From NCBI GenBank assembly GCA_029378245.1, contig JARKIF010000016.1, forward strand, positions 1,240,001 through 1,304,000: 64,000 nucleotides of DNA. Reading direction: 5' to 3'. Made by a program: the position numbers and the translations under genes. The notes under the pieces are model-generated. The model was not told the DNA's origin. It saw nothing but the letters and a program-made list of their open reading frames with translations, and searched no databases. Source of the DNA: Roridomyces roridus. Its lineage: Eukaryota > Basidiomycota > Agaricomycetes > Agaricales > Mycenaceae. Positions 1 to 64,000 of the stretch are shown here, in pieces; within the stretch, counting starts at the first letter, position 1, and each line of letters opens with the position of its first letter.

Positions 1-115
1 GCTTCGAAGGAGTCCAAATTTATTACAGGACAATCTGTTCGTCGTATGCGATCACAGAATGCTCGGTACTGACTAGTCAAAGATCTCGATCAACGGGGGC
101 CTTTTCTTCGATTAA
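1..115 (+). CDS. 3' end of an SDR gene (cut by window start)
   Basis: These are the last two exons of a sixth short-chain dehydrogenase copy. Bases 1-36 encode ASKESKFITGQS, an intron runs 37-82 (donor GTTCGT, acceptor CAAAG), and 83-115 encode ISINGGLFFD and a TAA stop. The junction restores the ITGQSISINGG cofactor-side tail seen at the same place in the five complete copies of this window. The gene lies tail-to-tail with the F-box gene that follows. Only the C-terminus can be judged; it shows no lesion. Confidence 0.85.
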
Positions 116-345
116 ATCCTGCTCCTGTATTACATTCCAGAACGTCGATTTTTTGCAAAATCGTAAAAGGACTCAGTCGGTTCGGATGGGACAGCGGCGC
201 TGTCAGTCTCCTACACAGTGCGAAAAAGAGACGATTTCTTCTGGAGCATTTTGGCTGATCGCGAGCTAGGAACGAGAACATTCGTTTTGCACTTATCATT
301 TGACACATGAAGAATTCGCAAAGATCGTAACTTGAAAGTGAGGAA

Positions 346-1717
346 CTAGAGAACTGACTCACATGAGATTTCTCCCTCGGGTCCGACATGAACATGTATT
401 CCAGCCGCTGCAAAGTCGCGTATCGCCCCGACGACATCGGGAGTGGGTGCCAGCGCCATGTCCACCGACTCTGAGCCCCACAACAATTGAAGGGCGCGCA
501 TCGGCGGGCGAGGCGAAGCGTGCCACGCATAGAGAGCATTGAGAACGTGCTGATACGTCCAGGCGTTGCTAGGTTGTCGTCCTCGCAGCGTCAAGATGCT
601 GAGGTTCCAAAACATGTCGGAACTGCTGAGATCGTTCATGAGGGATACGACGAGGTTATCCTCCTCGGCGTCGGATAGGCAGCGTAAATCGAGCTCTGTT
701 GCATGGGGGAGCAGCCCAGAAAGGTCGTATAATGGAAGGCGGGTAAGGAATGTCATAGAGAAGGAGCGCAGCGGGGAGGGCGACCTCTGCAGAAAGGCGA
801 GGATGTGCCCAAGATCCGCTTCGTCTTGGCAATATCCAATCACCAGGCGTTCCAGGGAGGGGAGATTGAGATGGCGAAGAAGGCCCGCTATACGGAAGGA
901 TGCCCCCTCGACAAATCGACCTAGGTGCAATATTTTGAGATTGTCGTGTGTCGATGTATTGTGGAGGTTGGCTGGGAGTGTTCGGAAGGATATCTTGTCC
1001 ACGACGAATTCGATTGCGTTTGGGAAGCATTCCAGCAACCGGGCGCAGGTCCAAGCATCCCTTTCGTACCACTGGGAGACACTCCACCCCGAGGACGAAA
1101 CTGGATTCTTTTCCTGGCCGATGGTCACAGTTTCGATAAAGGGAAATGGAGCGTGTAAATCGGGAGTCTGAAACCACTCTGGCTCTGGTTTGTTGGGAAA
1201 GTACAACTCCAGATTCCGTACACGAGCCTCCAACTGCGACTGGATCACGGGGCTCAGCGCGTACAGTTCTCCGTGTAGCGACATGCGTAGCGGCAGGTTG
1301 CCCGCACGAGCAATCCACAAGTTCACCAGCAACTCGAACTTTGGACGGACGATGGTGGGAATACTGATTCCAGTCCACAAGGCGGGCGTGGACAGTGCAA
1401 TCTTGCGCCATGAGCGAGACACCCCGAGGAATAGCAGAGGAACAGCGGTGATGTCGGGTTTCGGGATACCGCCTTCGGGCAGGCACAGAACGAGGACGGC
1501 CGATGAAATGTCCCGCGGAAATCTCGCAAATGGGTCGAGAATCGTGTTCAGTTGCCCTTCAGAACATTAGCTTGTCGACTTGACGATCAAGACAAATCTT
1601 CCTGCCTTGGGTAATGCTCAGTTCTTTCTCAAGATTTGCCAAGACTTGTCGTTGATCCGCTATCTGTGAGGAGAGCTCGTGGATTCGAGTGCGGAGTTCT
1701 CTTTCCCTGGGAGGCAT
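346..1717 (-). CDS. F-box/LRR-like protein, copy 1
   Basis: This is a member of the large agaricomycete F-box-like family, presumed to select substrates for SCF ubiquitin ligases (family knowledge). The start at 1717 opens a coiled-coil-like segment (RELRTRIHELSSQIADQRQV). After a frame change comes the F-box-like stretch (FARFPRDISSAVLVLCLPE), then SRSWRKIALSTPALW and leucine-rich repeats to the stop at 346. The two frames join only if a very short 37-nt intron (GTCTTG...CTAAT...AAG, about 1599-1563) is spliced; otherwise there is a frameshift. It is nearly identical to the gene at 27719-29079 on the other strand. The divergent SDR starts 506 bp away. The large ORF is certain; the 5' exon is uncertain. 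Confidence 0.75.
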
Positions 1718-2040
1718 GGTAGCGGGAAGAATTCGAACGGAGTTGTCAAAAAATGATCTGATGTTCTTGTTCTCAACGCTCACGTCGGTACACTCACTCC
1801 CACCTTCCAGCACAATGTCAAGCAGGTGGCGCCTTTTCGGATGCTGACGGACGATGTCAAGGTCACCATTGCATTGCAGGGTGGCCTTGCCTTGCTCCCA
1901 GCTCAGCGCCATCCAAGATCATCGATCATCGATCATCCTCCATTCACTTCGGAATCCTACGCGAACTCATGGTAGCTACACACGAACGGCGGCTATCCGA
2001 TCCAGAAACCTATGTCACCTCTACTCACAATATCGATTCG

Positions 2041-2180
2041 TGCCTTTCCGGGCGCTTCATACAGAAGGAACAATTATTGTAGGTATTACACAATGGCAAC
2101 TGATTCCCGCCCGAATCCCACCCAGCATTGAAGTGGGAATCCAGCTGCGGCGTCCGAAAACACCAGCGCTATTTAACCCC
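2041..2180 (+). promoter_or_regulatory. SDR copy A promoter, shared with copy B
   Basis: The stretch 2041-2120 is closely repeated at 4103-4180, in front of SDR copy B. It includes TTACACAATGGCAACTGATT and the following CCCGCCCGAATCCC. Both are followed by a TATA-like AT motif (CTATTTAA near 2169; GTATATAAA near 4291) about 50 bp before the ATG. It is seen directly as a repeat; a promoter role is inferred from position. Confidence 0.5.
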
Positions 2181-2223
2181 TCCACCTGACCGAGAATTCC
2201 ATCTTACAAACTCCCAAACTCCC

Positions 2224-3478
2224 ATGTCGTCCAAAGGTATTGCCCTCGTCACTGGAGCTGGTGAGCATTGCGGTTCTGCTCCCCGGAATGTTGGCTCATA
2301 ATGCACCTCAGCACAGGGTATCGGAAGAGCCATAGCATTGCGACTCGCAGACGACGGTTTCGACGTTGCAGTCAACGATATTTCGGCCTCCGCAGAACTG
2401 CAGAACCTCGTCAAAGAGATACAGCAACGGGGCCGTGCCAGCTCTATCCACACCGCCGATGTGTCGCAAGACGCGCAGGTGAAGGAGATGATCGAAGCGG
2501 TAGTTCGGAAACATGGGAGTCTTGACGTCGTGCGTGGCTTTTCTTTGACTTGCGTCCCGTTCGTTGAATCAGAACAAGTAGATGGTCGCCAATGCTGGAG
2601 TTACAGGGCCTGGCGGGCCGAATATCGCTAATGGTCATCCACCTTAACCAGATTGCAGCCTTCATGCTAACTTCCAGGCTAGTTACCGTCGAAGAGTGGG
2701 ACCGCATCATGAATGTGAATGCACGCGGAACGTTCCTTTCATTCAAGTACGCAGGGCTTCAGATGGTTAAACAAGGACGCGGGGGACGCATCATTGGGGC
2801 TTCTTCAATCGCCGGAAAACAGGGTGAGTGGTTGAAATTCGAACAAAGCTAGAAATTGACGTCTTTTCAAGGTTCCTTTGTCCATTGGGCGTACACGGCT
2901 TCCAAGTTTGCAGTGAGAGGCCTTACTCAATCCGCAGGTGAGAATAAATTGCACTCGGTTGGCAAAGTTACGAAATGTCCCCAGCGATTGAGTTTGGCTC
3001 GCATGGTAAGTCTCCGCAGTTCTATTTCATGCATGGTCCAACTGATCCGGCTGTAAGGTATCACTGTCAACGCCTACGCGCCCGGGCTAATCGAAACCCC
3101 GATGTGTACGTCCGAACAACCCAGTCGAATCTAATCTCTGACGTCCGAATCCTAGTGTTTGGGGCGTTTACCACTGAAATTCGAGACGATGTCGGTGCTC
3201 CTCACGTCGTCTAGCGCCCCAGCCACTAACGAGCCGTAGTTCAAGGAGAAAACACCCCTCAAAACTTTGGGGTAAGATGTCATACATATTGAAGCTGCCT
3301 CACTCAAAAGCCAATACAAATTCCAGGGTGCCAACAGACATAGCCGATTTCGTCTCATTCATCGCTTCGAAAGAGTCCAAGTTTATCACGGGGCAAACTG
3401 TTCGTTGTCTGTCATTACAGGATTCCCGGTACTGACTATTCAAAGATCTCGATCAACGGTGGCCTCTATTTTGATTAA
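2224..3478 (+). CDS. Short-chain dehydrogenase/reductase, copy A
   Basis: The classical SDR fold (NAD(P)H oxidoreductase) is resolved into 11 exons: 2224-2260, 2312-2529, 2582-2633, 2683-2823, 2872-2937, 2985-3005, 3058-3105, 3156-3190, 3240-3271, 3327-3399 and 3446-3478. They total 756 nt and encode 251 residues. The cofactor motif TGAAQGIGRA is at residues 10-19, NAG at 89-91, the NVNARG helix follows, and the catalytic YTASK is at 157-161. The tail is ITGQTISINGGLYFD. The family resembles diacetyl/acetoin reductases; the substrate is not shown. Intron 8 carries a CTAAC branch site, so its in-frame TAG is intronic. Intron 6 has a normal GT donor, unlike the other copies. No lesion was seen. 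Confidence 0.9.
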
Positions 3479-3689
3479 ATCCTTCGTTTCGTACGAACCC
3501 GCGTATTACTTACCTTCAAACAAAAATGTTACCTTCAATGCAATTTCAATGCTGAATGATAAAAGGGCCAGGTCAAGTATTTAGGATGAGACGGCACTGA
3601 GATTGGGCTCTCATACAATGAAAAAGAGACACGAGTCTCTTGAACCTGCGAGGCCAATCGCACAATGATTGTAAAAAGAGCCCGACGAA

Positions 3690-3975
3690 TCATGGCGGCC
3701 CGCCACTGGCGGGAAGAACGGAGTCGTCAAAAATTGATCCGTCTTCTTGTTCTCGACGCCCATCTCGGCAAACACTGACTTGACTGCTGGAGTCTTCCTT
3801 CGACGCTGATGTTTTCCTCCTCCAACTCAGCAATCACTGTGTCAATTTCTTTGAAGTTTTCGGACTACTCCCTCCACTCGCTCCAAAGGGTGCTCCGCCG
3901 GCCGAACCCACCATCCAGCACGATTTCAAGCAGGTGGGTCGGACGCTGACGGTCGACGTCAAGGGCACCATTGCA
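3690..3975 (-). pseudogene. Relic of the F-box gene upstream region
   Basis: Read on the minus strand, this matches the sequence just upstream of both F-box genes (compare 1735-1870 and 27520-27720). Shared features are a GAGAACAAGAA stretch, a ATCAATTTTTGACGACTCCG-like stretch, and CCTGCTTGAAATCGTGCTGG farther up. No F-box ORF follows. It sits upstream of and divergent from SDR copy B, as the intact F-box gene does for copy A, so it is best read as a decayed duplicate. The rest of 3479-4339 holds only the copy B promoter. Confidence 0.6.
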
Positions 3976-4339
3976 GCAGGTTCTCTCATCTCAGCGGATG
4001 TATCCCGTAGCTGAGCGCCATCCAAGATCGTGCTCTAGTATCCACCTCTGAATCCAAGTTCCAACGCAATCATGGTCCGATCTAGAAACTCATGCCACCT
4101 CTTGCCTTTCCGGGCTCTTCAAACAGAACGAACAACCATTGTATTACACAATGGCAACTGATTCCCGCCCGAATCCCGGCTAGGATTCAACTCTGCGAAG
4201 TTAACGTTTGGCATCAATCCAGAATGAGACCAAGGCCGTTGTACGGCCGTAGTTCCCAGCTCGCGGCGCCCGAAAATCCTAACCTTCCAGCGGTATATAA
4301 ACCCACCACCTGACCGAGAACTCCATCTCATAAACTCCC

Positions 4340-5618
4340 ATGTCGTCCAAAGGTGTTGCCCTCGTGACCGGAGCTGGTGAGCATTCAATGCGGTTCTGCT
4401 CCCTGGGATAAGTAATTGACCCACTATGCGCCCCAGCACAGGGTATCGGGAGAGCCATAGCACTGCGGCTCGCAGACGACGGGTTCGACGTTGCAGTCAA
4501 CGATATCTCCGTCTCTGCAGAACTCCAGAACCTCGTCAAAGAGATACAGGAACGAGGCCGTGCTAGCTCCATACACGCAGCCGATGTATCGCAAGACGCG
4601 CAGGTGGGGGAGATGATCGAAGCAGTAGTTCAGACACATGGGAGTCTTGACGTCGTGCGTGGGTTCCTTGGTGACTTGCGTCCCATTCACTGGAGTATGT
4701 AGATGGTCGCCAATGCTGGAGTTGCAGGACCTCCCGGGCTGAACATCGCTGATGGTCAACTTGAACCAAAATTGCACTCTTCGTACTAACTTCCAGACCA
4801 GTTACTCTCGAAGAATGGGACCGCATCATGAACATCAATGCACGCGGAACTTTCCTTTCATACAAATACGCAGGACTGCAGATGGTGAAACAAGGACGCG
4901 GGGGACGCATCATTGGGGCATCTTCGCTCGCTGGAAAACAGGGTGAGCAGTTTATTTAAAAATCGAACAAAGCTACTTAGAACTTGACGTCCTTGAATAA
5001 AGGCGGCGTCAACCAATGGGCGTACACGGCTTCCAAGTTTGCAGTGAGAGGCCTTACTCAAGCCGCAGGTGAGGAAAAGTGCATATATCCAGTTGGGAAG
5101 AGCTGTTGAATTTCCCCAGCGATTGAATTCGGCTCGCATGGCAAGACTAAACTGTTCTATTTCATCCATGGACTAACACATCCGCCTCGAAGGTATCACC
5201 GTCAACGCCTACGCGCCTGGGCTAATCGAAACGCCAATGAGTACGTCCGACCAACCCAGCCGAATTTAGTTCCGACGATGGGAAATTAGTGTTTGGGTCC
5301 CTTCCCACCGAAAGGCAGGACCTTGTCAGTATCTCATTTTGTCCAACGCCGCAGTGACCAACGAGGAGTAGCTCAAAGCGCAAACACCCCTCAAAACTTT
5401 CGGGTAGGATTATCATCATCATCATATTCAAATCGACTGGCTCAAGATTGTGGTTGTAAATTCCAGGGTTCCTACAGACATTGCCGATTTGGTCTCATTC
5501 ATCGCTTCCAAGGAGTCCAAGTTTATTACAGGGCAATCTGTTCGTCGTATGTGATCAGAGAATGCTCGATGCTGACGATTCAAAGATCTCCATCAACGGT
5601 GGCCTCTTTTTCGATTAA
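4340..5618 (+). CDS. Short-chain dehydrogenase/reductase, copy B
   Basis: It has the same 11-exon design as copy A, with all phases preserved. The start ATG is at 4340 (MSSKGVALVTGA) and the stop TAA at 5616-5618 after ISINGGLFFD. NAG, the NINARG helix and YTASK are all present. The seventh exon ends ETPM and continues MFGSLPTERQDL. Intron 6 starts at 5141 with GCAAG directly after the Gly codon base, so it is a GC-AG intron. Intron 8 (GTCAGT...AGGAGTAG) removes an otherwise in-frame TAG. It appears intact. It was probably made with copy A by tandem duplication of an F-box/SDR block. Confidence 0.9.
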
Positions 5619-5856
5619 ATGTGTCACGTCGTACGAACCTGTGTATTACTTGCATTCATACAAAAAACGGCTGAGGACCGGTAGGATGAGACAGCAGTTT
5701 CTTATACAGTGACGTTCACTTGTCTTGTACAATGAAAACCCTTTCGGCAAATCATCTTCCTTTTTTGGCACATCGGAGGTAACTCGACAGCAAGTATCCA
5801 TTCGTTTATTTGTATGTACACAGGAAAGCATCAAACACAGCAAACAGAGCAAAAAA

Positions 5857-7524
5857 CTATGAGACCGCCATGATCATCCCACCATAACCAGCATACCGTG
5901 CATCAAAAACCGGGTCATTAAACACGCCCCCAGGCTTGAACGCCTCCTCCTCCTCGCGGTCACTCCCCATCAACGTATCCTCATCTTCGTCCCCATCCTC
6001 ATCCATCCCATCCTCTTCATCAGCATCGTCCCGAAACACCCTCACCCTCGTCCCTCCCGCAACAAAATCCTCCACAGGCACCGCCCCGGGCGTTGCGAAC
6101 GTCGACCCGTGCATCTCAAGCACCCGAAGTGGCCGATGCTGCTCAGCATCTTGACCCTTCCCAATGAGCACAGCACACAGAAGCTGCGCCGGCGACGAAA
6201 GTATCTTTCCGCCCTTCACGCAAAGCGTATCCGTACATCTCACAGCTGCCAACGCATTCGAATCCATGCCCACGAGCTCAAGGTGTGGGACCTCTGGTGG
6301 ATGCTGGAGTGGGGACCCAGCGAGGTGCGTGCGCTTGAGTTCGAGAGCAGCTAGATGCGGGAAGGGCTTGCTCTCGAGGTTGGAGGGAGTGAGAGCGGCG
6401 AGGAGGGGAGAGGCGTCGACGGGGGTGAGCGATGCAGGGTCGCTCGCGTCCTCGATGTGCAGCGCACGGACGTTGGGCGCGGCAGCTGAGAGGAGCTGTA
6501 GGAAGGCGAGGCCCGTGGGAGCGGATACGTATCCCAGAGTGAGGTCCCTCAGCTCTGGTAGCCAGAGGTCGTGAGATGACGATGCTGGGGAAGCACTAAT
6601 GGGGTCGAATAGAACCGGACCACTCCCATTCACCACAAGCCGCGATAGACGTGGAGTAGACGCCAGAAGGCCCTGCAGCTCCGAAATCGTCGGCTGGGTG
6701 GGGACGGGGTGGTACGCCAGCTCGAGCGATTGCAGGCAGTCTGGAAGTACCGAAGCAAGGGGCTCCCAAGCTGCCGGCACGCCACGTAAGCTGAGATAGC
6801 GCAGATTTGGGAGGAGCAGGGAAGCGCCGCCGTGGCCGCGGATCGAAGAAAGGAAGACGTGGTGGGGGTTCGAGACGGGGGAGAAGGATGCATGGGCTGC
6901 GTAAGAGTCGCACCGCATGAGGCGTAGGCTCTCGAGATGCGGGGCACCGTTGGCGGCGAGACATGCCTCCAGAGGGCGAAGTGCGGCGTGCATGGGGGAG
7001 TACACATCCGTTAGGATGGACAGCGAGCGCCATCGCCCGATGTGTGGAAGTAAGACTCCCAGGGCGGCACTCATATTCTCTGTGGAGAAGAGCGGCTTGT
7101 AACAACTACACTTGCTTTCAGACTTGCCTCCAAGAAAGACAAAGAGATCGAAAACACACCTCTCATCCTCGAAATCCCAATCATGGTCCCGCGCGTCAAT
7201 GAGAATATCGACGAGATAATTGCAAGACAGTTGGAGGTAAGTGGATATGGGTGATACATCCAAAACCCCGACGTCCCGGACCAAGTTCGGGGTAATACAA
7301 AGACTGGTGTAGAGTGCAGGCGTATTGAGCGCAACGTTCCGCCACAACCGGCTGACGCTGGCATACACGAGCGGAGTCTTGACGCTCTCAGCGTTGAAAG
7401 GCTGGCACTCGTCGTCGTGAACGTCGGGCGGGACGGGCTCGTGCGTCCCGAGGACAAAGATATAAGCGAGTAGCTCGACCGGGAGCGAGGCGATTGGGGA
7501 GAAAGCTTGATGATAGTAATTCAT
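5857..7524 (-). CDS. F-box protein with acidic C-terminus
   Basis: A single-exon 555-residue protein. Residues about 8-70 form an F-box (SPIASLPVELLAYIFVLG, then VYASVSRLWRNVALNTPALY). The middle is leucine-rich, with irregular repeats of the PHLESLRLM type. The C-terminus has a strongly acidic run of about 25 Asp/Glu-rich residues (DDADEEDGMDEDGDEDEDT). It is presumed to be a substrate receptor for an SCF ubiquitin ligase (family knowledge); the target is unknown. It is not closely related to the duplicated F-box pair. Bases 7525-8011 upstream hold no recognised element. Confidence 0.85.
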   Translation of the reverse strand: MNYYHQAFSPIASLPVELLAYIFVLGTHEPVPPDVHDDECQPFNAESVKTPLVYASVSRLWRNVALNTPALYTSLCITPNLVRDVGVLDVSPISTYLQLSCNYLVDILIDARDHDWDFEDERCVFDLFVFLGGKSESKCSCYKPLFSTENMSAALGVLLPHIGRWRSLSILTDVYSPMHAALRPLEACLAANGAPHLESLRLMRCDSYAAHASFSPVSNPHHVFLSSIRGHGGASLLLPNLRYLSLRGVPAAWEPLASVLPDCLQSLELAYHPVPTQPTISELQGLLASTPRLSRLVVNGSGPVLFDPISASPASSSHDLWLPELRDLTLGYVSAPTGLAFLQLLSAAAPNVRALHIEDASDPASLTPVDASPLLAALTPSNLESKPFPHLAALELKRTHLAGSPLQHPPEVPHLELVGMDSNALAAVRCTDTLCVKGGKILSSPAQLLCAVLIGKGQDAEQHRPLRVLEMHGSTFATPGAVPVEDFVAGGTRVRVFRDDADEEDGMDEDGDEDEDTLMGSDREEEEAFKPGGVFNDPVFDARYAGYGGMIMAVS

Positions 7525-8011
7525 GGCGAGGGGAAGTAAAGAATCGATTGTGGCCGCCGTTGCGTTTAAGTAGCAGTCATTTCTTTGTCTTCGCGCAGAG
7601 ACAAAAGAGACTGATGACGGTTTCCTGATAGGGCCTCCGATCGGAGAAGACGCTATTGTCTTGGATATCTGGCCTTCGAACAGAATGGTCGTTGCTGCAG
7701 CAAATACAATTGAGCAATTGGAAGGGCGAGGGACCCGTCGCTACCCACCAGACCATCTTGCGACCGAGCTTATATCGAGCCCGAACGAGTCAGAGTTACC
7801 TTGAGAACTCTCGCAGGCCGCGTGGGAATCCGATCGTCTGCTCTTTGTTGACCTAAAAAAGGAAACCTTACACCTGTTTGGGCCATGTCCTTGTGCTGCC
7901 CATGCGCCATCAGGCGGGGGAGCAAATGGGTTAGATGATACTACATGACATACACGGCGGAAATAAGACTACAACATGCAAAGCAGAACGAGAAAGATAT
8001 ACATTAACATT

Positions 8012-10791
8012 TCAGAGCGTCGCAATCCCAGCACTGAACCCCGGAGAAGGCACCGAGCTCGTGAAATCGGTAGGCGAGAACATGGCATGTCCACCCCCAT
8101 CCGTAGACCCGTCGTTAAACATCGCCAACACCTCCGCGTACATCCGCGCATCGCCTCCACCCCCATTCACTAGCCCGTCAATCTCAGAAAAGGAAGTAGC
8201 GCCGTACTCGCCCGGCTGAGGATCCGAAACGAAAAAATCGGACGGCGAAAAGGCTTCAGGGCTATGACTGCTCCCGCCGCTGTTATGCGACGGACTGTTC
8301 TCAGCGCTACTCGAACGCGCGCGAGCAGCCACCGATTTTTTGCGCACAGGCCGTATCCAAGGTGGCCGAGAGTTGGTATTCGTCTCTGGACTCTCCCGCG
8401 GCGCATCAAGAGGTATCTGAGTCACTGCAAGACCGATCGTTTAATAAAACGTGAGAAGGACTAACGAGAAGACTTACACCGACAGAATTCTTCCATCAAA
8501 TCCCCGGATCTCAGACCGCAGACATACCGCCCGCTGAATCGCCTCAGAAGCCCAACGCACGAGCGCAGTGCATCGAGCCCAGGCGGAATCAGAGGCTGTA
8601 ATGTCTCCGTCTTGCAGTTCAGTAACACGGCGACAAGCGTCCGTCCCGCCTGCGTCAGCTGGTGAATAACATGCACCCCATCTAGCCGCTTGTCAACCCA
8701 TTGTCCGTCTCAAGGAGATACACGAAACACTCACAGTACGTCATCAACCCCTTCTTCGCGACAAGCAAGTGGGACGCAATAATCTGCAGCGCCGAATAGT
8801 GCGCCTTGACCATCGCGTCCGTCTCCACCTCACTCTGCGGCGGCCTCATCTGCGGGTCCGTCGGCGCAGTCCGCTCCGCGACCAATTCGGAGAACCGATG
8901 ACGGTAAATGAGAAGCTTCACAAACTGCTCGGCACAGTGCAGCCTCACCGCCTGGGTGAACCGAATCGTATCCTCGCTCGCCAACGTCTCGGCGTTGTGA
9001 GCAAAGTATGTCGGTATCCCGTGGTGGATCTCGTCCAACAGGCCTTCTTCTTCCCGCAACTCGCGCACACGGCGTGAGCCTGCACCGCCCAATAACGCTC
9101 CAGCATGCATGAGGAATGAGCCTGCAGATGCATCTCGCACAGGGGGGATGTCCAGAACGCTCTCCAACACCACAGCCATCCGGAGCGCACAAACAAACGC
9201 CGTCATGCGACAAGACGTGTCAGGCGGCAGCACCGGCGCACCCACTCCTTCTCGTGTGATATACTCGTCATCCACCTGGGCGGGCTCCCCGACATCACAG
9301 TCCCTCAACCGCAACATCGGCGGGCGCCCAAAATGGGCACTCAGCTGCTTGTCCCAGATATACACACACCAGAACGTGCGTTTTCGCACCTCGTCCTCGA
9401 TGGGGTCGAACAGATCATACGTGTCCGCGTTCCGGTGCAGACCAGCGTCAATGGAGATGGTCACGGCCTCTGAGAGGAGCGCGGCAGCCTTGGAGAGCTT
9501 GCCGAGACCGACTGCATAGACTGCCGCTATCAAGTCGGCCTGGATCGTGTATAGGGTGGGCCGATCAGCGATAGGGAGCGTCCGCAGCCGCCCAAGTAGC
9601 TCAAACCACTGGGTGCCAGCAGATATGCCGTCTTGAGGGGAGGCGCGCACACGGGGGTCATCCATGTGTCGAGAAGCGAGGCAGCATATGGCGACGATGA
9701 ACGCGCCAAAGCCCGGCTCGCCCCATTTTTGCGGGTTTCCATAGTCCTAATTAATGATCGAATGAGCGGGAAGGGATCAACAGACGATCAGACACTGACA
9801 GCGAGGAACGTCGGAACGTGGAGAAATGGCAATAGGTAGTAGGAGGTGGACAGATAGCAGTGTACGAGGCTAAAGGCAATTTAGAAAATGAAATAGTCGC
9901 GATACGGTCGCATACCTGTCCATGAGTTCCGGTGCGACATACGAAGTAATGAGTCGCCATAGAGTCTGCGGATTGACATCGGTGCGGCGCGGGGTGCGGT
10001 TGGGGAACCAATCCTGCTCCACGGGTGCCACTGACGGTGGAGTGGCAGCGTCTGAAGAAGGCACATGCCGCTCGACCAATAGATCAAGGAGAGGAAGACC
10101 CGACGTCTCGCCCTGCCACCGCGTGTAGCCTTCATCGTCAAAATAGAGATACGACGCTGACAGAGAAAGACGCGATGTTTCTTCCGCAAGCTGATCCGGA
10201 GACGAAGCGTCGCCGGAAAGTAGCGGAGTCGCTATGCTTTCGTCAATCTTGAGCGGCTTGGGCGTAAAGTGGGTCGAGGGGTTGGTGAGGGGGAAGACAT
10301 GCAGCGAGGGCGGTGGCACCCCAGAAGCAAACGACGGGAACATGAATGGTGCAATGGGACTCGCAGGCGCGTCGCCCATCGACATCGGGTGGTCGTCCCC
10401 GGCGTGACCCGCAGCAAACACAGCAGGCGGAATAGCCTGAATAAGGGTTTCGAGATGGTGCATCCTATCTTCGAGCGTCGCAGTGCGTTTCGACTTGTGC
10501 GGATGGGTGCGCTTGCCAGGTTCTTCGAATGTGCACGCAGAACTGGCAGCCAGACATGCCTGGCATGGATGACCCTCGTCACACTTGATCCTTCGCCGCC
10601 TGGACAAGTTCAGCCATGAATATCTGCGAAAGAAATAACTGACCGACAACGGTCACAGGCTCTGGACCAAAGTTAATAGAATTTCACCAGAAAAGTGCCC
10701 ACAATACGTACCTGCTGAGCTTGAAGCGGCGTTCCTTGAGTATGGCCGCCGCCGCTGCCTCTTGCGTCTCCGCTGTCGTCACAGGCGGCAT
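8012..10791 (-). CDS. Zn2Cys6 fungal-specific transcription factor
   Basis: The start at 10791 gives [12 protein letters not shown]. The binuclear zinc cluster is built across three exons: 10712-10791, an 18-nt microexon at 10644-10661 (ACDRC), and the exon ending at 10599 ([16 protein letters not shown]...). The spacing is C-x2-C-x6-C-x5-C-x2-C-x6-C. A short coiled segment ([15 protein letters not shown]) follows. The fungal_trans domain follows in turn, with [17 protein letters not shown] and [19 protein letters not shown]. The C-terminus is Ser/Pro/Gly-rich with a basic stretch ([13 protein letters not shown]), a possible nuclear signal. Seven exons give roughly 800 residues. It is a DNA-binding regulator; the target pathway cannot be told from the neighbours. 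Confidence 0.9.
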
Positions 10792-11072
10792 CCACAATGA
10801 TGGAGTGGTACAAGAGCCGCTTTACAAATTCACTGAAAGGAGGTCACGAGTCAGTGGCAGGTCTTCTTCGATTGCTGATCTTCTCTCAAGAGCATCCCGC
10901 TGGCTTGATTATTTTATTGCACAGGTATAAGTACGACAAATAAATAGCCCAATTCTACAATCTCTAACTACAAGAACGAGCAGGGCGCAGAAATCCGAAT
11001 GCAAGTGAGTGAGTGATGTGAGGTATAAAGGTTATACTGTAGTCAAAAAAACGAGAGGAAGGATATCGAAGC

Positions 11073-14000
11073 TCATACCGCACGCGCACCGTCCCACGAA
11101 ATCTCGCTCGCGCGTCGGTTTGGGTCATGTCCATACACATCTAGCTCACCCTGCTGGTAGCCATGTGCTTGATACTGATGCTCCTCCCGCTCCAGATCCT
11201 CATGCCCACCAAACGACCCCTCTGGCGCAGTCGCGTAGCTGGCATAACTCGCCTGGCTCGCCGACCGAATAGAGTGCCCCCCACCATGCCCCACCGATCC
11301 CGGTGGTTGGTACGCTGACGGCGCAGGCCGCACCGAATGCATCTCAAATTGTTGCTGCATCGGTGGCGGTGACAAGGTCGCAGGCGATCTGGGCATGCTA
11401 TCGGACGTCGGTGTCTGCACCGGCCCAGGTCGACCAGCCCGCACACTCGCTCTTGTCGTCGCGATACTTGACCTGCGACTTGGCGGTGTGCTGGTAATGT
11501 CGCCGTTCGGTAGTCGGTACTTTGGTGACGGCAGAGGAGATGGTGGTGGGATTTCGGATGCAGAGTAATATGACGGATGAGGACTGGCCGGGCCGCGATT
11601 TATTGGTGGCGCATACAAGTATTGTGATTGTTGCTCCTCGTTCGGAGGGGTGTTGTCCGTGTAGGGGCGAAGGTGGTTGTTGTTGTCCGTGTAAGGGCGG
11701 GTAGTCATGGGTATGTCGACAACGGTGGTGCCAGGACTCGTCGTATTGGCCGGTTCATACTGAGACAGCTCCGACAACGAGCGCGTGTGCTGGTCAAAGA
11801 ACATTGGCGCCGTTTCCGGCTCCCCAGCGGTCACAACCCCGTGACGTTGCTTCCCATTACGGTGGTGGATCCCGAGCTGGTCCTTGAGATCGCCCTTGAC
11901 CCACATCTCACGAACAATGTCTTTGTCGTAAGGCTGATACACCGTCGCGTAGTACTTGACGATGAACCGCGGTGCTGTGGACGAGATCAGACATGGACGA
12001 AAAGAATAAGAAAAGAGACGCACTGAGGCAGATGAACGTCGTGACCAGCACCGTAGCCCAGAACTGCAGTCCTCCATACAGCACAATAAACTCGTCGATA
12101 AAGTTGTAGCTGAAGAAGAACGAGTAGACGACAATCCAGAGCATCATCACAATCGACGATCCAAAGACTGTGATCCAGGTGAGCACCGTCCAGCTGTGAA
12201 AATAACTCAGTAAAGCCGTGAAAAGTCGTGGTCAGACGACGTACTAGTTCGTACTCATCCCGACATACGTGTTGGCAGCCCAGATGGCGGCAACAGCGAC
12301 GGTCGTCCCAAAGTCCACGAGCGAGTCGATACCCTTGCCGTTCCATGAAATGGCAAGTCCCGTCGTCCAGATAAGGTAAGGGATGAAGTAGATGACAACA
12401 GACTGGTACAGCCCGTCGAGCATGTACAACCAGAACTTGGTCGACGTGTACTCGAGTCCACGAATACCCCGAATGTACAGCTGTGGGTAGGCCAACGCGG
12501 CTCGCGCATTGATATCCTGGTCAAAGGCTGCCGGAAAATGAGTTTCAAGAATGTCAAAGTAAAAAGACGTGCGTACCGCCGAGGACGATGACAGGAAGCG
12601 ATGTAAAGGCGAGATTGCACAAGAGGATGAAGGTGTAGTGGTACAGGTACGTCGCGTCAAAGCTGTTAAAGGGCATGAACCAGAACATCCCAAATGTCCA
12701 AATGACATTCTATATCCAGCCGTGTCAGTCATCATCGTGGTACAGGAATACGGCATCACGGACCTTGTAGAAAAAGTTGGCATGCATGTCGGCGACACGC
12801 TGGTACGACCACCGCCCGTGCACGAGCAACAGTTTCGTCAAGAACCGGAATTGTCCAAAGGCATAGTCGGCGGACATGGCAGCTTGCGAGCCCTCAAGCC
12901 CAACGAGCCCGCATCCGATATTGGCCTCTTGAATCATCGCGACGTCGTTAGCACCATCTCCGATCGACAAGGTCATGGCCTTCCGGCCCTCCTTGACCTA
13001 TTACCGAGCTCAGTCTTTCGTAAAAATACACCGGGGAGAGCAGACTCACGAGCTTGACGGTCAACGCCTTCTGCGCAGGCGACACCCGACAACAAACAAC
13101 CGTCTCGCACTGCGTCCCAAGATTCAAGAACATCTCCTTCAATTCCGGATCCAGCGCATGTGTCAAGGTGTCACCGTCAATAACGACAGCAAACGCTCGT
13201 TGGGCGCCGGGAACAAAGCCGCGTTTGCGCGGATCCCAGGAAGGCGGACCAAGCACCGAGGCGATCTTGTTCAGCCCCGCCTCGATCTGCGCACGCGCCT
13301 GTTGCTGCGAGTCGGCCGAAAGAATCATCAAATCCATATCCTGCTTGAGGAGGTTGCAGCTATATCCGATCTCGATGGCAGTTTGAAGCTTGTCGCCTGG
13401 TGCAAGGTCAGCAAAGTCCTTGGAGAGTAGATACAAAACGCACCAGTCAAAATCCACAGTTTTATCCCCGCACGATGGAGCATCTCGATAGCCTCGGGTA
13501 CCCCCTCCTGCAGCTTGTCCTCCAGCGCAGTGGCCCCAAGGATCTCAAAATCCTTCTCAATCAACTCGCAAGCCGCCTCGATAGCTTCATCCCGCCCATC
13601 AACCCGATTCGTCGCCTCGTCATACACCCTGCCCCACTCCGCATACTCCTCCTGCGAAAGCACCTTCCACGCAACACAAAGCGTCCGCAAGCCGCTGTTC
13701 GCAAACGCCTCCATATCCTTCCTCGTCGCCTCCTTGAGCCCAGGATCATGGTCCGCCTTCAACCGCGCATAAATCACACTATCCGCACCCTTGCAATACA
13801 TCACAAGCCTCCCATCCGACGCCCGATAAATCGTACTCATGCGTTTCCTCGTCGAATTGAATTCCAAAACACGAAGAAGCGTCCACCGCTCCACCTCACC
13901 CAGCACCTCGATCTCAATCATCTCCCGCCCCTTGTTCACAAACGCGAACCCAACGTCCCGCGCTGCAGCCACCAACGCCGCCTCGTCCGGACTCTCCGCC

Positions 14001-16449
14001 TTGTATTCAATCTGAATCTGCCCAGCCGGGCCCTTGGCCTCCTCCTGCCCCTTGCGATCCGCCAGCACGCTATGACACAAAGCCAGCGCGCGGAAGAACG
14101 CAATGAGGTGGGGCCGCTCCTCGTTCTGTCGATCCGCCAGTGCAGTAGCCAGCCCAGGGGAAACAAGCGTCAGCTTCTCCGGTTGCAGGTAGCGACTCGA
14201 CCAGCCGCGCTCCATGGTGTTGATCATGAGCTGCTTCAGCCCAGCGAGCTTGGCAGCAAGTTCATCCGGGTCCATCGTGTCCGCATGCCCCGCCCGAGTA
14301 GCTGCACCACGCTGCGCTTCCGTTATACCCTCGCCGTACGCGGTCCCGTTGACGGAGCACTTTTGGAACTCCATGACGTTCTGCGTGAGCGTGCCCGTCT
14401 TGTCGGAGAAGACGTATCTGGAGAATACATTTAGCTTATAATCCTCAGAAAAAAAGGAGAAAACGCACTCGATCTGCCCCAGGTCGTCACTGATATTCCA
14501 CGTCTTGGGCACACATGGCGTATCGTAACCCTGGAAGTACATCTCCACGTCCTGCGAGATAAAGTAGGCCTGGATGGTCTTGACAATTTCGATCGAAATG
14601 TAAAGCGAAATCGGGACGATGTTCTGGAAAGCCACGATAGCCGACCTGAGGCAATGTCAGCGGGGTATAAAGCTGAAAGACGGGGGAACGTACGCAAATG
14701 TAACGATGCCATTAACCACGGCGATACTCGTCGGATCCGCGCCCTGCTCAAAGAACTTGGCGCTCGTGTCTGTCCTCGTATCAAACACCCCGCTGAGCAC
14801 GCCGACGACCATACACATGACGATCATGAGGATAAAGTTGACCGCGACGTTAAAGTTGGTCTCGCGCTCAATCTGCATATCGAGTCAGAACCCTTGTCGC
14901 ATAAAAAACTAAGGATACGCACCTTGCTCCGCTTACTGGGCGTATCACCTCCGTTGAGAACAATCTTGGTATCCGCGCCCGTAAAAACGACCAGCCCAAT
15001 GACCCAATTCGTGTTGCGCAGCGTGCATCCACGCAGCAGCAGCTCGTTGATGCTCACCGGCTCCACACGCTCCTCCCAGTTACCATTAGCGCCGTTGCCG
15101 CCACCAGGGGCAACGTTGTCGACCCCTCGCGCATGGACGGAGCTGAAATTGGAGTTGACGGCCGAGTAGTCGCGGTAGCGCAGGACGCCGTGGTAGATGT
15201 AGAGGTTCTGGCTCGGCGGGTCCGAATCAAGAACGAAACGCGCGCGCTGGACTTCTTCCTCGGCTGAGGACATTCCACGCGTTGCGCTCAGTGCTTTTCG
15301 GAGCTAAAAGGGGCTGGATGAGCACACCAGCAGCAGTTCGGACGGAAACTCGCCTTCAAGTTCGTCTCCCCGTCCAGGTTCTTGGTCTCCAAATAGCAGT
15401 TACCGTCGGGGTCCGAAGTGGCGAGAACGACAATGTCAGCAGGAACTTGGTCATTGTCCTTGAGCATGACGACGTCGCCGACTTCGAGCTTCTTCCAGAG
15501 GGTGCGTTCCCATGTCGCGGCACCGGCATGTAGGTTGGGGTCGATGACGGGTGGTGGGGGATATGAATGGCCGCTTCGCATACTTGCGTTGTCGCTGACA
15601 CCAACATTGAGCGTGCTCTGGCTCGAGCCACCGTAGACCAGATCAGAGGCTTCCTTGGCGCGGAGCTTCTTGACACCACGACTGACAGTACCGGGTCGCT
15701 TGAGACCAAAAAGTTTCTCGAAGAAGTCACGGGGGTCCTGCGGCTGATTGGGGTTGCGTATTGAGAGGCGGGTGGTGGGGGAGTTGTTGACCTCCTCGTC
15801 AAGGCGGCCACGACGGTAATCTTCGATGCCGTCCTTGATTGCGGTAACGGTCAGAATGAAGGCGAGGGGCAAGACGGCGGCGGCGCCCGAGGTAGCACCA
15901 AAGACAGGGAATACTGAGGAAAGGGATTAGCATAGACTCGTTGATACAGAGCACAAGCACGCACGTTGGAGAACGACGGCGACGAGGAAGAACATGTTAG
16001 CAACTCTCCGGAATTGCTCGTACAGATTCCGCGGGATGAAGGTAAGAATAGTGTATTCTGTACATTGCAATGAGCACAGTCCGAGTATTGCAGCAAGACT
16101 CACTCGTCGTCCGGACTTTATTCCGAGGGTATATGACCAAGGGGTCGCCCTTGCTGTCGACCTCCCCGCGCGGGAGCGGTGTATTGACATACACGTTGCG
16201 CCTCCTCCCATCTGGCTTGGGCCTGCCTGGACCGTCCTCTGCATCCCCCTTGCGGTCCTTGTATTTCTCGCCCCGAGAACGAAAGAACCTCCGTCTACGT
16301 CTGGTCTGCCGGTCGTCGGCCTTGATACTCTCTGTAATGGCGCTGTGGGCCGTACGGATGGTGCGCAGGCGAAGTTCGGGGTCGATGGTGTCGTCCTCGC
16401 CATCCGAGAGCTCCTCGGGCAGCGGGTGGCGTCGCTTCAAGAACGACAT
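11073..16449 (-). CDS. P4-ATPase phospholipid flippase (Dnf-like)
   Basis: A type IV P-type ATPase moving aminophospholipids or related lipids from the outer to the cytosolic leaflet (family knowledge). The basic, acidic-patched N-terminus begins [20 protein letters not shown]. The first membrane region is [20 protein letters not shown]. Further motifs are the actuator DGETNLK, the phosphorylation site DKTGTLTQN near 14390-14415, the KGADSVI nucleotide site, the hinge [16 protein letters not shown] near 12925-12970, and C-terminal membrane segments. A disordered Pro/Ser-rich tail ends ISWDGARAV. About a dozen introns give roughly 1,500 residues. The [11 protein letters not shown]-terminus and the [20 protein letters not shown] motif fit the Dnf1/DnfA side of the family better than Drs2. 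It appears intact. Confidence 0.92.
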
Positions 16450-17089
16450 AAAGTAATGGAAAGCGAGAAATGGGTGTATGTGTCACGTGCAGAGAACGGC
16501 ACTTGCTTCCTCCTGTTGACCGCCAAGCGGCCAAGTACGCCGAGTAACCACCGACTGCGCAATTCTGTTCTACGAAGAATATTTGCGAGTATTTTATTCA
16601 TCCGTGCCGTCTTGGACGTCACCGACGCTTACTCGACGCGCCGACAATCAGCGCATCAAAGAGATTCAGATTGGCAGTGGCAACATCCACGACTGCCGCG
16701 TTCTTGACCGCAGTTGACTGTTTTGAATCAGCGCCGTACTGCTGGACACTGCTACCTCCTCCAAGTTCAATCAAACAGCAACCCTCATCACACTATTTCG
16801 GAGGAATTCTGCCCGGTGTGCCCGTCTGCGTTTTTTACAGACAGCGGATGGCCCAGCGGACAATCCCCGCGCGAAGATTGTCTCCCGTCATCTCTTCGCA
16901 TTTTCATTCGCCGTGTACTCGTGGCCGCGGCATCTCGAAACCGTCTAGAGTCAGCGAGTACTAGTCAACGGCGCCACAAATCCACTCTTAGTCTACACCG
17001 GCATCTTACACCTCCCAATGGGATACGAAACCTACAACCGATTCTCCTGGTCATTTGGCAGAAGGAGGATAGATACTGCCACGTAGCAT
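16450..17089. other. Intergenic, 5' of flippase and 3' of P450
   Basis: This is the upstream region of the flippase (start 16449) and the 3' side of the P450 (stop 17090). No ORF with family resemblance, repeat or RNA gene was recognised. Confidence 0.5.
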
Positions 17090-19179
17090 CTACACCCGAC
17101 TCGCCAAATCACACCAAAAATCCCTCTGCACCGATGCCCACTGGCTCGTCACAAAATACGGTACATCATTCCTCCCCTTCCCGTCCACATCCCTCCCCAG
17201 TCGATACCGATGCGGTCCCGCCGGCGAACGCGGTGTAAACCCAATCCGATACCGCCCCAATAAAACCGGAACGACAACTGACACCTCCATCAGACCTATT
17301 CCCGCAATTAGCTGTATGTACATCGCCAGCATTATGGACTTACCGATATTCTTCCCAATACACACCCTCGGCCCCGTGCCAAACGCCAACAACTTGCGCT
17401 CCATTTCAAGCAAATGCGTTTCGTCCACCTCCAACCACCGTTCAGGCCGAAACTCGCCTGCATCGGAACCGAATGCTTCGATTTGCCTGTGCACGACGAA
17501 CGGGCTCATTGAGACTTGCGTGCCTTCCGCAAGGTAGTGATTCCCGCTCAGAAGCAAACCGCCTACGCCTACGGTGCGGGGGAGAGGCCACGGAATCTGA
17601 ATCAATCAATTACTTCCTTGTTCTGGAAAAGCAGCCGAGACGCACCGGCGGATGCAGGCGCAGGGTTTCCTTAAGGCAAGCCTGGAGAATATTCAAAGCC
17701 TTGTAAAAGACGCCAATCGTTGTGCACAGACCTGAAAATACACCAACTTGCACGCATCCTCGTAGCTCAACGGGAACACAACAAGCGCACTTTCAATCTC
17801 CGCCTGGACTTTGTCGTATATCCTACCGTTGCCGACGATATATCGAATCATCGCGCGCATGGTCTTTTGTGGACTTGAGAGAATTAAATCTTGGATGGTA
17901 GATGAGACTCACGATGGCGGTGGTATCTATCCCCAGGTCATTCAATTTTCGAACAGAAACCAGAATAAGATATCACCTGAACCAGCGCCGAGAGTTCATC
18001 CCCTGCCAAGAGTCAAGTTGCGGACGAGTTCCTCAAAAAAAGACGAGACGTACACAGCAGCTCTGACCTGATCCCGACTAAATACAGAGCCGTCCGCGTT
18101 CTTGGCTTGCATAAACATTTCCCTGAATGAATCAGAGTTAAACCGGTCGCTGCAGCGGTCTGCCTCGTACATCATGTCTGCCCCTTGGCTCTCGAACCGA
18201 TTTTCCATGGAGCTGAAGACGAAGCCAGGGAGCGTGGCAGGATTCGTGCGGTCAACAAACCTAGTATTCCAGAGTTCATTTCAGATTATACAAGTTGAAC
18301 CCAGATTTACTTACCTTCGAGACGCCCACCGGACAAACGGGAGCAGAAACGGCTGCGTGCCCACTGAGAACTTGTTCAACCCTCTGAGTTACGAGTTGAA
18401 ATAAACACGCACGGAAGCAACTCATCTCGAGTATCCTCTCCACAAGAGGAACCCACCCGCGCCTATCCTCCCCAGCACAAAGACCAAACGATTTTCCCAA
18501 CTAGAGCCCCTCAGTCTCAACGAAAACGAGAAGACGGGAACTGACCACCATCCTCCCAACAGCATCCATCGCAAAGAACTGAATCGCCTCCCCGAGATCC
18601 AACGTAGCTTTACCTTCCATGGCAGCAATCCTGCGATCCAGAAGCGCTAGGAACTCTCCGCACGCAGCTTGGACACTTCCCTCAAACTCGGATTGCATCT
18701 TGGTAAGTGAGTACGCAGCAGACTCGGCGCGGCGCATCTCGGCGTGCGATTTATTGTCGAGGGTTGAGAGGAGGTTAGGGCCGTCGAGGTCGCGTAGAGC
18801 GTCATAGAATTCAGTTTTCTTCAGGGGATGCTTGAACCTCGGAAGATTCAAGTGGCTTTTCGGAGCCTGGAGGACTGACACACCGATATATCTGGCTGAT
18901 TGCCTGGGGACTAGAAAGAGAGCAGAGTAAGGCTTCATGACCGTATTTCTTGTGGAACTCCAGTAATTTCCAACCCTATACAATCCGTTCCATGAAGACT
19001 AACACATTTGGGTCGGAATCTGAAATACTCACCATGTCCCGCTTAACCGCCCGTGTCGACTTCCACGACCACAAGCCTGTCCGGGAGCCCAGTGGTCCAG
19101 GAATGCATGCAAGTGGGTGAAAGAGCAGGTTGTATGAAGCGAAGGAGCAGAGAGCCAAGGCAAGGAGATAGAGGAGCAT
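17090..19179 (-). CDS. Cytochrome P450, possibly inactivated by an in-frame TGA
   Basis: A haem mono-oxygenase with an N-terminal membrane anchor (MLLYLLALALCSFASYNLLF). Motifs are the I-helix LGAGSDTTAI, the K-helix KETLRLHPP, the FRPERW segment and the haem loop FGTGPRVCIGKNIG (Cys ligand). The layout resembles the pisatin-demethylase-like P450s. The gene is very intron-rich. The I-helix is split over a 26-nt exon (17977-18002), a 14-nt microexon (17913-17926, DTTAI) and the next exon. With the only donor and acceptor that keep the I-helix frame, the 26-nt exon carries TGA at 17998-17996, two codons before LGAG. Either the gene is a recent pseudogene, or the base or splice model is wrong. 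The rest looks intact. Confidence 0.8.
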
Positions 19180-19529
19180 TTTGGGTCTCCAAGAAGGGGA
19201 CGATGGAGTTTAATAGGTAGTCGGTGGTTCCCTCCCTCCGGGGATTCATTACCGACCTTGCTGCGGTGTCAGACAGCCTACCGTCCCAATGATTTGCATC
19301 TCATGATTCTCATCGAATCGGTGCACTGGGTTTCCTTTCTTTGCGCGCTGGTTCCGTTTGAGACGGGGTACAATAGGTTGGCTCCGAGATGCGTTAACAG
19401 CAAATCGTGAATGGACAGCTTGGGGTCACATCCGGGGACGATGGACGTTGAGTTTGAGAGCAAACCAAAGCCGAACCGGCAAGGCCAAACAAAGTCAAAA
19501 CAAACCGACGCGTCTCTTCCTCTTCCACA
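19180..19529. promoter_or_regulatory. Divergent intergenic region, P450 and F-box gene
   Basis: These 350 bp separate the P450 start (19179, minus) from an F-box gene start (19530, plus). The two genes must share promoter sequence here. I see no clear TATA box or recognisable binding site. Confidence 0.4.
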
Positions 19530-20980
19530 ATGGCGACAAAGTCCTTAACCCCTGCCGAGACTCCCGCGTCTGACGCTGCCGCTGTGTTGCGAGAACTAGA
19601 CGCGTCCTCTCCCAGTCGGAATTCCAAACTCCCAGAGCTTGAAGGCGTTCTTCAAGGTATGTTTCATCCTCGTTCTTATAGGCTTTTGAATCGACTCCAA
19701 TAGAACTCGAGAAACGAATCGACCCAGTATCCAAGCTGCCTCTCGAAATTACGACCGCGATTTTCATTCTCTGCCTCCCCAAATCGTCCTGTCCCGCACC
19801 AGCGCCTTCCAGCGCTCCCATGCTTTTGCGCAGCGTCTGCCGCTCTTGGAAGGTCATAGCCCTTTCCATACCCCAGCTATGGTCATCCATACGCCTAAAC
19901 ACGGAAATTTCAGTGAATTTTGGGTCGCTGGTAGCCCTTTGGATCGCACGCGCACAGTCGATGCCACTGTCCATCTCCCTCCACGGAGACCTCACCGCCG
20001 TGAAGCCTTCCCTCCGCGCCATCATCGACCAGCACTTCCCCACCTATGTCCAGAATTTGGAGTTGTACATCTCCAAGGGAAGGCAGCTCGACAAACTCAA
20101 GGGCCCTTTCGCTTCCTTGCGCACCCTCACTCTCGGCCAAGATGACCCTGCATCCTTCCTCGTCCATTGCAGCTGTGGCGAGGAACACGACGGTGATGGA
20201 TTTTTCGGCCGCGATGCACGCCCGTGTGTCAAATTCCTCTCCGCCGCTCCTGATCTCGTCGAGCTTGCCATGGATCGCATCTTTTTCAACGTCCCATTCA
20301 AATCGATATCCACTTCATCCCAGCTGACGACCCACTCGAGCCTCAAACGTCTGTTCCTCGGTGGATTCGGATACGACGCAAAGCGTCCTGAGCCCATCTC
20401 GCACTGCAGCGTCCAAATCCTGCAGTACCTCACCCTCCCCTCGTTGGAGCGCCTCGTCATCTTCAGCCTCTCAAGCCCGAGTGAAGTAGAACCCCTCTTC
20501 ACCTTCCTCCAGCGTTCATCCGCTTCATTGCACTCGCTTTCCATCGGCCTCGATCTTCCCTTCCCAGTAGTGCGCCTGCTTCAACTCATTCCCAACATAA
20601 AGGAACTCGATTTGAACTTCCAGTGGTCCGAGACCGCCGACGAATTCGTTCGATCCCTCATGACCGCCCTCCATTCGAATAATTCTGTGAATTTGGTTCC
20701 AAATCTTGGTCGCTTGATGATTCGTGGGCCGCAGCTTGAGCCTGAGACGTACGAGGACGTACTTGAGGTTCTTTCCCCTCGGCGCGGCCATGGTTCTTTC
20801 GATTCGTTCAAATTCATCTGGGTCCCCGGCGATCGCCGTGAGCGGTCCAATGTGAATTTGGACGAAGCTCTCATGAAGAAGGCGCCGAGCGCCCATGTGT
20901 TGGAGGCGATGCGCCAGCTTGTCGTGGATGGGCTGGAGATTCATGTTGGGTTGAAGGATCGCAATGTTGTGGATGTTTGA
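19530..20980 (+). CDS. F-box/LRR-like protein, third paralog
   Basis: Exons 19530-19656 and 19704-20980 give 1404 nt and 467 residues; the junction codon is GAA. The F-box-like part is KLPLEITTAIFILCLPK followed by VCRSWKVIALSIPQLWSSI. Leucine-rich repeats follow to the C-terminus, which ends MRQLVVDGLEIHVGLKDRNV. The architecture matches the duplicated F-box pair (SRSWRKIALSTPALW, C-terminal AAGIHVHVGPEG) but at much lower identity, so it is an older paralog. It is a useful guide for the missing 5' exon junction in that pair. It is presumed to be an SCF substrate receptor. Confidence 0.88.
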
Positions 20981-21324
20981 AAGTTGTGAGTTATTCAATT
21001 GTGGGTTCAGATGATATTCTGAATCACCTTTGTAGGTTTTCAAATCCATCTCATAGGTTATGAACGACTCGAGCTTACTTGAAGCTTTTCTTGAACGCTG
21101 AAGGTCTCGTTTTTGTAGAGGAATACTGCCAGATGTCATACGCACCGAGATTGTAAATGTAATCAGACACCAGAAGAGAATGAAGTATTATAAGGAATGG
21201 CGAGCGGGCTACACGATTATGCTAATGAGACAGAAGAAGGATACACAGAGATTTCTAATGTACAGATTAGGATTAGGGACAGAATATATATATGATAACC
21301 AGGGCGAAAAGGGAATGTGTGGCC
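20981..21324. other. Intergenic, between convergent 3' ends
   Basis: This is the 3' untranslated space between the F-box gene (plus) and the zinc-finger-like gene (minus). It is AT-richer than its surroundings; no gene, repeat or terminator motif was recognised. Confidence 0.4.
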
Positions 21325-22572
21325 TCAATCGTCGGCGATATTGTTGGCCCTCAGATACTCGGCGTACTCCCTGACGAACCGACTCGTCCTAGCAAACCTC
21401 GTCAGTTCAGAAGTTGGGGGGAAAAAGCACAACACTCACATTTGCTGACTGATCTTCGACCTCATCTTTGGGTCCATCTCAGTCTCCAACTCCCGCAGCT
21501 GCGCCAGGTGATCCTCGCTCTTCTTGTACGCCTCCAAATACAACTTCCTCGTCGCGCTCGCCTTTTTACACCCCGCCTTGCGATTCAAATGCCGCACCAA
21601 TGCGTCCGTCCTCGCCAGAAGAGCAGGACAGCCCGAGCACGGGACGCGCATCGACGGCGTGTGCACGGAAACATGGCGCGTCATGTCAGCGCAATTGCGT
21701 GTAATCGCAATGCAGCCGTTGATGTTGCACTGCAGCCCGTTGCCGTGCGGGGTGCAGCCCTGGTCGAGAAGGAACCAGTAGCGCTCGGAGATGACGTCTG
21801 CGTATGGGGGAGGAGGGCCAGTGCGCGGCGGAGGCGGGGGCATCAGAGCGGGTGCAGGAGTTGGAGTGGGCGGTGGGCTGGGCCGAGCACGCTTTGGAGA
21901 GGGGCCTGAGTGGCGCGTCGCTTTGCGCTTGGGGTTGGGCAGGCAGGGGCCAGCGTGTGGGATGAATACACGGGATGGAGGAGTGGAGATTACGGTTAAT
22001 TTGGCCATGGGGCGTGTGGGCAACGGGCGAATGGGGCGGTTGACCGGCGTGACAGGACGGTAGTCAAAGTCAGAGTCGGAATCGTCGTCCTCATCTTCCT
22101 CCGCGTCCGAGTCGCCAAACAACGAGGGTGACGAAGACGAGGAATCGTCAAAGGAGACCGAAACGGGTGAGAAGTGTGGAAGGGAAAACATGTCGATGTC
22201 GTCCTCGAATGGGTCGCCCAGGACACTGTCGTCCACGAACGGATGCTCCGGGACGGGAATGTCCGGAATCAAAACCGAGGGATCAATGCATCCCTCCTCG
22301 ATTCTCTTGCAAGCCGGCTGTCGCCAGGCCGGCGCGCGCCACCCCGACGTCTCGAAGCTGAGACCCATTCCAAATGGGGTGGTGGGAATGGGCAGGATGG
22401 CAAGGTAGGGAGTGACTGAATCGCAGTTCATCAGGTGCGTCGAAGGTATGGTATAGGTGCCGGGGAACTGGAAGTCGAATGAAGGAGTGGAAGGCGCAGC
22501 GCAGCTGCGGAGAACAGCCAGAATCTGTTCATCAATAGAAGACGTGAGGTGGTTGTCGTAAATCGTAGACAT
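21325..22572 (-). CDS. Pro-rich zinc-finger-like nuclear protein
   Basis: Exons 22572-21440 and 21388-21325 give 1197 nt and 398 residues. The N-terminal half is disordered and ends in an acidic run (DSDAEEDEDDDSDSDFD). A basic segment (NPKRKATRHSG, SPKRARP) follows, then a proline run, then a C-terminal Cys/His module: CNINGC...MTRHVSVH, and VPCSGCPALLARTDALVRHL. The last exon ends LRANNIADD. The Cys/His module reads as two degenerate C2H2 fingers. The gene at 46958-47964 has the same layout. It is a putative DNA-binding protein; the function is inferred from motifs only. Confidence 0.8.
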
Positions 22573-22779
22573 GGTAGAAGGATCGTGAAGCAGACACTGT
22601 CGCAGACAGAGATGGACCGGAGCGGGGGAGTGGCGAGCATTACTGGGGTATTCTGGGTTTTAAGTACACTTTCCCGACAATGGAGATTACCCGAGCAAAG
22701 CGCAAAGGCGCTTGGTTGATACACCGGAATTGGAAACTCCGTCGAACTCGTGGCGAGTTTGCAAAGAAAACAGTGGCGT

Positions 22780-22985
22780 GGAAGAGTCAAAGACTTCAAA
22801 GAGATTGTCGACAAAGGCGATTGATGTATCGTGAAGATCTTGGAGAAGAGGAAATCAGCCGCTTGGCTTTGACCTGAAGACGAAAAAAGACTCGAGTCAG
22901 TGTTTGTGCCGAGATGAGCGTTGAGAACAAGAACGGTTGCGGCGGATCAATTTTTGACCCATCACCATGATTCGAACGTCCGTGC
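22780..22985 (+). pseudogene. Relic of the F-box gene upstream region
   Basis: This matches the sequence before the F-box gene at 27719, including TCAAAGAGATTG, CTCGAGTCAGTGTTTG, GAGATGAGCGTTGAGAACAA, GGCGGATCAATTTTTGACCC and an ATGATTCG at the old start position. No F-box coding sequence follows. It lies just beyond the 3' side of SDR copy C. The remainder of 22573-23299 shows no gene. Confidence 0.6.
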
Positions 22986-23299
22986 GCCAAAGGGATTTCA
23001 TCGTGCAACTGACCTCCGAGAGCCAGGTTTAAAATGATCCAGCGGAACTCTTCTCCAACTCTGAGATCCAAGCGCAAGAGAGAGAGGTCTATTTATTTGT
23101 CACCTCAGGCCTAGGAACTTACTTAGTTCGAAAGTGGGCGACGGCGGTGCTTCATTCTTTCTTGAAAGTGGAGACAACCGTGAACAGGATCGTACCAGTT
23201 GAAGTCTGCAAATCGTCTCTTGTCATGTTATACAACCTCGGTCTTCTTTCGAATGTGCAAAATCAACGTGCTGGATTGGATTTAATACAAGAGCAGGAT

Positions 23300-24574
23300 T
23301 TAATCGAAGAAGAGGCCCCCGTTAATTGAGATCTTTGAATAGTCAATATCGAGCTGCCTGTAAGTAATGGCGTAGAACGAACAGTTTGTCCTGTAATAAA
23401 CTTTGACTCCTTCGAAGCGATGAATGAGACGAAATCGGCAATGTCCGTAGGAACCCTGGAATTGACAACCACAACAATTTTGAGCGAGTCGGTTTGAATG
23501 ATATGATGGTTTCTTACCCGAAAGTTTTGAGGGGTATTTGCGCTTTGAGCTACTCCTCGTTAGCCGCTGGGTGTTAGACAAGATGGGAGATACGGACGCC
23601 GTCCCGCATTTCGGGCCCGGGAAGGAGCCCAAAAACTAATATCCAGTCGTCGGAAAGCTAAATGCGACTGGCTGCTTCGGACGTACGCATTGGGGTTTCA
23701 ATTACACCGGGCGCGTATGCGTTGACGGTGATACCTTGGATCGGTTAGTCCATGGATGAAATAGAACGGTGGAGACTTGCCATGCGGCCCGAATTCAATC
23801 GCTGGGGAAATTCTATAACTCTTTGTCGCTGATTATCTGCAGTTGTTCTCACCTGCGGCTTGAGTAAGGCCTCTCACTGCAAACTTGGAGGCGCTGTACG
23901 GCACTTGGGTGTTGTGACCTTAATTATTCAAGGCATGTCAGGCTTGCGATTATCTGGGAGCCGCATTTCAGTCACTCACCCTGCTTTCCAGTGAGTGAAG
24001 ATGCCCCAATGATGCGCCCCCCACGACCTTGTTTGACCATCTGCAGCCCCGCGTACTTGTATGAAAGGAATGTCCCGCGTGCGTTGATGTTCATGACGCG
24101 ATCCCACTCTTCGACGGTAACTGCCATGGAAGTCAGCATGAAGAGTGCGATTTGGTTCAAGTCTGTGACCATCAGCGATGACCATCCCGGAAGGCCCCAC
24201 AACTCCAGCATTGGCGACCATCTACATGCTCTGAGTTTGACAGAGACACAAGTCAAGAAAGGCCACGCACGACGTCAAGACCCCCATGGTTCTGAACCAC
24301 GGCCTCGATCATCTCCCTCACCTGCGCGTCTTGCGATACATCGGCTGCGTGTATGGAGCTAGCACGGCCTCGTTGCTGTATCTCTTCAACGAGGCTCTGG
24401 AGTTCTGCGGACACTGCGATGTCGTTGACTGCGACGTCGAAACCGTCGTCTGCGAGCCGCAGTGCTATGGCTCTTCCAATACCTTGCGCTGGGATGCATA
24501 ATGAGCGAATATTCTGGGGTGGAGACGCAGTGCTTACCAGCTCCGGTGACGAGTGCAATACCCTTACACGACAT
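23300..24574 (-). CDS. Short-chain dehydrogenase/reductase, copy C
   Basis: An eleven-exon SDR like copy A, starting at 24574 (MSCKGIALVTGA) and ending ISINGGLFFD with TAA at 23302-23300. TGAAQGIGRA, NAG, NINARG and YSASK (Ser for Thr in the active-site helix, as in copy E) are present. Intron 6 begins at 23780 with GCAAGT (GC-AG). Intron 8 uses a weak GTCCGT donor, with GGCTAAC as branch site. The NAG region differs from copies A and B (VGPSGMVIAD). No stop or frameshift was seen. It is divergent from an F-box relic at 24895-25140. Confidence 0.88.
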
Positions 24575-24894
24575 GAGAGTTTCTGAGAGGGGATTCTCGG
24601 CCAGGTGGGGGGTTTAAATAGTGCTGGTGTTTTCGGACACCGCAAGCTGCCCAACTGCGCGTACGGCCGTAGCCTTGTTATGGATTGCTGTCAGGGACCG
24701 TGAGTAGGGGCGGCTTCCGAGATCGGATACCCGCCGTTCGTGTTCAGATACGATGAGTTTGTTGGATTTTGAGGGGGATACAGGACGACGGCAAGTCGTT
24801 CAGGAGGCGAAGCCAGCTGCGGTGGTGACCTTGATTACTTGAGTCCTTGAGGGTCCTAGCCCTTGAATTCCAGACGCAAATGTCTCAAGCTTCG

Positions 24895-25140
24895 GGTCGC
24901 ACGGTGCCCAACCAGTTAGTCGGGAGGCATTCCGTCAGAGTCGGAAGTCCGAAAAGGCCCCGCCTGCTTGAAATTGTGCTGGAAGGTGGGTTCGGCCGAA
25001 CACGGTTCAGCGATCAGGCAAGACTCGAACAGCATCAATTTCCGGGATGAGCGTTGAGAACAAGAAGAGTTGCCGGCGGATCAATCTTTGAAGACTCCGT
25101 TCTTCCCGCCAACATGATTGCCTTCAGGCGCTTTTCGAAT
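24895..25140 (+). pseudogene. Relic of the F-box gene upstream region
   Basis: This again carries the F-box upstream module: CGCCTGCTTGAAATTGTGCT near 24960, GATGAGCGTTGAGAACAAGA near 25048, CCGGCGGATCAATCTTTGA, and TTCTTCCCGCCAACATGATT where the F-box start would be. Unrelated sequence follows. It is placed divergently from SDR copy C, so the F-box/SDR pairing of the duplicated block is preserved although the F-box ORF is gone. Bases 24575-24894 hold the SDR promoter only. Confidence 0.65.
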
Positions 25141-25351
25141 CATTGTGCGATTGACATCGCAGGTTCAAGATAACTCAACCTCACTCGTGGCTCTTTGTCA
25201 CTGTATGAGAGACTGACAATCGCAGTGCTGTCTCATCCTACATCTGATTTGGTCCTTTTTTCATTCAGCAAAGGTTTAAGGTACTTGTCAACATTTTTGT
25301 TTGAAGGTAAGTTATGCGCGGGTTTGGACGACACGAAGGATTTAATCCTAT

Positions 25352-26604
25352 TCAATCAAAATAGAGGCCACCGTTGATCGAAATCTTTGAATAGTCAGTG
25401 CCGAGCATCCTGTAATGGCAGACAACGAACAGATTGTCCTGTAATAAACTTGGACTCCTTCGAAGCGATGAATGAGACCAGATCGGCAATGTCTGTAGGC
25501 ACCCTGGAATGTGGTATTTACTTTTGAACAAGGCAAATTCAATACGATATCTTACCCAAAAGATTTGAGGGGTGTTTGCGCTTTGATCTAATCCTCGTTA
25601 GTCACTGAAACGCTAGACGACATGAGAAGGACCCACGGCGTCTCGAATTTCGGTAGGAAGCGACCCAAACACTAGTATTCAATAGTCACAAACTAAATTT
25701 GACCATGTTGTTCAGTGGACGTACTCATTGGGGTTTCGATTAGACCGGGTGCGTAGGCGTTGACGGTGATACCTTCAAGCCGGATCAGTTAGGCCATGTA
25801 TGAAATAGAACCGCGGAGACTTGCCATGCGAGCCAAACTCGATCGCTGGGGAAAATTTATGACTTTGCCAACCGAGTGCAACTTATTCTCACCTGCGGCT
25901 TGAGTAAGGCCTCTCACTGCAAATTTGGAAGCCGTGTACGCCCATTGGTTGAAGGAGCCTTGAAAAGACGTCAATTTCTAGCTTTTTCCCCCGAATTTTT
26001 CAACCACTCACCCTGTTTTCCGGCGATCGAAGATGCCCCAATGATGCGTCCCCCGCGTCCTTGTTTAACCATCTGAAGCCCTGCGTACTTGTATGAAAGG
26101 AACGTTCCGCGTGCATTGATGTTCATGACGCGGTCCCATTCTTCGAGAGTAACTGGCCTGGAAGTTAGTACGAAGAGTGCAATTTGGTTCAATTTGACCA
26201 TCAGCGATGTTCAGCCCGGGAGGTCCTGCAACTCCAGCATTGGCGACCATCTATTTTGATTCAACAAACGGGACGCAAGTCAAGGAAAGGCCACGCACGA
26301 CGTCAAGACTCCCATGTTTCTGCACCACCGCTTCGATCATCTCCTTCACCTGCGCGTCCTGCGAGACGTCGGCTGCGTGTATGGAGCTGGCTCGGCCTCG
26401 TTCTTGTATCTCTTTGACGAGGTTCTGGAGTTCTGCGGAGGCCGAAATGTCGTTGACTGCAACGTCGAAACCGTCGTCTGCGAGTCGCAATGCTATGGCT
26501 CTTCCGATACCCTGTGCTGAGGTGCATTATGAGCCAACATTCCAGGGAGCAGAACCGCAATGCTCACCAGCTCCAGTGACGAGGGCAATACCTTTGGACG
26601 ACAT
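25352..26604 (-). CDS. Short-chain dehydrogenase/reductase, copy D
   Basis: An eleven-exon SDR starting at 26604 (MSSKGIALVTGA). It ends ISINGGLYFD with TGA at 25354-25352. TGAAQGIGRA, NAG, NINARG and YTASK are present. Intron 6 starts at 25824 with GCAAGT (GC-AG). Its sequence is close to copies A and B, including intron 1, which is nearly identical to copy A. It pairs divergently with the intact F-box copy 2, so this block (about 25.3-29.1 kb) is the inverted counterpart of 0.3-3.5 kb. It appears intact. Confidence 0.9.
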
Positions 26605-27718
26605 GGGAGTTTGGGAGCTTGTAAGATGGAATTCTCGGTCAGGTGGAGAGGTTAAATAGCGCTGGTGTTTTCGGACACCGCAAGCTTCCAACTACGGCTG
26701 TAGTTGGGACCATGGGTGTTATCGTACTTATACGTAATCGTAACTAAATAGAAGAGATCACTTCGAACAGGGAACAGCGGGCGCGCGATGGATAAGTCGA
26801 ATGGGGTCAGAAGGCTGTGTATACGCTGTGCGAGCGCGGCGAGTTGCAAGCGAGTTGAGGCGTAATAATCTCAGCGCCCACGGTGCGGTGCGGGTGTTTA
26901 AGTTGATATTCCAACAGTGGGTACTAGGGACGGCCTCCTAGATCGGATATCCGCCGTTCGTATTTACTAGATACCATGAGTTTACGTTGGATTACTTAGG
27001 CATATAGAGGGTGGTTGTTGGAGTTTCATCGTAGGTAGAAGGGCGCGTGGCGGCGGGGCTGTTATCAATCGTGGATTGGAGCTTTCCTATGTTTCACGTA
27101 GTTGGAGGTTAAATAGCCATTAGGGACGGTAGGTAGGTACTTAGGTAGGTAGGTGGTGATACACGGCATGGTCCCGGTTTGGGGACGTATCCCGGAGTCA
27201 TAACAGGCACGAAAATACAGCTACTCCTTCGGCCCCCACCTCAAATGCTTCAGGAGCCGATAGAACCCAATCCACACTTGAAGCGCAAGATTACCTTCAA
27301 GAAGGTAATCATCACAGAAATGAATATCCGTCCCTCATCAGTTATACCATTTTGAGGAGGGCCTGCTACTGGTCAGACGGAAATTGTCCCCTACGTGTTT
27401 GTAACCAAACTATTCTTGTTCCCTTCGAGATCCCTGGATAGGCGAAGTCAGCGCGTTCGGATCGACTCACGACGCTCACTTTAACATGGTGCTCTGGAGT
27501 AAGCCGAGCGGCTTAATTCGTCAGCGGCCTGCTTGAAATTGCTGGAATATGGGTTTGGCCGGTCGGCTGGGTCGGATGTCGAAAAGTTCAAAGAGATTGA
27601 AAAAGGCTTGGACTTGAAAGCTCGAGCAACCTCAAGTCAGTGTTTGCCGAGATGAGCGTCGAGAACAAGAACAGTTGCCGGCGGATCAATTGCTGACGGC
27701 TTTATTCTTCCCGCCACC
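26605..27718. other. SDR/F-box divergent intergenic region
   Basis: The CTATTTAA TATA-like motif of SDR copy D lies near 26650-26660. The F-box upstream module lies at about 27520-27718. In between, 26930-27000 (GATCGGATATCCGCCGTTCG, then ATACCATGAGTTT) is repeated near 24720-24760 and 33890-33920. A TAGG-rich microsatellite sits at 27129-27156. No gene was seen. Confidence 0.5.
27129..27156 (+). repeat. TAGG/TAGGTAC microsatellite
   Basis: A short run of GTAGG and TAGG units interrupted once by TACT. It is simple sequence without an evident role. Confidence 0.6.
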
Positions 27719-29079
27719 ATGACTCCCAGGGAAACACAACTCCGCACTCGAATCCACGAGCTCTCCTCACAGATAGCGGACCAACGACAAGTCTTGGCAA
27801 ACCTCGAGAAAGAACTGAGCGTTACCCAAGGCAGGAAGATTTTGTCTTGATCGTCAAGTCGACAAGCTAATGTTCTGAAGGGCAACTGAACACGATCCTC
27901 GACCCATTTGCGAGATTTCCGCGGGACATTTCATCGGCCGTCCTCCTTCTGTGCCTGCCCGAAGGCGATATCCCGAAAACCGACATCGCCGCTGTTCCTC
28001 TGCTATTCCTCGGGGTGTCTCGCTCATGGCGCAAGATTGCACTGTCCACGCCCGCCTTGTGGACTGGAATCAGTATTCCCACCATCGTCCGTCCAAAGTT
28101 CGAGTTGCTGGTGAACTTTTGGATCGCACGTGCGGGCAGCCTGCCGCTACGCATGTCGCTGCACGGAGAACTGTACGCGTTGAGCCCCGTTATCCAGTCG
28201 CACTTGGAGGCTCGTGTGCACAGTCTCGAGTTGTACTTTCCCAACAAACCAGAGCCAGAGTGGTTTCAGACTCCCGATTTACACGCTCCATTTCCCTTTA
28301 TCGAAACTGTGACCATCGGCCAGGAAAAGAATCCAGTTTCGTCCTCTGGATGGAGTTTCTCCCAGTGGTACGAAAGGGATGCTTGGACGTGCACCCGACT
28401 GCTGGAATGTTTCCCCAACGCAGTCGAATTCGTTGTGGACAAAATATCCTTCCGAACACTCCCAGCCAACCTCCACAATACATCGACACACGACAATCTC
28501 AAAATATTGCACCTAGGTCGATTTGTCGAGGGGGCATCCTTCCGTGTAGCGGGCCTTCTTCGCCATGTCAATCTCCCCTCCCTGGAACGCCTGGAGATTG
28601 GATATTGCCAAGACGAAGCGGATCTTGGGCACATCCTCGCCTTTCTGCAGCGGTCGCCCTCCCCGCTGCGTTCCTTCTCCATGACATTCCTTACCCGCCT
28701 TCCATTATACGACCTTTCTGGGCTGCTCCCCCATGTAACAGAGCTCGATTTACGCTGCCTATCCGACGCTGAGAGGGATAACTTCATTGTGTCCCTCATG
28801 AGCGGTCTCAGCAGCTCCGACATGTTTTGGAACCTCAGCAGCTTGACGCTGCGAGGACGACAACCTAGCAACGCCTGGACGTATCAGCACGTTCTCAATG
28901 CTCTCTATGCGTGGCACGCTTCGCCTCGCCCGCCGATGCGCGCCCTTCAATTGTTGTGGGGCCCAGAGTCGGTGGACATGGCGCTGGCACCCACTCCCGA
29001 TGTCGTCGGGGCGATACGCGACTTTGCAGCGGCTGGAATACATATTCATGTCGGGCCCGAGGGAAGAAATTTAATCTGA
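27719..29079 (+). CDS. F-box/LRR-like protein, copy 2
   Basis: Nearly identical to copy 1 on the opposite strand. The main ORF runs through VSRSWRKIALSTPALW and leucine-rich repeats to a TGA at 29077-29079. The last residues differ (GRNLI here; GEISCESVL in copy 1). The presumed start ATG at 27719 opens TPRETQLRTRIHELSSQIAD. A run of four T at 27840-27843 (three in copy 1) puts the 5' coding stretch out of phase with the only plausible short intron. The 5' exon is therefore probably broken here, or translation begins elsewhere. The F-box-like part (FARFPRDISSAVLLLCLPE) is intact in the main frame. Confidence 0.72.
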
Positions 29080-29244
29080 GTGGGTTCTTTTACCCTCACT
29101 CTCAAGTTACGATCGTTACAAATGGTTCATGGTAAGTACATTACAGGTGATAGACTCGTTAAACGGCGCTTGACCCCCTCACCGCAAACCGCATGTCGTG
29201 TGCAAGTGAATATAAGTATCATCCAACTCTCCGAGTCCTCTCCC

Positions 29245-31057
29245 TCACGGCGAATATCTAAAGGTCATATTCTCCCGATCCGTCAAATCCTTCAAACCCT
29301 GCAACACATCCTCCTTCTTCTGCATCGCACCGTCCACACCCTTCTCGCCGTCCGGATGCGGATGCCGAGCCTGCAGCTTGTCGCGCCGCTTGTTCTCCAG
29401 CGTCATGAGCGCCCACGAGGCCCAGTAGCAGATGACGAGCGCGATTTGGAAGCACATGACGGTGAGGATGCCGCTCTGCGGTCGAGTCAGTGGATTGTGT
29501 CTCAAAAGAAGAAGGTGAACGGACGTGGTATGTGGGTGCCTCAGTCCCGCGGAAGGCTTGCGGGACGACGATGTTGGAGACGCAGTAAGCGACAAAGGTC
29601 ATCGCAGACACCGTGCTCTTCTTGGTGGCTCCAGCAAAATTCACTCCGATGACGGACCTGCACGACGAGTGAGTAAAACTACGTCCAACGAATAAAACAA
29701 CTCACATGATCGTCGTGAAACTACAGTTGTTCAGCGCAATCATGTACATCATCCCGAGCAGCAGCTGTCTATTCTGCGCCGTCGGCGTCGTCGAATAGAC
29801 GACACCCGTGCCTGCAATGACACAGCACGCAGCGATACTGAGCAAAGGCTGCTTGAGGTTCCTGAACGTCTTGGTGAAGGATACCAGCCCGGTGACGATG
29901 AGACAGATGAATCCCTGGATGGCAAACGCGGGGGTCTGCAAGAGAAGAGAGCGCAGCTGGTTGTATCCGAAGCCCTTGATGATGATCCCGATAAAGTTGG
30001 TGGTCACCGCGCCGCCGGATTGGGAGAGGAAGAGGGTCGCGACGACGAGCCAGACCCGCGGGTCCGTCAGCGCCTCCATGAACTGCTCGCGCTTCCATTG
30101 CGTGTTCCTGCGGAGGGACTATTCAGCTTTCTCGGAGAAACAAGAAGAGAGGCACGCACTTGATACCAGTCTGGCACCGGGCGATACGCTCGACGGCAAT
30201 CGCCCGCTCACGGTCGTTCAGGAACGGTGCGTTGGCGGGGGAATCGGCGATGAAGAAGAACACGATGACGCCCATGAGCACCGTGACCAGCCCGAGAACG
30301 AGGAAGATGTACCGCCAAGGCTGGAGCGGGCCGCCCGCGTGGCCAAGGCCGTAGAACATGACCAAGGCAGGGATGGGGAGCCAGCCATTGAGGAGCGTCC
30401 AGAGACCGAACCGGAACGGCTGCTCTTTCTGCGTATACCATCGCGTCGTTATCATCATGAAGCCGGGGCTGAGGGGCGCTTCGAAGACGCCGAGGAGGAA
30501 ACGGCAGGCGATGAGGCCGCCAAAGTTGGTCACACCGAGCATGGCGAGAATGCAGACGCCCCACAGGACGCACGCGATTCCGATGACTTTTCCGGGGTGG
30601 AAACGTTGGAGGAGGTAGGTCGAGGGCCAGGTCGCGCCGAGGTATGAAAAGTAAAAGACAGAGACGGCCCAAGAGTAGTTCTGGCCGTGAAGGTGAAGGT
30701 CGGACTGCAAGCCAAAGGTAGCAGCGTTGGAGACCGCGGATTTGTCGACAAACTGCAGACCGCAGGTGATTGCCATTATGGGCATCATCCGCCAGTCGAT
30801 CTTGCTCACGACGCGGCTCTCTGGACTCAACGTGAGAAGATGTGTTGCAAGGAAAGGGAACACTCACCCTCTTGCTCGGTATAATCCAGACTTTGTCCTC
30901 GCAGCGCCGCCGCAGCTTCGTCGACATCGTCCCCTTGAAGGTCGGAGTCCTCGATGATCCCGGGAAGGCCTGGCTGGTACTCCAACTTGGCGTCCGCGCC
31001 TTTGGAGAGGTCGGTCGCATCGCTGCTGCGTGATTCGGTAGCGGCAAGGTTGGACAT
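29245..31057 (-). CDS. MFS transporter, allantoate-permease-like family
   Basis: A plasma-membrane symporter of the Dal5/Tna1-type anion:cation family. The N-terminus is hydrophilic (MSNLAATESRSSDATDL). After an intron come SRVVSKIDWRMMPIMAITCG, FVDKSAVSNAATFGLQSDLH, FYFSYLGATWPSTYLLQRFH, the GVFEAPLSPGFMMITTRWYT helix and the central loop. The second half includes GGAVTTNFIGIIIKGFGYN and CYWASWALMTLENKRRD, and the protein ends ENMTFRYSP. I count about 12 membrane helices over about five exons. It starts 172 bp from the divergent SMP-30-like lactonase, which hints at shared regulation and a sugar-acid or lactone substrate (inference only). Confidence 0.88.
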
Positions 31058-31229
31058 CCTTGGTGGGGAATCGGCTGATACCTGGAATCTTCGTTTCAAA
31101 ATTTAAGGAGGAGCGGGGGCGGCTGTGTTGATCTACCCCCGCGTGGACGCGTGGAATCGAGTTTATCCGCCGCGCGTGCCTGTGTGGGGTAAAAGGGGAA
31201 ATTTGAACTCCCGCTCTTCTCCGCTCACC
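31058..31229. promoter_or_regulatory. Bidirectional promoter, MFS transporter and lactonase
   Basis: The two start codons are 172 bp apart and face away from each other, so both promoters must lie here. The sequence is GC-rich with CGCG-containing stretches. I can name no specific binding site. Confidence 0.5.
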
Positions 31230-32371
31230 ATGCAAGTCCTCACCGCGTCCAGTGAACCACTCATCCGCATCGACACACAGCTCGGCGAAGGGCCTATCTG
31301 GGAGCGGGAGTCTGGTACTTTGCATTTCGTGGACGTGTAAGATGACCAGTTGCCATTCAAATCGAAGCACTCACCAGGGGTCCAGAGGAAAAAACTGCAT
31401 CCACCACTACCACTATACGACAAAACAGCTGACCACCGACCATTATGACGCCTGTATCGGCAGTATTGCGTTGCGCAAGAATCACCCTGGCTTCATCGCA
31501 GGCACCACCCGCGGATTCGCTCTCCTCCCGCCAGCAGACCCCTCTCGCCCTTCGTCGTCGTCCGAGCCCTTGACGATCGGTCCCCACGTTATTGGATCGA
31601 ACCCCCTTGCGGATCCTGCATGCCACGCCGAGTCCCCTGAACAACCCAATAGGATGTTCAACGACGGGGTGTGTGATGGGTCTGGTCGATTTTTCTGCGG
31701 TAGCAAAACTCTACGCGGCGAGCCCTTCCTCGAACAGCGTCAGCCAGGCAAAGTGTACAGAGTCCAGAAAGGTGGGAGCGACGAATGGAAGATTGAACAG
31801 GTCCTGGGTAGGTTTACGATTCCCAACGGAATGGGCATCACGAGCGACCTGAAAACCATGTCAGTCCTTTTATTTTCTGCTTTGAACGCGAACTGATTGA
31901 ACAGGTACATCTCTGACACGCGCGCACCGCATATCCGAGCCTACGACTACGAGGACTCGACGGGCGTGCTGTCAGCTGAGCGTGTTTGGGTGACGACACC
32001 GTACGACGCACGCCCAGACGGTATGTGCCTCGACGACCAGGACCGCGTCTACGTGGCCAAATGGAGCGGTGCCAAAGTTACACGCTACCTGCCAGACGGA
32101 ACGCCCGACCTCGAGATCGTTTTCCCCACCGCGAATAATATCACGGCGCCTGTATTCGGTGGTACGTTCCATCGCATTCATTTATTCGCATATTAAAAAA
32201 ACGTGGAAAGGTCCGGACATGGACATTTTGTTCGTCACCAGTGGCTCTCTCAACGAGGCGGGCGAAGATACCGATAGTGAGAAGGTCGCCAAGTACACTG
32301 CAGCGGGGAGTGTGTTCGCGGTGCAGCTCCCTGGCGTGCGTGGTGTGGATAAGAGGCGTTTCGGATGGTGA
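31230..32371 (+). CDS. SMP-30/gluconolactonase-like protein
   Basis: A six-bladed beta-propeller lactonase family member that hydrolyses sugar lactones with a divalent metal (family knowledge). The start at 31230 gives MQVLTASSEPLIRIDTQLGE. Metal-ligand regions are visible: Glu in LGEGPIW, Asn in MFNDGVCDGSGRFFCG, Asn in FTIPNGMGI, and Asp in ARPDGMCLDDQDRVYVA. Introns fall after FVD, after LKTM and near APVFG. The protein ends GVDKRRFGW. The stop is 26 bp from the stop of SDR copy E, so the two 3' ends converge tightly. A relic of its last exon is at 34110-34225. Confidence 0.88.
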
Positions 32372-32397
32372 TGTAATACACATATAGCGAGAAGGAT

Positions 32398-33685
32398 TCA
32401 ATCGAAGAAGAGGCCACCGTTGATCGAGATCTGTGAAAATGAGTACTGAGCATCCTGGAGTTCAAGTGCATAGAACAAACAGTTTGTCCTGTAATGAACT
32501 TGGACTCCTTCGAAGCGATGAATGAGACGAAATCGGCTATGTCTGTAGGAACCCTGGATTTGAAATTCACTTTCGAGCGAGGCGGTTTGAATATGGATCT
32601 CTTACCCGAAGGTTTGGAGGGGCGTGTTCGCTTTGAACTAAGTTACTTCTCGTTAATCGCCGCGGTGTTGGACAACATGAGAAGGACCCACACTGGCTCG
32701 CATCTCAGCGGGAAGCGCCCCAAACACTAGAATCTAATCGTCGGAAACTAAATGCGACTGTGTTGTTCAGTAGACGTACTCATCGGGGTTTCGATTACAC
32801 CGGGCGCGTAGGCGTTCACGGTAATACCTGCAAGTCGGATCGCTCAGCTTAGAGTTATAAGCGCAGGAGCTTGAATAAGACTTGCCATGCGAGCCAAACT
32901 CCATCGCTGGTCAAATTTAACATTCCCTCAACCGATCGCACTGAAACTGCTCACCTGCGGATTGAGTAAGGCCTCTCACCGCAAACTTGGAAGCGCTGTA
33001 CGGCACTTGGGTGTTGTGACCTTGATTATTCAAAGGAAGTCAGGCGTATCTTCTACCAGGAGCAATTTAAGCAAGCCTGCACTCACCCTGCTTTCCAGTG
33101 AGTGAAGATGCCCCAATTATGCGTCCCCCGCGTCCTTGTTTAACCATCTGCAGCCCCGCGTATTTGTATGAAAGGAATGTCCCGCGTGCGTTGAAGTTCA
33201 TGACGCGGTCCCACTCTTCAACAGTAACTGGCCTTGAAATTAGTATGATTAACGCAATTGGGCTCAAAATCGATGACCATCAGCGATGACCATCCCGGGA
33301 GGTCCTGCAACTCCAGCATTGGCGACCATCTACATACCATACTCCAGTGAATGGGACGCAGGTTGAAAAGGAACCAACTCACGACGTCAAGACTCCCATG
33401 CTTCTGAACCACTGCTTCGATCATCTCCTTCACCTGCGCGTCCTGCGACACGTCGGCTGCGTGGATAGAGCTAGCCCGGCCCCGTTGCTGTATCTCTTTG
33501 ACGAGGCTCTGGAGATCTTCCGAGACCGAGATGTCGTTGACTGCGACATCGAAACCGTCGTCTGCGAGCCGAAGTGCTATGGCTCTTCCGATACCCTGCG
33601 CTGGGTACATGGTAAGTGAATATTCCGGCGCGGAAACGCAGGGCTCCCCGGCACCAGTGACGAGGGCGATACCTTTGGACGACAT
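32398..33685 (-). CDS. Short-chain dehydrogenase/reductase, copy E (intron 1 donor changed)
   Basis: An eleven-exon SDR starting at 33685 (MSSKGIALVTGA) and ending ISINGGLFFD with TGA at 32400-32398. NAG, NFNARG and YSASK are present. Intron 6 starts at 32885 with GCAAGT. The donor of intron 1 reads GGGAGC where every other copy has GTGAGC or GTAAGC. The 48-nt intron is open and a multiple of three, so retention would insert 16 residues (EPCVSAPEYSLTMYPA) inside the TGxxxGxG cofactor loop. Either cryptic splicing rescues it, or the enzyme is probably inactive. It is tail-to-tail with the lactonase gene. Confidence 0.85.
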
Positions 33686-34109
33686 GGGTGTTTGTGAGAT
33701 ACAGTTATCGATCCTCAGGTGGGGGATTTAAATGGGCTCGGGGTTGACATAATTGGCGATAACGCCGATACTAGTAGTTTTTGGGCACAGTAAGTGGTCC
33801 TAGTCCTGAGCCCTGTGGGTTTCTGAGCGAAGAGATGGTCCCGCTGGGGACCGTCGGACCCCGAGGAATGATGAGCTTTAGCTTCAAGATCCGCCGCCAT
33901 TGTTTAAATACCATGAGTTTGAATTGGATTCTGAGACGGCCCCCAACCAGTTAGTCCATGGCCTAAAGGACACCGCCGAATCGTCCGTCGGACAACCGTC
34001 GGACGTCTTGTGGGCGCTGTGGAGGATGCCGCTCTTTATCTAAATCGTGCTTGAAGATGGCGCTGGGTGTATGACACGTAACGGGAAGAGTCGATATCTT
34101 GAATCTTCT

Positions 34110-34225
34110 GGTCGACGACACCGACGCTGGGAAGGTCGCCCAGTTCACTACAGCCGGGAGTAGGTTCGCGGTACAGCTTCCTGGCGTGCGCTGTGTAGAT
34201 AAGAGTCGTTTGGGATGCTGAGGGT
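34110..34225 (+). pseudogene. Relic of the lactonase 3' exon
   Basis: This aligns with 32261-32371 of the SMP-30-like gene. Shared stretches are GGGAAGGTCGCCCAGTTCAC, CAGCCGGGAGT, TTCGCGGTACAGCTTCCTGG, CGTGCG and GATAAGAG. TGTGTAGATAAG contains a stop where the gene has Val-Asp-Lys. It lies on the far side of SDR copy E from the intact gene, so it marks an older duplication of a lactonase/SDR block. The rest of 33686-34575 has further repeated intergenic pieces but no gene. Confidence 0.65.
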
Positions 34226-34575
34226 AGTTGTTGGAGTGCTGTAGATGCTTCGTCCAAGTGCCATGGTCCGTGCGTTTTTGCCCGAAGATTTCCTGGGAAA
34301 GCCAATTCTGCTCTAAATCTGTCAAAGTTGTGCTGGAAGATGGCCCGAGATGTATGACACGTACCACAAAAGTCTCCGGCCTTGAATCGGTGCGGGCGCC
34401 TAAAGGACGCGAAAAGAGTCGAATTGTGTTGACTCGTTGTCACGACGCACGTGCTGGGAAAATGATGAAAATAACCAAACAAGGGGCAACGTTGGCAGCC
34501 TCACGCGTCTTACCTTTTGCGCTCATCCTCCCCCGCCGCCCCACTCGTTCTCCATCCGTCGACGAAACCGCCAAG

Positions 34576-35304
34576 ATGCCCAGAAAAGCTGCCGCTGCTG
34601 CTACCTCCGATGGCGAGACTGCCCCCGCTGCTGAGCCCCGTCGCTCTAGCCGTATCAAGGATCTGCCCAAAGCAGAGGTGCCCGTGAAGAAGGCTGCAAA
34701 GCCCCGTGCCAAGAAGGAGCCAAAGGAGCCAAAGGAGGCCAAGGAGGACGAGGAGGCTGCTGAGAAGCCCAAGCGAGGCCGCAAGCGCAAGGAGGCTCCT
34801 GCTGAAGAAGCCGAGGCCGAGGCTAACGGCGACGCTGGCGACGATGAGGAGGAGGAGGAGGCTCCCCCCGCCAAGAAGGTTCGCATCAAGACCCTCTGTG
34901 TCTACTTTGTCAACTCACTGGGTCTCTCTGCTCAGGCCAAGCCTGCCTCCAAGGCCGCTACCAAAGCTGCTGGGTCCAAGCCCGCTTCCAAGGCTGCTGC
35001 TAAGCCGTCTTCCAAGGCCTCCGTCAAGCCTGCCTCCAAGCCCGCATCCAAGGCCTCCGTCAAGCCTGCGTCTCGTGCTGGCTCCAAGAAACCCGCATCC
35101 AAGGTCAGTGTGCTTATTCCTCGTGGTTATCTTTCATACCGATCGGTATCACACCTACAGGCAAAAGCCACAGCGCCCGCATCCTCTGCGGCCCCTGCTG
35201 AAGAGACTATCGCTGAGGAGACCGAGGCAGAGGCTGCCGCCGCCTCTGATGACGTCGAGCCCAATGCGGAAGCTGAGGTAGAGGCTACCGAAGCCGAAGC
35301 CTGA
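34576..35304 (+). CDS. Lys/Ala-rich histone-H1-like nuclear protein
   Basis: The start is MPRKAAAAATSDGE. Residues about 20-35 contain RRSSRIKDLPK. A basic KAAKPRAKKEPKEPKEAK run, an AT-hook-like PKRGRKRK and an acidic GDDEEEEEAPPAKK patch follow. Then come KPASKA-type repeats resembling an H1 C-terminal tail, and an acidic C-terminus (EETEAEA...). Two introns have good borders (GTTCGC...CTCAG and GTCAGT...TACAG). Both are in phase 0 and open, so the ORF also reads through unspliced. It is probably chromatin-associated. It has no globular H1 domain that I can see, so I do not call it histone H1. Confidence 0.75.
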   Translation: MPRKAAAAATSDGETAPAAEPRRSSRIKDLPKAEVPVKKAAKPRAKKEPKEPKEAKEDEEAAEKPKRGRKRKEAPAEEAEAEANGDAGDDEEEEEAPPAKKVRIKTLCVYFVNSLGLSAQAKPASKAATKAAGSKPASKAAAKPSSKASVKPASKPASKASVKPASRAGSKKPASKVSVLIPRGYLSYRSVSHLQAKATAPASSAAPAEETIAEETEAEAAAASDDVEPNAEAEVEATEAEA

Positions 35305-37766
35305 TCCACCCTCACCATGTAACGAGTGCCTCGAGCATCATGCCCGTCATCTACCTCGTCGTTACGTTCCTCGTTTCCCCCTTCCTCAATCCCTTGCGAT
35401 ACCTCTCCTCCACACGTCCGCGCCACCTCAAAGTACCGTACAATGCGGGTCCTTCTGCAACTCGTTGCCGCCGGACCTCCTCCTTTCCTGTTCTGTATCC
35501 GCGCCGAACCCAATGTATCCGTTCTACAATCTATTTCAACAACCTGTTTTTTGCGCCTGTAGCATTCCTCGAGAATGATGCCTTTCTCTTCGCGTGTACG
35601 AGGCCCGCTCGTATAGTGACGAGCCGCGAGCTCGTCCTCGCCTTTTTCTCCCCATTTCCCATACCATCCTTTCCCCGCTCCCGCCATAGGTGCACAATTC
35701 CGGCATCCTGCCGGTTCTCTTGTGGGGCCTTATCTTTGTCTTGGACGGGAGCTCGGCCACAGCCGTGGCCTGTGCTGCGGTGGTGTTGACGCCACGGCTC
35801 GGTGGTGTCTCTCCTCTGTAGTCCGGGATTTCTTTGCTCCTACGCGGCATCGGACACCTTGTCTTGGACGGGTGCCTGCAGCGTGGGCGCTCGGTGGTCT
35901 CTTTTGCCCAGCGGGCCTGGGCTGCATCATCTCTTCTTTCTCGACATCTCTTCCTTCTCGATGTGTCAGCGTCGTGGGCGGCTTCTTCTTCCTGTACTAT
36001 GGGAGGCTGACACGCTTGGTCTTGAGGACTGGCCCGTCGCCGAGAAGAGTTTCGCCATGGGCATTACCCGTCGGGGGTGTCAGCCGCCTCTTGGGTGTGC
36101 CATGGCCGTGTGTCCTTCCTTTCCCGGCGTGGCGGTGGCGGTGGCGTTCGCAGTGGAGCTGCTCCACTCTCTGGCTGCAGCCCGGCTAGCTAGCTATGAG
36201 GGTGGGGACTGGGGAGTTTCTACCACTCTTGCATGTCATAGCCGGCTCCACCTCCCTCGGACGCTGGACGAGGAGTTGCGTGCGTCAGTCCCATTTGTGC
36301 CGTTTTCCAAGATTGTATGTGTCTCCGAGTCGTTGCGGCAGCTTATATTGGCTGTTGTCCAGTCCACGACGCAGCGAGCGGTACGATGTCCGTCTATACC
36401 GGGTCTCCCAGTGGTGGGAGACTGCAGGCCAGCTGCGTCACCCGAGTCTCGGGGGGCTGAGCGCTATTTACTTAGACTGTTCTTCACGGGGTCCGTATTC
36501 TCGTTTTGGCGTCGGGATGAGGGCACGGGATGTGTGGGGCGCATGTGTAGCCGATTCCCTATACTTCGGGGGCTTCCTCACGGTCGTTCCAGTTTGGCTG
36601 CTGCTTGTGGTACCACGGGAGGGGTGTAAGTGCTGCTGCTAACGATGCTTCCCGATTGATGTCTGTGGGGCCTGTCGCAGCTCGTCGTGCTATCCACATA
36701 CATATCGTGACGAACAACAATGCCCGTGTATTGCTCGAGTACAATTCCATTCCAATAACTTTTAGGTGATCAAATGGTCGGAGTTGTCGAGCTCAAGTTG
36801 CTGGAAGCATCTGTGCCTACTGAGGACTCGGTACTGTGCACATTTGCTCTATGGCTCTGTGGAAGGACGATTCTCAGGCGGGTGCTAATCTGTTCCCCAA
36901 GTCAGCCTTGAGGTTTTCGCAATGCTCCTGGCTCGGGGAGGGGATTAATCGTGCGTCATTCTCATTCTCCTCAGAATACGTTCTCTACCAAAGCGCTACA
37001 TATCTGCCAATCCCGTTGGGCCTGAAGCACCAATGGGTTCCGCACCTTCAACTCGGATACCACTCATGGTTTATCGATGTTCTGCAACAACATTCCCTGA
37101 AAACTGAGCGCCCTTTACAGAATCTATTTAGCTTTCTTTCCTCCGCATTCATTTGTACCATTTCAGTGGAAACCTACTTATTCGGATACTTACAGGCGGA
37201 CTTTACCGGCGCGAGCATTACCGAGAGTTAAACGAACCCTGTGTGCGCAAAGACAGCCCGGTGAGTCAAGCCCCCGAGTGCTCGACTTTGTGTGCCATCG
37301 CGGATTTCTCGTATCACAAGGTCATCGCAGATCCTCCGAGTAAATGGACGAGCGCTCATTGTAGATTTGGGGCACTGGACTTCCGGCGGATAAGTTATAA
37401 CTTGCGTCCCGTTCCACCCGCAGGCAGCGTGAAACCCACTTACCAACCCATCTGCATTTATTTTGCAGGCACTCATTGGGTATTCACGAATGCGACGTCT
37501 TTCAACGAAAGGAGACCTGGAGGTAAGGGCCTGTGTTAATAGGCCTTTCCCTGTACTGAGATCGTGTTTGTAGCGAATGTATGTACGCGGGGGTTTCGAG
37601 CAGGTTCATTCCGCGGTTTACGCATCCATGGATGAGGAATAAACTCCGGGACGATTAGATGGTATATAGTAACTAGTGTACTCGACAAGCGACTCGTTCA
37701 ACAAGTCGTGTCCTCGATCATCTATGGATGCCATCGTGCTCACACATCCAACATCGCGAAGCTGGT
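35305..37766. other. 2.5-kb stretch without a recognised gene
   Basis: From 35305 to about 36650 the plus strand is GC-rich with few stops and several overlapping ORFs (longest 35802-36629, 275 codons). None shows a known domain, a conserved paralog or sensible splice structure. From 36650 to 37766 the sequence is AT-richer with no candidate gene. It could hold the 3' UTR of the H1-like gene, a non-coding transcript or a decayed element; nothing in it decides between these. Confidence 0.4.
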
Positions 37767-38687
37767 TTAAAAATTGTCAACATCTCTTCCTTTGGAATGA
37801 ATACACTCACCCGGCACGATCTGCCCTTTCCTCTTCTTCTCAACAAACTCCTCCGCAAGGATCCAAAAATCCTTCTCCCCACGCCTACCCGCCTCCCAAT
37901 CACGCGCAAAGTTATTATGCGAATGGTCCTTTGCCATGAGAACAAAGCGGGGTTCGTCCTCGATCGCAAGGCGCCCGCAGATATCCGCCAGCCCCCACTC
38001 GGGCTCGATTTCCGTGTGCATATTCACGAGCACCCTCAGGCCTTTACACCCCGCGAAAACGATCTGAAGCTGTCTCCTATGGACGAAGGAGTTTAGGCAG
38101 AGATGCGTCAGTGCGGGGAGGAGGGTGAGTGCGTCGAATGATTTGTCCTTGTGTAGGAAATCAATGAGGTCGAGGTGCGTTGCGTGCATAAAGGCGGGGT
38201 GCGGCAGGTTTTGCAGGATGGAGCCGTTGTCGAAGAGCTGTGCGAGGGAGACTGTTATGCGTTTGAGGCGCTTCGTCTCCAGGAGGGGAAGTATGGACGG
38301 ATTGGTTGACATGATCACAAAATTTGTGAGGCTGTTGCAGGAGGAGAGGACAAAGTGTAGTTCGGTGGAGAGCCATGGGCTGTTGTGGACGAATAGGTTC
38401 TGCAAGCTGGATTGCAGGAATTCGGAGTTGTCAGGCCCCATGGATTGGATGGTCTTCAGGAACCTGGTCCACGGCTCCGAGTTGGTTTTGACCATTAGCG
38501 TGCGGTATAGCAATGGGTGAATCCTGTCTCAAATGTGTTAACGGTCAAGTATGTTGATTTTTTTTGTTGTTTACCATGCATAAATGCGACGGGCTACTCG
38601 CAGAAAGGCGGGTATGCTCGCCTTGTGCGAGAGAGCGGCGCATTCGAAGATGTCCCGTTCCAATTCTGGTGGTAAGAAGGGGCCCAT
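37767..38687 (-). CDS. Small LRR-like protein, LERDIFE family, copy 1
   Basis: Exons 38687-38575 and 38523-37767 give 870 nt and 289 residues. The N-terminus MGPFLPPELERDIFECAALS is an F-box-like helix pair, followed by IPAFLRVARRIYAW. The intron splits the Trp codon, as in all copies. After IHPLLYRTLMV come leucine-rich stretches (HATHLDLIDFL, LPALTHLCLNSF). The C-terminus is a conserved basic WEAGRRGEKDFWILAEEFVE. Relatives are at 49329, 60147 and 63192. This is a multicopy agaricomycete family without known function. The divergent neighbour Vps68 starts 285 bp away. Confidence 0.82.
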
Positions 38688-38972
38688 GAAGAGCGGTCTC
38701 AGCTTGATCGTCCCTGTGTCAGTTTTTCATGCGAAAAGGAGATTCTTCGTCAAGTTCTCAGATCGACTCGACATCTTCAGCAAAGTGACAGCCAAGCGGC
38801 GGGCTTGCGGTCGTGAAATATCGATTGAGTATCCAGCTGCATGAGATTTCAGATCCAGCTAGATATTATTCGAATGCGTAACAGTATAAAGAGCTGCAGC
38901 TTGGAGCGCATGAGGGTTTGCAGAGAGGAGGAAGCTGCCTAATCTGGAAATGCGGTGCACTGACGTAAACCC

Positions 38973-39632
38973 ATGTCTCTTCCTCACGCAAACTACGACC
39001 CTCGGCGGGTGTGCCTCAATCCGTTCCCGGAGGTCGATTTTAGCAAATATCGTCGAACCGTCGGCGTATACATCGCAGGTGGCCTCGTACGTCCCGCCGG
39101 AAGCCCTCCCAGGCCGCCACATACTGAGCTGCGCACCCACAGTTTGCGCTCGCCAACTGGCTTTTCTTCGACGCCTGCATCCTCTCAGCGCACGCAAAGA
39201 CACCATGGGGGCAACCCGACACTCCCGTCCCCGTGCACGTCACCTTTGTCGACTGGATTCCCGGACTGTGCTCGCTCCTCGGGTACCTCGTCATCAACCT
39301 CATCGACAAGGATAGGATCCGAGGCCAGGACGGGTTCGGCGACCCCCGCGCTGTGTGGCGCGCGCGCCTCTTTTTGTTTATTGGGTTTGCTTTGATGGCA
39401 GGAGGTGTGGCTGGTAGCGTCGTGCGTCCCTTTGCAAATGATTTTTTTCCCGGGCTAACCCAAGGACCAGACTGTGCTGGTGATCAAGTACATCGTCCCT
39501 GACCACGCGGAGCAGTTCAAGTACTATGGCTATGCGAATGTCTCGCAGAACGTCGCGCTCATGCTGTCGGTCGTCGTCTTGTGGATGGCGCAAAACTCGA
39601 GCGACGAGTACGAATACAATCTCACTCTCTGA
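38973..39632 (+). CDS. vps68: Vps68/UPF0220 membrane protein
   Basis: Exons 38973-39086, 39143-39421 and 39471-39632, all phase 0, give 555 nt and 184 residues. The start is MSLPHANYDPRRVCLNPFPE. Four hydrophobic segments are visible: VGVYIAGGLFALANWLFFDA, VDWIPGLCSLLGYLVINLI, RLFLFIGFALMAGGVAGS and VSQNVALMLSVVVLWMA. WGQPDTPVPVHVTFVDW and the C-terminal SSDEYEYNLTL are typical of the family. Yeast Vps68 is an endosomal/vacuolar sorting protein. It has single-copy housekeeping character and appears intact. Confidence 0.9.
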
Positions 39633-39804
39633 AAAGGGCATCGTCATCTACTTTTGCTTATTGTTTATTTGTCCACTGATATGTAGGAGGAGTCTCTTCT
39701 GTGTACCTGTAGATGTAACGGCTGTCGGAACAAGAATTTCTTCCCGAGACCGCAAGGAAAACCTTGCGTTTCGTTCTTCCTGCACTACATCTTTGTTGAA
39801 GAAG

Positions 39805-40115
39805 CTTGGTGAGCACTACTCGTGATCTTCGTGGACGCCAGTACATATCAAGGAATCAAATGTACCTGAGGTAGCGGCGAATCAAGTTCGCCATTGGTTC
39901 TTTCCCCGCATTCAATAACAATCCCGCTGTACTAGGACAGCGGCCCCAGGTATTTACTGATGCTATCAGCGCAATGGCCAAGTGTATAAAATGCGCCGAA
40001 ACCGCCCCAATGACCCCAGCAAGCATTCTTCATTCGCCCCACGATCTGCGATCGTCCACCTTCTTTTATTCGACTGCACGCATCCAACCCTTTTTGCTGC
40101 TTTGCCATCTGCCCA
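39805..40115 (+). promoter_or_regulatory. Promoter of secreted protein 1, with TATAAA
   Basis: TATAAA lies at 39985-39990, 126 bp before the ATG. The stretch from it to the ATG is nearly identical to that before the second copy (41985-42101), including CGCCGAAACCGCCCCAATGA. The upstream part 39805-39940 (GTGGACGCCAGTACATATCA-type sequence) is repeated at about 41240-41390. Confidence 0.6.
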
Positions 40116-40430
40116 ATGCGTTTCAACCTCCCCCTCCTCGCGCTCACAACCACCCTGGCCCTCGTTGCTGCTGTACCCCTGGGCACTCAATACCCTGTAC
40201 GTACCCGGCCGGGCTCACCATTTTTTCGGCAGAGAACTTCAAACTGACCGAGTGTACAGAAACCTAGGGCTGGCGTTGTTCAGCGAGAGCCTGGTGTCCG
40301 CATCGCGTCGGACTCAGTTTCAGCCAGGGGGTCCTTCACGAACGCGGACTTCAATATCACCGTGCAGGCACTGGCGACCATTGTACAGGACCTTCAGAAG
40401 GTCGTCCAAGTGATTTGTCAAGACTTTTAG
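40116..40430 (+). CDS. Small secreted protein 1
   Basis: Exons 40116-40196 and 40260-40430 give 252 nt and 83 residues. The signal peptide is MRFNLPLLALTTTLALVAAV, with likely cleavage after Ala-Ala-Val or nearby. The mature part begins PLGTQYPKPRAG and ends with a helix-like ALATIVQDLQKVVQVICQDF. It has one cysteine and no known domain. The intron is GTACGT...GTACAG. The paralog at 42102-42408 has exactly the same exon lengths, which supports both as real genes. It looks like an effector-type or wall-type small secreted protein; the role is unknown. Confidence 0.78.
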
Positions 40431-40638
40431 GTCACCGATCTCCAGTACCGTTCCAAGACTTTCAAGTTCAGGATGACACCCGGACGATTGCGACGGTTGT
40501 TGAACTTGATTGCAGATGGGAAATTAGTTAATATTGACCGCGAGATACCATGGGGGTTGCTGACGAAGGATTATTTGATATTTAAACCAGTGAACGTAGG
40601 AGACTGTTGGAAGTTCTGGAGAGCGCATTCGTGTTGAG

Positions 40639-41012
40639 TCAACTACTTGGTACATACTTGCTCTGAAGCATCCTCGCTACATCAAAAAACCACCTTTCCA
40701 ACTCACCTCCCCAACCACCGATCCTACGCATTCCCCGGCGACGTCCGTCGAGAGCATTAATATTAGCGCCTTCTTGAACTTCCACCCAGGCGTGACTCGG
40801 AATAAGTCCAATCTCAGGCATCCTTTCGCGCTGCTGTCTCCGCAGACGCCAATGGTGCGATATACACCACCACACGACACTGCTTCTCGATAAGAACACC
40901 TCGGTGAAGCGCTCGGAGCAGCCTGGACTGCATGGAGGGACCATACCCAGTAAGCGGCAGAGCGTGCGACGGAGTACTCGGGAGAGGGTGAGCGCCAGAG
41001 GTGGGTCGAGCC
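40639..41012 (-). pseudogene. 3'-exon fragment of the P-loop kinase
   Basis: This corresponds to the last exon of the kinase gene at 42536-43393 (LDPPLALTLSRVLRRTLCRL, then VWWCISHHWRLRRQQ and RRIGGWGGELERWF). The exons carrying the Walker A loop are absent; the sequence beyond 41050 is the duplicated secreted-protein promoter instead. The old intron acceptor CAG has become CGG. The coding part itself is still open. It is a by-product of the secreted-protein segmental duplication. Confidence 0.8.
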
Positions 41013-42101
41013 CCGGTAATATTCGTAATTCGTAGGAGCGACATGAGAGAAAAGTACGAAAAATCAACCAAATGCTTTGATCCTTCATGGCTGCTTTGAA
41101 TCTGAGCCAATCCATGGCAAGCAAATTGGGTTGTCAAATTCTGACATCCCCACACATATTTCACAATTTGGCCCAGCCCTTCGACTCTCGAGCGGAACAA
41201 GGGCAGAATTATCAATGCAACACTTCCGGTTACTTTCCGTCATGATGTACTCGTGATTTTCGTGGAAACCAGTACATATCGAGGAATTCAAAGTACCTGG
41301 GGTAGCTGCGAATCAAGCTCGCCATTGGCTGAGCGCTGACACCCCGCATTCCCGCTGTATGTACTACGTGGGACAGCGGCCGGGTATCCTCCACCGTATG
41401 CAGCCCACTACACGTAGTCCGGAAAGTGACCGGAAATCCATGTAAGTATGCTGGTTTTTCCCATTATCCGTTTGTGCCGAAATTTGTTCTCAGCATTCTT
41501 TGGGACGGATGTACTCCCCCGAGGTCAAAGATACCCGTCCAGAACGTCTGCATTGAACAATTGAGGATGAAAGTTTCTGCACTCCCAAAGGTTGAAAATT
41601 GGCCGAAGATCTGTTTACTGTGAGCTTCTTGGGTGGATCTGGGTGGCTCCAAGGACGATACTGTACTGTAGGAATCATGTATCAGTATCTGAGAAGGAAT
41701 TATGCCAGGACATGCCTCCTCAGTGCAAAAATAACGCTCTAGATTTCACAACATATCAGCACGAAAATCAACCAAATGTTTTGATCTCATGGCTGCTAAT
41801 CTGAGCCAATCCATGGCAAGCAAATTGCGTTGTCAACTTCTGACACCCCCACACATATTTCAATGACACAACATCCACTTTGGCCCAGCTCTTCGACTCT
41901 CAAACGGAACAAGAGCGGAATTATCAATGCAACCCTTCCGGTTACTTTCCGTGAGGACGTGTACAGCGCGATTGTCAAGCGTATAAAAGGCGCCGAAACC
42001 GCCCCAATGACCCCAGCAAACATTCTTCATTCGCCCTACGATCTGGGATCGTACCTCTTTTCATTCATTCGACTCCACACATCCAACTGTTTTTCGCCCT
42101 C

Positions 42102-42408
42102 ATGCGTTTCAACCTCTCCCTCCTCACGCTCACAACCAGCCTGGCCCTGGTTGCTGCTGTTCCCCTCGGCACTCAATACCCAGTACGTACTCGGCCGGGT
42201 TCACCGGAGGGAAATTCAGAACTGACCGAGTGTACAGAAACCTAGGGCTGGCGTTGCTCAGCGAGAGCCTGGCGCCCACGTCGTGCCGGAACCGGTTTTA
42301 GCCGGGGAGTCCTTCGCAACCACGGGCATCAATATCACCGTACAGGCACTGGCGAGCATCGTACAGGACCTCCAGAAGCTCGTCCAGGACGTTCAGGCGG
42401 CAAATTAA
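42102..42408 (+). CDS. Small secreted protein 2
   Basis: Exons 42102-42182 and 42238-42408 give 252 nt and 83 residues, the same as copy 1. The signal peptide is MRFNLSLLTLTTSLALVAAV, followed by PLGTQYPKPRAGVAQREPGA. The middle segment is the most divergent (residues about 42-57). The C-terminus is INITVQALASIVQDLQKLVQ-DVQAAN and has no cysteine, unlike copy 1. TATAAAA is at 41992-41998. The conserved signal peptide and C-terminal helix with a changed middle suggest selection on a secreted product rather than decay. Confidence 0.78.
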
Positions 42409-42535
42409 ATAATATTGACCGCGAGATGTCACTGTGGTTGCGGCTCGAATGTATTTGATATATATTTGAACCAGTGTTGGATTGATTACGTTGGAGAGGA
42501 AGGGTCTGCTTATACAAAGCGCATTTCGTGTTGAG

Positions 42536-43393
42536 TCAACTTGGTACATACTTGCTCCGAAGCATCCTCGCTACATCGACAAACCACCTTTCTAACTCGT
42601 CTCCCCATCCACCGATCCTACGCATTCTCCGGCGACGTCCATCGCTTGCACCTCCTGAGTCCAAGGCTTGACTAGGGCTAGGACTAAGCCCCATCTCATC
42701 CATCCTCTCCCATTGACGTCTCCGCAGGCGCCAATGATGTGATATGCACCACCACACGACGCTGCTTTTTGAGAAGAACACCTCGGTGAAGCGTTCGGAG
42801 CAGCCTGGGCTGCATGGAGGGACCAGACGTAGTAAACGGAGGAATGTGCGGCGGATTACTCGGGAGAGGGTGAGCGCTAGAGGTGGGTCGAGCCCTGGTA
42901 ATCGTAATTCGTGAATCGGCGTTGAAATAAATAAATAAGAGAAAAAGAGGAGAACGGCGCACAGATCACATCCGTCTCAGCATCGTCGATCATCGTCCCA
43001 GCTTTGACGCTGTAATTGCCATCTACGACCCAGCCGTTGGGGGCGGCTGCGAGTGCTTGGGCCACTTTTTTGCGTAGTTCGGAGGGGGAGGATTGGACCC
43101 AGTCTGGGTTCCAGTACAACGCGTCGAGGGAGATGAAGGGGACGCCTAGAATGTCTGCGAGCCGCTTGCCGACTGTGCTCTGATGAAGGTGAGTGAGGTG
43201 AGTGGGCGAATTTATTGGGGATTTGATTACTTGCCTTGCCTGCGCCTGGAGATCGCGGAAGATTGAATTGTGACTGGTTCATGCTGTGAAGAGACGCACC
43301 GCAGTTACCCACAATGCGGATTCTATACCTCCCATTTGCATCGCCCAGTAGCGGTGGGAGCGACATAAGAGAATTGCGTGGCTGCCACCTCAT
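42536..43393 (-). CDS. Adenylate-kinase-like P-loop NTPase, copy A
   Basis: The exons are 43393-43300, an 11-nt microexon 43245-43235, 43179-42963 and 42894-42536. They total 681 nt (226 residues), or 217 residues from the inner ATG at 43366, which matches copy B. The Walker A motif VGNCGAGKSTVGKRLA is assembled from three exons. The microexon supplies most of GAGK and is followed by a GC-AG intron (GCAAGT at 43234). Next are VPFISLDALYWNPDWVQSS, NGWVVDGNYS and TDVIWLDPPLAL, the usual layout of FlaR/adenylate-kinase-like small-molecule kinases. The substrate is unknown. The stop TGA is at 42538-42536. Confidence 0.82.
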
Positions 43394-43457
43394 TTTCCCA
43401 AGGTCATGTAAAATAATATATTCACCGATTAGTTATGCAGCCAACAGAGATCTCGAG

Positions 43458-44217
43458 CTACTTGCTCCGAACCATCTTTTCCACATCCGCGAACCACCTC
43501 CGCAACTCGCCTCCCCAGCCTCCAAGCCGCCGCATCCTCCGCCCGTCGACGTCCGTGCCGACATTGACGCCAATTTTCTGCATCCTTTCGCCCTCGCGCC
43601 TCCGGAGAATCCAGTGCCGTGAAAGGCACCACCAGATGATGCTGTCTTTCGAGAACAATACTTCCGTGAGGCGTTCGTTGCAACCGGATTGGCATGGCGG
43701 GGCGAGACGGAGCAGGCGGAGGACCGTGCGCCAGATGAGCCGAGGGAGGTAGAGCGCAAGAGGCGGGTCCAGCCCTGGTGGTTTAGCATTCACAACTTGG
43801 GGAGGAGAGGAAGGATAGGAAATTCACAGATGACGTCCGTTGAGACGGCTTCGAGCATAGGGCCGACTCTGTTGGAAAAGTTCCCGTCTACGACCCACCC
43901 GTTGGGCGCGTTGGCGAGCGCGGCAGCGACGTTGGCTTGCAGCTCCTCGGTCGTCGACTGTTCCCAGCCTGGTTTCCAGAAGAGCGTGTCGAGTGGGATG
44001 AAGGGGACGCCGAGGAGATTCGCGAGACGCTCGCCGATGGTGCTCTAAGGGAAGTTTTTATCCGTGTCAAGAGCAGAATTTGCTGGACTTGCCTTGCCCG
44101 TTCCTGAGAGTGTCAGCGCCGTGAGTGGTGCCGCTGGTGCAGCAGCTTACCGGAGTTTCCGACGATGTGGATTCTGTATTTCCCCTCTGCGTCGCCGAGC
44201 AATGGTGGTGGTGCCAT
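43458..44217 (-). CDS. Adenylate-kinase-like P-loop NTPase, copy B
   Basis: The exons are 44217-44151, microexon 44103-44093 (11 nt), 44044-43828 and 43774-43458. They total 612 nt and 203 residues. The start MAPPPLLGDAEGKYRIHIVG leads into Walker A GNSGTGKSTIGERLA. The intron after the microexon starts GCAAGT at 44092 (GC-AG), exactly as in copy A. The conserved steps are VPFIPLDTLFWKPGWEQS, NGWVVDGNFS and TDVIWLDPPLALYL; the C-terminus is RRLGGWGGELRRWFADVEKM. It is tail-to-head with copy A, so an older tandem duplicate. It is divergent from the acyl-CoA dehydrogenase 285 bp away. Confidence 0.85.
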
Positions 44218-44501
44218 GAAGAAGAGCGTTGTCGAGTGAGTCACTGCCTGCGACGACTTTATGAAGTTTTTCGGGACCGTGATACCGATCTGCGTCCGTG
44301 CGTAAAGGAGCCTTGGAGAGCAAGTTGAGAGCAAGGGGAGTCAACAGCAATACCGAGACCCAGGGCTTGTCGTATAGACTCTCCGAGCTGCAAGGACGAA
44401 GAGGGCAAAAATACGCTTCGCCGATCACAGAAGCGGATCAACGATGCGGGGCCCCGATCACGATTTAAGCCGGCTCCGGCACCAGCTTGCTCCCGACCAC
44501 A

Positions 44502-46600
44502 ATGCGTGTCGAACAGATATTCCACCAGCAGCCACCACCCACGGGGAACCCATACCTCACCGACCCGGTGCTTCCGAGTCTCTTGAAACGGCTGTTACCA
44601 TCTAGGTGCGTTCCCTCATTGTGGCCAAAGGAAACTAAGACGAAACTGCTCGCCAGCGCTTTCGAGATCATCGAGCCGGACCTGGCACGCTTGGGAGACG
44701 AGCTAGTAAACAGCAAGTAATCTTCCTCATCCTTCCTTCCTCTTCTAATCCTCCAATGTGTTCAGCCATACGCCCTCTGGCGCCGCTCGTCAAGGAAGCT
44801 ACTCTGACCCAATATGACGCTTGGGGTAATCGCGTCGACGTCCTCCAGGTCTCCGAAGGCTGGAAGACGCTCAAGGCGTTCGCTTGCAAGGAGGGCGTCA
44901 TCAGCATCCCGTACACCCGCAAGTTCCAGGAACACAGCCGTGTATATTCTTTCGCAAAGGTCCTCCTCATGGTCGGCGACTCTCATGTGGTGCGTTGCAG
45001 TCCTGGAGACGCCGTGAACTTTGACGTGATCCGTGATTTTTTTCTGGATCCGCAGATAATGTGTCCGTACGCGATGACCGACGGTGCCGCCCGAGGTGCG
45101 TAGGTTGTCGGCGTTCCGACATGTAACCAACCTAGTGGTGACAGTCATGGAGATCTCGGGCTCGGACAAAATGAAAGAGGAGATCTTGCCACGGTTGATC
45201 AGGTACGTTTGACCACTGGTATGGGAGCCGTTTGTGAATTAGAGCAGCCCCAATCCGGAAAACGCGTACATTTCGGGTCAATGGATGACCGAGGTGAGTT
45301 GCTTCATTTTATTTCATTCAAACCGATAACATTCGTCATAGAGCAGCGGTGGTTCGGACGTCTCGGGAATCGAGACCGTTGCGCGCCCCGTGGATCCACA
45401 ACCCGGCGATCTAGGCCCAGCATACCTCATCGACGGCTTCAAGTGGTTTTCAAGCGCAGCAGAAGGCAACATGTCCGTCGCTCTCGCCCGTTCTGAATCG
45501 CACCATGGCACTGGCGGCCTCTCCCTCTTCCTCGTTCCCGTCCGCCTCCCTCCATTTCCCACCCCACTCTCCAACAACATCCTACTTCACCGACTCAAAG
45601 ACAAAGTTGGCACCAAGGCAGTTCCCACCGCCGAACTCTCTCTCAACGGTGCTCGTGCATGGCTCATCGGACCTGCCGGGTCAGGCGTTCGACAGATTGC
45701 CCCAGTTCTCAACATCACCCGGATGCACTCGGCCGTGGGCTCGGTTGGTGCACTCATGCGGTGCCTGTCCCTCGCACGTGCCTATGCTGGTGTACGGGTT
45801 GTGGATGGCGGGAAACTACTTAGTGGAGTTCCCGCACATATGGAGACGCTGGCTCGTGTGAGCGTCCTTTACCGTGCGTTAGTGCATCTCGTGTTTGGTG
45901 TGGTCGTTTTGCTGGGCCGTACCGAGTGCGGGGTTGCGAGTCCGGCGGAGGAAGGGAGATTGAGGTTGTTAACGCCTGCTACCAAGGCCTTTGCTGCACT
46001 TACGACGGTTCCGGCTATGGAAGAGTGTATGGCTGCTCTTGGCGGGCAAGGGTACATGGAGGAAATGGGTATGGGGAGGTACGTTGACGAGTTTTATAAA
46101 TTCTCTAATTTATTGATTCGTTTTTCAGACTCATCCGAGATATACTCGTCGAAAGGATTTGGGAGGGTACCGTCGATGTACTCGCCCACGACCTCATCCG
46201 TGCAAGCCGTGCTAAAGGCGTCATCGAGGAGTTCTGCCAGTGGGGACAAAATGTGATTGCGTCCGCCCGACCTAAGATTCCAGGCCTCCCACGCCTGCAG
46301 TACGCCTTATCTCAACTGCCCACCTTCTTCCGCAAGACGTACAACCCACTCATGGGGCGACCCCTCCTCTCGCTTTTCGCGCAGGTTGCAGCCGGCGTGT
46401 TTCTGCTTGAGCATGCGATTTGGTCGGCTTTGTCTGGTGGGACTGATGAGGCTGCTTTTGCGCGGTGGGTCGCAGAGGGAGGGATGGAGGTCTCGTTGGG
46501 GGAGCTCGCGGCTTTGGATGGTCTGGACGCGGACGGTGTGCAGGACCGGATTCGGGTTAATAGCGAGATGGTCGCGGTTCCTGAAAAGGCTAAGTTGTAG
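44502..46600 (+). CDS. Acyl-CoA dehydrogenase family protein (AidB/ACAD11-like)
   Basis: An FAD-dependent acyl-CoA dehydrogenase family member, probably peroxisomal or cytosolic fatty-acid oxidation (family knowledge). The start is MRVEQIFHQQPPPTGNPYLT. The first intron (44713-44765) fits in phase only as a GC-AG intron (A|GCAAGT...TTCAG) giving VNTIRPLAPLVKEATLTQYD. Then come MCPYAMTDGAAR, YISGQWMTESSGGSDVSGIE, FKWFSSAAEGNMSVALA, the FAD-site helices NITRMHSAVGSVGALMRCL, MEECMAALGGQGYMEE and the C-terminal extension. The catalytic Glu region AGVIE/VPAMEECMAALGG is plausible. The end is PEKAKL with TAG at 46598-46600. Confidence 0.88.
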
Positions 46601-46957
46601 TAGGATAAGCCTTGTGTTGGATATTTGAATTACTGAACGCACGGTTGTGAACCCTTGTTCAAGACGCGTCACGTGACAGTCCTTTGTTCCACGCTGTGGA
46701 CCCACGCTTGGACCTGCGCTTTAACCTTTTCTCACGGCCTCGCACAAATACTCCCAGTGGTCTTTGTCTTGGACCAGTCCATCAAATGTGTGTGGACCCA
46801 CGAGGCGACGCTTTTCCCCTTTCGAGTACTGGCGCCCCAAGCTTTGAACATGTACGTACATTCTTTGCGATGGCTTTTGAATCTGCAGCTTTGGAGGTCG
46901 GGAGGGTATTTAATGGGCGACGAGGCCACCCAGAAATCCACCCGCTAGACCTCAACC

Positions 46958-47964
46958 ATGTCCGACTTTATCCAATTCTCCGACAACCCACTCGAACGCG
47001 ATTTGGAGATGTCCGGCAATTCGTTGTTCAATGTCTACAACCCCTACGCGCCTGTGGTGCCACACTCGGGGTACGACTTGAACCCTACACCCGGCCTCAT
47101 CGACAACCCTTTCTTCGCCCGTCGAGCCAGGAGAGTTACGCATGTATTGATCCCGCTCTCTTGTGCTCCGAGCCTGCTGCGCCACAAGCCAGCTTCGTGC
47201 CGGACGCGTCCCCCTTCTCCATCGACACTTCGAATTCAGATGGCATGAATCTTCCATTCAGCTGGAGCAATCCCACCCTCTTGTACTCCGAGCCCGAGCC
47301 AGCTCCGCAGCAAACCACCTTCGTGCCAGACACGCCCTCGTTCTCCATCGCCGTTCGCAACGAGTCCAAGGGCATGGGCCTCCACTCCATCTCGTCCAGC
47401 TCGAGCGCCATCACGCACTCCCCCGCGCCACCGTCTAAATCACCCCGGATCCCCAAGAATCGCTCACGAACCAAACTCACCGTCCTCCCGCGGTACGAGT
47501 ACCTCCTTCAACACGGAACCCTCCAGATGCACGGCTCTGCCGTGTGGATCGCCTGCAACGTCCCATCCTGCCCATTCTTCGGGCGCCCCGCAGACATGGT
47601 TCGCCACCTCGCCACACACAACCCCGAGCTGAGACCACGGTGCGGTGGATGTCCGGCGGTGCTTGCGCGTCAGGACGCGCTTAAACGGCATCTGGACTGC
47701 AGAAGGCAGTGCAAGTACCCAGACGACGAGCGGTTGGAGGCGAGGGAAGTGTATATGCAGAATGCAAGGGGGAAGGAAAAGATGAGGAGGTGTGAGGAGG
47801 AGGAGAGTGCCAAGATTAGGATGGCGTTGACGCACGAGCTGTGAGTTTCCTTTTTCTGTTTGAATTTTCGTTTGTTTCTGACTTGGTCTTGTAGTATCGC
47901 TGACTTTGACGACTTTGTGGGGAAGACACGGATTAAACGGGGTCCCAAGCCCAGAGCCGCGTGA
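46958..47964 (+). CDS. Zinc-finger-like nuclear protein, second paralog (5' frame break)
   Basis: The start is MSDFIQFSDNPLERDLEMSG. The C-terminal half matches the gene at 21325-22572: LPRYEYLLQHGTLQMHGSAV, CNVPSCPFFGRPADMVRHLA, RPRCGGCPAVLARQDALKRHL. A final exon after GTGAGT...TTGTAG ends GPKPRAA. Around 47115-47130 the start frame and the main frame differ. A phase-0 intron with a poor GTGGTG donor (about 47053-47129) would join them; otherwise a base has been lost and the N-terminal 50 residues are separated. It is a putative DNA-binding protein by its Cys/His module. Bases 46601-46957 are its promoter. Confidence 0.72.
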
Positions 47965-48479
47965 ACCATCTCCATTCTCTTGTATTCTGCATTGTAACCT
48001 GTGGCGCATTCGTATGGAGGCCCGGAGCATCGCGCTTTGAAACGCGATGATAATCCATGATGGCCGATGTCAACGAGTGCTCCGAAGTAGGGACCCCGTA
48101 ACCGTCAGCTCATTCTTCCGTATTACAACATTGATTTGACATGCGGCATGGCGCCAACTCTGAGGGGCAAGTACAGCCGGATCAAATTACCATTCATCTG
48201 CATTCATGAAGTCCTCAGGGCGCTCTTCATCCACAAGACAAGTGCTTCCTCCTCCTCGGCATCAATGCGAGCACTCCCGTCCACTTGATCGACCAGATTG
48301 TTCAAGTGTTGCAAATGATCAGAATCTACGTTGAGATATGATGAGAAACTGAGTTGTGAACCACAAACCAAGACCATCCCCATTATTGACGCCCCCATGT
48401 AGTACTGCCCAGCTGCCGACTCCCCGCCGCGCAGCTCCTCCATCCCCTGGAGTAGTTCTAGTTCCTCGGCGCCACTAGC

Positions 48480-48720
48480 CTCGACACAAAAACAACCCAC
48501 CTTGAAATCCAGGGCCGCATACTAGTCCTCGGGAAATTGAAACATATGGGCTGGAACACCGGCGTTGAGAAGGATTTTATTCCGATCCTTGCATTTGGCG
48601 GTGTTGTTGACGCGATAGTATGAATCCAGCTCGGATTGTAGCCATTGGATGAAGACCCAGTGGAATGTGAGGCTGAAGAGCTGATCTGTTCAATTTTCAA
48701 TCACTCACTGCAAAAAAGAA
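48480..48720 (-). pseudogene. Decayed integrase-type element fragment
   Basis: One minus-strand frame reads LFSLTFHWVFIQWLQSELDS, then YYRVNNTAKCKDRNKILLNA and GVPAHMFQFPED, a stop, and YAALDFKV. This pattern (aromatic helix, RVNNTAKRRDRNKILPHGVP-type motif, PEDF.ALDFKV) resembles a protein found repeatedly in mushroom genomes next to integrase-like sequences. The TAG within the motif shows that it is not functional. The resemblance is from memory, so confidence is low. Downstream, 48204-48480, has an acidic open stretch of unclear relation. Bases 48721-49328 show nothing. Confidence 0.35.
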
Positions 48721-49328
48721 AACCATGCACGCTTCAAGTAGGTAGGGCCTTCGGATTACGGTAGGCGGGACGGTCGAGGTTCGGTTTCAAAACTGACAGT
48801 TGAACTCTCGGCTAGATTGTGTATCACACCTCATGATTTTTGGGTGAATTTACTTGTGTGGTGTGGTGCCGGCTTCGGATCAGATCATTATGTGATCCGA
48901 ACAACGGCAGCCGCATTTTTTAGAGATCTGCGGCAGTAAGTGTTCCGATTTTCAGGGACCTGAATCTTGCGTTCTGTGAGGGTTAGGGGGGAAACATGTT
49001 GGACCACCGTCCTGTGTCATGATTTACTTGTGCCTCGGGCAATCCTCAGGTGTGCATCAGTGGCTTCTATCCCATCAGTGTTCTCATTGTTGATCTTGAT
49101 TGTTGCTACCGACCCGACAAGTCCACGGTGATCGGACCATTGTGGGAAGTATCAAAAGTGATTATCATCGTGATCCAGCCGCCATTCAAGATTTAAGATT
49201 GAAGGAAGAGGCTTTACAGTCCTTTGAAAGGGTCAGAAAATCATCTACTGCTGGCTCTTACCATCTGGAAGCCTCGCAAATCATCCGATTCAATATTACG
49301 TCCAAAAATCCACTTTTTGATAGCTGAT

Positions 49329-49895
49329 CTAAGCGAGAGTCCAACTGTCAATTTTGAAATCGAACCAGTCGCGCATGTACTCGTCGGTTCCTATCGCCAT
49401 GGTGAGAAAGCGATCGTCGTCCAGCAAAATCTCTCGCTCGTCGTCATAATCCGATTTTGGTTCGTCCGCGTTCATGTAAATCAACACGGCGATCCTTGCA
49501 CAGTTCGACAGTACATGCACCGCTGCGGCAATTTCGCAGTCGTCGCAGAGTGCAAGATGAGTGAGCGCGGGAAGGTGACAAATTTCGCTGATGATTACGG
49601 ATGGCCAATCGGAATGGAAAAGGTCGAGATGGGTGAGAGTGATGTACATGTCAGCAAGCTCGAGTTTCTTGGTCAGCCCCTGCATGGACGACGCTAAGCG
49701 CTCCAGTTTGGAGAGCGTAAAGCGATTGGAAAGGGATTCAAAGTCGAGATCAGAGCCCAAAAGCACAAGGGACTGGGTTTCCGTGGCCACCTCCAGGACA
49801 GCTACCAAAAGCAGACGAGGAATGGTCTCTGGATACGAGAGCGCCGCTGTCTCGAAGATCTCCCTCTCCAGTTCCAGAGGAAAGCTGGGCTCCAT
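49329..49895 (-). CDS. Small LRR-like protein, LEREIFE family, internally deleted
   Basis: The start at 49895 gives MEPSFPLELEREIFETAALS, then IPRLLLVA. The text jumps directly to VLEVATETQSLVLLGSDLDF. The relatives have about 50 more residues here, including the intron-split Trp and an (I)EPxLYRV segment. The remaining part is LRR-like (ADMYITLTHLDLFHSD, CHLPALTHLALCDD) and the C-terminus is weak (DWFDFKIDSWTLA). At 188 residues it is about 100 shorter than its paralogs. It is open from start to stop, so it is either a shortened but expressed form or a neat pseudogene. Confidence 0.6.
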   Translation of the reverse strand: MEPSFPLELEREIFETAALSYPETIPRLLLVAVLEVATETQSLVLLGSDLDFESLSNRFTLSKLERLASSMQGLTKKLELADMYITLTHLDLFHSDWPSVIISEICHLPALTHLALCDDCEIAAAVHVLSNCARIAVLIYMNADEPKSDYDDEREILLDDDRFLTMAIGTDEYMRDWFDFKIDSWTLA

Positions 49896-50257
49896 CGCAG
49901 ATGAGGGTTTGGGACAGGAGAGAGTCGGATCAATCATCAATCCCAAATATCTGTCAATATGTTACCTCTGACCATCAAACCGACACGGCACCGAGCGACC
50001 CTTCTTGAACGCTACAAATGCTGCTTCAGACATTGATTGATATCCTTGAGGAGTATGAACTTTCACACCATTGCGTTCCAAGACGATGAGTCTCAAGGCC
50101 ACGTGAACCATCTCTCGATCTGCTCAAGCCTCATGTCAACGCGTCATGGCCAATTGCCATTTATATTCTGCGCTGTACGCTCTTCCGCACTCATGAGCTC
50201 TTTAGATTATTGATGTATGTCCATGTTCTTCGTATAATAATAAAAATGCACATTGAT
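49896..50257. other. Intergenic, 3' of protease 1
   Basis: This holds the short LRR-like gene's upstream side and the 3' end of the sedolisin gene. No feature was recognised. Confidence 0.4.
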
Positions 50258-52361
50258 TCAGTAATCACAGGCGTCGAACGCGTCGTGCACCAGCTTGTTG
50301 AAAACGGGAGTTCCGATCCCAGCTAAAAAACCCAACAAATTTCAGTAATCATTTTTCGAGCACCGACGATAAACTCACTCAATGCGTCCCATCCTTTCAC
50401 CGCTTCAAATGCAACCTTACATAATACCGTTTAGCCACTTCGTATTTCGTTGCACCAAACAAAACTCACCGACGAAGCAGGACACAAGAAACCAGGGTTT
50501 CTCCCAGCAGTAATATCAGTAAACGACACCTGATTCTTGTACAACCACGGATTGAGGAACCCCAAACGCTCCTTGCCAGCCGAGATCAACCGATCGTTGA
50601 CGAGCGCGATAATCGAAGCAAATGTCGGTGCCGAGAGACTCGTTCCCCCGATCTTGGAGTTCAACTTTTGCGAAATGAAAGCAAAGTTGTTGCCCTGGAC
50701 GGCGACGTCGGGGTATCCGCGACCTGTTCTGTTGAATGTCCCGGGAAAGTCTTGGGGGATAGTGGAGAGGAAGCTCTCGACGGCAGAGTCTTGGTACCAT
50801 GGGCGGGGGAAGATGTTGGAAAAGCCGCCACTTGTGAGATTGACTGCGATCTCGGGACTAAAGCCCTGCGTTCCACCGACGGCCGTGACCCAAGGACAGG
50901 AAGAGGGGAACACGGGGATGAAGGTGGTCAAGTCGCATTGTGTGCTGTTGTCGTGGTTTCCGCGTACACCACCCTGGCGGAGAGTTAGAAGGTATCCATG
51001 ATGAAAGGGGGTGCTCACATCTCCAGCAGCGAAGATGACAGAGATTCCACGCGCTCCCAAGCTCATGAAACCATTACAAAGCTTTCTGTTCCCACGGTTC
51101 AACAATCGGATCAAAGGCAAGAAACGTGCTTACTTTGCCAGAGCATCCCCGACTTCAATTTCGTTGAATGCAAAAGACGTCGAAATCACCGAAGGCGGAT
51201 CATCCAGTCCTTCGAGGAAAGAAATCATATCCATAAACTGTGTTTGAAGCTCGCCGCCTCCAAGCGCTAAAAAGTCAACAGGAATACCAGTCGCCAGTCC
51301 TGTTCGAGTTACTTAGCCTTCCATCGTGCATACAAGTAGCAAAATGCCTCTCTCACCGACTGAATATTGTATGTCGAGATCAGCCTCTAGCAAGAAAACA
51401 TCGAACGCGCTCGAATTCGTCGAATTCGTGCCGAATGATCCGTCTCCCAGTCTGATCAAATCGACTCCCGTATCGCGCGGCATGTCTGGGCGGAATTTCT
51501 CCAGAAAGTCCTGTGCGAACACTAATTCAGTGCAACTGGGTAGAGTGAACGGCGATAAATACCGAAAGGGATTCTGGCGAAGTGAAGTGCCTTGGAAACC
51601 CGTCACAAGCAGCCTATTGTTCTTCGTGCGAAACCGGGTGGGCGTCTTGGGAATCCCGTAAAGCTCCTGCAAACAGCTGGGGGTGATCGCGCCGTTCGGA
51701 TCACTGGTGTTACACGATGCCGCAGGCTGAGCCGGAGTCCATCTCTGCTGTAAGCCGGCGGGGTGGACCGCTGAAAGAGGCGAGTCTGCAGAGGCGAAGA
51801 AATTCGTGCTGGGGTAGATCACCTCGACGTGTCCCACAAGTTCCGGAGGGAGGGAAATCGACAACGTGCGGGTGATCGGATGCGCGAGCGCGCGATGGGA
51901 GTATTTTTCGTATCGCGTACCAAAGAGTTTGTTGGCTTGGGAGACCGGTAGTGTCAGTGAGACCCAGTCGTTGTGCGGGGAGATTGAGGTCGCGTTGAGT
52001 GCGTTTGCCGTGGCGAATCGGTTGAACGCAGCGAGCGTCTCTGACGAAGGCTCTACAAACGATTTGATCTGTGCATCTGTGTCAGCCTATTCCGCTAGAA
52101 AAACAACGGTCAACGCACCTCCTCTGTTGACAGCCATTGCCTAAACACGGCAGTTCCGGGGGTTGAAATAGACCTCATCGTCTCTTCGAGGCCGGTGATG
52201 TTCTTGGCAGTCAAGGCCAATCGCAGAGTAAGTTGCTCACTCTCAGGCGCTGCCCCACGACGGACGAATCCAGCGGGGGCGACTGCACGACTCTCATGCA
52301 AAGTGAGCCCTGAGACCGATGCGATGAGAGCGAGGATGTGGAGGAGGTTGGACAGTGGCAT
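50258..52361 (-). CDS. Sedolisin (S53) tripeptidyl peptidase, copy 1
   Basis: A secreted acid serine-carboxyl protease. The start at 52361 gives a signal peptide (MPLSNLLHILALIASVSGLT). The activation prodomain (LRLALTAKNITGLEETMRSI, then AVFRQWLSTEEV) continues through PVSQANKLFG. The catalytic core has Glu and Asp in FLLEADLDIQY, the oxyanion Asp near GARGISVIFAAGD, and the nucleophile Ser in GGTSLSAPTFAS. The calcium-site end is NPGFLCPASS...GIGTPVFNKLVHDAFDACDY. TGA is at 50260-50258. Several short introns are present. It appears intact. The paralog is at 57749-59864, on the other side of the hydrophobin gene. Confidence 0.92.
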
Positions 52362-53196
52362 GAGGATGAAGTTCTCCGGAATTGCATGTTGGGCGCTATA
52401 AAAACGTTCAGCATGGGTGGACGCCAAACCTGTGCAGCAAGGCATCACGACGTAAATGCGTTTCAAAATTCAACCGATACCCGGTGCCAGCGCCCGCGCC
52501 CGCGCAAGGGTCTACGAAGCTAGAACATCGCTGCTTAATCGTCGTTGTATCAAGTGATCTTCAAAGCCCCAGTTAGTTGTAAATAGACGCAGTTCTGACC
52601 TGCCGCCGAACCCAAGACCGTGAATCGACTTCAAGTCGGCGTTTTCCGCATGCCGATACAGTGACCAGGGTAAGTAAAGTTATGTGATGACAGATCCGAA
52701 AGGTAACGGACTCGGAGGAATACGGACTCGGAGGAACACATACAAGCGAGAGATGATGAGAAGCCGAGAGCGTGTAGAGACGCCAAGCTACTGATTCTGC
52801 CGCGACGGGTGGCTGTAGAGTCCTTTACACTCCGGGAATTACCCACCTCCACCGAGAGCCAGATGAACGAAGATGAAATTAGAAGACATGAAGGCGACCA
52901 TTTGATGGCTGGCGAAACTCTCGTGTTGAACTTGCACTGCCGATTCGGAGGGCGTTGGACTGGGCCTGAGGGAACACACAAAAGAATTGTATTCAAGAGG
53001 GTAGCTACATTAGAACATTCAATCCAGACCGTATTCGTATACTTATCGAGGGAGAGTGGAAGGTGTGAGACTTGTAGAGTATCTTCGTAATCATATGTAC
53101 TCGTTCAGAGAGAAGAAATGTGATACATGAGTCGTTACGTTCATTCGTCTAGGCGCCGCTGGGAGTCGCGGTAGTCCACGGAGACACTTGAATCAT
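52362..53196. other. Intergenic, protease 1 promoter and hydrophobin 3' side
   Basis: An 835-bp gap between two minus-strand genes. The largest ORF here (52809-53090, plus) has no recognisable domain and no splice support. Nothing else was seen. Confidence 0.4.
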
Positions 53197-56100
53197 CTAT
53201 GAGTCGCCGTGGTTCCACTCGAAGGGTCCAATCTCACCTGGGCTGCAATCCAAACCCGTCGTATCATCCTCAAGAGGGTCGCAGCACTGCGCAGCGACAT
53301 CCCCTTCGTTGCTGAGAAACAATGAGTACTTGTGCTCCTTCATCAGCCTCAAAACAAGAAAACTACTCACCAAACTTGCATCCCACGCAACACCATGATG
53401 GGCGAGCACTCAATCCCAATAATACTACCCACACCCACTTGTCCGTTGATCCCAATTGCCTTGGCTAGGCTCTTGCAACAGAAAGTCGCCGTGGAGGTGC
53501 ATGTACCCGTGGGGGTGGACGGGGTGGGTTGTGCGGAGGGCGATGCACCAGAAACGGAGGTAGGAACAGATGCAGCTGGAAGAAGATGAGCTCAAAGTCC
53601 TATATCGAAACGGAAGACTCACCGAGACTACTGGCAGGGTGGGAAACAATGCTCGACGACGCAACGGGGAGAGAGGACCCAGCCAAACCGCTAGCACCCA
53701 CACGAGCTGAGGAGGCAGCAACGGAGGAAGACGGAGCGGTGGCACCGGAGGCGGCGCTAGGCACAAAGAAAATGGTGGAAGCCTGAGCGGCGGCCGAGGA
53801 GACGGCTGTGGAGCTGGCCTTGACAGCAGGGACCGAAGAAGCCGGCGCGGATGCAGCGACAGAGCTGGCTGCTTTAACAGACGATGCGGCAACAGACGAA
53901 ACCGGCGCGGATGCAGCAGCAGAGCTGGCTGGTTTCACTGATGAAGCAGGGGCTGACGAAACCGGCACGGAGGCAGCAACAGAGCTGGCTGCTTTGGCTG
54001 ATGAAGCAGCAACAGAGGAGACAGGTGCTGAAGCTGCGACAGAGCTGGCTGGTTTCGCTGATGAAGCAACAACCGAAGAAACCGGTGCGGATGCCGCGAC
54101 AGAGCTGGCTGCTTTCACTGATGAAGCAGGGGCTGACGAAACTGGCGCGGACGCGACGACGGAGCTGGCTGGTTTGGCTGAAGAAGCCGCAACAGATGAC
54201 ACCGGTGCGGAGGCAGCGACAGAACTGGCTGGTTTCGCTGACGAAGCAGGGGCTGACGAAACTGGCGCGGACGCGACGACGGAGCTGGCTGGTTTGGCTG
54301 AAGAAGCCGCAACAGATGACACCGGTGCGGAGGCAGCGACAGAACTGGCTAGTTTCGCTGACGAAGCAGGGGCCGAAGAAACCGGTGCGGATGCAGCGAC
54401 AGAACTGGATGCTTTGCCTGACGACGCAACAACAGACGAAACCGGCGCGGAGGCGGCGACGGAGCTGGCTGCTTTAACAGATGAAGCAGGGGCGGAAGAA
54501 GCTGGCACGGATGCAGCGACAGAACTGGCTGGCTTGGCTGATGAAGCAACAACAGACGAAACCGGTGCAGGGGCCGAAGAAGCCGGCGCAGAGGCAGCAA
54601 CTGAGCTAGCTGGTTTGGCCGATGAAGCAACAACTGACGAAGCCGGCGTGGATGCAGCAACAGAACTGGCTGGTTTCACTGATGAAGCAGGGGCTGACGA
54701 AACCGGTGTGGAGGCAGCAACAGAGCTGGCTGCTTTGGCTGACGAAGCAGCAACAGAGGAAACCGGTGCTGAAGCTGCGACAGAGCTGGCTGCCTTCACT
54801 GACGAAGCAGGGGCCGAAGAAGCCGGCGCGGAGGCAGCAACAGAACTGACTGGTTTGGCCGATGAAGCAACAACAGAGGAAACCGGCGCGGAGGCAGCCA
54901 CAGAGCTGGCTGCTTTAACAGATGAAGCAACAACAGATGAAGCAGGTGCAGGGGCTGAAGAAACTGGCACGGAGGCAGCGGCAGAGCTGGATGGTTTGGC
55001 TGAAGAGGCAGCCACCGATGACACCGGTGCGGAGGCAGCAACGGAGCTGGCTGGTTTCACTGAGGAAGCAGGGGCCGATGAAGCCGGTGCGGATGCTGCA
55101 ACGGAACTAGCTGCCTTCACTGACGAAGCAGGGGCTGAAGAAGCCGGCATGGATGGAGCGACAGAGCTCGCTGGTTTGGCTGATGAAGCAGCAACTGACG
55201 ACACCGGCGCGGAGGCAGCGATAGAGCTGGCTGCTTTCACCGACGAAGCAGGGGCCGAAGACGCCGGTGCGGATGCTGCAACAGAGCTGGATGGTTTGGC
55301 TGATGAAGCAGCAACAGACGACACCGGTGCAGAGGCAGCCACAGAGCTGGCTGCTTTCACTGATGAAGCAGGGGCCGAAGACGCCGGCGCAGATGGAGCG
55401 GCGGAACTGGCTGGCTTGGCTGAAGAAGCAGCAACAGATGAGACCGGCGCAGAGGCAGCCACAGAGCTGGCTGGCTTGACCGATGAAGCAGGGGCCGACG
55501 AAACCGGTGCAGATGCAGCAACAGAGCTGGCTGGTTTGGCTGAAGAAGCAGCAACCGATGACACCGGCGTGGAGGCAGCAACAGAGCTGGCTGGCTTGAC
55601 CGATGAAGCAGGGGCCGACGAAACCGGTGCAGATGCAGCAACAGAGCTGGCTGGTTTGGCTGAAGAAGCAGCAACCGATGACACCGGCACGGAGGCAGCA
55701 ACAGAGCTGGCTGCTTTCACTGACGAAGCAGGGGCCGAAGACGCCGGTGCGGAAGCTGCAACAGAACTGGCTGGTTTGGCTGATGAAGCGACACCAGACG
55801 AAACCGGCGCGGAGGCACCGACAGAGCTGGCTGCTTTCACCGACGAAGCAGGGGCCGAAGAAGCTGGCGCGGATGGAGCGGCGGAACTAGCTTTGACTGA
55901 CGAGGCCGCCGCGGAGGAAGCGGGCGCTGACGCTGCGACGGAGCTCGCTTTGACTGACGATGCAGCCGCTGAGGACACGGGTGCTGACGCTGCGACGGAG
56001 CTCGCTTTGACTGACGATGCAGCAACAGAGGAAGCGGGCGCTGACGCTGCGACAGAGCTCGCTTTAACAGACGATGCAGCAGCTGATGAAACCGGTGCAG

Positions 56101-56860
56101 ATACTGGAGCGGAGCTGGCCTTCAAAGATGAGGCCGCCACCGAAGAAGCCGCCGCTGAGCTGGCCTTTACTGACGAGGCAGCGGCTGAGGACGCCGCCGC
56201 CGAGCTAAGCTTCACCGAGGACACAACGCTGCTAGAACGAGCGGACGACACAGGGGCGGTGGTGGGTGTAATTGTCGTCGGACTGGACTTCACAGAAGAC
56301 GCAGAGGAGCTGGGACGAACGGTCGATGCCGATGCGGGGGCGGGAGATGGGCAGGCCTGAGTACCGGTGGTGACTGCAAATTGTCGTCAGCCTCGTCTTC
56401 GGTGCTATAGAGGATAATACTCACTGTGAGTGCAGTCGATGGCGATCCCGGCCAAGTCAAGTATATTGTCGCAGCATGTAGCCTGGTGATTGTTATTGGG
56501 ACTAGAAAAAGAAATGAGAAGCGGTCACGCGAAGAAAGGAATCGCGACGTACCAAGTACTCCCAGTGGCAGGCGCGCATCCAACACCGATCTGACTTCCA
56601 CGAGCCTCGTTGCCAACGTTGTAGCCTCCGAGGAGCTTCTCGATGTCGACGCCAGCCGTGGAGATGAAGGAATCGCAGCAGAAGGTCTTGCGTGTGCAAC
56701 CTAGACGATGTCAGCTTCATCCTGGTATGTAAAGATATCACGTACTCGAGCTACCTCGAGCATCTAAACCGCCTCCACCGCGGGGTTGAGTACTAAGAAC
56801 TGCCCCATGGACATTGAATGCGAGAGCAGTGGATAAGACGAGGAGAGAATGAGACCGCAT
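53197..56860 (-). CDS. Two-headed class I hydrophobin with giant Ser/Ala/Pro repeat linker
   Basis: The exons are 56860-56746, 56700-56553, 56501-56425, 56373-53623, 53575-53371 and 53311-53197. They total 3411 nt and 1136 residues. Residues 1-20 are a signal peptide (MRSHSLLVLSTALAFNVHGA). Hydrophobin domain 1 has cysteines at about 40, 46-47, 80, 88, 97-98 and 111 (CTRKTFCC, IGVGCAP, C-x8-CC, IDC). Residues about 121-1040 are SSVAASAPVSSAPASSVKPA-type repeats. Hydrophobin domain 2 has cysteines at 1056, 1063-1064, 1087, 1099, 1108-1109 and 1121 (CTSTATFCC, IGIECSPI, VCNEGDVAAQCCD). Introns split both domains at the fifth cysteine (TG|T, TG|C). Hydrophobins self-assemble at air-water and wall surfaces; the linker role is inferred. 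Confidence 0.85.
53881..55880 (-). repeat. 60-nt coding minisatellite, about 33 units
   Basis: The pattern keeps an exact 60-bp register over about 2 kb: on the plus strand, GGAGGCAGCAACAGAGCTGG plus a GCTGATGAAGCAGG-type part recur at the same offset. Two alternating unit types make a 120-nt higher-order unit. Near-identical 120-nt pairs at 54121-54240/54241-54360 and about 55441-55560/55561-55680 show recent unit duplication. All units keep the hydrophobin reading frame. From 55880 to 56220 related but shorter, degenerate units continue. Confidence 0.9.
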
Positions 56861-56896
56861 GAGTTGGCTTGTAGAGGAGTGGATTCATCGTAGGGT

Positions 56897-56903
56897 TTTA
56901 TAG
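56897..56903 (-). promoter_or_regulatory. TATA box of the hydrophobin gene
   Basis: TATAAAA on the minus strand, 37 bp before the ATG at 56860. This implies a very short 5' leader, unless transcription starts close to the ATG. An out-of-frame ATG lies in between (about 56887). Confidence 0.55.
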
Positions 56904-57748
56904 TACGCCCTACTTTCTATCGAAACTGCTCAGTGGAATCGAATGGATTCCGTTTTCAAGTGGAATTACTTCGCCAGCTGCGTTCATGGAATTTGGTGCG
57001 CTGGCCAGAGTCGAAACAGATATTGAAGTCCAAGTGTGGAGAGGATGCGCCGACGAATTTGTTGCTGAGGACGCCAAGCCACGTTGTTAACTATCCGGCA
57101 GAGAACGAGAGGCGGCACGACGCACCATCAATGCAATCTGTCGTCGAATTACCTCGCCAGCAAGGCAGCCGCGCCAACGAGCTCTCGGCTGCGGCGCATC
57201 CAATTCATTACAGGCGCAAATGATTTCGGAACAAGGGCAGCCGAAGGCAATGAGGGAGAGCCGACGAGGAGAATCGGAGATGGTGGTTGAAAGAGAAAAG
57301 CTTTCCCAGCACGTGACTCGCCATTGGCACAAACCACCACGACGATGCGTGTATCTCCGATTCAGGATACGCCAAGGGTCTCAGTCTCTCAGAGGCAGAA
57401 TTGGTGACATCCCCAGCCCGTGAGGAAAAGTCTGCTCTTCAAGTCTGCTGCACGCCCACACTGCCGGAATCTTCCAAAACCCTGCTTCAACCCTGCTTAC
57501 TTTGAGATCTTGGACTTAGCGAGCTGCGCCGCGGCCGAAGCGATCGCGCGCCGTGTCGCACCAACGTGACGATAAGCCATAACACTAGGTCACCGTTGCT
57601 ACGCCTACGCATCGCCCCTGGGACCTCACCTTCGACACGACGACATCCAAATTCCTCCTTCACTCGGTCTTCGCGCAACCTCTCGTAATTGCCTATTTTC
57701 AATATCTATTCGAGCGTTAAGAATCTGTATACCCTCTCTACTGCGATG
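56904..57748. other. Intergenic, hydrophobin promoter and protease 2 3' side
   Basis: No ORF with family resemblance. A CAGCACGTGACTCG stretch near 57307-57320 contains the E-box-like palindrome CACGTG; its relevance is unknown. Confidence 0.4.
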
Positions 57749-59864
57749 CTAAAGCACTAATGCAGCGTTGAACAGTTTGCCGAACACAGGTGTACCGAGC
57801 CCAGCTAAAAGCTCGTCAGATCCATAGCTTTCCAACCATTACTTGAAGACTTACTCAGCGCATCCCATCCTTTCACTGCCTCGAATGCAACCTTGAAATG
57901 ACTCAATTCATAAACATCTCGCTTCCGAGGCAGCTCACAGATGACGCAGGACACATGGATCCTGGGTTGTTGCCCGCGGTGATATCAGTGAACGCAGCTT
58001 GATTTTGATAAAGCCACGGATTGAGAAACCCCAAGCGCTCCTTCCCGACAGACAGCAGCCTATCGTTGATCAGCGCAACAATAGCAGCGAACACAGGCGT
58101 CGAAAAACTGGTTCCCCCAAGCTTGAAACCGACGAGGCCTTGAGATATGAATGCAAAGTTGTTTGCCTGCAGAGACACATCAGGGTATCCGCGCCCCGCT
58201 CTGTTGAACGTCCCGACAAAGTCTTCGGGGATGGTTGAGAGGAAGCGCTCCACCGCGGTGAGTTGGTACGCCGGTCGAGGGAAGAAAGCGGAGAAACCGC
58301 CGCCGGTGAGGTTGAGAGCGATTTCTGGATTGAAGCCTTGCGTGCCGCCGACGGATGTCACCCATGGACACGACGCAGGAAATACCTTGTTTGGTCATTC
58401 AATATTCAATAATCATCAGATCTTGGCCATCTGTATCGTACCGGAATGAACGCAGTCGAGTTGCATTGTGTGGGGTCGTCGTGGGTTCCGCGCACACCGC
58501 CCTGGGATAAAGTAAGCAGTCTGGTAAAGACAGATGACACAGACCAACATCTCCAGAAGCGAAAAGCACCGAAATTCCACGCGCACCCAGAGCTGAATAC
58601 CCATCACAAAGTTTCCTGCATAGAAGGTTCAAGAGAGTCGGCAAGATGAGGGCCCGGCTCACTTTGTCAGCGAGAACCCGAGGTCTTCTTCGCTGAATAC
58701 GTAGGATGTACTCATCACTGAAGGTGGATCTTCCATAGCCTCAAGGAAAGAAATTGTGTCTAACAAGCCGGTGGGCAACGACGAATCATCCAGTCCGCCG
58801 ACTGACAAGAACTGTATAGAAACTCCAGCCGCAAGACCTAATTGAATTGCATGAAATTAAAGAATCGTAACCAGTTCAAGGGACTCACCGACTGCATATT
58901 GTATGTCGAGATCCGCCTCGAATGAATAGATATCAAACGACCCATTGCTAGTGAAATTGGCATTGTCGATTTTAATCAAATCGAACCCCGTATCTCGCGA
59001 AATGTCGGGTCGGAAATCTTGCAGAAACTCCTGAACAGTTGGTAAGTAATGGCGACATCCGGGAGAGAAGCCCCACGCACGGAGAGTGACTCCCGCGATG
59101 GAGATCTGCCTTCGTATCCGGTGACCAGCAGTCTATTATCCCTCCGAGAAGCCGAGGGTGTCGACGGAATGTCGTACAGGCTCTGTAAACACGACGGGGT
59201 CATTTCGCCGGCGGGGTCGCTGGTATTACACGATGGATCGGTCGTTCCTTTCTTCAGACTCAAGCCACGGCCAACGGACGGAGGTTTGGAGGGGGTGAAG
59301 AAGGCTGTACCAGGATAAATGGCCTCCACATGCCCGACAAGCTCAGACGGGAGGGAAATCGAAAGCGTGCGCATGACGGGCTGGGTGAGCCGGGGATGAC
59401 GGAATCTCTTGTATTGTGCACCGAAGAGTGTGTTGGCACGGGAGACCGGAAGGGTCAACGAAACCCAGTCGCCGTGAGGGGAGATTGATGTTGCGTTGAG
59501 CTCATTGGCCACAGCGAACAAATTGAACGCTTCGAGAGTCTCGGAAGAAGGTGAAACGAAGGCTTTGATCTATTCAGTGTGAGCAATTGACCCAAGAAAG
59601 GGGCACTCCACACACCTCGTCGGCCGACAGCCACTGCCTGAAAACAGGGTCTCCCGGGGTAGAGATGGACGTCAAGATATCCTGAAGACCGGAGACGTTC
59701 TGGCTGGTCAACGCAATGCGCAAGGTGATGTCGTCGTTTGTCGGGACTGAACCCTGGTCGATGAATCCAGGAGCGGCGGCAGCACGACTCTCATGTTGAA
59801 AAAGGGAGCTGGCTAAAACCGAGGCGGAAAGGATGAGAAGCTTAAAGAGGTTCGATAGAGTCAT
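57749..59864 (-). CDS. Sedolisin (S53) tripeptidyl peptidase, copy 2
   Basis: The start at 59864 gives a signal peptide (MTLSNLFKLLILSASVLASS). The prodomain runs through ITLRIALTSQNVSGLQDILT and PVFRQWLSADEV. The core has FEADLDIQYAVG (Glu, Asp), GARGISVLFASGD and the Ser in GGTSFSTPVFAA. The end is NPGSMCPASS and GLGTPVFGKLFNAALVL, with TAG at 57751-57749. The intron after RESLS (GTGCGT...TTCAG) joins to EFLQDFRPDISRDTG in phase 0. The C-terminus lacks the FDACDY ending of copy 1. Otherwise the two proteases are close paralogs. It looks functional. Confidence 0.9.
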
Positions 59865-60146
59865 TGCACGGGTTTGAACAGACTCGTTCGCGCCCAGTTT
59901 ATACCTATAAGTTACAACTTGTCGGAGACTGCATAACTGCGACCATGCTCTGAGAATCCATGCTCTGAGAATCAGCCAAGTCGGAATACCAAGACCGGCT
60001 TGAGAACTGGGCACTGATTGAGCGGTAGAGATGAAGTATCAAGGAGAGATTACTCGGTGCTCGCTCACACGAGGGAGTTGAGGGCCGACTAAATCCCGTC
60101 CTCCGGAAGAATCCAATGCCGGGACCCTACGAACAAGATGAGTCTG

Positions 60147-61044
60147 TCATCTTTTCAGCAAGAAAACAAACCCACTCGGCTCAATCTCCTTCCGCCTCTT
60201 CTTCTCAACGAATCTCTCCGCGCGCGCCCAGAAATCCACCCCACCTCGCGCTCCGACATGCCAGTCCTCCTGATACTGGGCCGTAGACAGTGCCATGAAG
60301 ACAAACCGATCGTCATTCACTACTCTCTCTGGAATGACTGGCGCGTCATCTTCGGGATCGCTCGGATCCATGGACACGAGGATCTTTATGGTCTTGGAGT
60401 TCCCGAGCACATGCTTCGCGCCTCGCAACACATCACAGAGCGTCGACAGCGCCAGATGGGTGAGTGCCGGAAGGGCCGCGAGCTCTGTCCAATGCTCAAA
60501 GTACGCCGAGTCGGATATCCCGTCGAACAGATCGAGGTGGGTGATGGAGGCGAACATGGGGAGTGTGAACTCCACAGCCGTCACTGTAAGGTCATCAGAA
60601 TGGAACACGGGCTCTAGGAGGATAGCCAGGCGCTTGAGGTGCAGGGGCTTGAGGCGTTCGAGGAGGTATTCAGAGGTTGCGGGAAAGACAGTGAGGGATT
60701 CGACATCGAGTGCTATGTCGAGGACTTGTCCGAGGTCCGACATATGCGTGCTAACCCTCATGTCGGCGAAGACGTGGCGAACGGCTTTGCGCAAGAACCC
60801 GGCGGGTTTCGTTCGCAATGCCGGTAGAAATGCGGGCTCCTCATGTCCAATGACCGAGATGACTCGATAAAGGAAGGGTTCGATCCTAATTTTTCGTCAT
60901 GATTCATTCGGGAAAATGGATACAATCTGACCATGTCAGGACCCGATGGGCGACGAGAAGGAGGCTGGGGATAGTCTCTGGGTATAGGACCGCGGATGTC
61001 TCGAAGATTTCCCTCTCCAACTCAGGCGGAAAATATGGGTCCAT
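60147..61044 (-). CDS. Small LRR-like protein, LEREIFE family, copy 3
   Basis: Exons 61044-60932 and 60885-60147 give 852 nt and 283 residues. The start is MDPYFPPELEREIFETSAVL, then IPSLLLVAHRVLT and the intron-split Trp. After IEPFLYRVISVIG come FLRKAVRHVFADM, leucine-rich repeats (MFASITHLDLFDGI, LPALTHLALSTLCDV) and the conserved C-terminus WHVGARGGVDFWARAERFVE. It is the best-preserved member and the reference for the damaged copies at 49329 and 63192. The function is unknown; the N-terminal helix pair suggests an F-box relative. Confidence 0.85.
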
Positions 61045-63191
61045 CGTATGTAGATGGACGTTCGGGACAAGAGTGAATGATATCAATCAAATGATGGGCA
61101 TTTGCGAGAATTGGGCCTAAGTAAGTCTCGCCGAATACGCGGGGTGACAGAGAGTACGATTCCGCCTGTGCGCGCGGGTCGTAAGTGTATGATGGAAGAG
61201 AATGACTTGTGGTGCCATCAGACGCAGATCAGATGGTCCGTGCGCGACCGCCTTGCGACCGCCGCTTGTCTTCCGCCACAACAACGACTCGGGAGCGAAT
61301 CGGACCCCAGACCTTCCGTGTCCACGCTTATGCATGGAGTGTTGCCGATACCCTTGCTCACCCAAATCACCGCTTCCTAACGATCCATCGGAGACCGTCT
61401 GAATCGGTATTGCAGGCAACGATACTAACTTCCAGGTGTATCCCATGTCACATGTGTAAAACTGGACCAACCGCGAGCTCAGAACCAACCGCAGACCTCC
61501 GTGTGCACATGTCCGCTCAGATAGCCCCATCTGAAGCTAAAATCTTTCCATGGTGCCTCACTTTGGCCTCACTGCAGCCCGATCTCCTCGCCTTCGGATG
61601 GCAGATTCAAACAAAAACCCAGCACTATTGGACGCACCAGCCTTCTGGAATCCCGCCGTGACGGTGAAAGCGCTCGCACCCGTCGTCCTGTCCTGTCCCC
61701 CGGGCCGACAAGTACTAGGTACCTGGGGTCAAGATAAATGGAAGTCTGATTCGCTTCGTGAAGATTTGAAGTTTCCGGAAACTTCTACATAACTTTCCAG
61801 AAACAGAGCCTGACTGGCACATTGTGCAGCCGCACTACCATAGCTGGAGCCTTCTCAGGCTTTAGATATGAGTTGCTTGTGGCGCGGGACTACGGTGGGT
61901 GACAATAGACGTGGTTCGGACTTCGGTGCATACGGTGTTGTGTTGGGAATCTGGGATTCCGGTACATTCTGACTCGCCACTGCCGGAATGTTCTAGCACA
62001 TTCTCTTTTGCTGACTGATGCACTTTCTTGGATTCACGTAGAATATTCTAGTTACATTGTAAAGTAGTATATAAGCCTGCTGAAAATGTAGGCGTGGGGC
62101 ATCCGTTTGCCCTAACGCATCTTACCTTAACCGGATTGCGATTGCAAACTTGGAATCGGTTCGACGCGGATCAACGCGCTCACGGCGTAAATCTCAACAT
62201 GTTGGCCAAAAGAATACCATGCAGTCTCACAGGTACGTTCTTTGCGGAGAGTTATGCTGGCTGATGGCCCCTCCTAGGAAAAAACACGGCGCCGCGATAC
62301 TCCCTGGAGCCGTAAGCCACGGTTGGATTCTCGCCGTGCAGTCATCCTCTTCTCACCACTCCGGTTCAAGTGGTTCAACCCTTGCACCCCCAAACCAAGG
62401 GTAGCTCCCCGCTTATCTTTTGTCTCTCAGAGAGCGAGTACTCTGGCCCAAGATAAAGAGAGGGAAGGCGGGGGACGGACGCACTGTTCACACCAGTCCC
62501 ACAAGTATACTTGGGCGCATGCTTCTTTTCGGCTCGTCGACCAACTCCTCAAACTCCCCGTCTGCCAGAAGAATATACTCAAGCTTACCGTGGTGGTCGA
62601 CTTTCCATGATTATTGTGATGCCGTTTCAAGCTGGGCATAGCTGCGTCCAGATATCACTGTGGATCTCGCCGATCGCTACAACATCCGTGCCGCAAAGCA
62701 TACATTCATCATGCAGGCCGAATACGAGGCTTGGTAATGTCCCTTTATTTGTTTATCGTAACTCAATGGACAGAACCGGGACTGTGAGATGGAAGTGAGT
62801 ATTGGACATTGCCATTTGTTATTGATGTCGGACTGATTTTGCATTAGATGCTCAATGATACGGCTTTAAAGGATGTTCTCACTGCGACTTTGAAGGCCTT
62901 CAACAGTGTGGGCGTTACCATGGCAGGATCGGACATAGTTCCGATGCACCAAAAGTAGTCGCTGTTCGCGAAAAGGATGGGTCATGGCCATTTTTTTGTG
63001 CTAGCAAAGTGTATATCATTTCTTTCCATACAGGCAAGAAAAATGTCAGCCGTGTTTGAACCTTGAAGGTCGATTGGCCTGGGATCCATGCGTCAAAAGC
63101 ACTCCACAGTCAGGTGTGAAGGATCGACAACAGAAGATAGTTTAGATGCCGTCCTCTGGTATGATCCAGTGACGAGACTCTGTGAACCAGT
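61045..63191. other. 2.1-kb stretch without a recognised gene
   Basis: Several open stretches occur on the plus strand (61209-61661, 62323-62610, 62511-62798) but none shows a known domain, a paralog in the window or convincing splice borders. It includes the promoter of the LRR-like copy 3. It could be a decayed element or an orphan gene. Confidence 0.4.
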
Positions 63192-64000
63192 TCAGGTCAC
63201 CATATTTCCGAGAGATAAACAGAAACACACTTGGTTCGATCTCTCCGCGCCGTTCTTGGCCACAAACCTCTCCGCACGCACCCAAAAATCCGCCCCACCC
63301 CACACACCCACTTCCCAGTCACGTCTGTACTCTTGGGATGACAGCGACATGATGACACAACGCTCATCATCCACAAACATCACCTCTTCCCCCCGTTGTC
63401 CCAACTGTACCCCGGACGCATCCATGAGAACGAAAACCCGGATTCGCTCGCCGCAACTAGCAAGATGGTGGTCACTCGGTCCAGCTCAGATGTAATACAA
63501 TCCCTGGACAGAGCTAGATGTGTGAGGGCGGGGAGAACCGAGAGTTTGGACGTCCAGCCTCCGTCGGTGAGGTTCAGTAGCGGGTCGAATAGGTCGAGAT
63601 GGGTGAGTGAAGCGAACATGGGGAGCGTCAGATCTACGGTACCGCCTGCTTCGGTGAACAGGGGTTCGAGAACGATTGCAAGCCGCTGCAGACGCAATGG
63701 CTTGAGGTGATCGAGAACGGATGGAGCCGTTCTGGAGAGTACTGCGAGAGATTGGAGCTCCGTGGTTCTGCGAAGAACTTGGTTGACGGTGAATGTAGAC
63801 GCCGCACCCGGAATGTCGGCGAATACGTGGCGGACCCTGGTGCGCAGAAAGTCGGTGGGTTTGGTACGGAAGGTGAGGAGAAGCTTGGAGTGCTCGGTCC
63901 CCGTCAAGGATATGACGCGGTACAGGATGGGTTCAATCCTGATTGATGAGACCACAAAGAATCTGTCGGATGCGTCTTACCATACAAGGACCCGATGAGC
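63192..64000 (-). pseudogene. LRR-like LEREIFE family copy 4, frameshifted and cut by window end
   Basis: The end of exon 1 (AHRVLVW) is at the window edge. The intron is GTAAGA...AATCAG, then IEPILYRVISLTGTEHSKLL, FLRTRVRHVFADIPG and MFASLTHLDLFDPL to LDRVTTIL near 63465. From there the family sequence continues in another frame (ASCGERIRVFVLMDASGVQL, then WEVGVWGGADFWVRAERFVA) to the stop at 63192. One base gained or lost around 63460 explains it. Because the rest is well preserved, the lesion is recent, or is an assembly or read error. Confidence 0.7.

Follow-up and report, generated by a model that had tools for sequence, protein, structure and literature searches.

The usual picture of a hydrophobin is that of a small protein of one domain, coating a single surface. 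The single-domain class I proteins of mushrooms, such as those of the solved structures 5w0y and 2nbh (which we take to be class IB), are roughly 100 residues long, with one domain and no linker. Chains that link several hydrophobin domains are nevertheless on record. The part of the survey by Yang et al. (2025; PMC12375992) drawn on here counts 12 multidomain hydrophobins of class I, biased to Fusarium, and 126 of class II, biased to Fusarium, Trichoderma, Gibberella and Claviceps. These polyhydrophobins, among them CFTH1 (three heads) and CPPH1 (five heads) of Claviceps and their relatives in Fusarium and Trichoderma, are described in the same part as mostly class II and ascomycete, the Claviceps linkers being Gly/Asp-rich repeats (PMC12375992). 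In basidiomycetes, Hum3 (and Rep1) of Ustilago maydis joins a long repeat region to a hydrophobin domain; according to the portion of PMC4617103 used here, Hum3 has one such domain and 17 amphipathic repeats of 31-36 aa, 14 of them separated by putative Kex2 motifs.

The gene described here lies in a window of 64,000 nucleotides (the whole stretch of DNA that was analysed, to which all positions refer) from the genome of the basidiomycete Roridomyces roridus. With the Claviceps proteins it shares the linkage of more than one hydrophobin domain in a chain, as judged from the gene model and from selection, and with Hum3 a long repeat region in a basidiomycete protein. Unlike the Claviceps type, it is class I and basidiomycete, with neither class II domains nor Gly/Asp-rich linkers, its heads being parted by a 944-residue linker made mostly of Ser, Ala, Val and Pro. 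In contrast to Hum3, there are two heads, and the linker contains no KR or RR that could part its repeats in the manner of Kex2 sites. Each head has the eight-cysteine pattern of the single-domain mushroom proteins, but a chain of 1,136 or 1,141 aa with two heads is no small single-domain secreted protein. In gel-forming mucins, too, cysteine-rich domains flank long stretches that are rich in Ser and probably glycosylated; the likeness is one of layout alone, as no domains are shared and the proteins are unrelated.

A literature search, with most subscription journals outside its reach, found no description of a basidiomycete polyhydrophobin with long serine-rich linkers. This family of long-linker basidiomycete class I polyhydrophobins is new; polyhydrophobins as such were already known, mainly from ascomycetes. 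The original prediction knew of no described equivalent; the gene is not a singleton, as relatives with two, three and seven heads occur in the same genome. Its description of known polyhydrophobins as class II is contradicted by the 12 class I examples in print (PMC12375992, in the part cited above).

Exon structure and selection

The gene occupies positions 56860-53197 on the minus strand of contig C68, as a spliced open frame of 1,136 aa with six exons and five GT-AG introns of 45, 51, 51, 47 and 59 nt (Table 1). The chain begins with a hydrophobic, signal-peptide-like stretch (judged by eye), continues through an eight-cysteine N head and the 944-residue linker and ends in an eight-cysteine C head. 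The junctions and the frame confirm what had been predicted, namely six in-frame exons with two eight-cysteine modules and a 2751-nt repeat exon. The introns in and around the N head have phases 1, 2 and 1, those of the C head phases 1 and 2, and in each head it is the phase-2 intron that splits the C5 codon; inspection by eye of ordinary hydrophobins of R. roridus showed an intron that likewise divides this codon after TG.

Table 1. Exons and selected introns of the two-headed gene on contig C68 (window positions)
Feature	Positions	Strand	Description
Exon 1	56746..56860	-	Signal-peptide-like start (MRSHSLLVLSTALAFNVHGAV...) and short stretch preceding the N head; counterpart in C79A
Exon 2	56553..56700	-	N head C1-C4
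Exon 3	56425..56501	-	N head C5-C8; C5 codon split TG|T, phase 2
Intron 3	56374..56424	-	Phase 1, directly past N-head C8; contains the stop of the public 119-aa model
Exon 4	53623..56373	-	2751 nt; extra cysteine 121, then repeat linker
Exon 5	53371..53575	-	Linker end and C head C1-C4
Exon 6 (revised)	53238..53311	-	C head C5-C8; C5 codon split TG|C, phase 2
Probable intron 6	53197..53237	-	Phase 1, after C-head C8; 41 nt (42 nt in C79A)
Probable exon 7	53141..53196	-	Tail DDSSVSVDYRDSQRRLDE and stop; C79A counterpart tail DDCSVSVEHSDWECRLNQRT

The end of the gene is probably different from that first drawn. A sixth intron, with its donor at 53237 and its acceptor at 53197, probably splits the former last exon (53311-53197) and leads to a product of 1,141 aa. 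Such a phase-1 intron after C-head C8 would complete the symmetry between the two heads. It is further supported by the paralogue on contig C79 (C79A), where the stretch differs by 1 nt, which coding sequence could not absorb without a frameshift, and by the likeness of the tails that follow, DDSSVSVDYRDSQRRLDE and DDCSVSVEHSDWECRLNQRT. The stop codon of the six-exon model sits on the proposed acceptor, and the 1,136-aa and 1,141-aa endings are both possible. Exons 1-5 of the six-exon model ending at 53197 therefore stand, while its last exon probably splits at 53237/53197 and is followed by an exon 7 ending at 53141.

The exon-intron junctions recur in C79A. Exons 1-6 of the two genes differ in length by 6, 9, 0, 930, 78 and 0 nt, each divisible by 3, whereas the introns (45/44, 51/56, 51/51, 47/48, 59/52 and 41/42 nt in C68/C79A) differ by non-multiples of 3 in five cases out of six. 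The shared junctions and this difference between exons and introns make the layout more than chance. Between C68 and C79A, synonymous change exceeds non-synonymous change in both heads: dN/dS is 0.06 in the C head (68 codons, dS 1.18, dN 0.07, Fisher 3.7e-13) and 0.34 in the N head (74 codons, dS 0.54, dN 0.18, Fisher 0.0015). The linker end in exon 5 gives 0.12 (24 codons, Fisher 2e-4), and the signal and tail give a non-significant 0.49 (38 codons, Fisher 0.14). The most constrained part is thus the C head, which a reading of the locus as two genes leaves without a start. Plain identity fails to separate introns (62 to 86%) from the exons of the N head (80 to 84%), so the case depends on which kinds of change occur and on how the lengths differ. 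From the gene model and these comparisons, the two-headed architecture in itself is very probable.

Two class I heads and a repeat linker

Both heads follow the class I order C-CC-C-C-CC-C. The cysteines of the N head are at residues 40, 46, 47, 80, 88, 97, 98 and 111 (spacings 5,0,32,7,8,0,12) and those of the C head at residues 1056, 1063, 1064, 1087, 1099, 1108, 1109 and 1121 (spacings 6,0,22,11,8,0,11); the C3-C4 loop of the C head is 12 residues shorter than in C79A. Neither head alone reaches the cut-off of Pfam family PF01185. The N head matches it at E 0.002 with 19.2 bits, below the required 23 bits, and a Pfam scan of the C head gave no match at E <= 1. The behaviour of the wider set is similar, with PF01185 found at E <= 1 in 9 of the 12 heads scanned and over the cut-off in 2; for the ten paralogous heads the figures are 8 and 2, the latter being an N head of the seven-headed C168 gene (30.2 bits) and the last head of the three-headed C312 gene (24.5 bits). 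No class II hydrophobin family appeared among the Pfam matches of the 12 heads, one of which had a weak PSP94 match (E 0.71). In a six-frame PF01185 search of the genome (E <= 0.001), the C68 gene and the multi-headed loci described below were absent among the 21 exon matches listed.

Searches of the PDB with single heads were equally faint: the C head alone found the hydrophobin 6e9m at a weak E of 0.07, and for the N head alone a dehydrogenase (E 0.13) ranked above the hydrophobin 5w0y (E 1.1). Kinship with hydrophobins of solved structure emerges through family profiles. A profile of 11 N-type or internal heads had hydrophobins as the first four of its nine PDB matches (best 5w0y, 1.6e-5), the remaining five being non-hydrophobins at E 0.084 or worse. 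The C-type profile, built from six heads of which one is truncated and one aberrant, matched four hydrophobins and nothing else (best 6e-5), and the two profiles match each other with a probability of 98.5 (E 2.1e-15). By family profile, both ends of the chain are class I hydrophobins. Exon structure, selection, the paralogues and the family profiles together support the original prediction of two class I heads around a long repeat linker; as to the hydrophobin profiles, both ends match at the level of the family, while the single heads of this gene stay below the PF01185 cut-off.

The linker, counted between C8 of the N head (residue 111) and C1 of the C head (residue 1056), consists of 35% S, 32% A, 14% V and 10% P. 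Counted from lysine to lysine it contains 39 repeat units, 30 of which are exactly 20 aa long and have the consensus KPASSVAASAPVSSVPASSA. In a comparison of these 30 units, which leaves out the nine of other lengths, serines 4, 5, 9, 13, 14, 18 and 19, lysine 1, proline 11 and alanine 17 are invariant. The pN/pS of the repeat is lowest in the frame of the gene, at 0.21 (the other five range from 0.37 to 3.26), and the codon-position entropy in this minus-strand frame is 1.05 at position 3 and 0.17 and 0.29 at the other two. With third positions varying most and pN/pS at 0.21, the array behaves as if translated in the frame of the gene, its serine pattern being kept. The serine-rich tether is probably O-mannosylated, as would be expected of such a stretch in a fungus; the 1,136-aa model of the chain contains no N-glycosylation motif. 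An 857-aa open frame on the plus strand over the repeat was considered as an antisense gene and rejected, since position 3 of the minus-strand frame varies most and the best antisense pN/pS is 0.37 against 0.21.

Multi-headed relatives in the same genome

By the gene models, the layout on C68 is one of a family with two, three and seven heads in the R. roridus genome. The two-headed genes are that on C68 (with a second copy on contig C449), C79A and C79B. The last two are arranged in tandem on C79, in the same orientation and about 5 kb apart, and the exon layout of C79B is that of C68 and C79A except at the junction from linker to C head, where three different phase-1 introns are plausible, including one of the GC-AG type. 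A three-headed gene on C312 was modelled at about 1,900 residues. In its last head C1 is missing and the second CC is replaced by CAC; this head lies within a 526-residue open frame that also contains a serine-rich linker, independently of the gene finder. Judged by head positions, the layout occurs, among the best candidates listed, on C312 itself, on C458, C246 and C248, and three times on C1, with first, middle and last heads in order on one strand and 5.4 to 6.1 kb from first to last. Seven of the eight places with a last head thus have the three-head layout, supported on C312 by a gene model as well and elsewhere by head positions; the eighth, C325, has no other head among the matches listed. 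Some pairs of these contigs may be haplotypes or redundant.

The largest members are two counterparts with seven heads each, C168 (3,513 residues) and C346 (3,697 residues), both with 36 exons in guided models whose lengths are approximate. In each, 26 of the 35 introns are in phase 1 and 33 are 45-70 nt long. A single open exon of 385 residues, found in both genes independently of the guided finder, runs from the C5-C8 part of head 1 through a linker into the C1-C4 part of head 2. Of the gaps between the two genes, 34 of 35 in exons have lengths divisible by three, against 3 of 26 in introns and flanks, with five mixed gaps set aside; the exon boundaries used in this count are those of the finder, which had no alignment as input. 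The finder gives a bonus to head-like peptides, and its head calls are therefore guided rather than independent. Checks by eye showed that it had mis-spliced introns 1 and 3 of C312, the C-head junctions of C79B and the tail of C68 as well as that of C79A. Defects in the models are a missing or wrong second half in heads 3 and 7 of C168 and the C4-C5 stretch of head 5 in C346.

Searches for long proteins with the C head (47 candidates) and with the middle head of C312 (41 candidates) gave no match at E <= 10, and the N head (65 candidates) found no relative outside this species. The sole match of the latter search was P0001, R. roridus FB45DRAFT_1135775, with 100% identity over 84% of the query.

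One chain or several products, and a proposed role

P0001 represents the C449 copy in the public annotation. It has 119 residues, of which the first 113 are those of the two-headed chain, and then enters intron 3 and ends six codons into it, so that it corresponds exactly to the form of the gene that retains this intron. Automatic annotation can miss such genes, the single public model found being one that stops in intron 3. Read-through of intron 3 or of intron 4 leads to an in-frame stop and an early end; the earlier statement that the exons stay in phase only when both heads are included was too strong, as the intron-3 form is the one in the public annotation. The locus might encode two products, where retention of intron 3 would yield a free single-headed hydrophobin of 119 aa and splicing the two-headed chain, the ratio of monomer to cross-linker being set by splicing. 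Besides the exact match of P0001, intron 3 of C79A opens with an identical stretch of six codons, SEYYPL, after which the frame continues to a stop. Against this, intron 3 is hardly more conserved between C68 and C79A than intron 1 (86.3% and 86.0% identity) and therefore gives no sign of coding constraint, and we consider such a switch rather unlikely.

The chain might instead be a precursor that is cleaved after secretion into single heads and linker peptides, in the manner of the Ustilago repellent Rep1. Rep1-like fungal repeat proteins are cut at Kex2 sites, according to the part of PMC4617103 used here. A KR stands three residues ahead of C1 of the last head in the C168 and C346 models, C312 has RR and KR preceding its first head, and a protease gene with a pro-kumamolisin domain adjoins the C68 gene. 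However, there is no KR or RR in the C68 chain from the start to C8 of the C head, and thus none in its linker; a lone RR within the proposed exon-7 tail is the only such pair in this chain. C79A and the examined pieces of C79B are also without them, as are the inter-head linkers of C168 and C346 in the guided models save for the KR before the last head, and one KR of C312 falls inside the middle head. Processing of this kind appears unlikely for the C68 protein.

Division of the locus into two or three genes (a hydrophobin with one head that ends in intron 3, a repeat protein and a fragment) would agree with the public annotation of the first part and with the in-frame stops met when introns 3 and 4 are read through. 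The pieces are just 51 and 47 nt apart, however, which is too short for a 3' end, a promoter and a 5' end. The sole further in-frame Met before the C head is residue 522, inside the array, so that a separate repeat gene would be without a signal peptide of its own, and the C head has no start ahead of C1, yet is under strong purifying selection. The layout is also common to the paralogues, C168 having parts of two heads in one open exon. We regard separate genes as very improbable.

The copy on C449 has 802 residues, 334 fewer than the 1,136 of C68, all of the difference being in the repeat. Where the two contigs were compared they are identical, over 740 and 1,634 bases near the start, 609 and 1,023 bases near intron 4, and a 2,000-base stretch elsewhere. 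It may be that C449 is redundant and that its array has collapsed, and the number of repeats is uncertain, as its copy is shorter despite the identical flanks compared. A first reading of the two lengths, 1,136 and 802 aa, was as two alleles; with C449 identical in these flanks, no polymorphism is claimed. That the whole gene is a mis-assembled array or a pseudogene, to which the shorter copy might point, is hardly credible given a frame intact through the entire array in both copies and selection on both heads.

The best explanation overall, to which we assign a probability of roughly 0.6, is a single chain that is secreted and carries a class I head at either end of a long serine-rich tether without ordered structure. 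It builds on what can be read from the DNA, namely a frame that stays open after splicing, eight cysteines in each of two heads, selection on the heads as well as on the repeat, and related genes whose head number ranges from two to seven. The chain would be secreted whole, its heads settling at hydrophobic-hydrophilic interfaces and its tether remaining in water. A single molecule could then loop on one surface or bridge two, like an end-capped associative polymer, and many such sticky-ended chains with a water-holding middle might gel into a hydrated, sticky or gel-like coat. For this bridging or coating role of the two-headed chain, the odds are about even.

The two ends are probably unequal. 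The C7-C8 loop of the C68 protein is non-polar in the N head and acidic in the C head, and the hydropathy of this stretch is above zero in 9 of the 11 N-type or internal heads (below zero in the other two) and below zero in all four measurable C-type heads, two of the six C-type rows being unmeasurable. In the model hydrophobin EAS the C7-C8 stretch drives rodlet growth, as stated in the part of PMC12375992 cited here. By analogy of sequence, the N head may be an assembler, and the strongly conserved C head may act as an anchor or binder.

R. roridus has a thick slime sheath. In R. pruinosoviscidus the stipe is viscid to glutinous, according to the part of PMC12780892 consulted. As a tentative extension, with the odds well against it, the hydrophobin-mucin family of R. 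roridus, with its two, three or seven unequal heads on serine-rich tethers hundreds of residues long, could represent natural associative polymers that build the glutinous coat of these mushrooms, the heads linking chains and the glycosylated tethers holding water. If this were true, fungi would also build bridging, hydrated materials from the hydrophobin module, with up to seven heads per chain, and the family would offer a template for surface-active gels. It makes testable any effect of multi-headedness on rodlet layers and on the slime of bonnet mushrooms. Between the heads, the C68 chain has one extra cysteine, at residue 121, which is kept in C79A; at the base of the tether, this lone residue could add disulfides from chain to chain.

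Larger relatives and further heads in the genome

The seven-headed gene of contigs C168 and C346, as modelled with a gene finder guided towards the heads (eight-cysteine hydrophobin modules), is a larger relative of the two-headed gene in the window, and both models place a KR three residues upstream of the first cysteine (C1) of the last head. In the three-headed family the last head and its linker share one exon, as seen in C312, where this head is without its C1 and CAC replaces CC. The open frames around the head-like exons of C79, C187 and C135 span 172 to 243 aa. A PF01185 search of the genome placed 14 of its 21 exon matches on contig C279, and these represent a cluster of ordinary hydrophobins.

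Hydrophobin-like and other features (C-numbers, R. roridus contigs; L-numbers, loci)
Feature	Location	Strand	Basis
Head-like exon, open frame	C79:248438-248569
Head-like exon, open frame	C187:17993-18124
Head-like exon, open frame	C135:418413-418556
Seven-headed gene, ~36 exons	C168:378500-396500 (L033, L034)		guided gene model
Seven-headed gene, ~36 exons	C346:103000-119000 (L036, L037)		guided gene model
Three-headed family	C312 (L035), C458, C246, C248, C1 (three places); C325, with the last head only among the candidates listed
Sedolisin (S53)-kind protease gene	window 50437-52086	-	Pfam: Pro-kuma_activ; Peptidase_S8 under cut-off
Sedolisin (S53)-kind protease gene, putative	window 57903-58740	-	by eye
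Open frame (CSEGQLNTILDPFARFPRDISSAV...)	window 349-1566	-
Open frame, similar to the preceding	window 27871-29076	+
Antisense open frame, 857 aa, across the repeat	window 53787-56360	+

A cysteine at the linker base

Residue 121 of the two-headed chain (window 56351-56353, minus strand), at the linker's base, is a lone additional cysteine. It has a counterpart in C79A, one of the two-headed paralogues on C79 (ITTGTQACPSPAPASAS), and could form chain-to-chain disulfides. The frame antisense to the repeat was rejected as a gene and is a by-product of codon use.

Neighboring genes in the window

Judged from sequence, the two-headed gene is flanked on either side by genes for sedolisin-kind proteases. 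One matched Pro-kuma_activ (E 3.8e-19), with Peptidase_S8 under its cut-off; the other, putative gene gave no Pfam match at 1e-3. Elsewhere, two oppositely oriented open frames are alike (CSEGQLNTILDPFARFPRDISSAV...), and the minus-strand frame had no Pfam match at 1e-3.
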